NCBI RefSeq assembly: GCF_016735595.1 | Contig: NZ_JAERRB010000004.1 | Location: 1 to 64,000, forward strand | Source: Chryseolinea lacunae | GTDB taxonomy: Bacteria; Bacteroidota; Bacteroidia; Cytophagales; Cyclobacteriaceae | Reading direction: 5' to 3' | DNA: 64,000 nucleotides | Part shown: positions 1 through 64,000 of the stretch, piece by piece | How positions within the stretch are numbered: the stretch's first letter is position 1 | How the letters are laid out: every line of letters starts with the position of its first letter | Notes under the pieces: model-generated | Told to the model about the DNA's origin: nothing | The model's database searches: none | The model's input: the letters and a program-made list of their open reading frames with translations, nothing else | Translations under genes and position numbers: made by a program

Positions 1-155
1 AATACAACAATGTTCGACCCCATGACAGCTTAGATAACATTACGCCACGGGCGTTCCTGTTGAAATGTGGAAGACTCCCAGCCGCACAGGCCGACACCGA
101 GTATCCCACATTCCAACAAGGGGTTTACGATGATAATTATTACATTCGAGTGTAG
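1..155 (+). CDS. IS3-family transposase OrfB, C-terminal end (partial at window edge)
   Basis: A reading frame open from base 3 ends at TAG 153-155 and encodes about 50 residues. It contains YNNVRPHDSL followed by ITPRAF, the typical C-terminal signature of the IS3/IS150 OrfB integrase core (YNxxRPHxxLxxxTP). The DDE catalytic residues would lie upstream, outside the window, so integrity cannot be judged. The tail after the TP motif is longer than in many IS3 transposases. A strong symmetric terminator lies 40 bp downstream. Assignment rests on motif recognition only. Confidence 0.7.
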   Translation, partial: YNNVRPHDSLDNITPRAFLLKCGRLPAAQADTEYPTFQQGVYDDNYYIRV

Positions 156-193
156 CTACTCAGGGGAAGCTTACGGATTGATCTGAATAAATG

Positions 194-226
194 AAACGAG
201 ACCGTCCAATGGAGACGGTCTCGTTT
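194..226 (+). terminator. Strong hairpin terminator after the IS3-type frame
   Basis: A perfect 13-bp inverted repeat (arms 194-206 and 214-226) encloses a 7-nt loop, and T-rich sequence follows on the plus strand. It fits a rho-independent terminator for the transposase frame. It could also limit minus-strand read-through from the gene ending at 295. Confidence 0.7.
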
Positions 227-294
227 TCGTTTCTGACCGAGACCCTCAAAAGATGGGGTGCCATGGGGTTCGAAATTCGATGGATTAACACTGA

Positions 295-1635
295 TTACCG
301 GGTAGTTATTGCAGAAATCTTACCATCACTCCCCTCGTAGATTCTGTCATCGTTGGTAAATAATTCATAATCCGCAGCAGCGAAGGTTAACCTTATTTTC
401 TGAGGTGAACTGTATCTATAATCCAGCCTAGATTCTCCAATTGCGTCGATCAGATCATCAATTCCTATATTCTTAAGGCTAGGAGGGAAACTGCCGTTTT
501 TCGTATAATATTCCTCCAAGAACCTATTCAATCTTCCCATATTCCTACCGTCAGTTTGGCCATCTACGTAACCAATCTTCTTGAAATTCAGTTTATCCAT
601 CAACTCAGAAGTAAAGTATCGAATTACCCATGCGTTATTGAATTCGTTTGAGAAAATAATTTTTTCATTACGTGTAAAAGTAAAATTAACTGCTGCGGAT
701 ATTTTTTTAATAGCATCCCCTGACAATTGGAATTTTGCAGAAAGATCAGCTGCGATAGAGTCAATGCTAATGGTTGTCTTTTTGAAACTCCCTTTAAGCT
801 GAATTGCCACAAGCTCATCATTGAAGGCCGCCTCGTCTGATGCGATATAGCTTTTCAGATTGGCTGCAAATTGATCGTTGCCGGCATCCACTCGTAACGA
901 CTTATTTATATAATAATCGATCTTTGCAACATAGGATGGATGTAGTCTTATGTCGAGGTAATCACCCTGCATTACTGTAGCCTGATCCGCCAGGTGGCTG
1001 AGGTAAGCCCGGACTTTTGCAGCAACCGCTGTGGACAAATTCAAGTTTATCGTATCCAGTTGTGCTCGTAATTCTGCTGTGGTCTTAGTCATCTTTGTCT
1101 TATCGATATTAAAATGATTGGTTATGACTTCATACCTCGTTAATATGATCTTGTCAGTCAACGCAACTGGGAAAGTAAACAGAATTGCTTTTCGACTCTT
1201 CACTGTCAAATGAGTTGAATCTTGCAAATAATGTTTGATTTTAAGATAATTTACATCGTCGAGGATTGAAGGATCTTGACGTTCGAGATTGGGCAATCCT
1301 ACTGACCGATAATAATCAAAATCAATCAGATCGAGCAACGGGTAGTCATTTCGCTGAAAAGATAAATTGAATAGATCAAGCGCCTGATAGGTATTTTGAT
1401 TCAATCGATATGATCCTATGCTATAGTAAACCTCATTTCTTACTTTAGCATGAAGTGGGTTAAGTATTGACGTTTTATACAAATAGGAATTTGCTTCAAA
1501 CCTTTTCTGTCCCGTCACTTCTTTGGCTCTGTATCTGATACCGAAAACGTAGACTTTCTCACCCCCAAAAAGTTGGGCTTGAAGATTAGTAATAGTAAAC
1601 AAACTAAGGACAACAAGAAACGCGTGCTTATACAT
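295..1635 (-). CDS. Secreted/periplasmic protein of unknown function
   Basis: 446 residues from an ATG at 1635. Residues 1-20 form a typical signal peptide ending near LQAQ, so the protein is exported; no lipobox Cys or later membrane segment is visible. The rest is a mixed alpha/beta sequence with several Asp/Asn/Lys-rich helices, and I do not recognise a family. It stands alone between the IS3-type remnant and a gene-poor stretch, so its neighbours say nothing about its job. Its AT-rich codon use matches the accessory region rather than the core genome to the right. It could be element cargo or a host gene trapped between insertion sequences. Confidence 0.7.
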   Translation of the reverse strand: MYKHAFLVVLSLFTITNLQAQLFGGEKVYVFGIRYRAKEVTGQKRFEANSYLYKTSILNPLHAKVRNEVYYSIGSYRLNQNTYQALDLFNLSFQRNDYPLLDLIDFDYYRSVGLPNLERQDPSILDDVNYLKIKHYLQDSTHLTVKSRKAILFTFPVALTDKIILTRYEVITNHFNIDKTKMTKTTAELRAQLDTINLNLSTAVAAKVRAYLSHLADQATVMQGDYLDIRLHPSYVAKIDYYINKSLRVDAGNDQFAANLKSYIASDEAAFNDELVAIQLKGSFKKTTISIDSIAADLSAKFQLSGDAIKKISAAVNFTFTRNEKIIFSNEFNNAWVIRYFTSELMDKLNFKKIGYVDGQTDGRNMGRLNRFLEEYYTKNGSFPPSLKNIGIDDLIDAIGESRLDYRYSSPQKIRLTFAAADYELFTNDDRIYEGSDGKISAITTR

Positions 1636-2974
1636 GTCAGTGGGTTTTTATTTTGTAGTAATTATTACTCTGAAATCCAGAGCAAAAGCCAAGTTAGAAA
1701 AGCTTATCACTTATGCTTTTTGGCTTTTTTTAGAAATCCCGTTAATGCAGTGGGTCAAATAAAATGTTTTTAGCCTTTTATCTAGGTGCCCTATATCGCT
1801 TCTCCGAATCATGTCTTTACCTCAAAGTTTTTGACAACCCTGAGCGGATGCATGGCGCTGCATGAACAATAAGAACTGTATACTTTAGTGGGATCGTTTT
1901 ACGTCGTAATCACAACAAGTCTCATGGCGCGTTTTTTACAAGAAGTACGACCGAGCCATGCCCTTCAGCAAAAGAAATTTACATAAACGACCTATTTGAT
2001 TCCGGGTGGGCTAGCGATCAGATTGGATCAGGTGAGGCAAGGAACCTAATCGAATATAATTCATTTTCTGAATTCAAGTCAAGATTTTTACAAATTTAAA
2101 TGGTGGGTGGAGACTTCGTGAACCCTGGCCACTCGATCTTTTTAGGAGCATACGTGGCAAATTCCGAGGTCGTTATGCAGAATCCGAAGTGGGCTGACCA
2201 TCTTTTTCCGTTTTGCCATGACCATCAATTTTCAGATCACGTCACCACCCAAGTCCGCCACCATTTGATCTGAAACAAGTCTAGCAATTAGGGGTTCAGA
2301 AACCTAGACGAAGTTTAAAATCCTCACGTAACTTTAGCGGATCACGCCCTCCTGAAATAAGTGGTCAATGGGGGCCAGACTCTCCACTTGACTGAACCTA
2401 ATAAAAGTCAGAATTCGCATTTGATAGAGTATTGTATTGAATACAGGTTCGGATTGTCAAGTCTTAACTATTTCCATTAAAGAGCACATTTGGTTAGCCA
2501 AGACTAAGTGCTTCGTGATTTTAGCGAATTCATCATACTCGAACGAACATTCGCCTCAGCTTCGATGTACCAAGACAAGGGAGTAACGGTATCTGAGAGC
2601 TCTGGGAAGGATCTCCACTCGTGATTTATACAGCTTTAGTTAATAATAAAAAGTACTTGCTTCTGGCGGGTTTGCTGATATATAAGATATCGCTAGGCAA
2701 GTTTGCGAACGGGTGCGATAATTGGCCAAGTCTTAAAAAAATTAAAAAATATTTTTTTAGGTATCAAAACGCAACATTTCGAATCAAACGGTTCAGTTTT
2801 TATAAAATCCGCTTAATCATTTTGACACAAATCGAATCAAATAATTTTGATGCTTTTTTTCGCGCAAATCTCAGTAGCAAGATTTCCGTACCATTCATAA
2901 AGACGTCAACGACTTATTGAGACAACCTCATCAGTAAGATTCAGACGATAGCAGCCCAGATAAATAAACACGCT
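1636..2974. other. Gene-poor 1.3-kb stretch with an IS21-like end and AT-rich leader
   Basis: No convincing gene was found. At about 2135-2247, roughly 16-bp units carrying TGACCA/TCACCA (2195, 2219, 2242, and a weaker TGGCCA near 2135) recur every 23-24 bp. That is the pattern of multiple TGGTCA transposase-binding repeats at IS21-family ends, here pointing left on the minus strand. A short open frame (2100-2273, 57 codons) overlaps these repeats and is probably not a gene. From about 2620 the DNA is very AT-rich with two CGAATCAAA repeats (about 2780 and 2831), and probably serves as leader or regulatory DNA for the ATPase gene at 2975. Confidence 0.35.
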
Positions 2975-3661
2975 ATGAAAAAGAATATCCATTTTATCAC
3001 TCAAGCAAAAGGCGGGTCCGGAAAATCCGTTCTTACATTCATGTTAGCTGAGAAATATAAAGATGCCGTGATACTCGATTTAGATGATGCCACAACTACT
3101 TCGATGAAACAGCTCGCCTATCGAGACCCTATAAGGGTTTCGTTTCTTGATCCGTGCACAAAAAGAATAGACCGCGGTGCTTTTGGCGGCCTTTTTGAAA
3201 GTCTTATCGAAGATGATGATGTATTATATGTTGCAGATCTGGGAGCCAGTGTGGCTGAGCAGTTACCCAAGTATTTTTCAATGAACGGCATTGAGATCAT
3301 CCAGCAGACACTCTCGGAGAATGGAATTGAGCTACAGATCATTTGTGTGATTGGCGGTGGAAACATATTCAAAGCGACAATGGAGTATCTACACGAACTG
3401 CATGACGCAACCAAGGGAGTTATCAAAGTGATTGTTGCGCACAATGGGTTCTATCCGCTGTCGGAAAAACAGCAGGAAGACCTCAATGACTTTCTTGGTG
3501 AAAAGAACCTGCCGTTAATCCACTTCGATTTGGTTAAAGACAAAGGTGAAATAGCAATGCGAACTATTGAAAATGTTTTAAGGGCAGGAAAAGGTATAAG
3601 TGGATTAAGCCCCTTCACGGCCCTATACTTTAGAAAACCAATCGAAGACTTAAATCTTTAA
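2975..3661 (+). CDS. ParA/MinD-like P-loop ATPase of a mobilization module
   Basis: 228 residues. The deviant Walker A motif KGGSGKS (residues 12-18) carries the signature lysine K12. It is followed by an ILDLDD segment near residue 33 and a hydrophobic VADLG segment near residue 85 that serves as Walker B. This is the ParA/MinD/Soj fold, which dimerises on ATP and positions DNA or protein complexes. In Bacteroidota conjugative and mobilizable elements such an ATPase commonly precedes the mob genes. The next gene begins 2 bp after the stop, so the two are co-transcribed. A partner ParB was not recognised. Its role, such as element maintenance or relaxosome positioning, is inferred from context. 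Confidence 0.75.
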   Translation: MKKNIHFITQAKGGSGKSVLTFMLAEKYKDAVILDLDDATTTSMKQLAYRDPIRVSFLDPCTKRIDRGAFGGLFESLIEDDDVLYVADLGASVAEQLPKYFSMNGIEIIQQTLSENGIELQIICVIGGGNIFKATMEYLHELHDATKGVIKVIVAHNGFYPLSEKQQEDLNDFLGEKNLPLIHFDLVKDKGEIAMRTIENVLRAGKGISGLSPFTALYFRKPIEDLNL

Positions 3662-3663
3662 AG

Positions 3664-4203
3664 ATGACACAGGACGAGAAACTAAAACGCGATTTGCGGT
3701 CATACTGTGCCTTTCTGATCAAGGAGTATGGAATTATTTATCCGCCAACCGACCCCGTGATTCCAGCGCTGTTCGCAATTCATAAAGATATGCAGCTAAA
3801 TAATCAGAAAAATGCTGACATCGCTTTTCGCATCCATGAGGCCGCTGCGAAGGTAGAGCCACGGGTATTTCAATTAAATTCTTTCAAGGCAGCATTCGGT
3901 TTTCAACTGGGTATAGCGGCCAAATGGACTTTGTGGGGTGGAATGTTATTAGGTTTTGCTTGGCTCGCGACTTGGGTATGGTCGATCAACGCGGATCTCA
4001 AAAAAGCGAAAATGATAATTGAGTCATCTAAAAAGACAGTTGAGTTGATTCAGAAAGTTAGGATTGACAATGCCGGCTACTATTATATTGACTTTGTTGC
4101 TGCTAAGCGCGGTACTATCAAAAATTTCCATGAATTCACGAAGGTTGACAAGAACACAGTGCGGGTATATCTGGGTAAGGATAGCATTTCGACGCGATAT
4201 TGA
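3664..4203 (+). CDS. One-TM protein of the mobilization operon, function unknown
   Basis: 179 residues starting 2 bp after the ParA-like gene. The N-terminal 85 residues are charged and helical. A single hydrophobic segment at about residues 88-108 (WGGMLLGFAW region) should span the inner membrane, and about 70 residues follow. No signal peptide and no known domain are seen. Its place between the ATPase and the small basic protein suggests a membrane-linked partner of the mobilization or partition machinery. Its stop overlaps the TTG of the next frame. Confidence 0.65.
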   Translation: MTQDEKLKRDLRSYCAFLIKEYGIIYPPTDPVIPALFAIHKDMQLNNQKNADIAFRIHEAAAKVEPRVFQLNSFKAAFGFQLGIAAKWTLWGGMLLGFAWLATWVWSINADLKKAKMIIESSKKTVELIQKVRIDNAGYYYIDFVAAKRGTIKNFHEFTKVDKNTVRVYLGKDSISTRY

Positions 4204-4211
4204 TTTCTGTT

Positions 4212-4577
4212 ATGGAAAAGAAACATATCATTAAATTCTTACAACAGAGAAAGAAGGGCGTTTACAACTTGATTGTTCAATTGTATGCGAATGTAATTAC
4301 TTCTATGGGGCCAACAATGGCGATGGACATAGTCAAAGACGATTTGGAGAAGGAAGCAGGGACGCCGGTTGAAATTCACTATTTCGCGCTTGCACAAGCA
4401 ATACTAAGATATAAGAAGAAGAACCCCAAAGTATCCTCTGGTTCCCTTGAGGGCGGCCAGAGGTTTAGTTTTAAAGATGCGTATGAGTTGAATGATGTCC
4501 AACTAGTTCCAGGAAGATTCAAACGCGATAAAATTGGATCAAGTATTTCAAAGAACGCTAAAAGTAAATCAAAATGA
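4212..4577 (+). CDS. Small basic protein of the mobilization operon, function unknown
   Basis: 121 residues from ATG 4212. A TTG at 4200 in frame would overlap the previous stop by 4 bp and add four residues, so either start is possible. The protein is rich in Lys, and its last 25 residues are strongly basic (RFKRDK...KSKSK), suggesting nucleic-acid contact. The N-terminal part looks helical. I do not recognise a family. It lies at the end of a tight three-gene unit just before the oriT-like hairpins. Confidence 0.6.
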   Translation: MEKKHIIKFLQQRKKGVYNLIVQLYANVITSMGPTMAMDIVKDDLEKEAGTPVEIHYFALAQAILRYKKKNPKVSSGSLEGGQRFSFKDAYELNDVQLVPGRFKRDKIGSSISKNAKSKSK

Positions 4578-4721
4578 ATAAAGTAAATGCAAGTAATAGC
4601 AGCTTAGCTAAACAGGAAGTAGTGCTTGCTTTTAACGGAGCAAGCCATGTTTCTGCTACGCTCCAACGGCTTGGAGAAGCTTTTTATAAATCAACCTGAC
4701 CACTTCGTTCTGTTTTTATAG
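4578..4721 (+). other. Candidate oriT: two hairpins upstream of mobC
   Basis: This 144-bp spacer holds two short hairpins. One has 7-bp arms at 4624-4630 (GCTTGCT) and 4639-4645 with an 8-nt loop. The other has 6-bp arms at 4661-4666 (CTCCAA) and 4671-4676 with a 4-nt loop. A TTAGCTAA palindrome lies near 4603. Inverted repeats just upstream of a MobC/relaxase pair are the usual setting of a nic site. No nic consensus was recognised. Confidence 0.35.
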
Positions 4722-5081
4722 ATGATGTCACGCCCAAAGGTAAACGATATAGACAAGCGTATCATTCAGGTGAACATTCGCCTGACCGAAGCGGAGCATG
4801 CCAAAGCGGTTGCTTATGCGCAAGGCAGCGGCATGACACCCGCGAACTGGATACGTCGGATTGTGTTTACCGGGAAATTTCCATCGGTAAAGTTGTCTCC
4901 CGTAGAAGCGGACCTGTATCGTGAGCTGAAAAGGATCGGCGTTAACCTTAATCAGATAACGCACAGAATCAATCTCGGGGAATTTCCAAAGGAATACAGC
5001 GCCCAACAGGTTGAATTGAAGGAGGCATTGGATTACATATTAAAAGCATTGACCAGTGACGGGGAACCAGATCAAGGGTAA
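4722..5081 (+). CDS. mobC: MobC-like relaxosome accessory protein (ribbon-helix-helix)
   Basis: 119 residues; ATG at 4722, with a second ATG directly after it. The segment IQVNIRLTEAEHAKAV (residues 14-30) is a ribbon-helix-helix beta strand and first helix. GMTPANWIRR and later LKRIGVNLNQITHRIN match the plasmid/transposon MobC family, in which the GxNLNQI segment is conserved. Such proteins bind oriT and help the relaxase open the strands. The relaxase gene starts inside this gene (26-bp overlap), implying translational coupling, as in other Bacteroidota mob cassettes. Confidence 0.85.
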   Translation: MMSRPKVNDIDKRIIQVNIRLTEAEHAKAVAYAQGSGMTPANWIRRIVFTGKFPSVKLSPVEADLYRELKRIGVNLNQITHRINLGEFPKEYSAQQVELKEALDYILKALTSDGEPDQG

Positions 5082-6132
5082 GGGATTCCGTGGCGCGTTG
5101 CGTTACAACCTGGAGAAGGTGGAAAAAAACCTGGCCGAGGTGCTCGACCATTCCTTTTCCCGCGTCACCGAAAAATCAATCATGAAAGAAATTCAGATGG
5201 TGAAGGTACTGCGGCCAAACCTTCAGAAATTTTTCTACCACACCTCCCTGAATTTTCCACCACATGAGAATCTTTCCAATGATACCATGAAACGGATTGC
5301 CAATGATTACCTGAAAGCCAATGGGTTCAATCAGCATCAATTCATCATTTTCAGGCACTACGATGCGGATCACCCACATCTTCATATCCTGGTTAACCGT
5401 ATTGGTTTTGATGGACAGGTGCTAAGCGACTGCAATGATTTCGCACGCAGCGAGAAAATACTCCGTGGTCTTGAAATAAAGTACAACCTCACCAACGTGG
5501 CTCCCAGCAAACAAGCTACAAAGCGGGCTGTCACCAAGGATGAATTGGAGATGATGAAGCGCACGGGACAACCTTCACTTAAAATACAGCTACAGGCAAT
5601 GGTGAAAGGAATCATGGATTCGAATTCCAATATGACGGTTTCAGAATTCATCCAGGCGCTAGAGAAGAAAGGAGTAGCAACGCAATTTAATATTGCCAGT
5701 ACAGGGCATGTGAGCGGTGTGTCGTACTCTTACCAAGGAATGGTAGTGACAGGCTCTAAGCTTGGGAATGAATTCAAGTGGACAACGCTAAAAGATAAAA
5801 TAGACTATGACAAGCAGCGGGATAGCCAAACCATTCTCAATACCAATTCCCGATCAAAAACTGTCGCTGCGAAGCGAGGTGACATGGATGGGCATAAAAA
5901 GTCACCGATTTCGAATGAGAAGTCGACTAAGCACACTTTCGGGACCTACAGAAATTTGGAAGCTAGTCCAAAGACCAAAGGCCTTCCAAACTCAAAGAAT
6001 CCAAGCGAAGCAGACTTGCTGTCCGGCATTATTGGTAGCCTAATCAGCCCTCATCTTGAGCGTGACCAAGCACCAGAAGCATCGCTAGGATTGACACGGA
6101 AGCGGAAACGCAGAAAAAGCTTTGGGCGGTAA
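5056..6132 (+). CDS. mobB: Relaxase/mobilization nuclease (MOBP-like)
   Basis: 358 residues from GTG 5056. The N-terminus (KGKGFRGALRYNL, residues 8-19) is typical of Bacteroidota relaxases and supplies a candidate nicking tyrosine, Y17. The metal-binding three-histidine motif is HYDADHPHLH (residues 101-110; H106, H108, H110). The catalytic domain spans roughly residues 1-160. The C-terminal half is charged and probably handles DNA or partner contacts. The enzyme would nick oriT and pilot the strand during mobilization. It overlaps mobC by 26 bp. No coupling protein or mating-pore gene lies nearby, so transfer depends on another element. Confidence 0.88.
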   Translation: MTGNQIKGKGFRGALRYNLEKVEKNLAEVLDHSFSRVTEKSIMKEIQMVKVLRPNLQKFFYHTSLNFPPHENLSNDTMKRIANDYLKANGFNQHQFIIFRHYDADHPHLHILVNRIGFDGQVLSDCNDFARSEKILRGLEIKYNLTNVAPSKQATKRAVTKDELEMMKRTGQPSLKIQLQAMVKGIMDSNSNMTVSEFIQALEKKGVATQFNIASTGHVSGVSYSYQGMVVTGSKLGNEFKWTTLKDKIDYDKQRDSQTILNTNSRSKTVAAKRGDMDGHKKSPISNEKSTKHTFGTYRNLEASPKTKGLPNSKNPSEADLLSGIIGSLISPHLERDQAPEASLGLTRKRKRRKSFGR

Positions 6133-6353
6133 ATTCACACTCGAAAGATTTTATTGATTGGGTCCAAATCGTTGAAGAATTAATTCTGTCACAAAGATGC
6201 TTCGGGCAGCGGATGCAGCGAGCAGTCAAAAGCTTACGGCATAAAATTCAGGGAGCCTTCGGTCATGTGTCTTTTTCAAATTTATTCCGTTTCCTTATTG
6301 ACAGCTCGGCTACCCTTCGCAAAGGCAGTTCCATAATTAAATTCTTAACGATT

Positions 6354-6824
6354 ATGGAAAACAACACCAATCAATCAAAACAATTCGAAGTGGCAGAAAT
6401 TGAACTGTCTTACAAGTCTTCCATCAAACCTTCTTCCCGGGCCAAGATCAGTAGCTCCAAAGACGCTGGCGCTTTACTGATGCAATCCTGGGACCTGTCA
6501 AAAATTGAACTGGTTGAACAGTTTAAGATACTCTTTGTCAATCGGGCCAATCGCGTCCTGGGTATCTACGAACTCTCTACCGGTGGCATGAGCGCTACCG
6601 TCGTTGATCCCAAGCTCATCTTTGTTGCAGCCTTAAAAGTAGGTGCCTCTGGCATCATATTAAGCCACAACCATCCTTCTGGAAATCTCACGCCAAGCCA
6701 AGCAGACATTAGCTTTACCAAGCGAATCAGCGAAGGCGCTAAGCTGTTGGAAATCCAACTGATGGACCACATCATACTTACTAGCGAAAGCTATTATTCA
6801 TTCGCAGACGAGGGGTTATTATAG
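6354..6824 (+). CDS. RadC-type JAB/MPN-domain protein
   Basis: 156 residues from ATG 6354; an upstream in-frame extension to 6213 has no family resemblance and was not used. The whole protein is the RadC JAMM domain: metal ligands in SHNHPSGNLTPSQAD (H105, H107, D118) with an upstream Glu near residue 55. The N-terminal helix-hairpin-helix region of full-length chromosomal RadC is absent. This short form is common on Bacteroidota mobile elements, phage islands and plasmids. Its biochemical role is unsettled despite the historical DNA-repair name. A weak hairpin (arms 6811-6815 and 6825-6829) spans the stop codon. Confidence 0.88.
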   Translation: MENNTNQSKQFEVAEIELSYKSSIKPSSRAKISSSKDAGALLMQSWDLSKIELVEQFKILFVNRANRVLGIYELSTGGMSATVVDPKLIFVAALKVGASGIILSHNHPSGNLTPSQADISFTKRISEGAKLLEIQLMDHIILTSESYYSFADEGLL

Positions 6825-6835
6825 CCCCTTATTTC

Positions 6836-6861
6836 CTCACTTTAAAAAACGAATAAGTGAG
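6836..6861. other. Small hairpin downstream of radC
   Basis: Arms CTCACTT (6836-6842) and AAGTGAG (6855-6861) enclose a 12-nt loop containing a run of A on the plus strand and T on the minus strand. The right arm lies inside a block, ACGAATAAGTG, that recurs at 9067-9077 upstream of the sigma gene. It may end the minus-strand transcript coming from the dCas12f-like gene, although no T-run follows the stem in the usual place. Confidence 0.3.
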
Positions 6862-6919
6862 CCGTTGTATGTAAGAATTAGGACCTGGTGTCTGGAAAAA
6901 CATTTTTGTCTTTGATTAA

Positions 6920-7067
6920 GTCCACGCCAATGGCCTTCTATCACGACGCTCATCATGTTCCTCCGTTGGCCAGCATTCCGGACCTTACTTAGTGAGTGCT
7001 AATCTTGGCCTCACTTTACGGGTTTACAAGCACCCTCTTTTTTTTTCGACGCTCAAGTCAAAAAAAG
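6920..7067 (-). ncRNA. Candidate guide-RNA scaffold downstream of the dCas12f-like gene
   Basis: This gene-free block directly follows the dCas12f-like stop on the same strand, the position where TnpB omega-RNAs and several Cas12f-like guides are encoded. It can fold into a hairpin with arms 6991-6996 and 7010-7015. It can also form a long closing stem: 6920-6923 with 6980-6983, then 6926-6930 with 6966-6970, and 6932-6933 with 6963-6964 beyond one mismatch. Its 3' arm contains the 13-bp motif CCACGCCAATGGC (plus strand, 6922-6934) that recurs at 9081-9093. If this reading is right, the guide starts near 6919 and runs to lower coordinates. The long stem would also fold on the plus strand, so strand and ends are guesses from position. 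Confidence 0.35.
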
Positions 7068-8165
7068 TTATTCTGTTATGATCGTTATCCCTGCCCGCGC
7101 GGCTTTGTAGGCCAGTTTCTCTTTCAACCCGCCATAGCCCCAGTTCCGGAAAACAAATGCATTGTTCTTCGCTTGTTCTTCTTTCTCCTGTTGGTTTACA
7201 AGAATCAGTGTTGCTGCCTTATGAGCGAGGCAAAGGTCAATCACCTTTTTGCTGTAGGTGTGGAGCTTGGTGCGAACAAACGCTTTCTCAATGTCCTTGA
7301 ATTTGGCGGCACCTTGGAACTTTCGCTTTTTACCTTTGCCGCCGCGACAAAATGTGGCGGCGCTCAAGGCGCGTTGTCGCGCCGCCTGGATGGCCATGCG
7401 CCTGTATAAGAACTCTTCCTTGCTACCGACCTTGAATACAGCTTTTCCGATGGTGAGCACTACCGGATAGTCAAGGGACAGGGATGCTTCGGCAATTATT
7501 TCATCGGAAAGGACGAGCTGCTCCTTTTTCTGTTCAAAAGTGGCAAGCAGATATAGCTTTCGTTTTGCCAGCTGTAGAGAACTGCCGCAGAATTTAACTG
7601 TCCCCTCCAGCCATTGTTGCATTAGTCTGCGCTTGTCCACCTGGTCGTGACCCAGATAGGTTCGAAAGGGAATGGAGAATAGTTGAAAACTGTATTCGTT
7701 CCGCTCCTTGATATAGGTGAGCCGACGCACGTTCTCGGCCAGAAACGGTATAGGAATATCGTGCTTATAATTCGAGATCGATTCTTCTCCACGCTGATAC
7801 GCTCCAGCTTTTTGGGAATAGGTAACCACTAAGGTATGATTTAACGCATTTAGAATATGCATCGGGATCAGTCCTTTGAATTGGCTGGAGAGGAACCGGT
7901 AGGTGCTGTTCTGGCGGGAGGTTGTCAGCATCCCTTGAGGATCGGTCGTCCAATCCGCAAGCTTGAGTTGGATATCCTCCCTCAGATACACCATGTCTTT
8001 TAACTGGTGTTGGATGAACTGGTGCGTGAAAAGGTAGTTGGCGCTTCGCTGGCAGATAGACTGCCAGCGGGACAAGGTCTTATAAGCGTCCTTGATGAAG
8101 TCTTTGTCAGGGCTATCTATCAGTATCTGGATCTTTCGCGTCGTGGTGATTGTAGTTTCTTTCAT
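7068..8165 (-). CDS. Nuclease-dead Cas12f/TnpB-like RNA-guided protein (dCas12f-like)
   Basis: 365 residues from ATG 8165. The C-terminal half follows the TnpB/Cas12f RuvC layout. A YPVVLTIG...KVGSKEEFLYRRMAIQ segment (233-260) corresponds to the region around RuvC-I. An Arg/Lys-rich bridge (273-300) follows, then ATLILVNQ (318-325) at RuvC-II, and WGYGGLKEKLAYKAARAGI (342-360). By my manual alignment the RuvC-I Asp is replaced (the ASLS segment, 227-230) and the RuvC-II Glu is replaced by N324. The protein ends at residue 365, before the zinc ribbon and RuvC-III Asp. It should therefore bind RNA and DNA without cutting. It lies 18 bp after an ECF sigma gene on the same strand, the arrangement reported for dCas12f-sigmaE RNA-guided transcription in Bacteroidota. 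A TldR-type repressor is the alternative. No TnpA is present. Confidence 0.82.
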   Translation of the reverse strand: MKETTITTTRKIQILIDSPDKDFIKDAYKTLSRWQSICQRSANYLFTHQFIQHQLKDMVYLREDIQLKLADWTTDPQGMLTTSRQNSTYRFLSSQFKGLIPMHILNALNHTLVVTYSQKAGAYQRGEESISNYKHDIPIPFLAENVRRLTYIKERNEYSFQLFSIPFRTYLGHDQVDKRRLMQQWLEGTVKFCGSSLQLAKRKLYLLATFEQKKEQLVLSDEIIAEASLSLDYPVVLTIGKAVFKVGSKEEFLYRRMAIQAARQRALSAATFCRGGKGKKRKFQGAAKFKDIEKAFVRTKLHTYSKKVIDLCLAHKAATLILVNQQEKEEQAKNNAFVFRNWGYGGLKEKLAYKAARAGITIITE

Positions 8166-8183
8166 TGCGACAGGTAACGGGTA

Positions 8184-8951
8184 TTAAATCTCTTTTAAGA
8201 TGGCATGTGCTTTTACATATTGCTGCTGGACATAGGGTAGAGGGAGTTTTAGAAGTTCGGAAATTTGCAGGAAGGTATAGTGAAGATTTAGCCGCATTGA
8301 ATATATGTGACTCTGTTCAGTCGTTAGCCTATCATGATAGAATCGAATTTCTGTGGAAGTTCGTCTGTAGATTGATGAAGACGTTTTCGGGACTAATAGC
8401 GAGCGCAGGTATTCACAGGCGCTTTCAATTTCCTTGTTCACTGTTTGAACAGGTAGCTTTAAGCGTTGAGAGATTTCTTTCGCGGTTAATCCCTCACAAA
8501 GATGCAGATCAAGTATCCGTCGTTGCCCGTGATTGGGAAGTGACGGGATACGCAGGAGCACTTCATTTAGGAATTTACTCTTTGAGTCTACTCCATCTTG
8601 TTCAGGGAATGAATCAATAGCTTTTGTGTCAAACCAGTCAAGACTGACAAGGCGGCGGTAGAATTGTAGCTTTGAATTTCGATAATAGGCCATACATTCC
8701 CAACGCACAATTAGTTTTAAGAATCTTCTAATGTGGTCCATGCTGGTCATTCTCTCTCTGAATACCCACATCTTCAAAAAGGCTTCTTGAATAATGGAAT
8801 TTACAGTGAATTCGTCTTGGACAAGTCGAAGGCCATATCGCTGAATAGGTTTTGACAGTCTGTTATATATAAGCGTTAGACCGTGCTCTGAGTCGGAGGT
8901 GAAGACTTGAAAAATTTGATGTTCGCTAGTATCGATCTGATTTTTTTTCAT
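8184..8951 (-). CDS. ECF-like sigma factor partnered with dCas12f, with a second region-4-like module
   Basis: 255 residues from ATG 8951. Region 2 (about 22-92) shows the ECF pattern LIYNRLSKPIQRYG...IIQEAFLKMW...HIRRFL. Region 4 (about 128-186) reads LPNHGQRRILDLHLCEGLTAKEISQRLKLPVQTV with its helix-turn-helix. A further 70 residues follow, longer than the usual ~190-residue ECF factor. The stretch 207-255 (LTTEQSHIYSMRL...ISELLKLPLPYV...AHAIL) looks like a second region-4 helix-turn-helix. No anti-sigma gene is adjacent; instead the dCas12f-like gene follows after 18 bp. This suggests that RNA polymerase is directed by the RNA-guided partner rather than by promoter motifs or an anti-sigma. 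The leader holds several inverted repeats. Confidence 0.85.
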   Translation of the reverse strand: MKKNQIDTSEHQIFQVFTSDSEHGLTLIYNRLSKPIQRYGLRLVQDEFTVNSIIQEAFLKMWVFRERMTSMDHIRRFLKLIVRWECMAYYRNSKLQFYRRLVSLDWFDTKAIDSFPEQDGVDSKSKFLNEVLLRIPSLPNHGQRRILDLHLCEGLTAKEISQRLKLPVQTVNKEIESACEYLRSLLVPKTSSSIYRRTSTEIRFYHDRLTTEQSHIYSMRLNLHYTFLQISELLKLPLPYVQQQYVKAHAILKEI

Positions 8952-9064
8952 GCGCTCCTTTAATTCAGATTTAGAATCTGGAGCGTCTTACTGTAAGTCA
9001 GGTGCTTACATAAAAAATATGGCGTGGAACCCAACTTACATGTCCGAGGTACTGGTATACCTAT

Positions 9065-9120
9065 CCACGAATAAGTGGGCCCACGCCAATGGCGTGAGCA
9101 CATCACTTATTGTCCCGTGG
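9065..9120. repeat. Nested three-tier hairpin with motif shared with the dCas12f downstream flank
   Basis: Outer arms CCACG (9065-9069) and CGTGG (9116-9120); middle arms AATAAGTG (9070-9077) and CACTTATT (9104-9111); inner palindrome CACGCCAATGGCGTG (9082-9096). Together they give about 20 base pairs with a 4-nt bulge. The inner CCACGCCAATGGC (9081-9093) is identical to 6922-6934, and ACGAATAAGTG (9067-9077) is identical to 6848-6858. No T-run follows, so it is not a standard terminator. It may be part of a structured RNA, a target site or a protein-binding site. Confidence 0.7.
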
Positions 9121-9219
9121 ATTTGAAAATTACCAGTTTTCGGACGCGACGCTAAGTGCGAATGCTTTAATTTCTTATAACAATCGCTAATTTATTAATA
9201 ACTAATCTATGCAACAGCA

Positions 9220-9250
9220 GCTAAGATCATTTGCTTAGTTATAGCTAAGC
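9220..9250. promoter_or_regulatory. Candidate operator: GCTAAG half-site repeats
   Basis: GCTTAG (9233-9238) and CTAAGC (9245-9250) form an inverted repeat with a 6-nt centre. Another GCTAAG (9220-9225) pairs with CTTAG at 9234-9238, and a further copy lies at 9151-9156. The cluster ends 38 bp before the XRE start codon, consistent with an autoregulatory operator that might also affect the divergent sigma-dCas12f operon. Confidence 0.4.
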
Positions 9251-9287
9251 GCAATAATAATGATCTTTTTTGTATTTGCCAATACGC

Positions 9288-9524
9288 ATGGCAAAGAAAT
9301 CAAAATTCGAAATTTCTGTTATCGATCGCGTTAGAGAAGTGCGCCAAAAAAAGGGATACACGCAAGACGACTTAGCCATGTTTTTAAATGTATCCAGAGG
9401 TTTTATTGGCCAAGTTGAAAGCCCCAATTCCGCGAGCAAGTATAAACTTGATCATCTGAACCAATTAGCAAAAGAAATGGACTGTTCTCCCAAAGACTTT
9501 TTGCCGGAAAAGTATATAAAATAA
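9288..9524 (+). CDS. XRE-family helix-turn-helix regulator
   Basis: 78 residues from ATG 9288; an in-frame TTG at 9270 would add six residues. The Cro/CI-type helix-turn-helix fills the protein: RVREVRQKKGYTQDDLAMFLNVSRGFIGQVES, with the recognition helix near NVSRGFIG. No second domain is present. Small XRE proteins of this type often control mobile-element genes. The GCTAAG repeat cluster immediately upstream is a likely binding site. It is divergent from the sigma-dCas12f operon, so it could set that operon's expression. Confidence 0.85.
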   Translation: MAKKSKFEISVIDRVREVRQKKGYTQDDLAMFLNVSRGFIGQVESPNSASKYKLDHLNQLAKEMDCSPKDFLPEKYIK

Positions 9525-9594
9525 CAGTCACAAGGCCTCGTAAAAACCTGCGAATCAGTATTGGCCTCGACTTCGAGCGTTACTTCAAAATCGT

Positions 9595-10152
9595 TTAGTC
9601 ACCGCTGGTTATTGGGATTTTCAGGGATTCCTTTTTCTTACCCTTGTGAGCTTTCGAAATATGTCCATCAAGAGATCTTTTATTTGGAAATGGACCCGCT
9701 TCGCATTCATCGCACCAGTGTTCAACGATTTTCTCTTTGTCTGCCGTTACACGTTTGAAAAAAAGCTCGCTTAATTGCCATACCGCTAGCGAATGCGTCA
9801 TGCAGATCAAGAAACTTATCACCGTCATCTTTACATTTTCAATGGATGGTTCTTTTACTGCCAAAAACCAATAGTCGTAATAGAGCGCATTGAGAAAGAA
9901 ACTGACCACGGCGTAGAACTTCCCAATTGATCGATAACCATTAATAACAAAGATTAAGATTAGAAATTCGATTACAGCCGCAAGCGCAATACCATAGAAC
10001 CAATTCATGAACGTAAGGCCAAATAAGGTCATATCAAGGTGCTCTAAATCCTTGAAAAGGTGTCCGGCGTGTGGCACGTAGAGGATGATTAATGCTAGGG
10101 CACCATGAAAGACCACCTCTTTGCTTTCTAGATATGTGACAATTTTGTTCAT
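9595..10152 (-). CDS. Four-TM membrane protein with a C-terminal C2H2 zinc-finger-like tail
   Basis: 185 residues. Hydrophobic segments lie at about 13-30, 50-71, 78-98 and 108-132. The last 50 residues are soluble and carry CDEC (C147, C150) followed by H164 and H169 in LDGHISKAHK. That is the C-x2-C...H-x4-H spacing of a classical C2H2 zinc finger, with a basic tail after it. A DNA- or protein-binding finger on a membrane anchor is unusual in bacteria. The gene ends an integrase-linked pair, its start lying 3 bp downstream of the integrase stop, so it is probably co-transcribed with the integrase. No function is recognised. Confidence 0.7.
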   Translation of the reverse strand: MNKIVTYLESKEVVFHGALALIILYVPHAGHLFKDLEHLDMTLFGLTFMNWFYGIALAAVIEFLILIFVINGYRSIGKFYAVVSFFLNALYYDYWFLAVKEPSIENVKMTVISFLICMTHSLAVWQLSELFFKRVTADKEKIVEHWCDECEAGPFPNKRSLDGHISKAHKGKKKESLKIPITSGD

Positions 10153-10155
10153 ATA

Positions 10156-11418
10156 TTAAGATTTATCCTTGTTATCAATTGTTGAGTTGGTTGCGACCAT
10201 GTTTGATTGAAGTCTTTCCTTCAACATGGTCATGTCATTACTTACTTTGATGTCGAGTATTTTGGCATAGTGCTGGGTGGTTTTTAAATTTCTATGACCG
10301 AGCATTTTGCTCACCGTCTCTATGGGAACGCCATTGGTTAAGGTCACTGTTGTGGCAAAAGTATGCCGAGCTGTATGAAATGTCATTTTTTTGGTGATGC
10401 CGCAAGCATCTGCTATCTCCTTTAAATAGGTGTTCATTTTTTGATTGCTAAGAACAGGTAGGAGTTTTTCGTTATTTAAGCACTGGGGATCAGCGCTGTA
10501 ACGATTAAGGATTTCTAGAGCTTGAGGCAATAACGGCACCCGTGTTGCAGTATCCGTTTTCTGCCTTTTCGTCCATATCCATTTCTCGCCATCAATTCCA
10601 GTCGTGATTTCATCCCTCGTTAATTTCTCAACATCTGCATAGGAAAGGCCAGTATAGCAGCAAAAGACAAATACGTCTCGAACTTGCTTGATTCGAAGAA
10701 TGTTAAACTCTTTTTTTGTAATTTTCTCTAATTCGCCTTCTAGCAAAAAAGGTCTTTCAACCTCTCTTTTAGACATCTTGAAGCCAACGAAGGGATCACG
10801 GTCGAGCCAACCATTTTTAATGCAGAGGTTTACTATTTTCTTGAAGTTGGAGAGATATTTCATTGCGGTATTGTGATCACATCTTCGCACTGACTTCAGC
10901 CAAAATTCATAGTCCGTTATAAATTCATAGTTGAGCTTTTTAATATCGATATCGTTCACTTTATACTTCCAATTCATGAACTCTTGCGTGTGTTTTTTAG
11001 ATGTTATGTAACGCTCCAAAGTGAGAGGAGAAAACTCGCGATTGACTAGGGATTTCATCTGGCCATTATGCTGTTCGAAAATTTCCATGAGCATTCTTGA
11101 CCTTTCCGATGAAATTCCTTGCCAGCGATTTTTAAACTCCTGTAGAGTGAGTGGTTTGCCCTCCACAAGAATTTGCCGTTGATGGTCAAATGCTTTTGCG
11201 CGTAGTGTTTCGAGGAATGAATTGATGGATCGTGCTATTTCCGAATTGCCTTTTGCTTTACCGGCTTCAACAGACCAATTCTGTATAGGAATGAATCTCT
11301 TGGTGCCGAGATCGTATCGCTCGCCATTGAGCGTTACCCGCATGTAGATGGGTACCTCACCACGATGGTTTGGTTTTGACTTTCTCGCGAAAAACAGGAC
11401 GCTAATTGTTGCATTCAT
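10156..11418 (-). CDS. int: IntDOT-type tyrosine integrase
   Basis: 420 residues from ATG 11418. An in-frame extension to 11466 exists but lacks family resemblance. The N-terminal arm-binding domain (NATISVLFFARKSKPNHRG...) is the form found in Bacteroidota integrases. A SAM-like core-binding domain (about 105-210) and the catalytic domain follow: K286, the HTARH motif with H348 and R351, H375 in GHRN, and nucleophile Y384. The first Arg box reads TGLSYAD, with Ser where most tyrosine recombinases have Arg, as known for IntDOT-like enzymes. It would integrate and excise the element, and sits next to tRNA-Ser. Confidence 0.92.
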   Translation of the reverse strand: MNATISVLFFARKSKPNHRGEVPIYMRVTLNGERYDLGTKRFIPIQNWSVEAGKAKGNSEIARSINSFLETLRAKAFDHQRQILVEGKPLTLQEFKNRWQGISSERSRMLMEIFEQHNGQMKSLVNREFSPLTLERYITSKKHTQEFMNWKYKVNDIDIKKLNYEFITDYEFWLKSVRRCDHNTAMKYLSNFKKIVNLCIKNGWLDRDPFVGFKMSKREVERPFLLEGELEKITKKEFNILRIKQVRDVFVFCCYTGLSYADVEKLTRDEITTGIDGEKWIWTKRQKTDTATRVPLLPQALEILNRYSADPQCLNNEKLLPVLSNQKMNTYLKEIADACGITKKMTFHTARHTFATTVTLTNGVPIETVSKMLGHRNLKTTQHYAKILDIKVSNDMTMLKERLQSNMVATNSTIDNKDKS

Positions 11419-11502
11419 TGTATTGTATTTTAGTTGAAAATACGTCGCCGGTGCACCTGAAAACAAGATGTTCTTGCGTTGAACTAGTTGTTTTTCAGAT
11501 AC

Positions 11503-11577
11503 TTGTGAGCAATTCGGTGCACTTGGTTTTTGGCTTAGACCAAGTGCACCGATTCTCCACCTACGAGTTGCTTACAA
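11503..11577. repeat. Double inverted repeat between integrase and tRNA-Ser; candidate att/integrase site
   Basis: Perfect 14-bp arms at 11514-11527 and 11539-11552 flank an 11-nt centre. Outside them lie TTGTGAGCAA (11503-11512) and TTGCTTACAA (11568-11577), matching 9 of 10 as an inverted pair. Lying just upstream of the integrase and before the tRNA terminator, these may be core or arm sites of the integrase, or an operator for it. No second copy was found in the window. Confidence 0.4.
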
Positions 11578-11606
11578 TTGAATGTTTTGGATGGCCCAAA
11601 AAAGAA

Positions 11607-11639
11607 AAAACCCCGAATTCATTACGAATTCGGGGTTTT
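11607..11639 (-). terminator. Terminator downstream of tRNA-Ser
   Basis: A perfect 14-bp inverted repeat (arms 11607-11620 and 11626-11639) with a 5-nt loop. A/T tracts flank both sides, so it can act in both directions. On the minus strand it lies about 24 bp beyond the tRNA 3' end. Confidence 0.85.
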
Positions 11640-11662
11640 AACTTTGTTTGGTGTGTAGTTCG

Positions 11663-11747
11663 CAGAGGAGGAGGGATTCGAACCCCCGGAACCTTGCGGT
11701 TCAACGGTTTTCAAGACCGCCGCATTCGACCGCTCTGCCACTCCTCT
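11663..11747 (-). tRNA. tRNA-Ser (anticodon UGA)
   Basis: The 85-nt minus-strand sequence pairs 5' AGAGGAG (11747-11741) with 3' CTCCTCT and has a G discriminator at 11663. The D arm begins GGCAGAGCGG. The anticodon loop CTTGAAA gives UGA. The long variable arm is built on AACCGCAAGGTT, and the T arm contains GGTTCGAATCC. The class II variable arm and anticodon both specify serine. CCA is not encoded. The gene is a likely integration target for the adjacent integrase. Confidence 0.97.
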
Positions 11748-11824
11748 GTGTGTTTGCGGTGATTTTGGGAGTGCAAATGTATATGTTTCTGGGTTTTCGG
11801 CCAACCCTGGCTGGCAACTTTCCC

Positions 11825-13363
11825 TTATTTTGTTTCGTCGCCGTAGTCCAGGAACACTCTGCGGATGTCTTTGTCGTCGATTTTGTTCACGTTTTTGTTG
11901 TAGGCGTCCAGTTCCAGGAGCACGATGCGCTGGTCGTTGAGGGCGGCGCGCATTTTTTCGATGTCTTTGTCGAATTCGGGGCTGCGGCGGTTCACTTTGA
12001 GGGCGTATTTGCGGGCAAAGTCGTCGCCGGTAGATTGGATTTTGTTGCGCAAGTCGATGCTGATTTTGATTTTTTCGAGGATGTTCTCCTTGCTACGGCC
12101 GATCACTTCGGTGGCTTCGAGGGTGCCAAGTGTGAGCACCGTTGTGCCGCCCACGCCGCTGACGGCCTTGGCGCTGTTGGGATCGTCGACAATGATCGGG
12201 GTGAAACCGGTGACGGCACCCAGGGAGGCGTTGACGATGGAGCGGTTTTTCTTGCCCTTCTTGGCTTTCTTATAGTCCTGGTTCAGTTTCTTTTGGTTGG
12301 CATCGATTTGCTGGAGCAGCACGATGGCGTCGATGAGGTTGCCGCGGTATTTTGAAAACAGGTGAGCGTCTTTCTTGATCATGTTTTCGGTGTCGGCCAC
12401 TTTGATTTTCACTTTCTTCTGGGTGCGGTTGTTTGATTTGTCGAGCACGAAGAACGTGATTTCGGGGGTGAGGGAAGTTTGGGCGTCGTCTACAAATTCG
12501 TAGCCGGGTGTCCAGGTAAATTCGTAGAGCAGTTGTGTGTTTTCTTTGAAGCTGGCGGCGGGTATGCGTTTGTCGCTGGCAATGAAGCCGGCGCTGCGCA
12601 CGTTGTCGTCGCCGTTGGGATCGCTGATGTAGATTTTGAGGTTCAGGGTTTCGTCTTCTTTGATGGAGAAGAGTGTGTCGATGGGAAGGATCTGAATTTC
12701 GGAGGGCAGGTCAAGTTGTGTTTGTGCGATCCGGAGTTTGCCTTTTGTTTCGGCTTTGTCGGGTTGATCCTGGGCAATGAACTCGATGGTGAGGGGGTTG
12801 TTTTTGAGGTTTGCAAATTGTGTGCGCGAGGGTGTCCAGGTGAACTGTCCCTGCGAGGAGAGTGCTGCGCCTTCGGGCAGTTGGGTTTGGGGTGAGCGGA
12901 ACGACATGGGGTCGCCATCTTCGTCGTAGACATAGTCGGCGCTGATCTGGTATGAATTTTCTTTGCCTTGCTTGACATAGAGCACGGGCAACTCTTCGGC
13001 TACTGGCGGGCGGTTAACGTGCTTGACGATGAACGATATGGTTTTGCGTTCGCGCTTGCCGTCGGGTTGTGCGGCCTGGAAAATGAGCGAGATGTCTTTT
13101 GTTTTTGCTACACGGTCCACCAGGTCGAAGGACGGCTTCCAGCTAAAGTTTCCCAGGGAGTCGAACTGTATGCCCAGGCCTTCGGTGCCCTCGATGGAGA
13201 AGCGCGCTTTGACTTCGGGACGTGTTTTGACGCGAAAATTTAATTCTTGATTTTCGTTCAAAACATTCCAGCCAACCGAATCGGGAAAGATCAGTTGTAT
13301 GTTTTGTGCGTAGACGATGGTGGTGGAGATGAGGCAGAGTGACAGAAAGATGGTTCGCTTCAC
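11825..13363 (-). CDS. Secreted beta-sandwich (cadherin/Ig-like) protein
   Basis: 512 residues from GTG 13363, which gives a clean signal peptide (KRTIFLSLCLISTTIVYAQ). A TTG at 13411 in frame would place 16 residues before it. The body contains two or three repeats ending in F/W-S/T-W-x-P (NFSWKPS, QFTWTPS, EFTWTPG) together with YDEDGDP and SDPNGDD. That is the cadherin-like calcium-binding pattern of Bacteroidota surface proteins. The last 180 residues are charged and helical. It is probably periplasmic or outer-membrane associated. No enzymatic motif is seen, and the gene is monocistronic and divergent from the alkyltransferase-like gene. Confidence 0.75.
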   Translation of the reverse strand: MKRTIFLSLCLISTTIVYAQNIQLIFPDSVGWNVLNENQELNFRVKTRPEVKARFSIEGTEGLGIQFDSLGNFSWKPSFDLVDRVAKTKDISLIFQAAQPDGKRERKTISFIVKHVNRPPVAEELPVLYVKQGKENSYQISADYVYDEDGDPMSFRSPQTQLPEGAALSSQGQFTWTPSRTQFANLKNNPLTIEFIAQDQPDKAETKGKLRIAQTQLDLPSEIQILPIDTLFSIKEDETLNLKIYISDPNGDDNVRSAGFIASDKRIPAASFKENTQLLYEFTWTPGYEFVDDAQTSLTPEITFFVLDKSNNRTQKKVKIKVADTENMIKKDAHLFSKYRGNLIDAIVLLQQIDANQKKLNQDYKKAKKGKKNRSIVNASLGAVTGFTPIIVDDPNSAKAVSGVGGTTVLTLGTLEATEVIGRSKENILEKIKISIDLRNKIQSTGDDFARKYALKVNRRSPEFDKDIEKMRAALNDQRIVLLELDAYNKNVNKIDDKDIRRVFLDYGDETK

Positions 13364-13422
13364 GATGAGATGTTGTAGGTTTTTAAGAAACGGTAAATTT
13401 AGCAAGAACAAAATTTTATGAT

Positions 13423-13770
13423 ATGCCTCAGGTCAAAAAGAAAGGAGCATCCAACGACTTTTTCGCAGACGTGTATGAAGTTGTGCGACTTATACCAAAA
13501 GGGCGCGTGACCAGCTACGGGGCGATTGGCCGCTATTTGGGAGCGAAATCGAGTGCACGCATGGTGGGGTGGGCCATGCACGGCTGCCCGAAGGGATTGC
13601 CGGCCCACCGCGTGGTGAACAGCGCGGGCATGCTGACGGGCAAAGTTCACTTCAAACCCCCTGGTGCCATGCAGAAACGCCTCGAGAAAGAGGGCATTGT
13701 TGTGGTAAACGATAAGATTAAGCACTTCAAGGATGTGCTTTGGGACCCCACGATTGAGCTGGAACTTTAG
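13423..13770 (+). CDS. Alkyltransferase-like protein (ATL) of the MGMT family
   Basis: 115 residues corresponding to the DNA-binding domain of O6-alkylguanine-DNA alkyltransferase: DVYEVVRLIPKGRVTSYGAIG winged helix, an Arg-finger candidate R46 in SARMVGWAM, and the active-site loop at 60-66. That loop reads PAHRVVN where true transferases have PCHR, so the acceptor Cys is Ala61. It therefore cannot repair by alkyl transfer. Known ATLs bind O6-alkylguanine and hand the lesion to nucleotide excision repair; most have Trp rather than Ala at this position. Confidence 0.9.
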   Translation: MPQVKKKGASNDFFADVYEVVRLIPKGRVTSYGAIGRYLGAKSSARMVGWAMHGCPKGLPAHRVVNSAGMLTGKVHFKPPGAMQKRLEKEGIVVVNDKIKHFKDVLWDPTIELEL

Positions 13771-13906
13771 GCGCCCATCCTAAGCCGGGAAAAATTCGTC
13801 CCATTTCAAGACCCTCCATTTAGCAATCCCCCTAAACCAGCCCAAATTCGCGGGTGGGCCTCATGGCATGTGGTTTGGAATATGCCCTTCCAAAGAACGA
13901 CCTCTC

Positions 13907-14221
13907 ATGAAGCTCCTCATCACTTTTCTGGTAGCGGCTTTGGTTTCGATCTCCGCCACCACCCACGCCTCTTCTTCCGGCCACGGTGAAACCCTGAAGG
14001 TTGGCGGCTCCAAACACAGGACATTCTTTGTATTTAAGGCGCAGAAAAAATTTGTGGGCGCCACAGTCGAAGTATTCACGTCGCAAGGCGCGTTGCTGAC
14101 ATCGCAAGCTCTGGAAAGGAGAAAGATGATTATCGACTTTGGCAATGCCACCACTGACACCTACACGATCCGCATCACCAAAGGCGAGGCGCAACGTGAG
14201 TTTCAGTACATCAAGCAGTAG
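13907..14221 (+). CDS. Small secreted protein, unknown function
   Basis: 104 residues from ATG 13907, chosen because it opens a signal peptide (MKLLITFLVAALVSISATTHA); an upstream in-frame extension would bury it. The mature part (about 83 residues) is beta-rich: TFFVFKAQKKFVGATVEVFTSQGALL and later IDFGNATTDTYTIRITKGE. It resembles the short beta-sandwich C-terminal modules of Bacteroidota exported proteins, but I cannot assign a family. It stands alone after the ATL gene. Confidence 0.65.
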   Translation: MKLLITFLVAALVSISATTHASSSGHGETLKVGGSKHRTFFVFKAQKKFVGATVEVFTSQGALLTSQALERRKMIIDFGNATTDTYTIRITKGEAQREFQYIKQ

Positions 14222-14435
14222 AACACATTCCCAAAGCTTGGGGCCCTGTCTAGGCCACCAATGTTTTGGTCAGAATAAGTGGGGTTGGTTTTTAATCGGG
14301 ATCGGGCCGTCTTCTTAACAGGGGATCGGCCTTTTCCTTTTTATGGGCATCCTATTTTTTTGCGGCAAGTTTTTTCACAATCTCCTGCGCGCAATCATTC
14401 CTCTCGCACTAAAAATTTCTACACGCGACACTTTT

Positions 14436-15896
14436 TTAAAGTGACACAACGCTGTCGCTTTTTCGCGATGTGAGTGCCAGGCCAAGGAAGGTGATGAGTC
14501 CGTTCAGCACCAGAATTTCCAGTCCAAACTTGTAGCCACCAAACCATGCTTCGGAGTTGGCGCTAATCACATACGACAACACCGGCGACAACACACAAAT
14601 GAACGGCACCAGTTTGTCGCGCACTTGGAGCTTTGTGAAGATGCCAAACGTGAACAGCCCCAGCAATGGACCATAGGTGTAGCCCGCCACATTCAACACC
14701 GCGTCGATGACCGACCGCTCGTTGATTTCTTTGAACACGACAATGATGACCAGGAACAGCAGGGAGAACCCTACGTGCACCATAAATTTCTGACGCTTCT
14801 TGGTGGCTTCGTCTTTGTCTTTAAAATTCAGGAAGTCGATGCAAAACGAAGTGGTCAATCCCGTGAGGGCTGAGTCGGCGCTGGCGTATGACGATGCCGT
14901 TATGCCCAGAAGGAAGAAGATGCCCACGGCCAGACCGAGTTCATGCACAGCAAGCGAAGGAAACAGCGTGTCGGAAGAGGCGGGCACGGGTATGTTGTTT
15001 TGTGCGCTGTAGAGGTAGAGCAATGCGCCCAGCATGAGGAACAAAATGTTGACGACCACCAGCGTGATGCTGAACCAGAACATGTTCTTTTGCGCTTCGC
15101 CCAGGTTTTTGCACGTCAGGTTTTTTTGCATGATCTCCTGGTCCATGCCCGTCATGGTGATGGTGATGAACGCGCCGCCTAAAAACTGTTTCCAGAAAAA
15201 TTGTGTGGAGGCCGCATCTTCGAAGTGGAACACCTGCGCATAGGGGCCGTTGGCCAGAGTGCTCACCATTTCGCTAAACGACCAGCCCAGCCGGCCCGTG
15301 ATCTGCCACACGGCAATGCACACGGCGGTGATGAGGAAGATGGTTTGAAAGGAGTCGGTCCACACGATGGTTTTTACGCCGCCTTTGAATGTGTAGATCC
15401 AGATGAGCACGATGGTGGTGGCCACGGTGACAATGAAGGGCACGTGCCAGGCGTCGAACAAAAACAGTTGCAAAACCGTGGCGGCCAGATAGAGGCGAAG
15501 GGATGACCCGATGGTGCGCGACACCAGGAAGAAAAAAGCTCCGGTTTTGTAGGACCAGAAGCTGAAACGCTTTTCGAGGTAGGTGTAGATCGATATGAGA
15601 TTGAGGCGGTAGTACAACGGCATCAACACCCCGATGATGACCCAATAGCCCACCAGGTAGCCCAGCACCACCTGGAAGTAGCCAAAGCCGATTTTGCCCA
15701 CGTTGCCGGGAACGGATATGAATGTGACGCCGGAGAGGGAGGAGCCGATCATGCCAAAGGCCACCAGATACCACGGCGACTGGCGGTTGGCGGTGAAAAA
15801 CGTGTTTGTGTCGGCTCCGCGTGACGTGATTACGGAAATGAGAATGAGCACGCCGAAATACACAATCATGATGGTGACAACCAGGGCTGGGGTCAT
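14436..15896 (-). CDS. Sodium:solute symporter (SSS family)
   Basis: 486 residues from ATG 15896; a TTG nine codons upstream is less likely. About 13 hydrophobic helices span the length. Family marks include the early SRGADTNTFFTANRQSPWYLVAFGMIGSSLSGVTFISVPG segment, where the second half is the conserved glycine- and serine-rich helix, and the later ITASSYASADSALTGLTTSF helix that forms the Na+ site. SSS proteins import sugars, amino acids or organic anions with sodium. Substrate cannot be inferred, because the gene is alone and divergent from clpS. Confidence 0.9.
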   Translation of the reverse strand: MTPALVVTIMIVYFGVLILISVITSRGADTNTFFTANRQSPWYLVAFGMIGSSLSGVTFISVPGNVGKIGFGYFQVVLGYLVGYWVIIGVLMPLYYRLNLISIYTYLEKRFSFWSYKTGAFFFLVSRTIGSSLRLYLAATVLQLFLFDAWHVPFIVTVATTIVLIWIYTFKGGVKTIVWTDSFQTIFLITAVCIAVWQITGRLGWSFSEMVSTLANGPYAQVFHFEDAASTQFFWKQFLGGAFITITMTGMDQEIMQKNLTCKNLGEAQKNMFWFSITLVVVNILFLMLGALLYLYSAQNNIPVPASSDTLFPSLAVHELGLAVGIFFLLGITASSYASADSALTGLTTSFCIDFLNFKDKDEATKKRQKFMVHVGFSLLFLVIIVVFKEINERSVIDAVLNVAGYTYGPLLGLFTFGIFTKLQVRDKLVPFICVLSPVLSYVISANSEAWFGGYKFGLEILVLNGLITFLGLALTSRKSDSVVSL

Positions 15897-15996
15897 GGTG
15901 TTTGTTGTTTTTTGAAGGGTCAAAGAACTTGCAGATGGGGGGAAAATCCAAATTTTAAAACCCGCCCGGGCTATTCCCTTCGTGGCTGAAAATCGC

Positions 15997-16004
15997 TACC
16001 TTTG
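15997..16004 (+). promoter_or_regulatory. -7 element TAnnTTTG for clpS
   Basis: TACCTTTG matches the Bacteroidota -7 consensus exactly and lies 24 bp before the clpS start. No good TTTG at the -33 position was seen. Confidence 0.5.
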
Positions 16005-16028
16005 TGTTTCCGAAAATTTTCTTGCGCT

Positions 16029-16310
16029 ATGAAGCCCGCTTACCAGGAAGAAGTACTTGTTGATGTATTGGAGGCTACGGAGACCATTGACCAAATGGAC
16101 CTCGTGGTGTTTAACGACGACGTGAATACGTTTGACCATGTCATTGCCACGCTCATCCGCGTTTGTGAACACACGCCGGAGCAAGCTGAACAGTGCACGT
16201 TGCTGATTCACTACAAGGGCAAGTGTGCCGTGAAAATGGGCACGTTCAATTTTCTGAAGCCGTTGCGCGAAGCCATCTGCGAAGCCGGCATCGACGCCCG
16301 CATTCTGTAA
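16029..16310 (+). CDS. clpS: ATP-dependent Clp protease adaptor ClpS
   Basis: 93 residues from ATG 16029, supported by the -7 element 24 bp upstream. The core ClpS features are present: VVFNDDVNTFDHVIATL (residues 26-42), whose Asn-Asp and following residues bind N-degron amino termini and ClpA/C, and LIHYKGKCAV (59-68). ClpS delivers N-end-rule substrates to the ClpAP/ClpCP protease in the cytoplasm. recR follows after 32 bp on the same strand, so co-transcription is likely. Confidence 0.93.
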   Translation: MKPAYQEEVLVDVLEATETIDQMDLVVFNDDVNTFDHVIATLIRVCEHTPEQAEQCTLLIHYKGKCAVKMGTFNFLKPLREAICEAGIDARIL

Positions 16311-16342
16311 TGCCCCAAACGCAAAAACCGTAAAACACCAGG

Positions 16343-16951
16343 GTGGAATATCCTTCGAAACTGATAGAAAATGCCGTCAACCAGATTTCAAAGCTTCCGG
16401 GCATCGGCAAAAAAACAGCCCTGCGGTTGGTTCTTCATCTCATAAAAGATAAAGAAGAAAACACGATGGCCCTGGCCGACGCGCTGGTGACCCTTCGCTC
16501 CAAAATTAAATTCTGCACCACCTGCCACAATATTTCCGACGAGGAGGTTTGCTCCATTTGCCGCAGCCCCCGCCGCGACCGCGCGTTGCTGTGTGTGGTG
16601 GAAGACGCCAAAGATGTGATGGCCATTGAAAACACGGCGCAATACAACGGCGTGTATCATGTGCTGGGGGGCGTGATCTCTCCCATGAATGGCATCGGGC
16701 CAACGGACCTCAACATTGAGACGCTGGTGGCGCGGCTCAGTCAGGGCCAGACCGAAATAAAGGAAGTGATTCTTGCGCTGAGCCCCACCATGGAGGGCGA
16801 CACCACGGCGTTCTATATTAACCGTCGCATCAAAGACCTGTTGTTGAGAGTGAGTGTGATTGCGCGGGGTGTTCCCGTGGGAGGCGACCTGGAATATGCC
16901 GACGAAATTACGTTGGGTCGCAGCATCATCGGGCGCACACTTTTTGGTTAG
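16343..16951 (+). CDS. recR: Recombination protein RecR
   Basis: 202 residues from GTG 16343. The N-terminal helix-hairpin-helix reads ISKLPGIGKKTALRLVLHL (15-33). A C4 zinc finger uses C58, C61, C70 and C73. A Toprim domain starts at LCVVEDAKDVMAIE (about 84), followed by the conserved GGVISPMNGIGP and the C-terminal Walker-B-like region. RecR with RecO/RecF loads RecA at gapped DNA. Full length for the family. Confidence 0.96.
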   Translation: MEYPSKLIENAVNQISKLPGIGKKTALRLVLHLIKDKEENTMALADALVTLRSKIKFCTTCHNISDEEVCSICRSPRRDRALLCVVEDAKDVMAIENTAQYNGVYHVLGGVISPMNGIGPTDLNIETLVARLSQGQTEIKEVILALSPTMEGDTTAFYINRRIKDLLLRVSVIARGVPVGGDLEYADEITLGRSIIGRTLFG

Positions 16952-17118
16952 TCGTCCATTCATTCAAGCCTCTTTCCGCCCGGCTATTATTTTCCGTTAA
17001 CTACCTTTCGTTAGCACGAACCTGCTGAATTTTTATCCGTTAACCTCGTGCGTGACCTTCCAACTTCGGATTTAAATTATTTTCTTTGCCCGCTTTTCAT
17101 TTTGCAACACAACAACTT

Positions 17119-18315
17119 ATGACAAAACTTTCTAACCGCATCGAAGCCATCCAGGAGTCAGCCACGCTGGCCATGGCGGCAAAGGCTCGTGAATTCAAAA
17201 CCAAAGGCATCGACGTGATCGGCCTTAGCCTCGGCGAACCCGATTTTAAAACCCCAAAGCACATCTGCGACGCTGCCAAGAATGCGATTGACGAAGGAAA
17301 GTATTTTGCCTACCCTCCCGTGGCCGGCTACCAGGATTTGCGCGAAGCACTGGCCACCAAGTATCAGAAAGAAAACAACGTGCCCTATAAGGCCGAAAAT
17401 ATTGTGGTGTCGAACGGCGCCAAGCAGTCGATTGCCAACGCCATGCTCGCCCTGTTGAATCCCGGCGACGAAGTGGTGGTGTTCTCTCCTTATTGGGTGA
17501 GCTATGACGCCCTGGTGCGTTTGGCCGAAGGCACACCCGTGATTGTGAAGGGTGGCATTGAAAATGATTTTAAAGTGACGGCCGCACAACTTGAAGCTGC
17601 CATCACTTCGAAAACAAAACTCATTATCTTCTCTTCGCCCTGCAACCCTACGGGTTCGGTGTTCTCGAAGAAAGAATTGCAAGACATTGCCACCGTGGTG
17701 TTGAAGCACAAAGATTTGTTGGTGATTGCCGACGAGATCTATGAGCACATCAACTTCACAGGCGAGCAGGTGAGCATTGCCTCGTTCCCCGGCATGTTCG
17801 ACCGCACCATTACCGTGAACGGCTTTGCGAAAGGCTTTGCCATGACCGGCTGGAGAGTGGGCTACATTGCCGCTCCCAAATGGATTGCCGACGGCTGCAA
17901 CAAAGTGCAAGGCCAGATCACCTCAGCAAACTGCTCTATTGCCCAACGCGCTGCTCTTGCGGCCGTGACCGGCGACATTGAGCCCACCAACAAGATGGTG
18001 GCCGAATATCGCAACCGTCGCGAAATTGTGTATCAATTGCTGAAAGAACTTCCCGGTGTGAAAACCAATTTCCCCGAAGGTGCTTTCTACTTCTTCCCCG
18101 ATGTGAGCTCTTACTTCGGCAAAGCCGATGGTTCGTTTGTGATTAAGAATGCCGACGACTTCTGTTTGTGGATGCTGGAGAAGGGACACGTGGCCCTGGT
18201 GCCCGGTGGTGCTTTTGGCGATGAAGATTGCGTGCGCCTGAGCTATGCCGCTTCTGAAAAAGATTTGAAAGAAGCCCTGAAGCGCATGAAAGATGCGCTG
18301 GCCACATTGAAATAA
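17119..18315 (+). CDS. Class I pyridoxal-phosphate aminotransferase (aspartate-type)
   Basis: 398 residues from ATG 17119; an in-frame TTG at 17086 was not used. Fold type I marks: SLGEPDF (37-43), the SSPCNPTG motif (172-179), DEIYEH (205-210), and Schiff-base Lys238 in NGFAKGFAMTGWRVGY. This pattern belongs to the aspartate/prephenate aminotransferase subgroup (AspB/AatA type), which moves an amino group between aspartate and 2-oxoglutarate or keto acids. Exact substrate is not certain. The gene is monocistronic, converging with a regulator gene. Confidence 0.93.
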   Translation: MTKLSNRIEAIQESATLAMAAKAREFKTKGIDVIGLSLGEPDFKTPKHICDAAKNAIDEGKYFAYPPVAGYQDLREALATKYQKENNVPYKAENIVVSNGAKQSIANAMLALLNPGDEVVVFSPYWVSYDALVRLAEGTPVIVKGGIENDFKVTAAQLEAAITSKTKLIIFSSPCNPTGSVFSKKELQDIATVVLKHKDLLVIADEIYEHINFTGEQVSIASFPGMFDRTITVNGFAKGFAMTGWRVGYIAAPKWIADGCNKVQGQITSANCSIAQRAALAAVTGDIEPTNKMVAEYRNRREIVYQLLKELPGVKTNFPEGAFYFFPDVSSYFGKADGSFVIKNADDFCLWMLEKGHVALVPGGAFGDEDCVRLSYAASEKDLKEALKRMKDALATLK

Positions 18316-18326
18316 AAATTTAGCAG

Positions 18327-19307
18327 CTACACTATACGGTTCTTCAACTGGATGATCTTCTGTTCCATCTGGTTGAAGAACTTTGCTCTTTCTTTCTCGC
18401 CCGTGGTGCTGATGAGCACCGATTTGTTGATGAGGTTCACCAGGTAATCTTCGGTTTGTTTGCAAAACGGCTCCTGCGACGTGGTGAGTATGTTCATGGT
18501 ATTGTAGGGAATGAACGTGACACGTTTGTCGCCCATGCGAAACAGGATGGTGTTGTCGGCAATGAGCAGGTCGTTTTTGTAGAGGTGGAATTTGTTTTCG
18601 GGTTTGTCGCGATAGCCCAGCGTGGCCCACGAACGGATTTCGCGCACCAGCAGAATATATTCATCGCACAATTGCGCGGCGTGTTGCGGGTTAGCAAAGA
18701 AGCCACACTCGTGATAGAATTCGATTTGCCGCAGCGTTACGTTCAACGTTTCTTCGCTCCAGATTTCGATGCGCGGTGTTTCGGTGTAGCGTCGCCATAT
18801 TTTTTCGCCGAGTGTCACCAGTTCTTTTGGGATGAGGTCGGGCGAGAAGGGCACATCCTGATAGTCTTCTTCTTTCAGCACGGAGTTCATCCAGAAAAAC
18901 ATTTTGAAGGGGCCCATCAACGGTGAGTTGAAATAGTAGAACACCGGAATGTCTTTCGCGAAATAGATGAGCTGTTTGTCGGTGAAGGGCACCAGCATTT
19001 CGAGGTTGTGGAGCACAGACTTCAGCCACTTGTCGAACGTGAAGTGTTTGGAGTCGACCACGCGGTAGTGGAACGACACCATTTCGTTTGATGGCGATAA
19101 CAAAGAGTCGACCGAAACGCCGAAGCGGTTGCAGAGGGTCTTCACTTCGTCGAGCGACAGGATGGTTTCGCCCCGGATGCGGCGGTAGGCGCTGTCGCGG
19201 CTGATGTTGAGGATGTCCGACAGTTCGTCGGCCATGGAAAGGTTGGGCGCGAGCCGGCGCTTCACCTGGTCGAGAAAGGCGGACTGGATGTTGTCTGTGA
19301 GGGTCAT
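18327..19307 (-). CDS. Helix-turn-helix transcriptional regulator
   Basis: 326 residues from ATG 19307; a TTG two codons upstream is also in frame. The N-terminus carries a Cro/CI-like helix-turn-helix (MADELSDILNISRDSAYRRIRGE, then LSLDEVKTLCNRFGVSVD, residues about 26-70). The remaining 250 residues are helical with many aromatics and no clear ligand-binding motif. This architecture is common and uncharacterised in Bacteroidota. It is divergent from the response-regulator gene starting at 19496, with a 188-bp spacer that may be a shared control region. Confidence 0.8.
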   Translation of the reverse strand: MTLTDNIQSAFLDQVKRRLAPNLSMADELSDILNISRDSAYRRIRGETILSLDEVKTLCNRFGVSVDSLLSPSNEMVSFHYRVVDSKHFTFDKWLKSVLHNLEMLVPFTDKQLIYFAKDIPVFYYFNSPLMGPFKMFFWMNSVLKEEDYQDVPFSPDLIPKELVTLGEKIWRRYTETPRIEIWSEETLNVTLRQIEFYHECGFFANPQHAAQLCDEYILLVREIRSWATLGYRDKPENKFHLYKNDLLIADNTILFRMGDKRVTFIPYNTMNILTTSQEPFCKQTEDYLVNLINKSVLISTTGEKERAKFFNQMEQKIIQLKNRIV

Positions 19308-19495
19308 TTGCAAATAATACTACAAAAGTTCGGAGCCATTTGCAAAAAATGCAACTCCACCGGCATTGCAAGCCGTTGAGTGTGCCGATGCGGGGTAATA
19401 AATGAATAACAAAAGTGGGGCGTCGGTAGAATATGCCACAAGGCGCGTTGGGCAGCACGCTATTTTCGAAGTGTTAAAAAAAATGCCTTACCCTC

Positions 19496-20383
19496 ATGAC
19501 ACCCCTAACCGCTTCAACTTTTCAAATTCCTGAAATTCATTTTGGTCTGAACGTGAATCATCACGACCAGCCGCGCTTCGCCTTGCTGATTGTGGAGCAG
19601 GACCAGGCACAGTGTGCCGCGCTGGCCGCCATGTTCTGCAATAACTATGTGGTGCACGTGGCCACCACCGGCGAACAAGGTCTGGCGCTGGCCCAGCAAA
19701 GGGTGCCCGACCTCATCCTTACCGACCTCATGACCCTGACCGACGATGGGCTGCCACTCTGTGCGCAACTGAAGCAAAGCGAATCGACCAATCACATTCC
19801 CGTGATTCTGCTGTCGGAACAAACGGATATCTACAGCAAGATGAAAGGCCTCTATCAGGGTGCCGACGATTTTGTGACGCGGCCGTTTCATTTTTTGGAA
19901 TTGCAGATGCGCATTCAGAACCTCATACAACTGCGCTGCAACCTGCAACGCAAATACAGCCAACCCGTAGTGCCCGACCCTGCCGACCAATGGCAATCGG
20001 AAGACGATCGTTTTATGCAGCATGTGATGACTGTGGCTGAGAAGCATCTTGAGAACGGTGGCTTCACCATTGCCGCATTTGCGCGCGAGGTGGGTCTTAG
20101 TCGCGCACAACTCTATCGCCGCCTCATGGCCGTGACGGGATATTCGGCCAACGATTTTATGCGTCGTCTCCGGTTGCAACGCGCGGCCGAGTTGTTGAAG
20201 AAGCGCGTGGGCAACGTGAGTGAAGTGGCCTATCGCGTGGGCTTTACCAGTCTCTCCTATTTTGCGCGCTGCTTCAAAGAACAGCATCATCATTCGCCCA
20301 GCGATTATGTGCGCAAAAAAGCAACCCCGCGCGGCACAAAAGACATCACGGTTTCGTGGCAGCGCCGCATGGCGGAGGCATAA
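19496..20383 (+). CDS. Response regulator with AraC-type DNA-binding domain and degenerate receiver
   Basis: 295 residues. A receiver domain (about 28-145) keeps the phosphoacceptor position D77 in LILTDLMT. However, the acidic pair reads E34-Q35 instead of Asp-Asp, the switch Thr is Ser107, and the conserved Lys is Arg129 (VTRPF). An AraC helix-turn-helix pair follows (about 190-275) with SRAQLYRRL and the SEVAYRVGFTSLSYFARCFKEQ signature. No histidine kinase is adjacent, so this looks like an orphan regulator whose control by phosphorylation is doubtful. The first 25 residues before the receiver are poorly conserved, and a later start is possible. Confidence 0.85.
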   Translation: MTPLTASTFQIPEIHFGLNVNHHDQPRFALLIVEQDQAQCAALAAMFCNNYVVHVATTGEQGLALAQQRVPDLILTDLMTLTDDGLPLCAQLKQSESTNHIPVILLSEQTDIYSKMKGLYQGADDFVTRPFHFLELQMRIQNLIQLRCNLQRKYSQPVVPDPADQWQSEDDRFMQHVMTVAEKHLENGGFTIAAFAREVGLSRAQLYRRLMAVTGYSANDFMRRLRLQRAAELLKKRVGNVSEVAYRVGFTSLSYFARCFKEQHHHSPSDYVRKKATPRGTKDITVSWQRRMAEA

Positions 20384-20391
20384 AAGAATGC

Positions 20392-21618
20392 TTAGTTGTT
20401 TTCGAATTGCTTTTCGAGCGGTGCAATCTTTTCCAGGTCGTCGAGCACCTTGCGGTCTACGGGTGTGTCTTTGATGACGTTGTAGTCGTCCCAGAATTTT
20501 TTGTTGTAGGGGTAGTCCTGGTATTGCAGGCCGTAGTTGCGCATTTTTTCGGTGGTGCCGATGCGCGAGGCGGGTTCGGGCAAGACGTGGTTCACCAGCA
20601 GGTTTTGCACGAGTTCGGTTTCGAATTGGAACTTGTCGTTGGCTTCTTCATACCATCGCTCTTTTGACGTGACGGTGATGTAGTTGAGATACATCTTGCC
20701 GTTGTAGCGTTTGAAGTCGATGGTTTTTTTGAACGAGATGTATTTGCTCACCAGGTTGCGGCGCTTCTCGTGGTTGTCGCCGCTGATTTCAAATTCTAAA
20801 CGCAGGATGGAATAGTCTTCTTTATTGATGTAGACCTGGAGGAAAAAATCTTTTGTGTTTGACACTACATAAATTTCCTGGTCATTATAGAAAGAGTCTT
20901 TCTCGCGCACAATGTTGCTGAGGAATTCGTCGTCGGCTTCAATTTGGCGGTAGCGGATGTTGTTGTGGAGTAGCAGGTCTTCCAGCAGGTTGCGTTGCCC
21001 GAAGTAGGTGGTGAATTTGTTGTCGTAGCCCAGGCTCTTGCGCACTTCCACCAGCTTCACGCGTTCGCGGAGTTTGGATTTGTTTCGGGGCTCGGCATAG
21101 TTTTCGTCATAGATTTTTACGGCGGCTTCGAGCAGGGAGATGTAGGTGCCTCCCACTTTTTTGACGTCGCGATAGAAACCGTCGAGCATGAAGGGTTTCA
21201 TGGGAAAGTTTTGTTCGATGCGGCTGAGGGCGATCTGCAAAATTTCGCCGCCGGTGAGTGAGTCGGTGACCACAATTTCGGGCAGCACGGTGGTGGATTT
21301 CACCATGAGGATGACCTTTGTGTTGTTTTCAACGAGCGACCAGATGGGGGCTTCGAAGTTTTCGTAGCCAATCATGCTGATGATGAGCAGCTCGTTGCGG
21401 TATTCGGACGGGAAATGGAAATCGAACTCGCCTTGCAGGTTGGAGATGGTGCCGATAGGCTTACCCTTGATGCCTATGGAGGCATAGGTGAGCGGTTCCT
21501 GTGTTTCGTTGTCCAGCACCCGGGCGGAGAGGGTCAGTTTTTGCCCCTGGACACTAAAAAACAGAAAGCAGGCGACGAAAAGAAAAAAGGCCCTCATTAC
21601 AAGATTCAAGATGGCCAT
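20392..21618 (-). CDS. Exported carboxypeptidase-regulatory-like protein (DUF5686-like group)
   Basis: 408 residues from ATG 21618, or 401 from ATG 21597; both precede the hydrophobic signal RAFFLFVACFLFFSVQGQ. An upstream in-frame ATG at 21708 would bury the signal. Residues just after the signal form a CarboxypepD-regulatory beta-sandwich (LSARVLDNETQEPLTYASI...TISNLQGEFDF). The remainder (VTDSLTGGEILQIALSRIEQNFP...) resembles the mid-region of DUF5686 proteins but lacks a C-terminal outer-membrane barrel. It is probably a periplasmic or surface protein of unknown role, divergent from the LytS kinase gene. Confidence 0.75.
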   Translation of the reverse strand: MAILNLVMRAFFLFVACFLFFSVQGQKLTLSARVLDNETQEPLTYASIGIKGKPIGTISNLQGEFDFHFPSEYRNELLIISMIGYENFEAPIWSLVENNTKVILMVKSTTVLPEIVVTDSLTGGEILQIALSRIEQNFPMKPFMLDGFYRDVKKVGGTYISLLEAAVKIYDENYAEPRNKSKLRERVKLVEVRKSLGYDNKFTTYFGQRNLLEDLLLHNNIRYRQIEADDEFLSNIVREKDSFYNDQEIYVVSNTKDFFLQVYINKEDYSILRLEFEISGDNHEKRRNLVSKYISFKKTIDFKRYNGKMYLNYITVTSKERWYEEANDKFQFETELVQNLLVNHVLPEPASRIGTTEKMRNYGLQYQDYPYNKKFWDDYNVIKDTPVDRKVLDDLEKIAPLEKQFENN

Positions 21619-21739
21619 TTGCCGCCTTCTTTCAAACTCCCTGTAGGATAATCCCTGAAAATGAAGATTTACCGCCGTAAACCTTTCCTGATCGGTTTTG
21701 CTTTTCATTCTGTAACTTTAATGTACAATTTGGGCTCCC

Positions 21740-22864
21740 TTGAAATTTTTGGAAGAAATACCGCGTATCTGGAAGAAGGCTTATCTGTGGCTCTGCTTTT
21801 GGTTTGCTATTAACTATGGTGTTGGAACCTTCATTGAGTGGGAGCTGAACACCCCCCACACCTACATTTTCTGGAATGCCCTGTCGCTTTTTGAGGCCTT
21901 GTGTGTTCTTATTATCGCCATTTTTTTCTACGCCAACTGGCTTTTCAAGTTCAGTGTCTATGTGCAGGTGACCGGCCATGCCGTGGGCGCCATGATGCAC
22001 TTCCTGATTATGGGGTCGCTCTCGTATTATTTAGAGAACCACGTGGAGGGCTACATTGGCTGGGATGTGTGGCAGGCCCATTTGATTGGCTTGCTGCGGT
22101 GGGAAGGACTCCATTTTCACGATCAGTATATCATGACCGTGGGCGTTTATTATGTGATCAGCTACTTTAAAGGTTTGCAGAAGCGCGAGGCCGAAAAAAG
22201 CGAGCTCTCCCTTAAAAACCGCGAGATGCAGATTTCGCTGCTCAAGTCGCAGATTAACCCGCACTTCCTGTTCAACACCCTCAACTCTATTAATACCCTT
22301 ATTGGCTCCAGCAAGGAGCAGGCCCGCAAGGTTATTACCCAACTTTCTGATATCTTCCGTTATGCCCTCGATTCGCATGGCGACCAAATGGTGAAGCTGA
22401 TCCATGAACTGGACTTCATTGACAACTACATCCGCATTCAGCAGGTGCGCTTTGGCGACCGTATGAAGTTTGTGAAGCAGGTAGACTTTTCGTGTCTGAG
22501 TGTTGAAATTCCGCCCATGATTCTTCAACCTCTTGTGGAGAACTCTGTTAAGTACGGCATCGCCCCCAAAGACGATGGCGGCACCATTATTCTGACCGTG
22601 AAACGCTTCAACAACATGATTTTCTTTGAGGTGAAAGACGACGGCCTGGGTTCGAACGCCAAGAAGGTGATGGATGGCAGCTCGAGCGGCGTGGGCCTGA
22701 ACAACACCGACCAGCGACTTAAAAGCATTTTTGGCCCCGGATCGGGTCTTCGCATCCGTTCTAACGAATGGGGCTATTCCGTCAGCTTCTTCATTCCGTT
22801 TGAAGACGCCGATCAACAAATTGTATCATCAACTCTAGACGAATTAAATAGCAAAGCAGTATGA
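21740..22864 (+). CDS. LytS-type sensor histidine kinase
   Basis: 374 residues from TTG 21740; no suitable ATG gives a full N-terminus. Four hydrophobic segments (about 15-33, 45-67, 78-98, 128-143) form the membrane sensor. A short coiled coil (145-170) leads to the His_kinase motif QINPHFLFNTLNSI, with phosphoacceptor H175. A GHKL ATPase domain follows (PLVENSVKYGI, DDGLG, GVGLNNTDQRL). The next gene, a LytTR regulator, overlaps it by 4 bp, so the two form a co-translated two-component system. No target gene is evident. Confidence 0.9.
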   Translation: MKFLEEIPRIWKKAYLWLCFWFAINYGVGTFIEWELNTPHTYIFWNALSLFEALCVLIIAIFFYANWLFKFSVYVQVTGHAVGAMMHFLIMGSLSYYLENHVEGYIGWDVWQAHLIGLLRWEGLHFHDQYIMTVGVYYVISYFKGLQKREAEKSELSLKNREMQISLLKSQINPHFLFNTLNSINTLIGSSKEQARKVITQLSDIFRYALDSHGDQMVKLIHELDFIDNYIRIQQVRFGDRMKFVKQVDFSCLSVEIPPMILQPLVENSVKYGIAPKDDGGTIILTVKRFNNMIFFEVKDDGLGSNAKKVMDGSSSGVGLNNTDQRLKSIFGPGSGLRIRSNEWGYSVSFFIPFEDADQQIVSSTLDELNSKAV

Positions 22865-23604
22865 ACATAACTTGCGTTATTGTAGACGATGAAAAATTAG
22901 CACGCGATCTTCTCCAGGAATACCTGCAACAAATGCCCAACATCCAGGTGTTGGCCGAATGCGGTAAGGGAAAAGATGCAGTGGAAACCATCGATAAATT
23001 AAAACCCGATCTCGTTTTCCTCGACGTTCAGATGCCCGGCATGACCGGCTTTGACGTGCTGGACGAGATCACCCACGATCCCTATGTGATTTTCTGTACG
23101 GCCTATGATCAATACGCCATCAAGGCGTTTGAAAAAAATGCTGTGGATTACATTCTGAAGCCGCTTGATCAGGAGCGTTTCAAGTTGGGTGTGGAGCGGG
23201 CCATCAACCGCATGAAGGTGGAACAGAACAATGTGGGCGAACTGCTGCGCAACCTGAAGACCGAAAACAAAACCAGCTATGACTCGCACATCTTTGTGCA
23301 AAAGTCGGAGAAGCTTTTGAACCTGCCGGTTGATGAGATTGTGTACCTGGAAGCTTCGGGCGACTACACCATTCTGACCACCAAGGCCGATCAGTTTGTG
23401 AGCTCATCGGGCATTGGCAAGCTGGAAGAAATTCTGAATCCGGAAACGTTTATCCGCGTGCACCGCAGCACCATCATCAACATTAACAGCCTCAAGGAAA
23501 TTGAAAAACATTTCAACGGCGGCATGGTGGTGAAGATGCAAAACGGAAAGAGCTTTCCCGTGAGCCGCACCTATGCGAAACTGATTCGCAAGAAGGTGGT
23601 GTAA
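22861..23604 (+). CDS. LytTR-family response regulator
   Basis: 247 residues, ATG overlapping the kinase stop (ATGA). The receiver domain has the acidic pair D9/D10, phosphoacceptor D55 in LVFLDVQMPG, and the Lys of ILKPLDQ. A LytTR DNA-binding domain occupies about 140-245 (VDEIVYLEASGDYTIL, FIRVHRSTIININ, FPVSRTYAKLIRKK). Cognate regulator of the upstream LytS kinase. Such pairs often control surface or cell-envelope genes. Confidence 0.93.
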   Translation: MNITCVIVDDEKLARDLLQEYLQQMPNIQVLAECGKGKDAVETIDKLKPDLVFLDVQMPGMTGFDVLDEITHDPYVIFCTAYDQYAIKAFEKNAVDYILKPLDQERFKLGVERAINRMKVEQNNVGELLRNLKTENKTSYDSHIFVQKSEKLLNLPVDEIVYLEASGDYTILTTKADQFVSSSGIGKLEEILNPETFIRVHRSTIININSLKEIEKHFNGGMVVKMQNGKSFPVSRTYAKLIRKKVV

Positions 23605-23668
23605 GAAAAATTTTGATTCAACCCAGGACGAAAAGGGTCTTTCTGAAAAGGGAGGTCCTTTTTTATTT

Positions 23669-24325
23669 TTAGCGATCCTGGGTGTGCAGGCTGGGGGCGT
23701 CTTCGTAGCGAACCTCCATTTCTTTGCCATGCTGTTTGAGGATGAGGCGCAATTTGTCTTCCATTTGTTTTTGTGCATCGGCCACGAACGATGCCTGGGC
23801 GGCATACTTTCGGGCGTCGCCGGTGAAGGCGTTCATGGCGCTCGAGCGGTCTTCGGCATGCACCCAGTTCCAGATGCCGTTCTCGTCGGTGAACTTCACG
23901 TCGTTTAAACCTTCGATCGATAACAGTTTTGGGTGTGGCAACGTGACCACGGCTTTGGTGTCGGTGATGTCGATGCTGAAGCGGTTGTTCATATCGAAAC
24001 CTGCTTTGGCTTCGAACGTGCCGGTGATGTTGATTTTTTTTGTGCTTCTCAGAAAGGTGTTGGTCCACTCGTAGTGGTGTTGAAATTTTTGCGACACGGT
24101 GGCCAGTTCCAGAATGGGGGTGAGCTGTTGCAGCACCACGGTGTTGTTAACGGTGACCTGGGGTGTTACGTGAAAGATGCCAGCGATGTCGCGGCCTATT
24201 TGTTTGGCGCCTTCATAGCTTTTCTCGGCCAGTTTGGATGGGATGACCACCACCACGATGTAGGCCGTGAGCGACAACGTGACCAGGAGAACGATGAGCA
24301 GAACGATCTTTCGGTTGGAGAACAT
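23669..24325 (-). CDS. DUF4230-family membrane-anchored protein
   Basis: 218 residues. An N-terminal anchor (IVLLIVLLVTLSLTAYIVVVVIP, 7-29) is followed by a periplasmic alpha/beta domain. The segments LTPILELATVSQKFQHHYEW and GTFEAKAGFDMNN match the DUF4230 family, which has no established biochemical function. The gene lies 21 bp downstream of the anti-sigma/TonB gene on the same strand and may be the last gene of that unit. It converges with the LytTR gene. Confidence 0.8.
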   Translation of the reverse strand: MFSNRKIVLLIVLLVTLSLTAYIVVVVIPSKLAEKSYEGAKQIGRDIAGIFHVTPQVTVNNTVVLQQLTPILELATVSQKFQHHYEWTNTFLRSTKKINITGTFEAKAGFDMNNRFSIDITDTKAVVTLPHPKLLSIEGLNDVKFTDENGIWNWVHAEDRSSAMNAFTGDARKYAAQASFVADAQKQMEDKLRLILKQHGKEMEVRYEDAPSLHTQDR

Positions 24326-24346
24326 GGAAGCTTTTTTGGGTGAACG

Positions 24347-25750
24347 TTATTTTTTTGGGATCACAAACTTCATGCGCACTTTCACGCGGTCGCGCACGGC
24401 TTCGTTGCTGCGCTTGGTGGGAATCCACTGCGGGCCTTGCTTGACCAGGCGAATCACTTCCTGGTCGCAGCCATAGCCAATGCCGCGCACCACGGTGAAG
24501 TCGGATAGCAACCCCGTTGACTCTACGGTGAACTGTATGGTGACTCGCCCTTCCACTTTGTTTTCGATGGCTTGTTGTGGATAGAGCAGGTTCTTTTCCA
24601 GATATTGTTTGAAGGCGCGCTTGCCGCCCACGGGCGTGGCCAGTTCCACTACCTCTTCGGGCTCAGCATCTTTTTCGATGTCGCCATAGCCCACCACCAC
24701 CACTTCGCTTAGCTGGGCGGCGTCTACATCCAACTGCACGTCTACTTCGTTTTTATTTTTTGCGTCGGTTTCGATGCTGGTGTAGCCGATGAAGGAAAAG
24801 ATGAGCTTGGGATCTTGTTCGTTCACGGTGATGTGGTAATTGCCGGTGCCGTCGGTGATGGTGCCCACGCTGGTGCCTTTGATCATGACGTTGACACCGG
24901 GCAGGCCTTCGCCGTCTTCGCTTGTGACTTTGCCGGTGATGACTTTTGTGGCGGACTTGGCAATGGCCACGCCGGCGACTCTGCCGTTTATGTAGCCCGC
25001 GTTGAACCGGGTTGAATCTGCGGGAACATCGATTATGCCGTAGCGCTGTGCCGGTGCCGCTTCCTGCAAGGCTCTTTTCTTCCGTTCGGTTTCTGCTGTC
25101 CTCAAGTCGTCGGCTTGTTTCTCGTCGAGCACGTAGTGGTCTTCTGTTTTTGCTTCGGCTGGTGCGGGAACAGGAACATTGGCAACAACCTCTTCTGTTT
25201 CTGCCGGCGCGCCGGCCACGTTAGTATCAGAATACTCAATGGACACCGGAGGTTCGGCGGCTGCTGTAGAAAGTTGTGGGGAGGCCGGGCTTGGCAGGAT
25301 CGGTTTTAAGTCTTCGATTGGTGCCGGTGTTGTGGACAGTGGTGCCTGCAACGACGCATCGGGTTGCTCGTGCACTTCGGATGTTGGAGCAGGCGACACT
25401 TCCGTTTCCTTTGGCTTCATAGACAAGTTTTCGGAAGTGCTGTCGGGCTTTGTGAATTGAAAGATGATGAAGGTGGAAATTGCCACCACGGCCATGCCGG
25501 CGGCGATGCGCGAGGCCCAGGTCCACAGGGGAATAATTTTCTTGTCGTCCTGTTTTTGAATGCGTTGTGCGAGGGCGTGTTGCAGTTGGCCCAGGTCGGC
25601 TTCGAACTCGGGGGGCGACAATTCGGCAGCGCCTTCGAGGGCGTCGGCCAGGAAGGGATCGTTGAGCGCCTTTTTTTCGAGGGCGTTCATTTCTGCCGGG
25701 GTCATTTCGCCGCGCAGGTATTTGTCGATATCGTGTTTCAGGTCAGCCAT
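24347..25750 (-). CDS. Anti-sigma/TonB-domain fusion with CarboxypepD-like module
   Basis: 467 residues. Residues 1-70 are a cytoplasmic acidic helical segment (YLRGEMTPAEMNALEKKAL) of the anti-sigma type. A TM helix (about 78-98) and a Pro/Ala/Glu-rich periplasmic linker (100-250) follow. Next is a CarboxypepD-regulatory domain (about 258-345) ending in the SusC-like SEVVVVGYGD. A TonB C-terminal domain (about 375-467) contains YPQQAIENKVEGRVTIQF. The gene overlaps its sigma factor by 8 bp. The design suggests a sensor that couples outer-membrane contact through the TonB fold to release of the sigma factor; this is inferred. Confidence 0.82.
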   Translation of the reverse strand: MADLKHDIDKYLRGEMTPAEMNALEKKALNDPFLADALEGAAELSPPEFEADLGQLQHALAQRIQKQDDKKIIPLWTWASRIAAGMAVVAISTFIIFQFTKPDSTSENLSMKPKETEVSPAPTSEVHEQPDASLQAPLSTTPAPIEDLKPILPSPASPQLSTAAAEPPVSIEYSDTNVAGAPAETEEVVANVPVPAPAEAKTEDHYVLDEKQADDLRTAETERKKRALQEAAPAQRYGIIDVPADSTRFNAGYINGRVAGVAIAKSATKVITGKVTSEDGEGLPGVNVMIKGTSVGTITDGTGNYHITVNEQDPKLIFSFIGYTSIETDAKNKNEVDVQLDVDAAQLSEVVVVGYGDIEKDAEPEEVVELATPVGGKRAFKQYLEKNLLYPQQAIENKVEGRVTIQFTVESTGLLSDFTVVRGIGYGCDQEVIRLVKQGPQWIPTKRSNEAVRDRVKVRMKFVIPKK

Positions 25751-26306
25751 GTTGCTCCATGCAGAGCTTCAGGTTGCGTTTTCCGTTTTGGATATAACTT
25801 TTCACTTTGTTGAAGTCGTGGCCGGTGGCGTCCACAATTTCTTTGTAGCATTTCTGCTGCAGGTAGAACAGCTCCACACACTGTTTCTGTTCCGCCGCCA
25901 GTGTGCCGATGCACTTTTCGAGCTGGCTCAGATTTTCTTCCAGGTCCACGCCGTCTTCAAGATGCGGCGAGCCCCCTTCTTCCATAAGAAAGGGAGAAAT
26001 TTCTTCAAAATTTTTGCCTTTTCTCGCCCGCAGGTGCATGAGGCAGTGGTTGCGGGCGGTGGCATAGAGCCAGCTTTTGAAGTGCGTGACCTCGTGTTCC
26101 TTGAGGGTTCTCACCAATTTCTCGAAAATCTGCATCACCGCGTCACGGCTTTCTTCGCGGTCTTTCAGGTATTTGAGGCAAACGCCAAAGACCATAGACA
26201 TGTAGCGGTTATACAATTCCCCCAAAATGTGCAGTTCCTCCGACGCCTTGTAGCGTTGGAGGAGGTCAGCGTCGGTTAACGCTTTATATTCTTTCGGGGA
26301 AAGCAT
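25743..26306 (-). CDS. ECF RNA polymerase sigma factor
   Basis: 187 residues. Region 2 (about 15-85) includes LYNRYMSMVFGVCLKYLKDREESRDAVMQIFEKL and HFKSWLYATARNHCLMHLR. Region 4 (about 125-180) reads LAAEQKQCVELFYLQQKCYKEIVDATGHDFNKVKSYIQNGKRNLK. It is a canonical ECF factor in length. The downstream gene overlaps by 8 bp and encodes the membrane anti-sigma/TonB fusion, so the two form a sigma/anti-sigma pair. The VWA protein gene starts divergently 87 bp away and may be a target. Confidence 0.92.
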   Translation of the reverse strand: MLSPKEYKALTDADLLQRYKASEELHILGELYNRYMSMVFGVCLKYLKDREESRDAVMQIFEKLVRTLKEHEVTHFKSWLYATARNHCLMHLRARKGKNFEEISPFLMEEGGSPHLEDGVDLEENLSQLEKCIGTLAAEQKQCVELFYLQQKCYKEIVDATGHDFNKVKSYIQNGKRNLKLCMEQHG

Positions 26307-26393
26307 TTTTGAAAAATAGCAAAAAAATAATTGGATGCTTTATGGAATTTGGTCGGCGGCGTCATCTCAGGAGCAAAACAAATTCTTTTCGCT

Positions 26394-28265
26394 ATGAAAA
26401 AGTCAATCTGGATGCTCGTGCTCCTGCTGATCGTCTCGGCAGGGTTCACCTCAACACAAACCCGCACCATCAGCGGCATCATCACCAGCGCCGTAGACGG
26501 CAAGCCTATGCCGGGGGTGGGTGTGACCTTGAAAGGCACCAAGGTCTCTGCCTTTGCCGACGCCAACGGGCGCTACTCCATTTCGGTGCCTGAGAAAGGT
26601 GGCAAGCTGGTATTTGCCTTTATTGGTTATGTGTCGCAGGAAATAAAGATCGGTACGTCGAACACGGTGAACGTGACGCTTCAGGAAGCGGTGACAGAAT
26701 TGGATGAAGTGGTGGTGATGGGCTACGGCATAGAGCGAAAACAGAACATCACGGGAGCGGTCTATGATGTGAAAGAAGCCCCCGCTCAAGCCGCTCCATC
26801 GGTAGGCTATTTGTCAACAGCCGACTATGAGCAGCAGCCTCAATGGAACACCGAAGAATACGACGCGATTAACGAGAACATTTTCCACGATGCGTTGAAG
26901 AATCCCCTCTCCACCTTTTCTATCGATGTGGATGCCGCTTCCTATAGCAACGTGCGCCGCTTCATCAACGGCGGTCAGCGTCCGCCGAAAGATGCTGTGC
27001 GCATTGAAGAGATGGTTAATTATTTTGACTACGACTATGCCCAACCCAAAGGCAACGATCCCTTTGCCGTGATCACCGAAATTTCTACCGCCCCCTGGAA
27101 CGCCAAACACAAGCTGGTGCACGTGGGCCTGCAGGGCAAAAAGATTGCTACCGACAATCTGCCTCCTTCAAACCTCGTGTTCCTCATTGACGTGTCGGGT
27201 TCGATGGATGAGCCTAACAAACTTCCCCTGTTGAAAACGTCTTTCAAGATGCTGGTGGAGCAATTGCGTGAGCAAGATCACGTGGCCATTGTGGTGTATG
27301 CAGGCGCGGCTGGTCTTGTGCTGGAGCCTACATCGGGTGCCAATAAGAAAACCATTATTGAAGCGCTCGACAACCTCCAGGCTGGTGGTTCCACCGCCGG
27401 TGGCGCGGGCATTCAGCTGGCCTATGCCACAGCGAAAAAACACTTCAAAGCGGGCGGCAACAACCGCGTGATCCTGGCCACCGACGGCGACTTTAACATT
27501 GGCGAGTCGAGCAATGCTTCGATGGAGCGTTTGATCGAAGAAAAACGGAAAGACGGTGTGTTTCTGACGGTGCTGGGTTTTGGCATGGGCAACTACAAGG
27601 ATTCTAAAATGGAAACCTTGTCTGACAAGGGCAACGGCAACTATGCCTACATCGACAACATTAGCGAAGCGCGCAAGGTGTTGGTGAATGAGTTTGGCGG
27701 CACGCTGTTTACCATTGCCAAAGACGTGAAGCTGCAACTGGAATTTAATCCCGCCAAAGTGAAAGCCTATCGCCTCATTGGCTATGAGAATCGCATGCTG
27801 AAGAGCGAAGATTTTAACAACGACAAGAAAGACGCCGGCGAGTTGGGTTCGGGTCACACCGTGACCGCGCTCTATGAAATTATTCCCGTGGGCGTGGAGA
27901 GCGAGTTCTATAAAGTGGACGACCTGAAATATCAAACGGTGAAAGTGGAACCCTCTGCCAACAAATCGAAGGAGCTGCTCACCATTAAACTGCGCTACAA
28001 AAAACCTGACGAAGATGTGAGCAAGCTCATTGTACACCCGTTGGTGGATGAAAACATTGCGCTGGCCAAAACATCGGACAACTTCCGTTGGTCGGCCTCG
28101 GTGGCGGCGTTCGGCATGATTTTGCGCGAGTCGGAATATGCCAACCATTTCACCTACGACCAGGTGGTGCAAATGGCGCAGGGTGCAAAGGGCGAAGACA
28201 CCGAAGGCTATCGCATCGAGTTTATTAACATGGCAAAGTCGCTGGGCACGTTTGCCAGCAAATAG
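26394..28265 (+). CDS. VWA-domain protein with CarboxypepD-like N-terminus
   Basis: 623 residues from ATG 26394, which opens a signal peptide; an upstream in-frame ATG at 26331 would hide it. Residues 25-98 form a CarboxypepD-regulatory domain (RTISGIITSAVDGKPMPGVGV), followed by LDEVVVMGYGIERKQ (103-117), like the plug-domain start of SusC. A YfbK-type N-terminal segment (about 155-235) precedes the von Willebrand A domain (about 258-440) with MIDAS residues D266, S268, S270. A C-terminal DUF3520-like part completes the YfbK architecture. Probably a periplasmic or surface adhesion/scaffold protein, divergent from the ECF sigma gene. Confidence 0.87.
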   Translation: MKKSIWMLVLLLIVSAGFTSTQTRTISGIITSAVDGKPMPGVGVTLKGTKVSAFADANGRYSISVPEKGGKLVFAFIGYVSQEIKIGTSNTVNVTLQEAVTELDEVVVMGYGIERKQNITGAVYDVKEAPAQAAPSVGYLSTADYEQQPQWNTEEYDAINENIFHDALKNPLSTFSIDVDAASYSNVRRFINGGQRPPKDAVRIEEMVNYFDYDYAQPKGNDPFAVITEISTAPWNAKHKLVHVGLQGKKIATDNLPPSNLVFLIDVSGSMDEPNKLPLLKTSFKMLVEQLREQDHVAIVVYAGAAGLVLEPTSGANKKTIIEALDNLQAGGSTAGGAGIQLAYATAKKHFKAGGNNRVILATDGDFNIGESSNASMERLIEEKRKDGVFLTVLGFGMGNYKDSKMETLSDKGNGNYAYIDNISEARKVLVNEFGGTLFTIAKDVKLQLEFNPAKVKAYRLIGYENRMLKSEDFNNDKKDAGELGSGHTVTALYEIIPVGVESEFYKVDDLKYQTVKVEPSANKSKELLTIKLRYKKPDEDVSKLIVHPLVDENIALAKTSDNFRWSASVAAFGMILRESEYANHFTYDQVVQMAQGAKGEDTEGYRIEFINMAKSLGTFASK

Positions 28266-28290
28266 AGAACAACGTTGTGTGCTAATGGCA

Positions 28291-28329
28291 GACCCTTCCA
28301 CATGTGTGTGGCGGGGTTTGTTTTTTTTG
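28291..28329 (+). terminator. Rho-independent terminator after the VWA gene
   Basis: Stem of GACCC (28291-28295) plus CCACA (28298-28302) paired with TGTGG (28307-28311) and GGGTT (28313-28317), followed by a long T-run on the plus strand. It argues that the next gene begins downstream, at 28399. Confidence 0.75.
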
Positions 28330-28398
28330 GATGACCATGCGGACCGAGTGCGGCGGGGTTATTTGCTTAAATCGCGGACAAAGGAGAACTTTGCGCCC

Positions 28399-29190
28399 AT
28401 GGTCGAAAAAAAAGGAAGCAAAAATCTGGTGGTCATGCCCTATGGAAACACGTCGCTGCACAGCGATTGGATTTTCGACGACACGGCCCGCGATTTTGAT
28501 GTGATTCTGCTTTATTATCACGCCGACATCGATCACCCCAAGCTTCAGCAAACGTCGTCTGCATTTTCGGTGCGCCACTACAAAAGTTTTAAGTGGTGGA
28601 TGATTCAACAACTGTTTCAGGAAGAACCCGAGCTGCTTACCCGCTATGAAGGCTTCTTCTTTCCCGACGACGACATTGTGGTGTCGAAGGCTGATATTCA
28701 TTTTTTGTTTTATGTGACCAAAAAATTCAACCTGGCGCTGTCGCAGCCCGCGCTCACCCGCGATTCTTTCAAGAGCTGGCGCGCGCTTCGGAGGAAGCAC
28801 GTGTCAGGTATGCGCTATTTGTCGGCCGTGGAGTTGATGTGCCCGGTGATGTCGGCGGCAGCGGTTCGTTTTCTGTTGCCCACGTTTGCGTTGACCCGCT
28901 CGGGATGGGGTCTGGACATTTTGTGGGGCGAGCAGGTGCGGAAAGAATTTGGAGAAAAGAGCATTGCCGTGTTTGATGCCATTCAAGTGGCGCATATCAA
29001 GCCCGTTGGCAAGGGAGAGCTTTATGAGAAGCTGGGCATGCCGGCAGCCGCCGAACGCGACGACATTTTTGCGAAGTATAACATTACCGTTCAAAAAATT
29101 CATACGCTCAACCTTCCCGAAAACAATTTGCTGAGCCGGTTCAAAAGCTTCCGGATGTTCAGGAAACTAAAAGCCGCGCAAAGCCTATGA
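28399..29190 (+). CDS. DUF707-family protein (putative glycosyltransferase-like)
   Basis: 263 residues from ATG 28399. Family members begin with this NLVVMPYGNTSLHSDWI segment, and the terminator upstream excludes the earlier in-frame ATG 28285. Marks of DUF707 are FDVILLYYH, EGFFFPDDDIVVS (acidic cluster resembling a DxD metal site), SQPALT, and LLPTFALTRSGWGLDILW. The family is thought to be glycosyltransferase-related, but no activity is established. Its stop overlaps the next gene, a GT2 glycosyltransferase, by 4 bp, supporting a joint role in glycan synthesis. Confidence 0.8.
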   Translation: MVEKKGSKNLVVMPYGNTSLHSDWIFDDTARDFDVILLYYHADIDHPKLQQTSSAFSVRHYKSFKWWMIQQLFQEEPELLTRYEGFFFPDDDIVVSKADIHFLFYVTKKFNLALSQPALTRDSFKSWRALRRKHVSGMRYLSAVELMCPVMSAAAVRFLLPTFALTRSGWGLDILWGEQVRKEFGEKSIAVFDAIQVAHIKPVGKGELYEKLGMPAAAERDDIFAKYNITVQKIHTLNLPENNLLSRFKSFRMFRKLKAAQSL

Positions 29191-30026
29191 CACCGCGCCA
29201 GGCAAATCTCGTCCATAGCATCGCCGGAGAAGTATCGCTCGTCATCACTACCTACAACCGCAAGGATGCGTTGGAGCTGGTGTTGCTGAGCATCCAAAAC
29301 CAAAGCGTTTTGCCCACCGAAGTGATTGTGGCCGACGATGGCTCACGCCACGACACGCGTGACCTGGTGGAGGCCTATGCCAAAACATTTCCTGTTCCGT
29401 TGCACCACTGCTGGCACGAAGACGATGGCTTCCGGCTGTCGGCCATTCGCAATCGCGCCATTGCGCGCGCGCGATGCGCATACATTGTGATGATTGACGG
29501 TGACATCATACTGCACAAGCACTTCATCAGGTCGCATAAAAAGCATGCGCGAAAGGGCGTGTTTCTTCAGGGCTCGCGCGTGTTGCTGCAAGAGGCGGTG
29601 ACGCAGAAAGCGTTGCACGATAAAAATATCGCATTCAGTTTTTTTACGCCGGGTGTGAAGAACCGGATGAATGCGCTCTACCTCCCTGCGTTGTCGGGAC
29701 TAGTGTCGTACTTGAACAAAGACCTCTTCGCCATACGGGGTGCAAACCTGTCGTTCTGGCGCGACGACATTGTTCGCGTCAATGGCTTTAATGAAGATTT
29801 TGTGGGCTGGGGTCGCGAAGACAACGAGTTTATGGTGCGCATGCAGAACAACAACATTCAGTGCTGGAAGATGAAACTGGAGGGTTTTGGTTTCCACCTC
29901 TATCACCCCGAGAACTCGCGCACCATGTTGCCCCAGAACCAGGCCATACTCGACAACGCCATTGCCACACATGCCGTGCGTTGCCCCAATGGCATCGACA
30001 AATACATGCCAGGCGCCGGGGTTTAG
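29187..30026 (+). CDS. GT2-family glycosyltransferase
   Basis: 279 residues, start overlapping the DUF707 stop (ATGA). A GT-A fold is shown by VSLVITTYNRKDALELVLLSI (residues 13-33), the VADDGS nucleotide-sugar site, the metal-binding MIDGDI, and a C-terminal NEDFVGWGREDNEFMVR segment typical of the galactosyltransferase-like subgroup. The enzyme would transfer a sugar to a surface glycan or exopolysaccharide precursor. Donor and acceptor cannot be read from sequence. Confidence 0.9.
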   Translation: MTPRQANLVHSIAGEVSLVITTYNRKDALELVLLSIQNQSVLPTEVIVADDGSRHDTRDLVEAYAKTFPVPLHHCWHEDDGFRLSAIRNRAIARARCAYIVMIDGDIILHKHFIRSHKKHARKGVFLQGSRVLLQEAVTQKALHDKNIAFSFFTPGVKNRMNALYLPALSGLVSYLNKDLFAIRGANLSFWRDDIVRVNGFNEDFVGWGREDNEFMVRMQNNNIQCWKMKLEGFGFHLYHPENSRTMLPQNQAILDNAIATHAVRCPNGIDKYMPGAGV

Positions 30027-30194
30027 AAGGTGTTTGCTGTTTGCCGGATCACCCTTTTCGGTGTAAGGTTAGTTGTGAAAACACGGAATTCAGGTGTTGT
30101 GGAGAAAAATGCCCGAGGGCGCTGGCTTGGGGTGATGGGATAAGATTTTATTAAAAATGTCGCCAGTCATAATTTTTATTATTTTTAAGGCCGC

Positions 30195-30785
30195 ATGGAA
30201 CTAGAAGAGGCCCCGAAACAGCATTACTCAGAGGAGGAGAAGCAAAATATCTTCAACAATGAGTTTATGCCCCACATCCACTCGATGTACAACTTTGGCT
30301 ACCGGCTCACGCTGGACGCCGACGACTCCAAAGACTTGGTGCAGGATACCTATTTAAAGGCATATCGCTTCATCGAATCTTTTCAGAAAGGAACTAACGC
30401 GAAGGCATGGCTGTTTCGAATTTTAAAAAACAGCTTCATTAACGACTACCGGAAGAAGAGCAAGGAGCCTTCGAAGGTGGACTACCAGGAAGTAGAAACG
30501 TATTACAACTCCGAAGAGGTTGACCGGCAGATAACGCCCGATTTGCGTGTGGAGGCGCTGAAAGATATGATCGGCGATGAGATATCGAATGCCCTCAACG
30601 CGCTTGATGTAGATTTCAGAACTGTGATCATACTGTGTGATCTGGAAGGTTTTAAATATGATGAAATGGCCAAGATCCTGGACATTCCTATTGGAACCGT
30701 TCGGAGCCGGTTGCACCGGGCAAGAAACTTACTGAAAGAAAAACTAAGCGAATACGCCAAACAAATGGGTTATAAAACTACCTGA
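30195..30785 (+). CDS. ECF RNA polymerase sigma factor (SigR/RpoE-like)
   Basis: 196 residues. Region 2 includes MYNFGYRLTLDADDSKDLVQDTYLKAYRFIESFQKGTNAKAWLFRILKNSFINDYR (about 33-90). Region 4 has LNALDVDFRTVIILCDLEGFKYDEMAKILDIPIGTVRSRLHRARNLLKEKL (about 135-185). It is a standard ECF factor. Three bases after its stop is a zinc-binding anti-sigma gene, which points to a SigR/RsrA-like redox- or stress-responsive pair. gmk and nadD follow on the same strand. Confidence 0.94.
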   Translation: MELEEAPKQHYSEEEKQNIFNNEFMPHIHSMYNFGYRLTLDADDSKDLVQDTYLKAYRFIESFQKGTNAKAWLFRILKNSFINDYRKKSKEPSKVDYQEVETYYNSEEVDRQITPDLRVEALKDMIGDEISNALNALDVDFRTVIILCDLEGFKYDEMAKILDIPIGTVRSRLHRARNLLKEKLSEYAKQMGYKTT

Positions 30786-30788
30786 ACC

Positions 30789-31055
30789 ATGAGTAATTCC
30801 GATCAGAGTCATATGAAGCAAGACTGTTCGAACAAGCGCGACTGCCTGGAGATGTTGCAGCTAATTCTCGACGGGGAAGCAACCCACGAACAAAAAGAGC
30901 ATTTCCTGAAGCATCACCTCGATGAGTGCTTGCCCTGCTACAAAAACTATCACCTCGAATTGAAGATCAAGGAATTGCTGAAAACAAAATGCTGTGGCGG
31001 CCAGGCACCTTCCGATCTGGTAGAACAAATCAAGAATAAAATCGGCGCAGCATAA
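30789..31055 (+). CDS. Zinc-binding anti-sigma factor (ZAS/RsrA-like)
   Basis: 88 residues, 3 bp after the sigma gene. The ZAS motif H-x3-C-x2-C is present as HLDECLPC (H43, C47, C50), with an upstream Cys at C13/C19 and a CC pair near residues 67-68. This matches RsrA-type anti-sigma factors, which hold the partner sigma until thiols are oxidised. It is cytoplasmic, with no membrane segment. gmk starts 6 bp later. Confidence 0.88.
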   Translation: MSNSDQSHMKQDCSNKRDCLEMLQLILDGEATHEQKEHFLKHHLDECLPCYKNYHLELKIKELLKTKCCGGQAPSDLVEQIKNKIGAA

Positions 31056-31061
31056 GCGGGC

Positions 31062-31625
31062 ATGGCAGGCAAGGCTCTCATTTTCTCAGCGCCATCGGGC
31101 TCCGGAAAAACTACAATCGTTAAACACCTCCTGCAGACCAACCCAACCCTGGGCTTTTCCATATCGGCTTCCACCCGCGACAGACGCGGACGCACCGAGT
31201 CGCACGGAAAAGATTATTACTTTCTTACTCCCGAAGAATTTAAACACAAACTCGACGCCAACGAATTTATCGAGTGGGAAGAAGTGTATGAAGGCAACTT
31301 CTATGGCACCCTCAAGTCGGAGATTGACCGCATCTGGCAAAGCGGCAAAGATGTGATCTTTGATGTGGACGTGAAGGGCGGCCTGAATCTCAAGAAATAT
31401 TTTGGCGACAAGGCCCTCGCCGTTTTTGTGAAAGTGCCCTCCATTGAAGTGCTGACCGCCCGGCTGCACGACCGTGGCACGGAAACACCCGAAAGTCTCT
31501 CGCGCCGGCTGTTCAAAGCCAATTTCGAAATGTCGTTTCAAGACCAGTTCGACGTGGTGCTGGTGAATGAAGACCTCGATAAGTCGCTTGCCGAAGCGCA
31601 AAAACTCTACGACAACTTCCGCTAG
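31062..31625 (+). CDS. gmk: Guanylate kinase
   Basis: 187 residues. P-loop [10 protein letters not shown] (9-18), the GMP-binding [22 protein letters not shown] segment (about 35-57), [13 protein letters not shown], and DVDVKGG. The enzyme phosphorylates GMP to GDP with ATP in nucleotide synthesis. It starts 6 bp after the anti-sigma gene, so it shares that transcript at least in part. Confidence 0.96.
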
Positions 31626-31710
31626 TTTGCACATCCTTTAAAAGGAATTAATTTTACTTCCTTTCCCTGTAACATTGCGGGCTGAAATCAGTCTGTTATA
31701 GCGTCAACCC

Positions 31711-32298
31711 ATGAGTGTGCCTCAAAAGATCGGTCTGTTTTTTGGTTCCTTCAACCCCATCCATATGGGTCACCTCATCATTGCCAACCTCATGGCCGAA
31801 ACTACCGACCTTGCCAAGGTGTGGTTTGTGGTGTCGCCTCAAAATCCGCTGAAGCCGGCCAAGGGATTGCTGCACGAGTTTGACCGCTACGACATGGTGC
31901 GCGCGGCCATCTACGACAACTATAAACTGGAGGCGTCGGATGTGGAGTTTCATTTGCCGAAACCCAGCTACACTATCAACACCCTGGTGCACCTGAAAGA
32001 GAAACATCCCGAAAAGGAATTCAGAATCATTATGGGGGGCGACAATCTTGAGAGCTTTACACGCTGGAAAAACTATCAGCAGATTCTGGACTTCTACGGA
32101 TTGTATGTTTATCCCAGACCCAACACGCAACTTTCGGAGCTTCAAAAGCATCCTAACGTCACCATTGTGGAGGCCCCGACCCTCGACATTTCGGCAACGT
32201 TTATCCGGAACTGCATCCGAAAAAAACAATCGGTGCGTTATCTTGTTCCCGATGCGGTGGAGGAGATGATTAGAGTGAAGGGGTTTTATCAGGATTAA
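31711..32298 (+). CDS. nadD: Nicotinate-nucleotide adenylyltransferase
   Basis: 195 residues. The nucleotidyltransferase motif GSFNPIHMGH (residues 12-21) and the C-terminal ISATFIRN match NadD. KPSYTINTL and GGDNLESFTRW are further NadD marks. It adenylates nicotinate mononucleotide in NAD synthesis. 85 bp separate it from gmk. Confidence 0.95.
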   Translation: MSVPQKIGLFFGSFNPIHMGHLIIANLMAETTDLAKVWFVVSPQNPLKPAKGLLHEFDRYDMVRAAIYDNYKLEASDVEFHLPKPSYTINTLVHLKEKHPEKEFRIIMGGDNLESFTRWKNYQQILDFYGLYVYPRPNTQLSELQKHPNVTIVEAPTLDISATFIRNCIRKKQSVRYLVPDAVEEMIRVKGFYQD

Positions 32299-32322
32299 TT
32301 TCAACACATCAAAAAAGCCTCT

Positions 32323-35058
32323 ATGCGCACTACGTTGTTTCTGAAAATGAGTACCGCCCTGCGGACGCTCTCCTTGTTTTTCTTTGCATGCGTTTTTATT
32401 GTAGCCAACGCATACGCCGGAGGCATTAAAGGTCAGGTGAAAGACGACAAGGGCGAACCCTTGCCCTATGCTACCATCTTTGTGAAACAGACCGGCAGCG
32501 GCACCACCACCAACATTAATGGTCGCTTTGAAATTGCATTGGCGCCCGGAAAATATGATGTGAGCTTTCAATACCTGAGCCACGAGTCGGTAGTGAAACA
32601 AGTGGAGATTGGTGCAGACTTTATTGAAGTGGATGTGGTGTTGAAAGACCAGGCCACCGTGCTGGGCTCTGTGACGGTGAGCGGCGACGGCGAAGATCCG
32701 GCCTACACCATTATGCGCAAAGCCATTGCTAAAGCAAAATATCACACGCAGGAAGTGGATATGTATTCGGCCCGGGTCTATATTAAAGGAACGGGTGTGT
32801 TGAAAGATTATCCGTGGCTCGCGAAACGTGCGCTGGCGAAAGAAGGCATCAAGAAGGGAAGTGTGTATGTGACGGAGTCGGTTAGCGACATAAAGTATAC
32901 ACGGCCAAAAAAGTTTGAAGAGAAAGTGATCTCCATCCGCAGCGACGGCAAAGACAACAACACATCGCCCAACCAATATATTTTCGGAAGTTTCTATGAG
33001 TCTGAAGTGGCCGAAACCATTTCGCCCCTTTCGCCCAAAGCTTTTTCTTACTACCGCTTCGAATATCAGGGCACGTTCAGGGACCGCGACTATGAAGTGA
33101 GTATCATTAAAGTGATTCCCCGCTCCAAGGGCGACAACGTGATTGACGGCACGCTCAACATTGTGGAAGACTGGTGGAGCATTCACAGCATGGACATCCA
33201 CACCATGAAGCTGGGCATTGACATCAACATCAAGGCGGTGTATGCACCTATCGAAGAGAAAGCCTGGCTGCCGGTGTCGCATCAATTCAAGATTGATGGT
33301 AAAATTTTCGGCTTCGAGTTTGAATACAACTACCTGGCCACGGTGAGCAACTATAAAATTAAAATGAACCCCGCGTTGTATGTGGAGAGTGGCAAGATGG
33401 AGGTGATTGACGAAAAGGTGGACAAGGAACAGGCCAAGCAAGTGCAACAAAAAGCCGCGGCCGCGCAAAAAAGCAAAGCCGCTGCACGGCAGGCCACCAA
33501 CCAAAAGCTGAGCAAGAGTGCGCGAAAGGCGCAGGAAGTAGAAGAGCAATCGAAGCAGCTGCAGGAACGCCTTGCGTCGGGCAAGGAGATTACGCGCAAG
33601 GAATTGAACAGCATCATTAAAGACTATGACAAGGCCGAAGTGAAAAAACAGAAGGAGCCCGAAGTAATTTCGGACGTGACCTTTAAAATTGACAGCGGTG
33701 CTTATAAAAAAGATTCAACCTATTGGTCGGAAGTGCGGCCTGTGCCCCTCACCGAGAAGGAAGTGGAGGGCTATCAGAAAATGGACAGCATGGCCGTGGT
33801 GGAACGAAAGAAAGAAGCGGGCGACACCGTGAAGGCTTCGAAGTCGAAAGGTTTTCAGCCCTGGGATTTGATTCTGGGCGACACCTACAAAGTGGCGAAG
33901 CATTCGAACTTCAAGATTCATTTTCCGATGCCCGGGTTCAACACGGTGGAAGGCTGGAACCTGGTCTATAAAGTTTCGTATGGCTCCATTCTTCAGGACA
34001 CCAACAAAACGCGACTCACCATCACACCGGCTTTTCGCTATGCCTTTTCGCGCAAAGTGGCTTCGGGCAACCTCTCCTTTGCCCTTCGAAACAAGAAGTA
34101 CAGGTTCGAGGTGCAGGGCGGTAGATACATCCGCCAGTATAACGACGACGAACCTATTTTGCCCATCGTGAACGATTTTACCACACTGTTGCTGGAGAAA
34201 AATCTGATGAAGCTTTATGAGCGCGACTATGTGGACGTGACCTATCGGCGGAACATCAGTCAGTATGTTTCGGTGCACACCGACTGGTCGTGGATGAACC
34301 GCCGCGAGTTGTTTAACACCTCGAACTATAAGTGGGTGGACCGGAAGAAGATTGAAGGCTACACACCCAACCAACCCGTGAACGACGAGTTGCTGGACAC
34401 GTCGTTTCCCGAACACCAGGCCTTTGTGGGAGCGGTGGGGCTGGTAGCCCGGCCGTGGCTGAAGTATACTATCCGGAACGAACGGAAGCAGGAGGTGCCC
34501 AATTCATCGCCCATCCTGAGCCTGGACTACCGCAAAGCGTTTGATAATGTGTTGAACGGCGATGTGCGCTATGACCAGGTGGAAGTGGGCTTTAAGCATA
34601 AATTCAGAGTGGGTGTGCGCGGCACAACCGACGTAGCGTTGCGTGCGGGTGCATTCTTCAACACGGGCAACATGTATTTCATGGACTACAAACACTTCCT
34701 GGGCAACCAAACACCGTTCATTACCAACGACCCTGTGGGAAGCTTCCGCTTGCTGGACTATTATCGCTACAGCACGGCCGACCAATATTTTGCGGGCAAC
34801 CTGCACTATCAATTCCGCAAATTCCTGGTCACCAACATTCCGCTGGTGCGGCTTGCGGGCATTCGCGAGAATGTGTTTGTGAACTACCTGGCCACGCCCA
34901 CATCGAAGAACTATACTGAGGTGGGCTATTCGATAGACGGCATCCTCCGTATTTTCCGCATCGAGGGTGCGGCGGCGTTTCAGGATGGAAAATACCTCAA
35001 CTATGGTATCCGGATCGGCATCACGTCCAACTTCATGGTGAACTTCTCGGATCAATAG
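32323..35058 (+). CDS. DUF5686 outer-membrane protein with CarboxypepD-like N-terminus
   Basis: 911 residues from ATG 32323, or 903 from ATG 32347; the signal peptide (RTLSLFFFACVFIVANAYA) follows either. Residues 33-115 form a CarboxypepD-regulatory domain (GIKGQVKDDKGEPLPYATI). A DUF5686 region follows, with an Ala/Lys/Gln-rich coiled segment at about 365-430. The C-terminal 350 residues alternate aromatic and polar strands and end in FMVNFSDQ, as an outer-membrane beta barrel would. Function of the family is unknown. The gene starts 24 bp after nadD. Confidence 0.85.
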   Translation: MRTTLFLKMSTALRTLSLFFFACVFIVANAYAGGIKGQVKDDKGEPLPYATIFVKQTGSGTTTNINGRFEIALAPGKYDVSFQYLSHESVVKQVEIGADFIEVDVVLKDQATVLGSVTVSGDGEDPAYTIMRKAIAKAKYHTQEVDMYSARVYIKGTGVLKDYPWLAKRALAKEGIKKGSVYVTESVSDIKYTRPKKFEEKVISIRSDGKDNNTSPNQYIFGSFYESEVAETISPLSPKAFSYYRFEYQGTFRDRDYEVSIIKVIPRSKGDNVIDGTLNIVEDWWSIHSMDIHTMKLGIDINIKAVYAPIEEKAWLPVSHQFKIDGKIFGFEFEYNYLATVSNYKIKMNPALYVESGKMEVIDEKVDKEQAKQVQQKAAAAQKSKAAARQATNQKLSKSARKAQEVEEQSKQLQERLASGKEITRKELNSIIKDYDKAEVKKQKEPEVISDVTFKIDSGAYKKDSTYWSEVRPVPLTEKEVEGYQKMDSMAVVERKKEAGDTVKASKSKGFQPWDLILGDTYKVAKHSNFKIHFPMPGFNTVEGWNLVYKVSYGSILQDTNKTRLTITPAFRYAFSRKVASGNLSFALRNKKYRFEVQGGRYIRQYNDDEPILPIVNDFTTLLLEKNLMKLYERDYVDVTYRRNISQYVSVHTDWSWMNRRELFNTSNYKWVDRKKIEGYTPNQPVNDELLDTSFPEHQAFVGAVGLVARPWLKYTIRNERKQEVPNSSPILSLDYRKAFDNVLNGDVRYDQVEVGFKHKFRVGVRGTTDVALRAGAFFNTGNMYFMDYKHFLGNQTPFITNDPVGSFRLLDYYRYSTADQYFAGNLHYQFRKFLVTNIPLVRLAGIRENVFVNYLATPTSKNYTEVGYSIDGILRIFRIEGAAAFQDGKYLNYGIRIGITSNFMVNFSDQ

Positions 35059-35190
35059 CGCGAAGATTTGTCGAGAAATCGGGACAAAAGCATGCGTGTG
35101 ACGGAAACTGCCGGACGATCTGCTCGGCATACGGCAAATCGTGATTATCTTGGCATGCTTTTCATGGTGATCCCGTAACGTGCAGTGCAG

Positions 35191-36132
35191 ATGAAAATGA
35201 CCCTTTCAAATTTTTTGTCGATTGGCTCTATCGTAGTTCTCTTCGGCTACATCTTCTATAACGAGATGAAGATCCATCGCGTGGCCGAAAATTCCATTTC
35301 CGATAACGGCGTGTATGAAGCGCCGCTCGAAATGAGCGACGAGCGTTTGCCCGCCGTGTCGTTTGATGTGCCCAAAGACATTACGTTTGCCGGCGAGCCC
35401 GTGCCGCTGAACATTCCCGATGTGTATGAACGTCTCGACAAAGAATTGCAGATTAATTGCTACCTGCACAGCAACACCATCTTTCTCATTAAACGCGCCA
35501 ACCGGTGGCTTCCGCAGATGCAAGCCATTCTGGAGAAGCATGGCATTCCACAAGACTTCAAATACCTGCCCCTCATTGAAAGCAATTTGCTGAACGTGGT
35601 GTCGCCGCGCGATGCTGTGGGCTACTGGCAGATTTTGAAAACGTCGGGCAAAGAACTGGACCTTGAAATTACAGACGAAGTGGACGAACGCTACGATCCG
35701 CTGAAGGCCACCGAAGCGGCATGCAAATATCTGAAGAAGGCCTATCAGAAATTCGGAAGCTGGACCATGGTGGCGGCCTCCTACAACCGCGGCATGGGCG
35801 GCATGCAACGGGCCATGGAAGACCAATCGGAGAAGTCGTATTATGATCTTTATTTGAACGATGAAACGTCGCGTTATGTGTTTCGCATTTTGGCCATCAA
35901 GGAAATTTCGGAACACCCGCTTCGCTATGGATTTCGCATCGATCCTGCTCACCTCTATTCGCAAGAGCCCCTGAAATATGTGGAGGTGACCGAGAGCATT
36001 AAAGACCTGGTTACGTTTGCCAGAGCGCAGGGCACAAACTATAAACTGCTGAAGCGCCACAACCCGTGGTTGCGCGAAGACCGCCTCACGGTGCGTCGCG
36101 GGGAGCGCTATAGAATTGCGTTGCCGGTGTAG
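35191..36132 (+). CDS. Lytic transglycosylase (SLT/MltD-like)
   Basis: 313 residues from ATG 35191; ATG 35197 and GTG 35185 are alternatives. A short hydrophobic N-terminus (about 3-20) anchors or exports the protein. The SLT domain (about 105-215) shows LPLIESNLLNVVSPRDAVGYWQIL, with catalytic Glu in IESN, and later ASYNRG and KEISEHPLRYGF. The last 45 residues (VTFARAQGTNYKLLKRHNPWLREDRL) resemble a LysM-like peptidoglycan-binding end. It would cleave glycan strands in the periplasm. Confidence 0.88.
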   Translation: MKMTLSNFLSIGSIVVLFGYIFYNEMKIHRVAENSISDNGVYEAPLEMSDERLPAVSFDVPKDITFAGEPVPLNIPDVYERLDKELQINCYLHSNTIFLIKRANRWLPQMQAILEKHGIPQDFKYLPLIESNLLNVVSPRDAVGYWQILKTSGKELDLEITDEVDERYDPLKATEAACKYLKKAYQKFGSWTMVAASYNRGMGGMQRAMEDQSEKSYYDLYLNDETSRYVFRILAIKEISEHPLRYGFRIDPAHLYSQEPLKYVEVTESIKDLVTFARAQGTNYKLLKRHNPWLREDRLTVRRGERYRIALPV

Positions 36133-36233
36133 CAATGTCCATCCAAAAGCATCGCGCACGTCTTTCGTTTCTTGTTCTTCGCACTTCGCCCGTCAAATTC
36201 TTACCTTCGGTGCAGACAAACTATTTGACTGCT

Positions 36234-36995
36234 ATGCGTCCTTACATTCTTGCCGAGAACACCTGGAAAACCGTGAAGGAAACAAACTATGAAGTGGCCG
36301 TGTTGCCGTGGGGTGCGTGTGAAGCGCACAACTATCATCTTCCCTATGGCACCGACATTATGGAGGCCAACGGCGTGTCGGCAGAAGCGGCGCGCATTGC
36401 ATGGGAGAAGGGAAACAAGGTGATTGTGTTGCCCGCCATTCCCTTTGGTGTGAACACCGGCCAATTTGATGTGAAACTCGACATGAACATGAACCCCAGC
36501 ACCCAACTGATGGTGTTGCGCGATGTGGTGGACGTGCTGAACCGCCAGGGGATTTATAAGCTGATTATATTGAACAGCCATGGTGGCAACGACTTCAAAA
36601 CCATGATTCGCGAGTTGGGACTTCAGTTTCCAGAAATGTTTCTCTGTTCGTGCAACTGGTATCAGGCGGTAGATCAAAAAACATTCTTCGTGAACAAAGA
36701 CGACCACGCGGGCGAAATGGAAACCAGCGTCATCATGCATCTTCACCCTGAACTGGTGAGCCCGCTATCGGAAGCCGGCGATGGCGCTGCAAAAAAATTC
36801 CGGATCTCGGCTATGCGCGAAGGATGGGCGTGGGCCGAACGCAAGTGGCTGCAAGTGACCAACGACACGGGTGTTGGCGATCCGCGGCAGGCAACGGCAG
36901 AAAAGGGAGCAAGCTATTTTAAAGCGGCCACAGAGAAAGTGGCTGAATTCTTTATCGAAGTAGCGAAAGCCGATCGCAACGATTTGTATGCGTGA
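36234..36995 (+). CDS. Creatininase-family amidohydrolase
   Basis: 253 residues from ATG 36234; a longer in-frame start at 36135 adds residues with no family match, and a TACCTTCG -7-like site at 36202 supports the later start. Metal ligands of the creatininase fold are seen in WGACEAHNYHLPYGTD (Glu, His, Asp), NSHGGND and DDHAGEMETS. The family hydrolyses creatinine or related amides; in bacteria many members act in other pathways such as flavin or riboflavin-like metabolism. Substrate not determined. Confidence 0.88.
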   Translation: MRPYILAENTWKTVKETNYEVAVLPWGACEAHNYHLPYGTDIMEANGVSAEAARIAWEKGNKVIVLPAIPFGVNTGQFDVKLDMNMNPSTQLMVLRDVVDVLNRQGIYKLIILNSHGGNDFKTMIRELGLQFPEMFLCSCNWYQAVDQKTFFVNKDDHAGEMETSVIMHLHPELVSPLSEAGDGAAKKFRISAMREGWAWAERKWLQVTNDTGVGDPRQATAEKGASYFKAATEKVAEFFIEVAKADRNDLYA

Positions 36996-37053
36996 TTTTT
37001 TGAGAAGACACGAAGGTCCATTGGAGGCCTTTGTGCGTCTGTGAGCGGATGTG

Positions 37054-37818
37054 TTACAAAACAGTTTCTGCCGATTCTGCTTTTGTGATCCAGAAGTTGC
37101 TGTAGCCTTCGCCGATCTGAATGCTGAGCACCTGCACCGCCAACATTTCGAGAATGGCGAGGAAGTTAAAGATGAGCCCGATGCGCGTGGGAAATTGTTC
37201 CAGAATTTCGGTGAACGCAATGCGCGGACGACGCGACAATTCGTCGACGATAAATTTCTTTTGGTCCTCTACGGTGTAGGGATATTGGATGACCTGGTGA
37301 ACGGGTTTGTTCTTGTCGGCTTCGAAGCGCTTCAGCACTCTTTCGAAAATGGTCATGAGCTTGAACACGGTCACGTCTTGCAACTCTGACTCAACGTTGG
37401 TGCTTTCGGCCAGCGTTTTCAGTTCTTTCATGAGGTTTCCGCGCTTCTCCTTCATCAACTCGGTTTCTTCCATTTTGTGGAAGTTGTCGATGACGGACTT
37501 GTACTTTTTGTATTCCAGCAAGTGCTTCACCAGCTCTTCGCGCGGATCGATTTCGTTGCCTTGTTCGTCGAGCTGAGGGCGGGGCAACAGCATCTTTGAT
37601 TTGATGCGCATGAGCGTGGCCGCCACGAGGATAAATTCACTGGCCACCTCAATGTTGAGCTGCTCCATTTGACGGATATAGTCCAGGAAATCGTTGGTGA
37701 TTTTGGCGATGGGAATATCGTAGATATCCAGCTCGTCGCGTTCGATAAAAAACAGCAAAAGGTCGAAAGGACCTTCAAAAAGCGGGAGTTTTACCTCAAA
37801 ATTTTCCTGCGTTGTCAT
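37054..37818 (-). CDS. scpA: Segregation and condensation protein A
   Basis: 254 residues. The N-terminal kleisin segment FEVKLPLFEGPFDLLLFFIERDELDIYDIPIAKITNDFLDYI (4-45) is diagnostic, followed by the SEFILVAATLMRIKSKMLLP helix. The C-terminal winged helix (about 185-250) binds the Smc head. ScpA bridges Smc heads in chromosome condensation. The gene is alone here; scpB was not found in the window. Confidence 0.95.
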   Translation of the reverse strand: MTTQENFEVKLPLFEGPFDLLLFFIERDELDIYDIPIAKITNDFLDYIRQMEQLNIEVASEFILVAATLMRIKSKMLLPRPQLDEQGNEIDPREELVKHLLEYKKYKSVIDNFHKMEETELMKEKRGNLMKELKTLAESTNVESELQDVTVFKLMTIFERVLKRFEADKNKPVHQVIQYPYTVEDQKKFIVDELSRRPRIAFTEILEQFPTRIGLIFNFLAILEMLAVQVLSIQIGEGYSNFWITKAESAETVL

Positions 37819-37875
37819 AAAGCGCTACAAATTTATTTATAATCCGCCAATAAATGCGGACATGGTGGAAATAAC

Positions 37876-37883
37876 TAACTTTG
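37876..37883 (+). promoter_or_regulatory. -7 element TAnnTTTG for dxs
   Basis: TAACTTTG matches the -7 consensus exactly, 76 bp before the dxs start codon. A matching TTTG at -33 was not found, so the call rests on the -7 box and location. Confidence 0.4.
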
Positions 37884-37959
37884 TCGCCTGTTTGGCGTTG
37901 AAAAGCTCGGTAGAACACTTAGCTTGGAAACCATGTTAAGGGTTCATTAACCTACTACT

Positions 37960-39873
37960 ATGCTGATTACCCCTGGAAAAATCCTGGCGGGCATTGAAAG
38001 CCCGGAGGATATCAAAAAACTGGATCAGGCCCAGTTGGTGCAGCTCTGCGACGAACTACGCCATTTCATCATCGACAACGTGTCGGTTTATGGAGGTCAT
38101 TTTGGAGCCAGTTTGGGGGTGGTGGAACTCACCGTGGCCCTACACTATGTACTGAACACACCGTCGGATCAGCTGATCTGGGATGTAGGGCACCAGGCCT
38201 ACGGCCACAAGATTCTGACCGGCCGCCGCGACCAGTTTCATTCCAACCGCATGTACAAAGGACTGTCGGGCTTTCCCAAACGCAAGGAAAGCGAATACGA
38301 CACGTTTGGCGTAGGCCACTCGTCTACGTCCATCTCGGCGGCCCTCGGCATGGCTGCAGCTTCGAAGTATCTGAACATTGAAGACAAACAACACGTGGCC
38401 GTGATTGGCGACGGCGCACTCACCGGCGGCATGGCCTTCGAAGGTCTTAACCACGCCGGCGTGTCGGACACCAACATCCTCATCATCCTCAACGACAACT
38501 GCATGGCCATCGACCCCAACGTGGGCGCGTTGAAGGATTATCTCACCGACATCACCACCAGCAAGACCTATAATAAATTCAAAGACGAAGTGTGGAACAT
38601 GCTGGGCAAACTTTCCATGTTTGGAAAAAGTGCTCAGGAAATTGTTTCGAAAGTAGAGAATGGCATCAAGGCAACATTGCTCAGCCAGAGCAACCTCTTT
38701 GAGTCGTTGAACCTGCGCTACTTTGGTCCGGTAGACGGCCACGACGTGAACCACCTGGTGTCGGTGCTGAACGACCTGAAGAACATTAAAGGTCCCAAGA
38801 TTCTGCACTGCATCACCACGAAAGGAAAAGGCTATGCGCCCGCCGAAAAAGGCAACGCCACCACGTGGCATGCGCCTGGCACATTCGACAAGATCACCGG
38901 CGAGATCTACAAGAAAGTTTATAACGTCCCGCAGGCACCAAAATACCAGGACGTGTTTGGTCACACCATTGTGGAACTGGCGAAAGCCAACAATAAAATT
39001 ATGGGCATCACGCCCGCCATGCCCTCCGGTTCTTCGCTCAACATTATGATGAAGGAGATGCCCGAGCGCGCGTTTGATGTGGGCATTGCCGAACAACACG
39101 CCGTGACGTTCTCAGCCGGTTTGGCCACACAGGGACTTATTCCGTTCTGCAACATCTACAGCACGTTTATGCAACGCGCCTACGATCAGGTGATACACGA
39201 CGTGTGTATTCAAAATCTGCCCGTGAACTTCTTCCTGGACCGCGCCGGATTTTCGGGAGCCGATGGCCCCACACACCACGGTGCCTACGACCTGGCTTTC
39301 TTCCGCTGCCTGCCCAACATGGTGGTGGCGGCGCCCATGAACGAAGCCGAATTGCGCAACCTCATGTTCACCGCCCAATTGCCCCGCGAGGCGCAGGCAT
39401 TTTCTATTCGCTATCCCCGCGGCCAAGGTGTGATGCCGGAATGGAGAACACCGATGGAAGAAATCAAAATTGGCACGGGCCGCAAAATTCGCAGTGGCAA
39501 CGAGCTGGCCATTCTCACCATTGGCCACATTGGCAACTATGCCGTGGAAGTGTGCGAACGCCTGGCAAAACAAAACATAGACGTGGCACACTACGACATG
39601 CGCTTTGTGAAGCCGTTGGACGAAGCAATGCTTCATGAAATTTTTTCGACCTACCGCAAGGTAATCACCATAGAAGATGGCTGTGTTCAGGGAGGATTTG
39701 GCAGCGCGGTTCTCGAATTCATGGCCGATAATCTTTATAGCGCCGAAGTGAAACGCCTGGGCATTCCCGATCGCATTGTTGAACATGGAGAACAATATGA
39801 ATTGCACCACGAATGTGGCTTTGATCCGGAAGGCATCGAAAAGGCCGTGATCGGCATGTTGGAACACGCTTAA
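37960..39873 (+). CDS. dxs: 1-deoxy-D-xylulose-5-phosphate synthase
   Basis: 637 residues. Thiamine-diphosphate site GDGALTGGMAFEGLNHAG...LNDN (about 148-180), the active-site loop around VGHQAYGHKILTGR, catalytic Glu in GIAEQHAVTF (about 374), and a C-terminal transketolase domain. It condenses pyruvate and glyceraldehyde-3-phosphate at the start of the MEP isoprenoid pathway. The alpha/beta hydrolase gene follows 7 bp downstream. Confidence 0.97.
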   Translation: MLITPGKILAGIESPEDIKKLDQAQLVQLCDELRHFIIDNVSVYGGHFGASLGVVELTVALHYVLNTPSDQLIWDVGHQAYGHKILTGRRDQFHSNRMYKGLSGFPKRKESEYDTFGVGHSSTSISAALGMAAASKYLNIEDKQHVAVIGDGALTGGMAFEGLNHAGVSDTNILIILNDNCMAIDPNVGALKDYLTDITTSKTYNKFKDEVWNMLGKLSMFGKSAQEIVSKVENGIKATLLSQSNLFESLNLRYFGPVDGHDVNHLVSVLNDLKNIKGPKILHCITTKGKGYAPAEKGNATTWHAPGTFDKITGEIYKKVYNVPQAPKYQDVFGHTIVELAKANNKIMGITPAMPSGSSLNIMMKEMPERAFDVGIAEQHAVTFSAGLATQGLIPFCNIYSTFMQRAYDQVIHDVCIQNLPVNFFLDRAGFSGADGPTHHGAYDLAFFRCLPNMVVAAPMNEAELRNLMFTAQLPREAQAFSIRYPRGQGVMPEWRTPMEEIKIGTGRKIRSGNELAILTIGHIGNYAVEVCERLAKQNIDVAHYDMRFVKPLDEAMLHEIFSTYRKVITIEDGCVQGGFGSAVLEFMADNLYSAEVKRLGIPDRIVEHGEQYELHHECGFDPEGIEKAVIGMLEHA

Positions 39874-39880
39874 CCAGACT

Positions 39881-40639
39881 ATGGGCAAACTTTTTTTTAA
39901 GGAACGCGGCCAGGGCAAACCCGTTGTGTTGTTGCACGGCTTTCCGATGCACCAGGAAGTTTGGGATGACTTTGCACCGCGGTTGGCCGAGAGTTGCCGG
40001 GTGATCACCCCCGATCTGCCCGGGCTTGGCAAGAGTGCCTTGTTGCCAGCGGGTTTTTCCATTGCCGATGTGGCTGTTGAACTCCTGAATTTTTGTGCTG
40101 AAAAAGAAATCCACCAGTGCGTGGTGATCGGCCATTCGCTGGGTGGCTATGTGGCGTTGGCCATGGTCGAAAAAAATCCGGTGCGCTTTAGCGGTCTTGG
40201 CCTTTTTCATTCCACCGCCTATGCCGATTCGGAAGAGAAAAAGGCGTCGCGCACCAAGGTGATCGACTTTGTGGATCAGCACGGCGCGTTGGCGTTCACG
40301 TCTAATTTCATTCCGCCGTTGTTTGTGCAGCCCAGCCACGCTGCCATTGCCAAAGTGCGGCAGATTGCCAGCGAGTCGGGTTCTGAGGCCGTGAAAGGCT
40401 ATACGCTTGCCATGCGCGACAGACCGGAGCAAATCAAAACGTTGAAAAATTTCAAAAACCCTACGCTCTTCATTGCGGGTGCAAAAGATCAGGGCGTGCC
40501 GGCCGACACGGTTCTGGCGCAATCCAAATTCAGTCAACAAGCTGAATATCATGTTCTTCAAGATGTGGCGCACATGGGCATGTTTGAGAAACCCGACGAA
40601 ACAGCCTCCATTATCAGGGGGTTTTTAGGAAAAATCTAA
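39881..40639 (+). CDS. Alpha/beta-fold hydrolase
   Basis: 252 residues. Oxyanion region LLHGFPMHQEVWDDF (19-33), nucleophile elbow GHSLGGY (about 87-93, Ser89), Asp in LFIAGAKDQGVP, and His near DVAHMGMFEKP complete a catalytic triad. The compact cap resembles esterase or dehalogenase-like members. Substrate unknown. Its start 7 bp after dxs indicates co-transcription. Confidence 0.88.
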   Translation: MGKLFFKERGQGKPVVLLHGFPMHQEVWDDFAPRLAESCRVITPDLPGLGKSALLPAGFSIADVAVELLNFCAEKEIHQCVVIGHSLGGYVALAMVEKNPVRFSGLGLFHSTAYADSEEKKASRTKVIDFVDQHGALAFTSNFIPPLFVQPSHAAIAKVRQIASESGSEAVKGYTLAMRDRPEQIKTLKNFKNPTLFIAGAKDQGVPADTVLAQSKFSQQAEYHVLQDVAHMGMFEKPDETASIIRGFLGKI

Positions 40640-40714
40640 CATTCCAAGGGTTTAAAGAGGCGTTTTAACGACATTAACTACATGATGTTGTTAGGTTTAA
40701 TAAAAAGAGGATTT

Positions 40715-40722
40715 TATATTTG
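40715..40722 (+). promoter_or_regulatory. -7 element TAnnTTTG before the zinc-ribbon membrane protein
   Basis: TATATTTG is an exact -7 consensus 33 bp upstream of ATG 40756. A TTAG at 40691-40694 lies at the expected -33 spacing but only partly matches TTTG. Confidence 0.5.
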
Positions 40723-40755
40723 CTATTAAGAATACTAATAACCAATCCGCTATCT

Positions 40756-41505
40756 ATGAATGAAATAGTTACACAGCAGTTTGACGCGTGGAATGCAATG
40801 GCTAAAAACATTGCATATGTAGCGTGGGCAATTTCAATCTTAATCGTGCTTTATCACGTGATCCGACTGGCTACCATGAGCGATGCAAAAGTGAAGTACG
40901 ATTACATCAACAAAAGCGAAATCAGAACGCTTTGGATTGCTGCCATTGTCCTGATCATTGGATGCTGCTTTTACGCCAATGCCAACGTTGGTGAATTGTC
41001 GCCCTTGTGGATTTTCGTAAGAGGATTCACAACCTTCGCGATGGGTATGATCGTGGCCTTGATCATTCAAAACATGCTCAAGTTCTACTATCCTTTCTTC
41101 ATTGAGAAGAGATTGAAGGCTCTGCGTTATAAGCCACGGGTTTCTCCCAAAACCGGCAAAGCCATGAAGCTGCTCGGCGAAGAAGAAGAAGATGCCTACC
41201 TCGACGAAGGTATGCAAGCGGAAGAAAATGTATTCTCCGTTGACTACGACGTGTGGAAAGATGAAGAAACCGGCTATGTGAAAATCGAGCGCTATTCGGG
41301 TCACCTGCACGCGCTGCAGTGCCCTGAGTGCAACTACCAAACCTTTAAGGTGGTTCGCGAAGAAATTCTGAAAGCCCCTTCGGTAGGCGAAGAAGGCCAA
41401 TTGCTGAAACACTTCCAGTGCGGCTATTGCGGCTACAAAGCCAAGAAGACCGTGACCCTGAGAATCTCCCAGAAATTTGAAGAGTCTTCGGCTGCTACAG
41501 CCTAA
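40756..41505 (+). CDS. Membrane protein with C-terminal zinc ribbon
   Basis: 249 residues from ATG 40756; an in-frame TTG-type start at 40720 would overlap the promoter. Three hydrophobic segments (about 16-36, 57-74, 84-105) are followed by a soluble part. That part ends with two Cys pairs, CPECNY and CGYCGY, which make a zinc ribbon (about 198-237). An acidic stretch (EEEEDAYLDE) lies between. I do not recognise the family. Single-gene unit with its own promoter and terminator. Confidence 0.75.
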   Translation: MNEIVTQQFDAWNAMAKNIAYVAWAISILIVLYHVIRLATMSDAKVKYDYINKSEIRTLWIAAIVLIIGCCFYANANVGELSPLWIFVRGFTTFAMGMIVALIIQNMLKFYYPFFIEKRLKALRYKPRVSPKTGKAMKLLGEEEEDAYLDEGMQAEENVFSVDYDVWKDEETGYVKIERYSGHLHALQCPECNYQTFKVVREEILKAPSVGEEGQLLKHFQCGYCGYKAKKTVTLRISQKFEESSAATA

Positions 41506-41530
41506 GGCACTCAAACAAGTCATAAAAAAC

Positions 41531-41563
41531 AAAAGCTATCTCTGAAAAGGGATAGCTTTTTTT
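41531..41563 (+). terminator. Rho-independent terminator
   Basis: 10-bp perfect stem (41531-41540 with 41551-41560) and T-run to 41563, 26 bp after the zinc-ribbon gene stop. Confidence 0.9.
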
Positions 41564-41642
41564 ATTGGACTACTGTTGAAACGAAGCAGCCGCCAGAATT
41601 TTGTGAATGAAAGGCTGCGTTGTTCTTAAAGGGGTAGTGAAT

Positions 41643-42062
41643 TTACTTTTCCAGCCGCTCGATTCGTGTCGCGAAATACCGGGTGTCGCCACGCCATGGG
41701 AATTTTGCATAGCGCGTGATGTAGTAGAGGTTGACGCGCTCGCCGCTGAGGGCCACTTCTTCAAGTTCTTTTATGAGCGCTTCGTCACTTTTTTCGACCG
41801 AGAAATCGAATGCTTCTGCGATGGGGCTTGTGCCTTTCATGGCACCGAAGGTTTCGAGGTTGATCTTACCTTCGAAGGTTTTGAAGGCCACGCCTTTTTT
41901 GCTGATGCGTAAAATTTTTCCGGCCATCACGCCGTCGTCATACACGCCCCAGTAGTAGAAGCTGAAGAGTGAAACGCCGACAATCACAACGGCTATGATG
42001 ATGATGCGGAGAACTTTTTTGGAGGTGCGCTTAACTTTTTGGCCGAAGGTCTGAGGTTCCAT
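41643..42062 (-). CDS. Small membrane-anchored protein, unknown function
   Basis: 139 residues from ATG 42062. One N-terminal TM helix (about 20-40, IIIIAVVIVGVSLFSFYYWG) is followed by a small basic beta-rich domain (VMAGKILRISKKGVAFKTFEGKINLETFG). The C-terminus contains NLYYITRYAKFPWRGDTRYF. Similar Bacteroidota proteins have been labelled 6-phosphogluconate dehydrogenase in databases, but nothing here supports an oxidoreductase. Confidence 0.75.
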   Translation of the reverse strand: MEPQTFGQKVKRTSKKVLRIIIIAVVIVGVSLFSFYYWGVYDDGVMAGKILRISKKGVAFKTFEGKINLETFGAMKGTSPIAEAFDFSVEKSDEALIKELEEVALSGERVNLYYITRYAKFPWRGDTRYFATRIERLEK

Positions 42063-42118
42063 AGTTGTCTTTTTTTGAGGTTACTAAAGTTAGCAAGGCC
42101 CTGTTGATAAAAAAAGAC

Positions 42119-43159
42119 TCAACTCTCCTCGTCAAAATAAATTTTGTAGTAGTGTTTGCGCATCACTTCGTCGTAGCCTTTCTCGATGAGCTCGCGATTG
42201 CCGTGAATGTAGATGTGAAAATTCTTGTCGAGCTTCAGCACGGTCTTGAACACGCGGGCCTGACGCTTCACGGCCTGGGCCGAAATTTCGAAGTTGTCTA
42301 CAATCTCGTTGTCGGTCATGAACGTGCGCTCATATTTCCGAAACGACTCAATCACGTCGGCATCGCCCAGCACTTCCACCTCGAACTCGCTCTGGTTGAA
42401 CTGCTCTTTTGATTTGAAAAAGTTGATGGACTTGTTCAGCAGGTCGATCTTGTCGGCTTTTGAAACGCTGAATTCTTCGTCGAGCTGGTCGCCTACATAC
42501 TGGCGCGTCAGGTTCATGAAGTTGTGTGTGTGATGAAACGCGTCTGACCACGGTTTCACGTTCAGGAAATCGTGTTTCCAGAATTGCGCGTCTGATTTGT
42601 TGGCGTTGTCGACGATGAGAATTTTGTAGCCGCCTTCTTCTTCCTGGTTCAGGATGAGACAGCCCTTGTCGAGTTTCCGGATGTTCACACCTTCGTCGGC
42701 ATTGATATAGAAGTCGCCCGGAAGGGTTCTTAGTTTAAGATACGATTCCTTGTTCTCTGATTTGAAAATACCCAGCGCATCCACCACCTGGTTGTCGATG
42801 ACCACGCCCGACAAGCGCGCCACATACAAGTCGCCCGACTTGATGTTGGGGTGTTGGGTGGCTTCATATAAATGCTTGGCGATGTTCACGGAGTTTTCAT
42901 GAAACGACTCGCCTTCGTGAAACACGTCGCGGGCGAATTGAAACAACGGGTTCAGCGTGAAGTCTTCATTCGAAAACGTGAAGTTGTGATACTCCGGTGT
43001 GGTGAAGTTCGACAGGAAGTAGGTGAGCAAAAGGCTTTGGATTTTTTCGTCGTCCACATCGAGTGGCTCTTCCGAAAGTTTCAACAATTCCTGCGCACCG
43101 CGGTTGCCCACGATGTGCACCGATACCTGTAGAATGCTGCTTTGACTGCGATCGATCAT
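42119..43159 (-). CDS. Nucleoid-associated protein (NdpA/YejK family)
   Basis: 346 residues. The sequence follows the 37-kDa nucleoid-associated protein family: an N-terminal QVSVHIVGNRGAQELLKLSEEPL segment, a central region with VARLSGVVIDNQVVDALGIFKSENKESYLKL, and VDNANKSDAQFWKHDFLNVKP. YejK-type proteins associate with the nucleoid, with unclear detailed function. The gene starts 38 bp downstream of serS on the same strand. Confidence 0.85.
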   Translation of the reverse strand: MIDRSQSSILQVSVHIVGNRGAQELLKLSEEPLDVDDEKIQSLLLTYFLSNFTTPEYHNFTFSNEDFTLNPLFQFARDVFHEGESFHENSVNIAKHLYEATQHPNIKSGDLYVARLSGVVIDNQVVDALGIFKSENKESYLKLRTLPGDFYINADEGVNIRKLDKGCLILNQEEEGGYKILIVDNANKSDAQFWKHDFLNVKPWSDAFHHTHNFMNLTRQYVGDQLDEEFSVSKADKIDLLNKSINFFKSKEQFNQSEFEVEVLGDADVIESFRKYERTFMTDNEIVDNFEISAQAVKRQARVFKTVLKLDKNFHIYIHGNRELIEKGYDEVMRKHYYKIYFDEES

Positions 43160-43197
43160 GCGCTCGGCGAATGAGAGGTGTGGTGATTGGGTGTGGG

Positions 43198-44472
43198 TCA
43201 GTTAATGAATTCAAACTTCGTGTAGGGCACCAACGCTTTGGGTATGCGAATGCCGTCGGGAGTCTGGTTGTTTTCGAGAATAGACGCTACAATGCGCGGC
43301 AAGGCCAGGGCGCTGCCGTTGAGCGTGTGCAGCAATTGCGTTTTGCCATCTTTTGTTTTGTAGCGCAGCTTGAGGCGGTTGGCCTGAAAGGTTTCGAAGT
43401 TGCTGACAGAGCTCACTTCCAGCCACCGTTGCTGTCCGGCTGCATACACTTCCATGTCGTAGGTGATTGCGGAACTGAAGCCCATGTCGCCCCCGCAGAG
43501 CAACAGCTTGCGATAGGGGAGTTCCAGTTTTTCGAGAAGGCCTTGCACGTGTGCACACATTTCGTCGAGGATGGCTTCGGAATCTTCGGCTTTGGCGATC
43601 TGCACAATTTCAACTTTGTCGAATTGGTGGAGGCGGTTGAGGCCGCGCACGTGTGCGCCCCAGCTGCCGGCCTCGCGGCGGAAGCACGGTGTGTAGCCCA
43701 CGTTTTTCACCGGCAATTCTTCTTCGGCCACAATCACATCGCGATACAAATTGGTGATGGGCACTTCGGCTGTGGGAATGAGATAGAGGCCTTCTTCGTT
43801 AATGAAATACATCTGTCCTTCCTTGTCGGGAAGCTGGCCGGTGCCATAGCCCGAGGCTTCGTTCACCACAATGGGTGGCTGCACCTCTTTGTAGTTTTGT
43901 TTGTCGGCTTCGTCGAGGAAAAAGTTGATGAGCGCGCGTTGCAATTTGGCGCCCTTCCCTTTATAGACCGGGAAACCTGCGCCGGCTATTTTATTGCCCA
44001 GGTCGAAGTCGATGATGTCGTATTTTTTGATGAGGTCCCAATGCGGCAGTGCACCTTCGCCAAGCGAGGGAACGGTGCCGTGCTCATAGACGGTGATGTT
44101 GTCTTCGGCGCTTTTGCCAGCGGGCACCTTTTCGTTGGGGACGTTCGGAATTTTGTAGAGCAATTCCGTTTGGTTTTTTTCGTAGCCGTCGAGTTCAGCT
44201 TCGAGGCTCTTGATCTTGTCTTTGGCGGTGGCCACAGCGGCGCGCAGCGCGGTGGCTTCGTTGGCTTGTCCGGATTTCATGAGTTCGCCGATCTTCTTGG
44301 AGTCGGCGTTCGACTTTGCTTTCAGGTCGTCCAGGATGCCTTGCGTGTCGCGGCGCAGCTGGTCGTTGTTAAGAATTTCGCGGATGAGGACGTCGGCGTC
44401 TTTCAGGTTTCTTTTGCGGAGACCTTCCAGAATTTTTTCGGTGTGTTCGCGGATGACAACTGCCTGTAGCAT
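43198..44472 (-). CDS. serS: Serine--tRNA ligase
   Basis: 424 residues. The N-terminal antiparallel coiled coil (about 25-105) binds the long variable arm of tRNA-Ser. Class II motifs follow: motif 2 in TPCFRREAGSWG and motif 3 in TLNGSALALPRIVASILEN. Length is standard. It charges tRNA-Ser in the cytoplasm, including the tRNA-Ser(UGA) encoded at 11.7 kb. Confidence 0.97.
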   Translation of the reverse strand: MLQAVVIREHTEKILEGLRKRNLKDADVLIREILNNDQLRRDTQGILDDLKAKSNADSKKIGELMKSGQANEATALRAAVATAKDKIKSLEAELDGYEKNQTELLYKIPNVPNEKVPAGKSAEDNITVYEHGTVPSLGEGALPHWDLIKKYDIIDFDLGNKIAGAGFPVYKGKGAKLQRALINFFLDEADKQNYKEVQPPIVVNEASGYGTGQLPDKEGQMYFINEEGLYLIPTAEVPITNLYRDVIVAEEELPVKNVGYTPCFRREAGSWGAHVRGLNRLHQFDKVEIVQIAKAEDSEAILDEMCAHVQGLLEKLELPYRKLLLCGGDMGFSSAITYDMEVYAAGQQRWLEVSSVSNFETFQANRLKLRYKTKDGKTQLLHTLNGSALALPRIVASILENNQTPDGIRIPKALVPYTKFEFIN

Positions 44473-44553
44473 GGAGTTTGTTTTTTTAAGGACTCAAAAT
44501 TAGTTTTTTTGGAAGGCCGGGGACTTTTGTGACGAATAAAATATTTTTCTCAA

Positions 44554-44584
44554 TTTGATAATAGGCAAAATTCGCCTATACTTG
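44554..44584 (+). promoter_or_regulatory. Bacteroidota-type promoter for rho
   Basis: TTTG at 44554-44557 is followed after 19 bp by TATACTTG at 44577-44584, one mismatch from TAnnTTTG. It leaves a leader of about 160 nt before the rho start; rho leaders commonly mediate autoregulation. Confidence 0.55.
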
Positions 44585-44751
44585 CATCGTCATACGGCTT
44601 CATCTCAAGCCTTCTGAATAAAAATCCGGACTTTATTTTACTCAACCTTAAGTTCCTTAGTTAGTTGTTTTCATGATCCCAATTTCAGTTTGGCTGACTA
44701 CAACAATCAATTCAACAAATTTTTTCTAACAACCTTCATTTTTAAATCACC

Positions 44752-46350
44752 ATGTATACTATTGACGACCTGAATGTCAGGCTTCTTTCGGAACTGAAAG
44801 ATATTGCAGAGGGAATGGGTGTGAAGAACGCAAAGAAGCTTTCCAAACAAGATCTCATCTACAAAATTCTCGATCAGCAAGCCGTGGCCGGAGAAGCCGC
44901 CGCACCCGCCAAGAAAGTTTCAGCAGCCCCTGCCGCGTCAGCCCCCGCAGAAGCGGAACCCGAACGCAAAATGCGCCCCCGCCGTCGCGAAAATGTAGCA
45001 CCCACACCGGCTCCGCCCGCTCCGAAGGCCGCCGCCGAATCATCCGACTTTTCTTCCGACGAAATTCTGGATTCTATAAACATCAACTTCGATAGCAACA
45101 CACCTCAAACGTTCACCGAAGAAAACCTCGACAACGAACCGGAGATCAACACACAGGAAGACCTGATCCGCGCCGGCCGTGCCGAAGTGCGCGAAGATCG
45201 CCCGGTGATTCAATACCGCACCGCCATTCGCGAATTCGACGGCGCCATTGCCAACGAAGGTGTGCTCGAAATTATGCAAGACGGCTACGGCTTCCTCCGT
45301 TCGTCTGACTACAACTACCTGGCCAGCCCTGACGACATTTATGTATCGCCCTCGCAGATCAAACTGTTTGGTTTGAAAACCGGCGACACCGTGAAGGGCT
45401 CCATCCGTCCTCCGAAAGAAGGCGAGAAATATTTTGCCTTGTTGAAAGTGGAATCGGTGAACGGAAAAACCACCGAAGAAATTCGCGACCGTGTGGCTTT
45501 CGAATACCTGACGCCACTGTTCCCCAACGAAAAACTAAGACTCAGCACCACGCCCGACAACATGTCGACCCGCGTGCTCGACTTGTTCTCGCCCATAGGC
45601 AAAGGACAACGCGGCATGATTGTGGCGCAGCCCAAAACCGGTAAAACGGTGCTCCTGAAAAATATTGCCAACGCTATCGCGGAAAACCATCCCGAAGTAT
45701 ACCTCATCGTGTTGCTCATTGACGAGCGTCCTGAAGAAGTTACCGACATGGCCCGCAGCGTGAAAGCTGAAGTGGTTGCCTCTACGTTCGACGAACAAGC
45801 TGAACGCCACGTGAAGGTGGCCAGCATAGTGCTCGAAAAAGCCAAGCGCATGGTGGAGTGTGGTCACGACGTGGTGATTTTGCTCGACTCGCTCACGCGT
45901 CTGGCCCGTGCCTACAACACCGTGGTGCCCTCGTCGGGTAAGATTCTTTCGGGTGGTGTGGATGCCAACGCATTGCACAAACCGAAACGCTTCTTTGGTG
46001 CGGCCCGCAAAATTGAAAATGGAGGTTCGCTCACCATTATTGCCACAGCCCTTATTGACACCGGTTCTAAAATGGACGAAGTGATCTTTGAAGAATTCAA
46101 AGGAACGGGCAACATGGAACTCCAGCTCGATCGCAAGCTGGCGAACCGCAGAGTATATCCCGCCATCGACGTGCCGGCATCGGGAACACGCCGCGAAGAT
46201 TTGTTGCTGAGAGAAGAAGAGCTCCAGCGCGTTTGGATCTTGCGCAAGTTCATGGCCGACATGAACTCTGTGGAAGCTATGGAATTCCTCCAGAGCAGAA
46301 TGAAGGGCACCCGCAACAACGACGAGTTTCTTGTATCCATGAATGGATAA
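44752..46350 (+). CDS. rho: Transcription termination factor Rho
   Basis: 532 residues, longer than E. coli Rho (419). The N-terminal Rho_N helical domain ([30 protein letters not shown], 10-39) is followed by an Ala/Pro/Glu-rich and acidic insertion (about 44-140), a common feature of Bacteroidota Rho. The cold-shock-like RNA-binding domain ([15 protein letters not shown]...[16 protein letters not shown]) follows. The ATPase has Walker A in QPKTGKT and Walker B in [16 protein letters not shown]. It is a hexameric helicase that ends transcription. Confidence 0.97.
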
Positions 46351-46370
46351 GCAGCATAAAACCTTTAACT

Positions 46371-46402
46371 AAAAAAAGCCCCGACATGTCGGGGCTTTTT
46401 TT
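46371..46402 (+). terminator. Rho-independent terminator after rho
   Basis: Perfectly symmetric 16-bp stem (46371-46386 with 46387-46402) with A/T tracts at both ends, usable by rho and by the convergent TerB-like gene. Confidence 0.93.
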
Positions 46403-46428
46403 GTGACCGGATTTTTGTCTCCGGTGTA

Positions 46429-46806
46429 TTATTTCAACACGAGGTCTATCAGTTCGCGTTGCACGTTCCAGTCTTTGGCCAGCTTCAGCATGGCCGTTGC
46501 TTCCATTTCTGTTACGTAGCCCTTCAGGTTGTTGGCCTGCCACACCATGTTGATGAGTTCGATGCGTTTTTCCTTGGTATAGTCGGCAATGATGTCGTTC
46601 AGGTAGTGGCGTGCGCGTTCGAAGGAAGTGATGTGGTCTTGCGACACAAATTCGAGGGCCCATTGATATTCGGCGTGCGCATCCAGCTCGTTGGCCGTTC
46701 GTTCGAGGTCCTGTTTTTCCTGTTCGTCCAGACCGTGATAGTGGAAGATAACGGACTTCAGGAGCATGTACACTTTCTTTTCTTCGGTCGATTTCACGGC
46801 GCGCAA
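46429..46806 (-). CDS. TerB-like helical protein
   Basis: 125 residues from TTG 46806 or 122 from GTG 46797; no ATG is available before residue 14. All-helical: LLKSVIFHYHGLDEQEKQDLERTANELDAHAEYQWALEF and later VWQANNLKGYVTEMEATAMLKLAKDWNV, which resembles the TerB-like (tellurite resistance B) helical domain. Metal-binding acidic residues are plausible but not certain. The function is unknown. It is convergent with rho and shares its terminator. Confidence 0.6.
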   Translation of the reverse strand: MRAVKSTEEKKVYMLLKSVIFHYHGLDEQEKQDLERTANELDAHAEYQWALEFVSQDHITSFERARHYLNDIIADYTKEKRIELINMVWQANNLKGYVTEMEATAMLKLAKDWNVQRELIDLVLK

Positions 46807-46867
46807 ATTATTTCGAATGAATTGGGTATCGAAAATTACAAAAGATATTCAACCCGCCATAGGGTAG

Positions 46868-48001
46868 TCAGGGCGTTAGCAAAAATAGATCGGACGCAAT
46901 CTTGTCGGCCAGCAGCTTGCCGCGCCTGGTGAGGCGCAAAATGTTGTTGTCGAGCGATGCATACTGGCTGCGGAGCAAGTCGTTGAGATAGGGGCCGTGT
47001 GTTGTGGGCACATCGTAGTGCCATGTGTTGAAGATGTGCGTGAGGTCTGCTCCCCAGGCGGTGCGCAGGGTGGTGAGCAGGTAGTCGTTGATCTGGTCTT
47101 CGCGTGTGAGCTCCTCGCGCGTGGCGGGAATCGTTTTCGCCTGCAGGGCTTTCAGGTAAAGAGAATTGTTGCTGATGTTGAATTGCCGGTGTGCGCCATT
47201 GTAGGAATGGGCGCTTGGCCCCACACCCAGATAGGCCTCAGATTTCCAATAGCTGCTGTTGTGGCGCGACTGGAAGCCGGGCAATGCAAAGTTGGACACT
47301 TCATATTGATCGAACCCAGCACCCTCCAGGCGCCCCACAAGCACCTGCAACTGCTGGCCGGCCAGGTCGTCGTCTACAGGACGAAGTTTTCCGGCGGCAG
47401 CCCAGCGCCCAAAGGCCGTCTTCTGCTCAATGGTGAGCGAGTAGGACGAAATGTGCTGGGGGTTCAGGTTCAGCGCCTTCTGAATATTTTCTTCCCACAC
47501 GGCCTCCGTCTGGTCGGGAATGGCATAGATGAGGTCGATGCTGATGTTTTCAAAGCCTGCGTCGTAGGCATCCACGACACATTGTGAAGCCAGAGTGGCA
47601 TTGTGGGCGCGGTTCAGAAATTTCAACACGGCATCGTCGAACGACTGGATGCCGATGCTGAGCCGGTTGATGCCCGACCGGCGGAGCGATGCCAGTTTGT
47701 CTTTTGTGAGGTCGTCGGGATTTGCTTCGAGGGTGAATTCGGCGCCGGTGTTGACGGGAAAGGTCTTGTAAAGCGTGTCCAGCATGCCGTTCAATTCCGC
47801 TTCCGAGAGAAGGGAGGGAGTGCCGCCACCAAAATAGACGGTATTGACGCGCTCGCCCTGAAGGTAGTCGCGCTGCAACACCAACTCTTCCGTTATGGCC
47901 GCCACGATAGACGCCCTGTTATCGAGGTTGGTCGAAAAATGAAAGTCGCAGTAGTGACACGCCTGTTTGCAGAACGGGATATGAAGGTAAATACCGGCCA
48001 T
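46868..48001 (-). CDS. hemW: Radical SAM heme chaperone HemW-like protein
   Basis: 377 residues. N-terminal IYLHIPFCKQACHYCDFHF gives the radical SAM CxxxCxxC cluster site (residues about 11-18). The YFGGGTPSLL SAM site, SIGIQSFDDAVLKFLNRAH and IDLIYAIPDQT follow. This is the HemN-like/HemW group, which handles heme rather than oxidising coproporphyrinogen. The C-terminal HemN domain is present (ELTREDQINDYLLTTLRTAWG). It is divergent from the DUF4271 gene. Confidence 0.92.
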   Translation of the reverse strand: MAGIYLHIPFCKQACHYCDFHFSTNLDNRASIVAAITEELVLQRDYLQGERVNTVYFGGGTPSLLSEAELNGMLDTLYKTFPVNTGAEFTLEANPDDLTKDKLASLRRSGINRLSIGIQSFDDAVLKFLNRAHNATLASQCVVDAYDAGFENISIDLIYAIPDQTEAVWEENIQKALNLNPQHISSYSLTIEQKTAFGRWAAAGKLRPVDDDLAGQQLQVLVGRLEGAGFDQYEVSNFALPGFQSRHNSSYWKSEAYLGVGPSAHSYNGAHRQFNISNNSLYLKALQAKTIPATREELTREDQINDYLLTTLRTAWGADLTHIFNTWHYDVPTTHGPYLNDLLRSQYASLDNNILRLTRRGKLLADKIASDLFLLTP

Positions 48002-48065
48002 AATGAGCTACAAAACTACTTGCATTTCGGATATAAGACGAGATTCTGATACTTTTGAAAATTAT

Positions 48066-49169
48066 ATGAAGCCAACCATCCATTTTTTGCTGATCGTGCT
48101 GCTCTGTGGAGTGGGCATTCCGCGCGTGTTGGGCCAGGACTATACCGTGCTGAAAGACCTGCACGCCGAATGGCAGGTGAACCAGGGCGATGCCTTTGAG
48201 CCCTTCAACAAAAAATCAGACGTGAGCACGGTCTACTTCTGGATTGAGGCGGCCAAGTTTCCCGGTGTGGTGTTGCACGTGAACAGCACCGAACCTTTTT
48301 CGCTGTTTGTGAACGGCCAGCTGGCGGCACAACACAGCACAGGGCTGTATCTGAAAATTGATAGCCTGCGAAAAATTTTCCGCACACCGGTTTTGCAGGT
48401 GGGCGTGCACCAGGCAAAGATCAAGGAGGGAGGATTGCAGACAACGCTGGAAACCGTGTCGCCCGCATCGTCGACCGATGTTTCACCATTGAAATTTTCT
48501 TCCTTTCGCGACTTTGCGATTGTGGGGATGCTCATTTTGCTGACCATGCTGGTGATCATTATCAAGCTTAACCCCAAACTGACCTCCGATTATTTTTCTA
48601 TTACGAAAATATTTTCCATGCGTGAAGGCGAAGAAAGTCAGGTCTATTCGCGCATCACCAGCAGCATTAACATTCTGTTTTATGCCTACAGCAGTTTGAT
48701 GCTGGGCTACTATCTGGTGATCATTTTTCATTTTTTGCCGGCGCACTATTCGGCGGCGCTGGCGTTTCAGGCCGACACCTTCTGGGAGGCTATGCGCCAG
48801 TGGCTTGAACTGAGTTTTATCGTGCTGACGTTGTTTTTTATGAAGATCGTGCTGGTTTACGGGCTCTCGTTCGTGTTTGGCATGCGGGAAATTGCGGGCA
48901 TACATTTCTTCAATTGGGTGCGTTTGCTGCTCGGCGTTTTCGGAATTCTCACCATCATTTTGTTTCTGTATTTTGTGACGCACGGACAACGCGAAGGCTT
49001 CTATGTTTTTTTGCTGAGTGTGATGTCGTGGTTGCTGGCCGGATGGACCCTGCTCATCATTTTAAAATTGCAGCGACACATGGGTCACTCAATGTTCCAT
49101 TTATTTTCGTACATTTGTGCGACGGAATTGATACCCTTTCTGATCACAATTAAGGTTCTTTATAATTAG
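48066..49169 (+). CDS. DUF4271-family membrane protein
   Basis: 367 residues from ATG 48066, which opens a signal peptide (KPTIHFLLIVLLCGVGIPRVLG). An exported segment of about 140 residues is followed by seven or so hydrophobic helices (from about residue 155 to the end), matching the DUF4271 arrangement found upstream of hemD in Bacteroidota. hemD starts 17 bp after the stop. Role unknown. Confidence 0.85.
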   Translation: MKPTIHFLLIVLLCGVGIPRVLGQDYTVLKDLHAEWQVNQGDAFEPFNKKSDVSTVYFWIEAAKFPGVVLHVNSTEPFSLFVNGQLAAQHSTGLYLKIDSLRKIFRTPVLQVGVHQAKIKEGGLQTTLETVSPASSTDVSPLKFSSFRDFAIVGMLILLTMLVIIIKLNPKLTSDYFSITKIFSMREGEESQVYSRITSSINILFYAYSSLMLGYYLVIIFHFLPAHYSAALAFQADTFWEAMRQWLELSFIVLTLFFMKIVLVYGLSFVFGMREIAGIHFFNWVRLLLGVFGILTIILFLYFVTHGQREGFYVFLLSVMSWLLAGWTLLIILKLQRHMGHSMFHLFSYICATELIPFLITIKVLYN

Positions 49170-49186
49170 CCCGAATTCGTTTAGTG

Positions 49187-49963
49187 ATGAGTGAAATTGC
49201 TACTGACAGGATGCGCAAAGTGAAGAGTATCCTGGTAACCCAAGAATTCCCAGCAGATGCTAATTCGCCCTATCTGAAACTTGCTGAAAAGTTTAACCTG
49301 AAGATCGACTTCAGGCCCTTCATACAGGTGGAGCCTGTGCCGGTGAAAGAATTCCGTAAACAGAAGATTGATATCCTCAATCACACGGCCATCATCTTTA
49401 CCAGCCGCAACGCTGTGGATCATTTCTTCCACATCTGCCAGGAACTGAAAGTTGAAATGCCGCCCGAGATGAAATACTTCTGCATCTCCGAGCAAACCTC
49501 GAACTACCTCCAAAAGTATATCGTGATCCGTAAGCGCAAGATCTTTACGGGCCTGAAAACGGCACAAGATCTTTTGGAGATCCTGAAAAAACACAAGAAC
49601 GAAAAGTATCTCTTCCCCTGTTCGGACATCCGCAAGAATGACATTCCCGATTTTTTGAAAGACGGCGGATACCACTACACGGAAGCGATCATATACCATA
49701 CCGTTGCCGCCGATCTGTCGGACCTGAAAGAGGTTTTCTACGACATTCTGGCCTTCTTCAGCCCTTCGGGCATCAACTCGTTGTTCGTGAACTTCCCGGA
49801 GTTTAAGCAGAACAACACGCGCATTGCCGTGTTCGGTCCAACCACCGCCAAGGCCGTTCGCGACGCCGGTTTGATCCTCGATATTGAAGCTCCGCTGCCC
49901 AACGCTCCGTCTATGACCGGAGCCCTCGAACTCTATATTAAGAAGGCGAACGGCATCAAATAA
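49187..49963 (+). CDS. hemD: Uroporphyrinogen-III synthase
   Basis: 258 residues from ATG 49187; a GTG one codon earlier is possible. HemD sequences diverge strongly, but IIFTSRNAVDHFFHICQEL, KYFCISEQTSNYLQKY, YLFPCSDIRKNDIPDFLKDGGY and FFSPSGINSLFVNF are characteristic of the two-lobed fold. It closes hydroxymethylbilane to uroporphyrinogen III in heme synthesis. In Bacteroidota it typically precedes the gliding genes, as it does here. Confidence 0.88.
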   Translation: MSEIATDRMRKVKSILVTQEFPADANSPYLKLAEKFNLKIDFRPFIQVEPVPVKEFRKQKIDILNHTAIIFTSRNAVDHFFHICQELKVEMPPEMKYFCISEQTSNYLQKYIVIRKRKIFTGLKTAQDLLEILKKHKNEKYLFPCSDIRKNDIPDFLKDGGYHYTEAIIYHTVAADLSDLKEVFYDILAFFSPSGINSLFVNFPEFKQNNTRIAVFGPTTAKAVRDAGLILDIEAPLPNAPSMTGALELYIKKANGIK

Positions 49964-50022
49964 CTACTTCATCCTTTGAATTTTACTAAGTCACATTTTT
50001 TATTACACTTTAATTACATTAG

Positions 50023-50054
50023 TTGAAAGTGTCGTAAAAAAGCGTTTACTTTAG
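50023..50054 (+). promoter_or_regulatory. Candidate promoter for the porP-gldKLMN cluster
   Basis: TTG at 50023-50025 and TACTTTAG at 50047-50054, one mismatch from TAnnTTTG, spaced 21 bp, about 20 bp before the porP/sprF-like start. Confidence 0.35.
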
Positions 50055-50073
50055 CTTCTACTTTTTAAACTTA

Positions 50074-51024
50074 ATGCTGAAAAGGACTTTTTATACCCTC
50101 TCGCTGCTGCTTCTAGGAGCAGGTGCTTTTGCTCAGCAAGACCCCCTATTCACGCAATACATGTTCAATAACTTGTACATGACACCAGCGTTCGCGGGGG
50201 TTGACGGTGTTACCCGTTTCTCGGCCATTCACCGGAGTCAATGGCTAGGATATCAGTCAAGCTTCGGAGACGGTGGTGCTCCTACCACACAGATGGTGAC
50301 CTTCAACACGCCCATCAACAAACTCAGAAGCGGCGCCGGTGCCTACATCATCAACGATAACCTGGGTCCGCAGAACAACCTCGAAGCACAAGTATCATAC
50401 GCCTATCATCTCGGCATCAAAGACACCAAACTAAGCTTCGGTATTAAAGCCGGTGTCTACTCACAAACCATCAATGGCAAACACTATCGCTTCGTGCAAG
50501 AGAATGATCCCCTGATCATCGAAGGCAAGGAGTCGCAGATAAAGCCCGACTTAGGGTTGGGTGTTTTTTACAGGGCTGAGAAGTATTATCTCGGCATGGG
50601 TTTCAACCACTTGCTCCGTTCCAACTTCAACTTCGGTCTTGACAGTGTGCGCGGTGCGTTGGTGAATCACATCAACTTCACCGGTGGCTACTTCTATGAA
50701 GTGAGCTTCGACCTGAAGGTGCAATTTACCACAGCGGTGCGCACCGATTTGAACAAGACACAAGTAGACCTGGCGGGTATCGCCTACATCAAAGATACGA
50801 TGTGGGGAGGCCTGGCGTTTAGACAAGCAGAGGCCGCCAGCTTGCTGTTGGGCTATTCCCTTCTTAAGGACAAGTCGTTGAAAATGGGCACGGCGATCGA
50901 CTTCATTGTGAAGGATCGTGCCGCCAAAGAAAGTTTTTCATTTGAATTTATGTTGAGTTATGACCTTCCAGTGAATCCGGGTAGCGGCAAAAAAGTCGTT
51001 CGGACCCCTCGCTATAGGCACTAG
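50074..51024 (+). CDS. PorP/SprF-family type IX secretion outer-membrane protein
   Basis: 316 residues. After a signal peptide ending in GAFA, the segment QQDPLFTQYMFNNLYMTPAFAGVDG (about 21-45) is the family hallmark. The rest alternates as beta strands (GAGAYIINDNLGPQNNLEAQVSYAYHL) and suits an outer-membrane barrel. PorP/SprF proteins attach T9SS substrates to the cell surface or rotary machinery. It is the first gene of the gld cluster; its stop lies 125 bp before gldK. Confidence 0.93.
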   Translation: MLKRTFYTLSLLLLGAGAFAQQDPLFTQYMFNNLYMTPAFAGVDGVTRFSAIHRSQWLGYQSSFGDGGAPTTQMVTFNTPINKLRSGAGAYIINDNLGPQNNLEAQVSYAYHLGIKDTKLSFGIKAGVYSQTINGKHYRFVQENDPLIIEGKESQIKPDLGLGVFYRAEKYYLGMGFNHLLRSNFNFGLDSVRGALVNHINFTGGYFYEVSFDLKVQFTTAVRTDLNKTQVDLAGIAYIKDTMWGGLAFRQAEAASLLLGYSLLKDKSLKMGTAIDFIVKDRAAKESFSFEFMLSYDLPVNPGSGKKVVRTPRYRH

Positions 51025-51149
51025 CCGACATTTGATTTTGGTATTTTTAAGAATTTGTGGAATTTGTAAATAGTTTCTCAAAAAAGTCAAGTGAATAAAA
51101 GTTAACTTTCGAGCCTTAAAATTTAAGCGTAGACAAACTGAGCAGAAGT

Positions 51150-52235
51150 ATGAATAAATCGGTTGTTTCTAAAGTAGTTTTAGTATTCGCAGGCGCTATT
51201 GCTAGTGCGTGTGGATTACTTGGCCTTGGCGGCAAAAAAGGTGGCGACCAGGGTGAACTCGTTGGTGTATCCGGGCGTGAAGGCTGGGTGATGACCATCC
51301 CCTATGGAATGGTGCCCATTCCCGCTGGTACATTCCACATGGGGCAAGCGGATGAAGACCCTGCATCTACGCAGATCAACTTCAACAAGCAGGTAACGAT
51401 CGGTTCGTTCTTCATGGACGATACAGAAATCACAAACAACGAGTACCGTCAATTCACGAATTTTTTCCTCGTCGACAACGGCAGCATCGAAGGTTTTGAG
51501 ACTGTGGATGCTGAGACGTTCCGTCAGAAGTATTATCCTGACACCGCAGCATGGGTTCGCGATTTCGCACACCACATGGGCGATCCTATTCAGGACTACT
51601 ACTACTGGCACCCCGGCTATGACGACTACCCTGTGGTGGGTGTGAACTGGGATGCGGCTGTGTTCTTCGGACAATGGAGAACCGCCTACCTGAACGACTA
51701 CCGCAAGAGCGTGGGTGACTTCCCGATGCCGGCGTTCCGTCTGCCCTCAGAAGCAGAATGGGAATATGCAGCCCGCGGCGGTCGCGACATGGCAAAGTAT
51801 CCCTGGGGTAACCCTTACATCCGGAACTCGAAAGGATGTATGTTGGCCAACTTCAAACCTGGTCGTGGTAACTTCTATGACGACGGCTTTGCGTACTCTT
51901 CGCCGGTGCAGTCTTACTTCCCCAACGACTATGGTCTTTATGACATGTCGGGCAACGTGAGCGAATGGTGCCTCGACGACTTCAACCCGGCTTCGGTGCC
52001 CACCGTGTGGGACTTGAACCCGCAGTACATCGATCCTAGAACAAATCCCGAAAGTGCCAAATACAACCCACGTGTTCCTCCGAAGAAAGTAGTTCGCGGT
52101 GGTTCATGGAAGGACGTTGCATACTACTTGGAAACAGGAACACGTACCTACGAATTTAAAGATTCTACCCGGGCATATATCGGCTTCCGTTGCGCTATGA
52201 CGCACCTGGGTCGTTCGTCCGGTCAGGAATTCTAG
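51150..52235 (+). CDS. gldK: Gliding/T9SS lipoprotein GldK
   Basis: 361 residues. An N-terminal lipoprotein-type signal ends at SACG. The FGE/SUMF1 fold follows: PIPAGTFHMGQ, TEITNNEYRQF, HPGYDDYPVVGVNWDAAVFF, RLPSEAEWEYAARGG, DMSGNVSEWC and VVRGGSWKD. GldK/PorK forms the periplasmic-outer-membrane ring of type IX secretion with GldN. Catalytic cysteines of formylglycine enzymes are not preserved. gldL follows after 70 bp. Confidence 0.96.
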   Translation: MNKSVVSKVVLVFAGAIASACGLLGLGGKKGGDQGELVGVSGREGWVMTIPYGMVPIPAGTFHMGQADEDPASTQINFNKQVTIGSFFMDDTEITNNEYRQFTNFFLVDNGSIEGFETVDAETFRQKYYPDTAAWVRDFAHHMGDPIQDYYYWHPGYDDYPVVGVNWDAAVFFGQWRTAYLNDYRKSVGDFPMPAFRLPSEAEWEYAARGGRDMAKYPWGNPYIRNSKGCMLANFKPGRGNFYDDGFAYSSPVQSYFPNDYGLYDMSGNVSEWCLDDFNPASVPTVWDLNPQYIDPRTNPESAKYNPRVPPKKVVRGGSWKDVAYYLETGTRTYEFKDSTRAYIGFRCAMTHLGRSSGQEF

Positions 52236-52305
52236 TCCACGAGCAAACTCTATTTTTTCATTATCTTTTAAAATATCAAAAGGCAAAACTTAAACCATTA
52301 CTACA

Positions 52306-53133
52306 ATGAGCAAGAAAAAAGGCGGATTTGTTGAACTTCTCTACAAAACTATAATGCCAAAAGTCTACGGTATTGGTGCGGCAGTCGTAATTATTGGTGC
52401 GTTATTTAAAATTCTCCACTACGAAGGTGCTGACCAAATGCTGTTTATCGGGTTGACCACAGAAGCGATCATCTTCTTCTTAAGTGCTTTTGAGCCGCCT
52501 CATCAAGAGCCCGATTGGTCGAAAGTGTATCCCGAACTTGGCGAAGACTATGAAGCCCCTGCAGCCCCCACGCGTATCTCGAACAAGCCTGCCGGAGCAT
52601 CGTTGACACAACAACTGGACGTATCGCTTGAAAAAGCTAAAATCGGCCCCGAACTGTTGGATAGCCTGGGCAAAGGCCTGACAAACCTGGCAGACTCTGC
52701 CAAGAAAATGTCGAACCTTTCCGATGCGGCCGTAGCCACTAACGACTACGCTACCAACGTGAAAAAAGCTTCTACACAACTTTTGGAAATGAACAAGTCA
52801 TACGATACGGCTATCAAGGCTGTGTCGAGCATGTCTGAAGCATCGAAAGATGCGGGTGAATATCACTCACAAGTTCAGAAAGTGACCAAGAATCTGGCTG
52901 CCCTTAATTCTGTTTATGAAATGGAATTGAAAGACGCCGATAGCCACGTTAAAAACATGAACAAGTTCTACGAAAGCCTGACCGGCGCAATGACCGGACT
53001 GTCGAAAGTGGGCGACAACACTGCGAAGTTCACATCCGAACTTGGCAAGCTCACCGACAACCTGACTTCGTTGAACAAGGTTTACGGCAGCATGCTCACC
53101 GCGATGAAAGGCGGCGGACAGAATGCAGCATAA
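52306..53133 (+). CDS. gldL: Type IX motor protein GldL
   Basis: 275 residues. Two membrane helices (about 12-32 and 42-62) follow a KKKGGFVELLYKTIMPKVYGIGAAVVIIGALFKILHYEGAD start that is diagnostic of GldL, including the conserved Glu of the second helix region. A long cytoplasmic coiled coil (about 95-270) follows, with many Ser/Lys/Asp heptads. GldL and GldM form the proton-driven inner-membrane motor. Confidence 0.96.
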   Translation: MSKKKGGFVELLYKTIMPKVYGIGAAVVIIGALFKILHYEGADQMLFIGLTTEAIIFFLSAFEPPHQEPDWSKVYPELGEDYEAPAAPTRISNKPAGASLTQQLDVSLEKAKIGPELLDSLGKGLTNLADSAKKMSNLSDAAVATNDYATNVKKASTQLLEMNKSYDTAIKAVSSMSEASKDAGEYHSQVQKVTKNLAALNSVYEMELKDADSHVKNMNKFYESLTGAMTGLSKVGDNTAKFTSELGKLTDNLTSLNKVYGSMLTAMKGGGQNAA

Positions 53134-53175
53134 TGAAATTGGATTTTTAACGTTTAACTTAAAAATAAAGTAATC

Positions 53176-54759
53176 ATGGCAGGTGGAAAAGAGACCCCGC
53201 GTCAGAAGATGATTGGCATGATGTACCTCGTGCTTACGGCGTTGCTCGCGCTGCAAGTAAGTAACGCGGTACTCGAGAAGTTTGCCATCATCAATAATAC
53301 GCTTGACGGTGTGATACTGGATGCAACCCAAAAGAACTCCGATCAGCTTGGTAAAATTGTTTCGGACGGCGGAAAGAGCGATGATGCCGCTGTTAAGCAA
53401 GCTGTTGATAACGCCAAGAAAGTGCGCGAGCTCGCACAGAACACGGTGACCTATATCAACGAAGTGAAGAAGAAGATGCTTGATAAAGCAGAATCTCAAA
53501 AGATCGACGAAAAATTCATCAACAATCACAGCTCTGCCGTGGCCACGATGATGATCGATAAAGACGGTGGTACCGGAACAGAATTCGTGAAGAGACTTGA
53601 AGAATATCGCAAGTCGCTTGAGTCGCTTACCGGCGACAAATTCGAAACCCTGGCCAAGCCTCCGAGCCAACTCGATGCTTTCAAAGACAACAACAAGCAC
53701 GCGAACAAGGACTTCTTGACCTTTACGTTTGAGAACACACCTCCCGTAGCGGCGTATGCATCCGTAACCCAGATTCAAACTGAAGTGCTGGCCTACGAAA
53801 GCCGCGCATTGAACATTCTGGCAGAAAAGGCTGGTGCTGAAATTGTGAAATTCGACCAGATTGTGCCTATGGTTCGCCCGGTATCTTCCGTGGTGGCTGC
53901 CGGTGCAACCTATGAGGCCGACATGTTTATCACGGCTTCGGCTTCGGGCCTCACGCCTGAGATGTACTACAACGGTGCTAAACTGCAGATTGCAGACGAA
54001 GGTGGTATCAAGATGGGTAAAGTTAAGTTTACAGCGAAAGGTGGAAACTACGACAAAGACGGATACTCCAAGCAGTCGTTCAAAGCCAAGATCATGATCG
54101 ATGGCAAGCCCTACGAGAAGGACGTTACTTACCTGGTGGCTCAGCCTATCATCAAGGTAACGACCGGTAACGCGCCTACGCTTTACATGAACTGTGGTAA
54201 CACGGTTAACATTGAAGTTCCTGCACTGGGAACAACTTACAACCCTTCATTCTCCGGTGCCAGCGCCGAGATTCGTAAAGGAGCTAAGCCCGGCGCTGTA
54301 GTTATCATTCCTTCGGCTCGCAGAATTACTGTGGGTGTATCGAGTGGTGGCACAAAAATCGGCGATCAGATCTTCGACGTGAAAAACGTTCCGGATCCCC
54401 GCTACATAGCCTACATTGGAAGCACACCTGTAGATTTGAGAAATGGTATCAAACCTAACCAGATCGCGAACCTTCGTTTTGTGGCTGAGCCTGAAAATAA
54501 CTTCAAAGAAGAAGTTCCTAAGGATGCCCGCTACAAAATTAAACGTGCTGAAGTGATCCTGGGTCGTGGAACAGCCGGTGTGCAGCGTATGAACGCTACC
54601 AACGAAAACCCTGACTTGCGTGCATGGAGCAGCCAAGCCAGACCTGGCGACCGCATCATCATCGACATCAAGGAAGTATCGCGCAGAACATTTACCGACT
54701 CTGAAGAAAAGGTTTCAGTTAAAGGATCAAGTGGTATTATAACCGTACCGATAAACTAA
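53176..54759 (+). CDS. gldM: Type IX motor protein GldM
   Basis: 527 residues. A single N-terminal membrane helix sits in MAGGKETPRQKMIGMMYLVLTALLALQVSNAVLEKF. A helical domain and successive Ig-like domains extend through the periplasm (for example YLVAQPIIKVTTGNAPTLYMNCGN). It couples the inner-membrane GldL motor to GldK/N. Its TAA overlaps the gldN ATG by one base. Confidence 0.96.
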   Translation: MAGGKETPRQKMIGMMYLVLTALLALQVSNAVLEKFAIINNTLDGVILDATQKNSDQLGKIVSDGGKSDDAAVKQAVDNAKKVRELAQNTVTYINEVKKKMLDKAESQKIDEKFINNHSSAVATMMIDKDGGTGTEFVKRLEEYRKSLESLTGDKFETLAKPPSQLDAFKDNNKHANKDFLTFTFENTPPVAAYASVTQIQTEVLAYESRALNILAEKAGAEIVKFDQIVPMVRPVSSVVAAGATYEADMFITASASGLTPEMYYNGAKLQIADEGGIKMGKVKFTAKGGNYDKDGYSKQSFKAKIMIDGKPYEKDVTYLVAQPIIKVTTGNAPTLYMNCGNTVNIEVPALGTTYNPSFSGASAEIRKGAKPGAVVIIPSARRITVGVSSGGTKIGDQIFDVKNVPDPRYIAYIGSTPVDLRNGIKPNQIANLRFVAEPENNFKEEVPKDARYKIKRAEVILGRGTAGVQRMNATNENPDLRAWSSQARPGDRIIIDIKEVSRRTFTDSEEKVSVKGSSGIITVPIN

Positions 54760-55670
54760 TGAAAAAGAGCATTTTTATAACACTGTTTTCGATTGGACTC
54801 ACCAGCGCATTTGCGCAGGAAGTGCAGGATTTGGAAGTACAGTACAATCCGAATTCGCTCAATCCAATTCCCGTGTATGAGCAGCACTACAAAGTGCGCG
54901 TGTGGAGGAATATCGATCTCCGGGAAAAGCAAAACAAGGGCTTCTTCGCCAAGAACGGCGAGTTGAGCAAGCTCATTGTTGACGCTATTAAGTCCGGCGA
55001 GATAACAGATATTTATACAAGTGACTCTTTGACCACGAAATTATCGAAGCAGGACTTCCTGAACCGTCTCGTGTCGGAGCAAGCACAAAGCTTCCCCGCC
55101 TGGGCACCGGCCACAGAGTTCTATACGGACGACATCGTGAGCTTTAACGGCAAGAACTACCGCGCGGTGCAAGACAGCAAGGGCATTACCCCGAGCGAAG
55201 ACACCAGCGACTACTGGGCTCCTACCAACCAGGGTAGCGGACTTGAGTATGCTGTTGGCGACATGAGCACCATTCACTTGATGGAAGACATCATTTTCGA
55301 CAGAAGAAGATCGAGACTGTACTACGACATTCAAGGTTTTGAAATTATCGTTCCCGGTGCAAAAACAACAACGGGTATCGACAACTCCCTTGGCTGGTTC
55401 AAGTACAAAGACCTGGAAAAAGTGTTCCGCAACAACATCCCCAAAGCAGTTTGGTTTAACCGCCAGAACACGGCGCAAAACAAAAACTTTGCCGATGCAT
55501 TTTTGCTGAGACTGTTCCAAGGCTCAATCTATAAAGTGCAAAATCCTGACGATGAGACTATCGACGACACTTACCGTGGCAACGGACGTCCTTACAGAGA
55601 AGGCGTTTGGGCTCGCGAGTGGACAGAGATGATGCTCATGGAGAAAGAGCACAACCTGTGGGAATTCTAA
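54759..55670 (+). CDS. gldN: GldN with an inserted carbohydrate-binding-like segment
   Basis: 303 residues, starting one base into the gldM stop. A signal peptide ends at SAFAQ. The GldN core is recognisable: YEQHYKVRVWRNIDLREKQNK near the N-terminus, and MLMEKEHNLWEF at the end. Residues about 112-158 contain FPAWAPATEFYTDDIVSFNGKNYRAVQ...TSDYWAPT, the aromatic pattern of a CBM5/12 (chitin-binding-like) module, set between the two conserved halves. GldN forms the outer-membrane-associated ring with GldK. The insertion is the unusual feature. Confidence 0.92.
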   Translation: MKKSIFITLFSIGLTSAFAQEVQDLEVQYNPNSLNPIPVYEQHYKVRVWRNIDLREKQNKGFFAKNGELSKLIVDAIKSGEITDIYTSDSLTTKLSKQDFLNRLVSEQAQSFPAWAPATEFYTDDIVSFNGKNYRAVQDSKGITPSEDTSDYWAPTNQGSGLEYAVGDMSTIHLMEDIIFDRRRSRLYYDIQGFEIIVPGAKTTTGIDNSLGWFKYKDLEKVFRNNIPKAVWFNRQNTAQNKNFADAFLLRLFQGSIYKVQNPDDETIDDTYRGNGRPYREGVWAREWTEMMLMEKEHNLWEF

Positions 55671-55693
55671 GAGTTTGCTTTTTGATATTTTAG

Positions 55694-55720
55694 AAAAGGG
55701 AGGTCAATTGACCTCCTTTT
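55694..55720. terminator. Bidirectional terminator between gldN and uvrC
   Basis: A stem of 13 bp with a single bulged G (left arm 55694-55707, right arm 55708-55720), with flanking A/T tracts. It lies over the last codons of uvrC and serves gldN. Confidence 0.8.
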
Positions 55721-57500
55721 CTTTTATACCCAAAATGATCTCGGCTTTCTTCTTCCCCACCAGCTTCTCGATTTCTTCGAATGAAGCATTCTTGATTTTT
55801 TTGACCGACTTGAAGTGCTGAAGCAACGTCATGGCGGTTTTTTCGCCGATGCCTTCCAGTCCCTCCATTTCTGTTTTGAGTGCGCCCTTGCTGCGTTTTT
55901 GCCGGTGGAAGGTGATGGCGAAGCGGTGAGCCTCGTCGCGGATTTGCTGGAGCAATAGAAGGCCGGGAGATTTTTTGCTGATGTGCAGCGGCAGGGAGTC
56001 GTCGGGATAATATATTTCTTCGAGTCGCTTGGCGATGCCGATGATAGGAATTTGTCCGTAGATGTTTAGTTCCTGAAGGGCTTCGACAGCGCTGCTCAAC
56101 TGGCCTTTGCCACCGTCGACCACAATGAGGCTTGGCAGTTTTCCGGCTTCTTCCAGAATTCTTTTGTAGCGACGACCTACAATTTCTTTCATCGACGCAA
56201 AGTCGTTGGGGCCTTCAACGGTTTTGATGTTGAAGTGCCGGTAGCCTTTCTTGTCGGCTTTGCCATCGACAAAACGCACCATCGACGCCACGGGTGTGGT
56301 GCCCTGGAAGTTTGAGTTGTCGAAGCACTCGATGATGAGGGGAAGGTTTTGAAGGTGCAGGTCCTTTTGAAGGATCATGAGCACTTCTTTTTGCTTTGAT
56401 TTTTTTCCTTCGCGGAATATTTCTCTCTCCTTCTTCAATTCCAGCGCGTTCTTGATCGACAACGCCAGGAGCTTTCGTTTGTCGCCAATTTGTGGGATAA
56501 CGTTTTCTACTTTGTCTTCCAGTAAGGTGACGGCGATGTTGCTGAGGATGAGTTTATTCTTGCTGTGTGTCTGTTCGCGGAATTCGAATACGGAGAAGCT
56601 GAGGATTTCGTCGTCGGGTTCGTCGAGCTTCTTTTTTACTTCGATGGTTTTTGAAAAGATGATGGCGCCCTCCGTGATCTGCAGGTAGTTCACGTAGGCA
56701 TACGACTCTGTGCTGGTGATGGTGCACACGTCGATGTCGGTGAGGTCGCGGTTGACCACGAGCGACTTGGATTGGAAGCGCTCCAGCGTGTCGAGCTTTT
56801 CTTTGTATAGGTGCGCCCGTTCGAACTCCATGTTGGCCGCAGCCGTCTTCATGTTGTTGGTGAAGTTCTGGTAGACGATGCTGAGGTTGCCCTTCAGAAT
56901 GTTGCGCGCCTGGTCAATTTCTTCCAGGTAGGATTTTTCGTCCTGGAAGGCTTCGCAGGGACCTTTGCAATTGCCGAGGTGATATTCCAGGCAGACCTTG
57001 AATTTTTTCTGCGCGATGTTGGCTTCGGTGAGCAACAGGTTGCAGGTTCGGATGGAGTATAGCTTCAGCGTTAGCTCTAGCACATTTTTCATGGCCACCA
57101 CGCTGGAGAAAGGACCAAAGTATTCGCCCTGCTTGGGAATGTACTTGCGGGTGTAGATGATGCGTGGGAATCGTTCCTTCAGAATCACCAGGTAGGGAAA
57201 GGTCTTGTCGTCCTTCAGCAGGATGTTATACTTGGGCTGGTTTTGTTTGATGAAGTTGTTCTCCAGCAACAGGGCATCAAACTCCGAATTGGATACGGTG
57301 AAATCGATCCGCTCAATTTCAGACACCAGCTTCAGCGTTTTCCGGTTGACGCCGGCGGCCTTGTTGAAGTAGCTGCTTACTCTTTTCTTTAAGCTCTTTG
57401 CCTTGCCCACATAGATGAGCACGTCTTCATCGTTGTAGAAACGATAGACGCCCGGAGATTCAGGCAATCGCTGAACGACTTCTTTGAGCCGGTCATACAT
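55704..57500 (-). CDS. uvrC: Excinuclease ABC subunit C
   Basis: 598 residues. A GIY-YIG nuclease domain at the N-terminus (PGVYRFYNDEDVLIYVGKAKSLKKRV, 16-41) makes the 3' incision. A UVR/UvrB-binding segment (about 195-235), an RNase-H-like 5'-incision domain (ECFDNSNFQG..., VVDGGKGQL) and a C-terminal helix-hairpin-helix pair (LEGIGEKTAMTLLQHF) follow. Works with UvrAB in nucleotide excision repair; possibly the pathway served by the ATL at 13.4 kb. Confidence 0.97.
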   Translation of the reverse strand: MYDRLKEVVQRLPESPGVYRFYNDEDVLIYVGKAKSLKKRVSSYFNKAAGVNRKTLKLVSEIERIDFTVSNSEFDALLLENNFIKQNQPKYNILLKDDKTFPYLVILKERFPRIIYTRKYIPKQGEYFGPFSSVVAMKNVLELTLKLYSIRTCNLLLTEANIAQKKFKVCLEYHLGNCKGPCEAFQDEKSYLEEIDQARNILKGNLSIVYQNFTNNMKTAAANMEFERAHLYKEKLDTLERFQSKSLVVNRDLTDIDVCTITSTESYAYVNYLQITEGAIIFSKTIEVKKKLDEPDDEILSFSVFEFREQTHSKNKLILSNIAVTLLEDKVENVIPQIGDKRKLLALSIKNALELKKEREIFREGKKSKQKEVLMILQKDLHLQNLPLIIECFDNSNFQGTTPVASMVRFVDGKADKKGYRHFNIKTVEGPNDFASMKEIVGRRYKRILEEAGKLPSLIVVDGGKGQLSSAVEALQELNIYGQIPIIGIAKRLEEIYYPDDSLPLHISKKSPGLLLLQQIRDEAHRFAITFHRQKRSKGALKTEMEGLEGIGEKTAMTLLQHFKSVKKIKNASFEEIEKLVGKKKAEIILGIKEKEVN

Positions 57501-57512
57501 AGAGCATCTTTT

Positions 57513-59840
57513 TTATTCGTTGTTGGGATTCCAGTCTTCTTGTGCTGTGCCCGAATCGTCGTCGGGAAGTTCATATGCACTACAGTCGAAAGTGATATCC
57601 ATTTTGGCCGACGGTCGTCGAAACTGTCCCTTCTTATACTCCAACGATTGGTCGGCGTATACTTTGATCATGAACTTTTCCCATATGGGGCGGGCCGTTT
57701 TGGAGCCTTGACCAAGATCCCATTGTTTGTAGTGGATGCTTCGCTCGTCGCCGCCAACCCATGCGCCCGACACGAGGTCGCGGGTGATGCCCATATACCA
57801 TCCGTCGGATGCGTTGTTTGTGGTGCCGGTCTTCCCGCCAATTTCATTGTCGGTGCGAAGGTTGAAATTCAGTCCGCGCGAGGTTCCGCCTTCTTCCTGC
57901 ACGCCTCCCATGAGCATGTAGATCATTTTGTAGGCGGTTTGTTCGCTGATGGCCTGTTGTGTTTTAGGAACAAAGTTCTCGATCACGTTTCCGTTCTTGT
58001 CTTCGATGCGGGTGATGTAGAAAGGTTCGGTGTGGATGCCCGCGTTGACGAACGTGCTATAGGCCCCTACAATTTCATAGAGCGACACATCGCTTACACC
58101 CAGACACAACGACGGCACAGCATCCAGCGGACTGGTTATGCCCACGCGGTGCGCAAAGTTCACGACGTTCACTTCCCCGACGCGTTGGAGTACTTGTGCG
58201 GTGATGGAGTTTTTTGATTTAGCCATCGCCTGGCGCATGGTCATCCACTCTCCTGTTCCGCGATCGCCTTCGGCATTGGGTGGACTCCACGTTCCTCCAG
58301 GCACTTTGAAGGTGGGCGACACGTCCTGCAACTTGAGGCAGGGATTGTAGCCGGTTTCCATGGCCGTGCCATACACAAAGGGTTTGAAAGATGAACCGGG
58401 TTGACGTGTGCCTTGCCGGACGTGATCGTATTTAAAGTATTTGTGATTGATGCCACCCACCCATGCTTTGATGGCGCCGGTGCGTGCGTCCATAGACATA
58501 AAACCCGCGTGGAGGAAACGCTTGTAGTAATTGAGCGAGTCCATGGAGCTGAAGAGGGTGTCGCGTTCGCCGTTCCAGGTGAAGATGGTCATGGGCTTTT
58601 TCAGTTTCAGCATGATCTTCACGGAGTCGTTGCCTTCGCCATAGCGTGCCACGAGGTTGCGATAGGTTTCGGTTTGTTTGATGCGCGAGTCGAGGAAGCC
58701 TTTGATCTCGTTCCACTTCTCGTCGATCCAGGGATTTTTCCCCTTCCAGTGTGTGTCGAATGTTTTTTGCTGGGGCTTCATGCTTTCGGCCATCGCCTCT
58801 TCGGCATAGCGTTGCATGCGGCTGTCGAGGGTGGTGTGGATCTTGAGGCCCGATTCCCACAGGTCGTAGCCGTGTTCCTTGCACCAGTTCATGAGGTCGT
58901 TGAGGATGACGGTTCTGAAGTAGGTGGCCAGTCCTTCGTTTTGATTTTGCACGGCGAAGTCGAGGTGGATGGGAAGTTTGCGCAGCGAATCGTATTGGGC
59001 TTGTGATTTAATGTAGCCGTGGCTGTAGAGTTTATACAGCACTTCGTTTCGTTTTGTGAGCGCGTTGTTGGGATTGCGTTTGGGGTTATAGAACGAGGGC
59101 GCCTGCAACATGCCCACCAGCACGGCCGACTCCTGCACGTTCAACTCGGAGGGTTGTTTGTCGAAGTAGGTTTCTGCAGCCACTTTGATGCCGTAGGCGT
59201 TGCTGCTGAAATCGCTTGTGTTGAGATACATGGTGATGATCTCTTCTTTTGTGAAATTCTTTTCCAGCTTCACGGAAATGATCCACTCTTTGGTTTTGCT
59301 GATGAGGATGCGCAGCGGTCCCACCATCAACGGTCCATCCAATTCCTCGCCCCGGGTGCTGAAAAGGTTTTTGGCCAGCTGTTGTGTGATGGTGCTGCCG
59401 CCGCCTTTGGACGACGAGCTGAAGGTGACGACGCCGAAGATCACGCGCATGTAGGCCCGGAAGTCGAGCCCCGAGTGATCGTAGAAGCGATGGTCTTCGG
59501 AGAGCAGCAAGGTGTTTACCAGGTCGGGCGACAGCTGATCGTAGGTGACCTGGCTGCGATTGAAGCGGAAATAGCGCCCCAGCGAAATGCCATCGGCCGA
59601 GATGAGTTCGGATGACAAATCGTTTTTAGGATTTTCGATGGCCTTCAGGCTGGGCATGTCGCCAAACAAACCGAACAGGTTCACACTCACGGAGAGCACA
59701 TAGAGCGGGAAGCCGAGAACGACACAGAGAAAAAGAATCCAGATGCCTTTGGTAGCTTTTTTAAACCAGGGATTTCGCGTGAGCAGAATCTTATTGAATT
59801 TCTGCGGGATAGTTTCTTTCAAAGAATTTGAGGTATTCAT
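57513..59840 (-). CDS. Class A penicillin-binding protein (PBP1A-like)
   Basis: 775 residues from ATG 59840; an in-frame TTG at 59891 is less likely. After one TM helix (about 32-53), the GT51 glycosyltransferase domain has SEDHRFYDHSGLDFRAYMRV with the catalytic Glu, and GGGSTITQQLAKN. The transpeptidase domain carries PGSSFKPF with the nucleophile Ser, SKNS, and KTGTTNNASDGWY. It polymerises and crosslinks peptidoglycan. Its start lies 50 bp inside the PorW gene, implying coupling. Confidence 0.95.
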   Translation of the reverse strand: MNTSNSLKETIPQKFNKILLTRNPWFKKATKGIWILFLCVVLGFPLYVLSVSVNLFGLFGDMPSLKAIENPKNDLSSELISADGISLGRYFRFNRSQVTYDQLSPDLVNTLLLSEDHRFYDHSGLDFRAYMRVIFGVVTFSSSSKGGGSTITQQLAKNLFSTRGEELDGPLMVGPLRILISKTKEWIISVKLEKNFTKEEIITMYLNTSDFSSNAYGIKVAAETYFDKQPSELNVQESAVLVGMLQAPSFYNPKRNPNNALTKRNEVLYKLYSHGYIKSQAQYDSLRKLPIHLDFAVQNQNEGLATYFRTVILNDLMNWCKEHGYDLWESGLKIHTTLDSRMQRYAEEAMAESMKPQQKTFDTHWKGKNPWIDEKWNEIKGFLDSRIKQTETYRNLVARYGEGNDSVKIMLKLKKPMTIFTWNGERDTLFSSMDSLNYYKRFLHAGFMSMDARTGAIKAWVGGINHKYFKYDHVRQGTRQPGSSFKPFVYGTAMETGYNPCLKLQDVSPTFKVPGGTWSPPNAEGDRGTGEWMTMRQAMAKSKNSITAQVLQRVGEVNVVNFAHRVGITSPLDAVPSLCLGVSDVSLYEIVGAYSTFVNAGIHTEPFYITRIEDKNGNVIENFVPKTQQAISEQTAYKMIYMLMGGVQEEGGTSRGLNFNLRTDNEIGGKTGTTNNASDGWYMGITRDLVSGAWVGGDERSIHYKQWDLGQGSKTARPIWEKFMIKVYADQSLEYKKGQFRRPSAKMDITFDCSAYELPDDDSGTAQEDWNPNNE

Positions 59841-62442
59841 CCAGACCTTTTGTTCGGTAAAAAATATCGAAATTGTCTTTCGTAATGACAAAGCTATGGA
59901 ATTTATGGTTCCTGAGCTCGGTAAGTGTGGGAAGCTTTTCGTTGAATGTTTGTTTGTATTCCAATGCGGCGCTCACACGCGGTAATTCGTCGACAAGGGT
60001 GAGGATATATTCGTCGTTTAGCACCATGTTGCTCGTCTTTAATTTCATCTCCTTGAAATTGGCTTCGTTAAATCGCTCCAGCATGCCCGACACCACGGCG
60101 CTGAGGTTGTCGGCCTTTTTGTGCACGAGCACGAAATAGTGTGGCTCTTCCAGCGAACGGATGTATTGAATGGTTTTCACTTTCTCCTGTTGTTCGAGGA
60201 ATGTGCGGGATGCCTCCAACAATTTTTTGGCGTAGGCCGACAGGGGATCGTCGGGATGACTCTTGATGAACTCGCCGAGCTCGTATTGATATTTGTTGAT
60301 GTCGTCGGTTTTGCCCAGGATGAGGATCTTCAATAGATCCAGGTTTGGTGTGAATGAGGTTTCGCCCATGGCTGCGGCCTCGTTCAGGGTTTGGAGTGCC
60401 AGACGGTATTCGCCGTTCTGATAGTGTTCGTAGCTGGTTTTGTAGACTTCTTTTTGTTTCTCTGCCGTTTGGCTCGACTCTTTCAAATAGTCGGGGTTGA
60501 TGAGGGTTTTGGCAAAGTCGGAGTTGGGATATTTTGTTTTTAAACGCGAGGCATATCCTTCGGCTTTTGCCGGATCGGAATCTTTGAAGATGAGGTAAAG
60601 CTTGTAGAGAATTTCGGGTTCATATTCAGTTTCGGGAAAGCGATTCAGCAATGTGTTGTAGGACGTCACGGCGTTGTCTTTTTCCAGCAGCTTGAAGTAG
60701 TAGATGTCGCCCAGGTTGAAATAGGCGTCTTCGATTTTTTTGTAGGCTTCTTGCTTTTGTTCGTCGGTGCGCGGAATTTGTTTGTCGACGCGTGCATACT
60801 CGGCGGCAACCGGGTCGCTGGGTGCCGCTGCCGTGGCGGCTTTTTGGTCGGTGGCAGCGGGCGTGGCTGTGTCGGTGAGCGATTCGTCCGGGCGTGTTGC
60901 CGAGGCCGAGCGAAGCGATCTGCGCCAGTTGTCTTCGAGGGGAACGTCGCCCCACAGGCGCTTAAATTCCGATTGTCCCAGCGACATGGCCGAGGGGTTT
61001 CCGAAATACCAATCGGCGGCTTCTTCGGTCTGTCCTTCCTCGCCCGTGTTGAAAATGTTGTTGGTGTTCGACTGGATGTCGACGCGGTTTCGCTTTTTCT
61101 TTTTCTTGCCTTCGCTTTTTTCGGCCAACGCCTTTTTGGCCTGGAACGAAGAGTCGATGCGGGCACGGAGGGCCAGTGAGTCCATGCCAGCCATGGCCAG
61201 CAGGCTGTCTTGCCATTTAATGGTGTTCAGGTTCTTCACGAACTCGTCCAGAATGCTTTGGCGTGCTTTGATGGCCGCATAGCCTTCGTAGTCTTTGGGC
61301 AATGCGTTGATGGCGCTGTCGTAGTAGGCTTGCGAGAGTTCGTATTTGCGTAAGGTGTCGTAGTAGATTTCACCAAGCCGCAAGTAGGCTTCGCCGTCGA
61401 TGCGTTTGTTGGTGCCTTCGCGGATAGACTTGTTGAAATCGGCCAGGGCCTGTGGAAGATTTTTTTGTTTCAATTCAAACACACCCATCTCGTAGTAGAT
61501 CTTGTCTTTGAATTCTTTGTTCTTGCTGTCCTTCAAAAGTTTTCGGAACGATTTGCGCGCGGCATTCACACTTTTGCTGCGCGAGATTTCGGTTACCTGC
61601 GCCATGTAGAGCCGCGCATAAAAATCAACTTCGTATTCAGGATTGGTGGACAGACATTTTTTGTAATAGTTGTAGGCCTCCGATTCGAAGCCAAGCTTTT
61701 GATAGATCTGTCCGATGATGAAAAAGATTCTTCCCGGGCGATCTTTCTTCTTGAGCATGGGCGTTGCCTGTGTGAGGTTGCGCACCATGTTGTCGAGGTC
61801 GCCTTGTTCCTGATAGAAGTAGGCTTTTTCGAGCAGCAGTTGTTTCTGATTTTTTTTCGTGAGCGGGCCCTTCTGCACAAAGTCGATGGCGGCTTGTGCG
61901 TTGGCGTATTCTTTATGTTCGGTGAAGGTGCGCACCAGTTGGATGATGGCCGCGTGTTTGGTGTTGAGGTCGGGACTCTTTGTGTTCACAAACTTGAAGG
62001 TCTGGATGGCGTTGCCCCAGTCGAGGCTGTAGAACCGTGCTTTGCCCACGAGAATATACGAGTCGTCTACCCACTTGCTGTTGGGGTGACGTTGAATGGA
62101 GAGCGAGGCCATCTTGATGGCTTCCTGAATATCTTTGTCGTAGCCCTTGGCGAGCGTTGAGTCGAGTGCGGGATATAGGCGAAGGATGCGGTTGTAGTCA
62201 TCGACCATGCTTGACCACACGTCTTTTTCGATCTTCTTGATCTCTTCGCGCGCATAGTAATAACCGTTGTAGTGCGCCGTTGTGTTGTGGTAGGCGAGTG
62301 CCGTGATGGTTTTTTGTTCAGACGAGCATGCCGACAACACGATGACGATGAAGCAGAACAGGAGAACGGATATGGTAGACAGGGGGCTTCTCAAGCAAGT
62401 GTGATTTGTGGATGGTAAAAACGCAAAAAACCTAAATTCCAT
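59791..62442 (-). CDS. PorW/SprE-like TPR lipoprotein of type IX secretion
   Basis: 883 residues. Signal peptide with lipobox VLSACSS (Cys about 39). The segment ALAYHNTTAHYNGYYYAREEI just after it is characteristic of PorW/SprE. Many TPR-like helices occupy about 60-400, a low-complexity Lys- and Ala/Asp-rich stretch about 430-560, then further TPRs. PorW/SprE links the T9SS ring to the outer-membrane translocon. It ends 50 bp inside the PBP1A start. Confidence 0.88.
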   Translation of the reverse strand: MEFRFFAFLPSTNHTCLRSPLSTISVLLFCFIVIVLSACSSEQKTITALAYHNTTAHYNGYYYAREEIKKIEKDVWSSMVDDYNRILRLYPALDSTLAKGYDKDIQEAIKMASLSIQRHPNSKWVDDSYILVGKARFYSLDWGNAIQTFKFVNTKSPDLNTKHAAIIQLVRTFTEHKEYANAQAAIDFVQKGPLTKKNQKQLLLEKAYFYQEQGDLDNMVRNLTQATPMLKKKDRPGRIFFIIGQIYQKLGFESEAYNYYKKCLSTNPEYEVDFYARLYMAQVTEISRSKSVNAARKSFRKLLKDSKNKEFKDKIYYEMGVFELKQKNLPQALADFNKSIREGTNKRIDGEAYLRLGEIYYDTLRKYELSQAYYDSAINALPKDYEGYAAIKARQSILDEFVKNLNTIKWQDSLLAMAGMDSLALRARIDSSFQAKKALAEKSEGKKKKKRNRVDIQSNTNNIFNTGEEGQTEEAADWYFGNPSAMSLGQSEFKRLWGDVPLEDNWRRSLRSASATRPDESLTDTATPAATDQKAATAAAPSDPVAAEYARVDKQIPRTDEQKQEAYKKIEDAYFNLGDIYYFKLLEKDNAVTSYNTLLNRFPETEYEPEILYKLYLIFKDSDPAKAEGYASRLKTKYPNSDFAKTLINPDYLKESSQTAEKQKEVYKTSYEHYQNGEYRLALQTLNEAAAMGETSFTPNLDLLKILILGKTDDINKYQYELGEFIKSHPDDPLSAYAKKLLEASRTFLEQQEKVKTIQYIRSLEEPHYFVLVHKKADNLSAVVSGMLERFNEANFKEMKLKTSNMVLNDEYILTLVDELPRVSAALEYKQTFNEKLPTLTELRNHKFHSFVITKDNFDIFYRTKGLDEYLKFFERNYPAEIQ

Positions 62443-62463
62443 ATTATAATACCCTGGAATATC

Positions 62464-62471
62464 TAATTTTG
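62464..62471 (+). promoter_or_regulatory. -7 element TAnnTTTG before the M23 peptidase gene
   Basis: TAATTTTG is an exact -7 consensus 20 bp before the TTG start at 62491. The -33 element was not resolved. Confidence 0.45.
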
Positions 62472-62490
62472 TGCAAAAAAGCGGAATATT

Positions 62491-63351
62491 TTGAAGCCGA
62501 AAAAAACATTATCAAACTGGTTGACCACCCGTTATCAGCTCGTCATCCGCAACGAAGAGAACTTCGCTGAAAAGACCAGCATGGGGTTTACGTACTCGAA
62601 AGTAATTCTTTTTTCAGTGATTTTATTTACCGGCTTGTTCCTGCTTAGCCTGTTCATGTCGAAGACAATTCTGGCCAAATGGTTTGATCCCAAACACGAG
62701 CAGATGGTGCTGAACCGCCAGTTGCTGGAGCTTGCGCAGAAGGTCGATTCGCTGGGCTTGGAAGTGGAGCGAAAGGATCAGTTCATTGCCAACTTTCAGC
62801 GTGTGCTCAGTGGCGACACAGCCAACTTTGAAGATCCGGCGCAGGCCTTGCGTGGCGATCAACCGCCTGTGGCGAAACCTACCGACTTAAAAGCCACGTC
62901 TACCGATTCAGTGTTCCGCAAAGACTTCGAACAATCGGACATGTCGCTCATCGCGCTCAACTCGAAATACAAGGAATTGCAGGAGACATTTTTCTACTCG
63001 CCCATCACGGGATTTATCTCCGATCAATACGATGTGAAGAAGGGTCACCTCGGGGTTGACATTGTGGCGAAGGCCAACGAGCCCATCAAGTGTATTGCCG
63101 ATGGCACGGTGGTTTTTTCATCGTGGACGCAGGATTCCGGCTATGTAATAATCGTTCAACACCGGGGCAATTTGCTGAGCACCTACAAGCACAATGCTCA
63201 ACTCTTGAAAAAAGTTGGTACTTTTGTCAACGGAGGTGAAATCATATCTATTGTTGGCAATAGCGGAGAGTTAACCAATGGGCCCCACCTTCACTTCGAA
63301 TTGTGGTACAACGGCAACTCTCTCAACCCTGAAGAATTTGTAACTTTTTAA
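62491..63351 (+). CDS. M23-family metallopeptidase, membrane-anchored
   Basis: 286 residues from TTG 62491. One TM helix (about 36-57) and a coiled coil (about 65-105) precede a LytM/M23 domain (about 175-280). Zn ligands lie in GHLGVDI (first His-Asp) and GPHLHFELW (HxH). The family cleaves peptidoglycan cross-bridges or regulates amidases. The bactofilin gene begins 11 bp downstream, a common partnership in cell-shape control. Confidence 0.93.
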   Translation: MKPKKTLSNWLTTRYQLVIRNEENFAEKTSMGFTYSKVILFSVILFTGLFLLSLFMSKTILAKWFDPKHEQMVLNRQLLELAQKVDSLGLEVERKDQFIANFQRVLSGDTANFEDPAQALRGDQPPVAKPTDLKATSTDSVFRKDFEQSDMSLIALNSKYKELQETFFYSPITGFISDQYDVKKGHLGVDIVAKANEPIKCIADGTVVFSSWTQDSGYVIIVQHRGNLLSTYKHNAQLLKKVGTFVNGGEIISIVGNSGELTNGPHLHFELWYNGNSLNPEEFVTF

Positions 63352-63362
63352 ACCAGAATGTC

Positions 63363-63794
63363 ATGCTAACTTCTAAAGAACAAAAACGCGCAGCCGAAGA
63401 GATTAGCAACTCAAGCAACAACATCGGCAAAGGAACTTTCCTGGAAGGCAACATCGAGACCTTTGGCAACATACGCATCGAAGGAAAGATCACCGGCAAC
63501 GTGAAATCAAAAGCGAAAGTGGCACTGGGCGCTTCGTCGCAGGTTCAGGGCAACATCATTGCTCAAAATGCCGACATCGAAGGCGAAGTGAAAGGAAAAA
63601 TCGAAGTCACCGAATTGCTGGTATTGAAAGCCACTGCGGTTATCAATGGCGACATTGTGACCGGCAAAATGGTGGTTGAGCCGGGTGCCGTTTTCAATGG
63701 CTCGTGCAAGATGGGTGCGGTGATCAAGGACATTAAAATCGGCGAAAATGGGCTTAACCGAGCCATCCCCCAAGAAGAAGTTAAAAACGTATAA
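63363..63794 (+). CDS. Bactofilin
   Basis: 143 residues. The beta-helical bactofilin core shows regular hexapeptide-like turns: TFLEGNIETFGNIRIEGKITGNVKSKAKVALG, VQGNIIAQNADIEGEVKGKIEV, and INGDIVTGKMVVEPGAVFNGSCKMG. Bactofilins polymerise into filaments near the membrane and recruit M23 peptidases; the adjacent M23 gene fits this. Its end overlaps the next frame by 47 bp. Confidence 0.95.
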   Translation: MLTSKEQKRAAEEISNSSNNIGKGTFLEGNIETFGNIRIEGKITGNVKSKAKVALGASSQVQGNIIAQNADIEGEVKGKIEVTELLVLKATAVINGDIVTGKMVVEPGAVFNGSCKMGAVIKDIKIGENGLNRAIPQEEVKNV

Positions 63795-63984
63795 TAGCTA
63801 TCTGAAATATAGCAGCCTGGGCATTCAACTGCTTGTGGTGATGGGTGTGTTTGGGTGGCTGGGATATTTGCTGGACCGCTACCTCGCCCTGAAGATTCCC
63901 GTGTTTATGCTGTTGTTTGGATTTCTGGCATTTGGCGGCATGATGTTCCAGGTCTATCGTTCCATTAACCGCGACAATTCTTGA
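63748..63984 (+). CDS. AtpZ/AtpI-like membrane protein
   Basis: 78 residues. Two hydrophobic helices (about 24-41 and 50-68) with GIQLLVVMGVFGWLGYLLDRYL, the AtpZ/AtpI-like pattern. Such proteins accompany ATP synthase and may assist ion handling or assembly. It overlaps bactofilin by 47 bp and is near the window end; atpB is expected next. Confidence 0.82.
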   Translation: MGLTEPSPKKKLKTYNSYLKYSSLGIQLLVVMGVFGWLGYLLDRYLALKIPVFMLLFGFLAFGGMMFQVYRSINRDNS

Positions 63985-64000
63985 TTCGATTCATTCTTGT

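What the first reader, a model, noticed from the sequence alone, without database searches (positions are those of the whole stretch)
7068..8951. dCas12f-sigmaE-type RNA-guided transcription operon on a mobilizable element
Seen in the sequence: an ECF-like sigma gene followed 18 bp later by a small Cas12f/TnpB-like gene. By manual alignment the RuvC-I Asp is replaced (residues 227-230) and the RuvC-II Glu is replaced by N324. The protein ends before RuvC-III and the zinc ribbon. No TnpA or CRISPR adaptation genes are present. Established: nuclease-dead Cas12f homologues paired with sigma-E factors have been reported in Bacteroidota to drive guide-directed, promoter-independent transcription. 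Inference: this is a diverged member of that group. Its setting among relaxase and integrase genes would allow a reprogrammable transcription activator to move between hosts.
Basis: partly seen in the sequence, partly recalled or inferred. Interest (0 to 1): 0.97.

Follow-up and report, generated by a model that had tools for sequence, protein, structure and literature searches.

The report
Mobile RNA-guided gene activator targeting leaders
A mobile genetic element carries a dead CRISPR-like protein, a sigma factor and a guide RNA, a known type of RNA-guided gene switch, and its guide matches a conserved, folded leader element in front of its own genes and of a nutrient-uptake operon.

Summary
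Window 7068-8165 (-) encodes a full-length homologue of the solved nuclease-dead Cas12f (PDB 9n9c, E 4e-108); the sigma gene beside it matches the RpoE chain of 9n9q. It is a member of the known dCas12f-sigmaE family. A second, 96%-identical copy lies on a sister mobilizable element.

Beyond the finding: the guide RNA follows dcas12f, scaffold 7037-6864, guide 6863-6844 (-). Its 14-nt core matches three genome sites at 13/14 plus a wobble, each beside a 5'-G: before this sigma operon, before the sister operon, and before a TlpA-SusC-SusD operon about 3 kb from conjugation genes.

All three lie in one conserved element (window 9011-9170) whose arms covary, which ends in a U-run (66 of 71), often has a small divergent gene upstream, and has no Rfam match. 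It is commoner than dCas12f (34 versus 4 of 296 genomes). Of 53 well-matching guides of relatives, 50 hit the same arm beside a G.

Proposed mechanism: guided transcription starts downstream and overrides this leader. Activation and override are inferred.

The parts
7068..8165 (-). nuclease-dead Cas12f (dCas12f), 365 aa, RuvC-I Asp to S228, no RuvC-III
8184..8951 (-). ECF sigma factor (sigmaE), 255 aa, partner of dCas12f
6864..7037 (-). guide RNA scaffold: hairpins GGGT/ACCC and GTGAG/CTCAC, third hairpin GTAAG/CTTAC with about 100 nt extra, ends ATACAAC
   Evidence: same scaffold in 79 of 80 relative loci; fold; letters
6844..6863 (-). guide (GGCTCACTTATTCG core, then U-run)
   Evidence: same 14-nt core in the second copy L003
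9062..9081 (-). predicted DNA target of the guide; core 13/14 plus one G-U wobble; 5'-G at 9082
9011..9170 (-). conserved structured leader element: segment A 9111-9091, B from 9087, C 9039-9021, U-run from 9017
9288..9524 (+). small HTH (Cro/C1-type) gene, divergent, upstream of the leader element
   Evidence: HTH_3 2.2e-6; similar arrangement at other elements
6213..6824 (+). RadC-like JAB gene, convergent with the guide RNA
5056..6132 (+). relaxase (MobA/VirD2-like)
4722..5081 (+). mobilization protein NikA/MobC
2975..3661 (+). ParA-like ATPase (motif KGGSGKS, recalled; no Pfam hit), start of the mobilization block
10156..11466 (-). tyrosine integrase
11662..11747 (-). tRNA-Ser next to the integrase, possible integration site

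Best explanation
It is a dCas12f-sigmaE RNA-guided transcription system carried by a mobilizable element. dCas12f binds the guide RNA encoded just after its gene and, next to a 5'-G, binds a conserved arm (segment B) of a leader element found in front of its own sigma-dcas12f operon, in front of the sister operon on C12, and in front of a TlpA-SusC-SusD operon on C5. The bound complex positions sigmaE and RNA polymerase so that transcription starts downstream of the R-loop: positive feedback on itself and activation of the uptake operon. The leader element is wider in distribution than dCas12f and so probably independent of it, a structured element often with an HTH gene beside it. Its 3' arm C can pair with B to form a stem followed by a U-run, so by default it probably ends or limits transcription. 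Guided initiation downstream of B would yield a transcript without B and so bypass that block. Shown: protein family, guide RNA scaffold and guide letters, guide-element match, element conservation and covarying arms. Inferred: RNA binding, activation at these sites, feedback, attenuation and bypass.
For: Homology to solved dCas12f and its sigma. Scaffold in 79 of 80 relative loci, after dcas12f in 77 of these. Own-genome search for GGGCYCACTTATTCG with one mismatch allowed: 3 exact sites, all inside the three copies of the element, and 2 one-mismatch sites, which are the two guides; the reversed control pattern had 1 hit. Of 103 guides (relatives plus the own two), 48 match some element at 13/14 or better versus 1 of 309 shuffled, and 53 at 12/14 or better versus 20 of 309; of these 53, 50 are on the same strand next to a G. 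14 of 15 searched dCas12f genomes and all 5 dCas12f genomes of the family draw, own included, carry the element. Downstream genes in 20 elements that I picked: TonB Plug or CarboxypepD_reg in 10, redoxin/TlpA in 4, ECF sigma in 2. Arms covary: P1 70/71 own versus 956/4890 swapped, P3 70/71 versus 1960/4910. U-run in 66/71.
Against: No expression data. The guide-target match is only about 14 nt with one wobble at position 4; the guide then runs into Us that do not match. Guides of L008, L009, L025, L042 and L077 do not match the elements of their genomes, L045 only weakly (10-11 of 14, its best one on the other strand), and L016's 12/14 match has a T, not a G, before it; L025 is Allomuricauda/Flagellimonas taeanensis, the species of the solved system (recalled). 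L010's genome has no element by model R1, and one of 4 dCas12f genomes of the phylum draw (G291) has none. Guides and elements are not independent: 30 of 103 guides share ten letters, and since B and its flank are conserved the G next to the match is close to one observation. A:B and B:C pairings gain almost nothing over swapped partners because B hardly varies, and the 5' stem of the proposed second state is weak (CACTTA/TAAGTG 27/71 versus 1219/3630; TCTCG/CGAGA 58/71 versus 2621/4508), so the two-state switch rests on complementarity. SusC start codons lie about 425-740 nt downstream in many cases, so a separate promoter there is possible.
Confidence: 0.62

Rival explanations
1. The leader element is a decoy or anti-guide RNA: its arms A and C are complementary to the guide, so its transcript titrates dCas12f-gRNA, and the operon is limited rather than activated by it.
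For: A and C are both complementary to B, and the guide copies B.
Against: 50 of 53 matching guides hit the sense arm B next to a G, as a DNA target would require; the element is commoner than dCas12f and sits before uptake genes in genomes where no dCas12f was found.
Confidence: 0.1
2. dCas12f-sigmaE is recruited to B but represses, blocking transcription of the leader (TldR-like), with sigmaE only tuning expression.
For: The target lies inside a region whose base pairing is conserved, so it is presumably transcribed through.
Against: The sigma and dCas12f are relatives of the pair solved together, reported (recalled, not read here) to activate.
Confidence: 0.12
3. The element is a DNA feature only (a cruciform or an operator bound by the divergent HTH protein), not an RNA, and the guide simply uses it as an address.
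For: Inverted repeats with covarying arms could be DNA hairpins; small divergent ORF upstream in 35 of 45 elements, Pfam HTH in 7 of 10 tested.
Against: U-run at one end only (TTTT in 66/71; at the other end TTTT in 5/71 and AAAA in 0/71); longest downstream ORF on the same strand in 36 of 43.
Confidence: 0.2
4. An active type V-F CRISPR or TnpB nuclease.
For: NCBIfam matches to guided_TnpB (53.7 bits, cut-off 100) and Cas12f2 (23.3 bits, cut-off 450).
Against: RuvC-I Asp absent in 61 of 61 homologues, RuvC-III missing; both profile matches below cut-off; no array among the repeats shown.
Confidence: 0.01

Closest known systems
dCas12f-sigmaE RNA-guided transcription system (PDB 9n9c, 9n9m, 9n9o, 9n9q; organism Flagellimonas taeanensis and function recalled from preprints not held in the library)
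   Same: Full-length dCas12f (E 4e-108), partner sigma (E 1e-27), gene order, RuvC loss, truncated C-terminus, guide RNA after dcas12f, G beside the targets
   Different: Third scaffold hairpin carries about 100 nt extra compared with L025; guide matches the leader element (that of L025 does not); here on two mobilizable elements; one predicted target is its own operon's leader
TldR (nuclease-dead TnpB repressors)
   Same: Nuclease-dead, RNA-guided transcription factors of the TnpB/Cas12 lineage, some phage-encoded (passages of PMC13418256)
   Different: TnpB-derived repressors, without a sigma partner (recalled); here a Cas12f with a sigma, TnpB profile below cut-off
Nuclease-active Cas12f (Al3Cas12f, CnCas12f1, AsCas12f)
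   Same: Fold (Foldseek E 4e-21 to 3e-18)
   Different: Intact RuvC and CRISPR or transposon context (recalled); longer
Rfam RNA families (leader element)
   Same: Structured, U-run end, upstream of operons
   Different: No Rfam 15 match in the window element to E 10, nor in four relatives at gathering score except tRNAs, nor in four others to E 1

Membership tests
dCas12f-sigmaE | Cas12f homologue with RuvC catalytic acids lost | tested here: met
   D to S228; no D/E at 228 in 61 of 61; E to V323 or N324
dCas12f-sigmaE | Full-length sequence and fold match to the solved dCas12f | tested here: met
dCas12f-sigmaE | Adjacent ECF sigma of the partner type | tested here: met
   9n9q_C E 1e-27; sigma match in 75 of 80 relative loci, within 60 nt of dcas12f in 68
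dCas12f-sigmaE | Guide RNA encoded next to dcas12f | tested here: met
   RNA binding itself not tested
dCas12f-sigmaE | Target with 5'-G TAM upstream of a gene (TAM recalled) | tested here: met
dCas12f-sigmaE | Guide-dependent recruitment of RNA polymerase and transcription start set by the R-loop | not testable with these tools
   needs ChIP-seq and 5'-end mapping
TldR | TnpB-derived, TnpB profile match | tested here: not met
   guided_TnpB 53.7 bits, cut-off 100; best PDB matches are dCas12f and Cas12f
type V-F CRISPR-Cas | intact RuvC and CRISPR array | tested here: not met
   RuvC; no array among the 20 of 35 repeat families shown for 4000-12000
any Rfam 15 family (leader element) | covariance model match | tested here: not met

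The most novel reading that the evidence does not exclude
A structured leader not in Rfam, often with a divergent HTH gene, limits TonB/SusCD-type uptake operons across Bacteroidota, and mobile dCas12f-sigmaE systems carry a guide copied from its most conserved arm, so one guide activates every copy of the leader in the host, on the system's own element and on other mobile elements, by starting transcription past the leader's terminator.
Probability: 0.35. Interest if true: 0.85.

Novelty: new variant of a known kind. Interest (0 to 1): 0.7.

Why it matters
It gives a natural RNA-guided activator a concrete, testable set of predicted targets in one genome, including its own leader, and suggests why such systems would spread: a single guide against a conserved leader could work in many hosts. 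The leader family itself (34 of 296 phylum genomes; no Rfam 15 match) looks like a separate regulatory element, often of nutrient-uptake operons, in Bacteroidota, and the link makes the natural role of guided transcription directly testable.

Tried and rejected
A first genome-contig scan with one protein found no relative; an alignment query then found 216, of which the best 80 were kept. No relatives in plasmids or phages by protein. One viral contig had a relative (L088). The element has one partial plasmid match (52% covered), on a mobilizable Rhizosphaericola plasmid, and none in phages. oriT was considered for the element and set aside: it lies about 2.9 kb from the relaxase, and many other copies lie before uptake genes. 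Att repeats: a search of 11401-11800 against the window found no direct match longer than 13 nt elsewhere, so element ends stay open. Complementarity of guide and 3' flank (window, L003, L015) is not above chance over all guides. A shallow AlphaFold model (6 sequences, pLDDT 51) was discarded for the 61-sequence one. The fold of the window guide RNA is not clearly more stable than shuffles (z -1.35, 17 of 200 as good), so the scaffold rests on conservation.

Controls. The L025-type guide with a G before it and 3 mismatches allowed found, besides the guides themselves, one G-flanked 17/20 site in each of 2 of 4 genomes; in one (L152) it lies before a SusC gene, in the other (L151) the locus is cut at a contig end. 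Control-pattern counts there were 0 or 1 per strand, so this is suggestive only. For L010 the best G-flanked match to its guide had 3 mismatches, no better than the control (4 hits per strand); L015 has one with 2 mismatches, in its element. The scaffold pattern in the own genome gave 2 exact and 2 one-mismatch hits, control 4. The small divergent ORF (35 of 45) had no control.

Rows dropped: regex hits in 43 loci, some plainly chance, were filtered to 30 distinct; with window and L077 these made A4. Of 116 scaffold hits, 13 had no readable guide and were left out of the 103; L019's guide at 7109 was probably set a few bases early; L004 and L051 are the same contig; L074 missed the scaffold pattern but has a blastn match. 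L052 was dropped from A6 for an internal stop. L053's genome was not held. The 45 elements looked at are those for which searches gave loci, less four already seen (L127, L128, L130 and the own ones). Downstream genes were tested by Pfam for 20 of these 45, chosen by me and partly because they looked like receptors by eye; 7 of the other 25 precede sigma-dcas12f. HTH genes were tested for 10 of 35, also my choice.

Literature: seven searches on the dCas12f system listed no paper that I recognised as describing it, and one on leader RNAs was seen as a listing only. Passages of PMC12250444, PMC13418256, PMC13007986 and PMC12908284 were seen by term search; PMC12857756, listed, was not opened. 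Everything said about the published system beyond PDB names and titles is recalled.

Full report
What was checked first. The 365-aa protein has no Pfam hit but matches PDB 9n9c_A, 'Nuclease-deactivated Cas12f', from end to end (E 4.4e-108), well ahead of other Cas12f entries (best 4e-31). A model from 61 homologues (pLDDT 79.6) has 9n9m and 9n9c, titled dCas12f-gRNA-DNA and dCas12f-gRNA complexes, as its two best structural matches (TM-score 0.63). The 255-aa sigma matches the RpoE chain of 9n9q (E 1e-27). The finding is a true member of this family. The RuvC-I Asp position holds S in 56, A in 3 and H in 2 of 61 homologues, never an acid. The RuvC-II position is V323 or N324 depending on the alignment; one homologue (L088) has E and nine have D at 324.

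The element. MobC/NikA, relaxase, RadC and a tyrosine integrase surround the operon, beside a tRNA-Ser. The genome (G000, 7.9 Mb) has a second copy at C12:419439-420533, 96% identical, again next to a relaxase and RadC-like and MobC-like genes. Five other genomes of the same genus in the family draw have neither dCas12f nor the leader element, which fits acquisition. The host family is probably Cyclobacteriaceae: family member G111 contains a contig of the same length as Echinicola shivajiensis NZ_JAHHZM010000007.1, with the match at the same place (Echinicola's family recalled).

Relatives. An alignment query found 216 relatives in GTDB contigs and kept the best 80, whose titles name Bacteroidota genera or MAGs (assignment recalled). 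The sigma is matched in 75 of 80 loci, within 60 nt of dcas12f in 68.

The guide RNA. A conserved scaffold is found in 79 of 80 loci: GGGTGCTTGTACACCC, GTGAG..CTCAC, usually a third small hairpin, then typically TATACAAC followed by variable sequence. It starts within 25 nt of the end of the dcas12f match in 61 loci, within 26-300 nt in 16, and lies upstream in 2 (L061, L078). Sixteen loci hold two to five copies, each with its own following sequence, which helps place the scaffold-guide border. In the window the third hairpin has a stem GTAAG/CTTAC and about 100 nt of extra sequence; the scaffold ends ATACAAC at 6864 and the guide is 6863-6844, GGCTCACTTATTCG followed by Us. The second copy has the same 14-nt core. 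The own genome has exact hits of the first hairpin only at these two places (2 one-mismatch hits elsewhere, control 4).

The target. GGGCYCACTTATTCG has exactly three perfect sites in the genome: C24:9068-9082 (window, minus strand), C12:421436-421450 and C5:23758-23772; the two one-mismatch sites are the guides themselves; the control pattern had 1 hit. A 181-nt piece around the window site also finds exactly three copies at the same three places. So the guide points at a repeated element: before its own sigma operon, before the sister operon, and, on C5, before a TlpA/DUF3738 gene, a SusC-type receptor and a SusD. That operon ends about 3 kb before a relaxase, a T4SS coupling protein and a TraG ATPase, so it may itself ride on a conjugative element.

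The element as a family. Similar blocks (E up to 0.01, 120 nt or more) occur in 37 of the 80 relative loci, within 300 nt before the sigma match in 29. A covariance model from 32 sequences finds it in 14 of 15 dCas12f genomes, one to five copies each, in 30 of 192 family genomes including all 5 with dCas12f, and in 34 of 296 phylum genomes; 4 of these 296 have dCas12f, and 3 of the 4 the element (own genome included, strict filters, different E limits). So it is wider than dCas12f. Over 71 distinct elements, arms pair with their own partners far better than with swapped ones: P1 at least 5 bp in 70/71 versus 956/4890; P2 69/71 versus 1364/3106; P3 70/71 versus 1960/4910; P4 62/71 versus 1498/2866. 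The test does not correct for relatedness. The 3' end has TTTT in 66/71, the 5' end in 5/71. Arm C is complementary to B, and B-C followed by Us resembles an intrinsic terminator; arm A also pairs with B, so the two pairings exclude each other. B hardly varies, so neither gains much over swapped partners, and the 5' stem of the second state is weakly supported at best (27/71 versus 1219/3630 and 58/71 versus 2621/4508). RNAalifold on 32 sequences preferred B:C. No Rfam match.

Its neighbours. A small divergent ORF lies 60-240 nt upstream in 35 of 45 elements (no control); 7 of 10 tested are HTH by Pfam, as are all three in this genome. Downstream genes in 20 elements that I chose: TonB Plug or CarboxypepD_reg in 10, redoxin/thioredoxin in 4, ECF sigma in 2, response regulator 1, HEPN 1, none 2. 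The longest downstream ORF is on the same strand in 36 of 43 elements with one, 2 of 45 having none.

Guides and elements across relatives. Of 103 readable guides, 48 match some element at 13/14 or better, against 1 of 309 shuffled guides, and 53 at 12/14 or better against 20 of 309; of these 53, 50 are on the same strand with a G just before the match. This agrees with the 5'-G requirement that I recall for this family, though B and its flank are conserved, so it is close to one observation. Within single genomes: L012 14/14, L024 14/14 and 13/14, L063 13/14 at five elements, L073 13/14 at two, L032 13/14, L015 12/14 plus two wobbles, window 13/14 plus a wobble at three. Against: L008, L009, L025, L042 and L077 guides do not match, L045 is weak, one of two L085 guides reaches 12/14 at one of three elements, L016's 12/14 match lacks the G, and guides are not independent (30 of 103 share ten letters).

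Reading. The safest reading is a mobile RNA-guided activator whose predicted targets are leader elements, its own included. The bolder one is that the leader blocks transcription by default and that guided initiation, which I recall starts a fixed distance downstream of the R-loop, begins near arm C, leaves out B and so escapes the block. Every functional step here is inference.

How new. The protein pair is known. The searches listed in Tried and rejected turned up no held paper on the family, and bioRxiv is not held, so I cannot say whether self-targeting or the leader has been described elsewhere. The leader has no match in Rfam 15.

Noticed in passing
window 6916-6934: The extra sequence in the third hairpin of the guide RNA reads CCATTGGCGTGGACTTAA on the minus strand, a fragment like the tip and B arm of the leader element, as if the guide RNA had recombined with one (one search places its core at 6922-6933).
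   Followed up: no
L015 7260-7310; window 6830-6863; L003: Here the guide is followed by its own complement (CTCACTT/AAGTGAG, CTCGCTTATT/AATGAGCGAG); such complementarity is not above chance over all guides.
   Followed up: partly
L098 1439-9398 (C5:32838-40797): Relaxase, T4SS coupling protein and TraG ATPase about 3 kb beyond the targeted SusCD operon, and a ParA-like gene at L097 4405-5022 in a stretch 90-96% identical to the sister dCas12f element: the target may be cargo of another mobile element.
   Followed up: partly
L003 12124-17266: Beside the sister copy: a 1151-aa protein with a histidine-kinase-like end and two receiver-like proteins, one with a phosphorylase-like C-terminal part (read by eye, not searched).
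   Followed up: no
L102, L121, L125, L126 (one Sinomicrobium genome): Four extra leader elements lie beside genes that do not look like uptake operons; one has a HEPN domain by Pfam, the others were not searched.
   Followed up: no
L088 (IMG/VR contig): A dCas12f-sigma pair on a viral contig of 31 kb whose protein has E at position 324, the putative RuvC-II position.
   Followed up: no
L061 5674, L078 5542: In two Sphingobacterium loci the guide scaffold lies upstream of dcas12f and no sigma match was found.
   Followed up: no
L152 1380-1520: The Allomuricauda guide's near-match before a SusC gene also sits in an imperfect hairpin, unlike the leader family in sequence (by eye).
   Followed up: no
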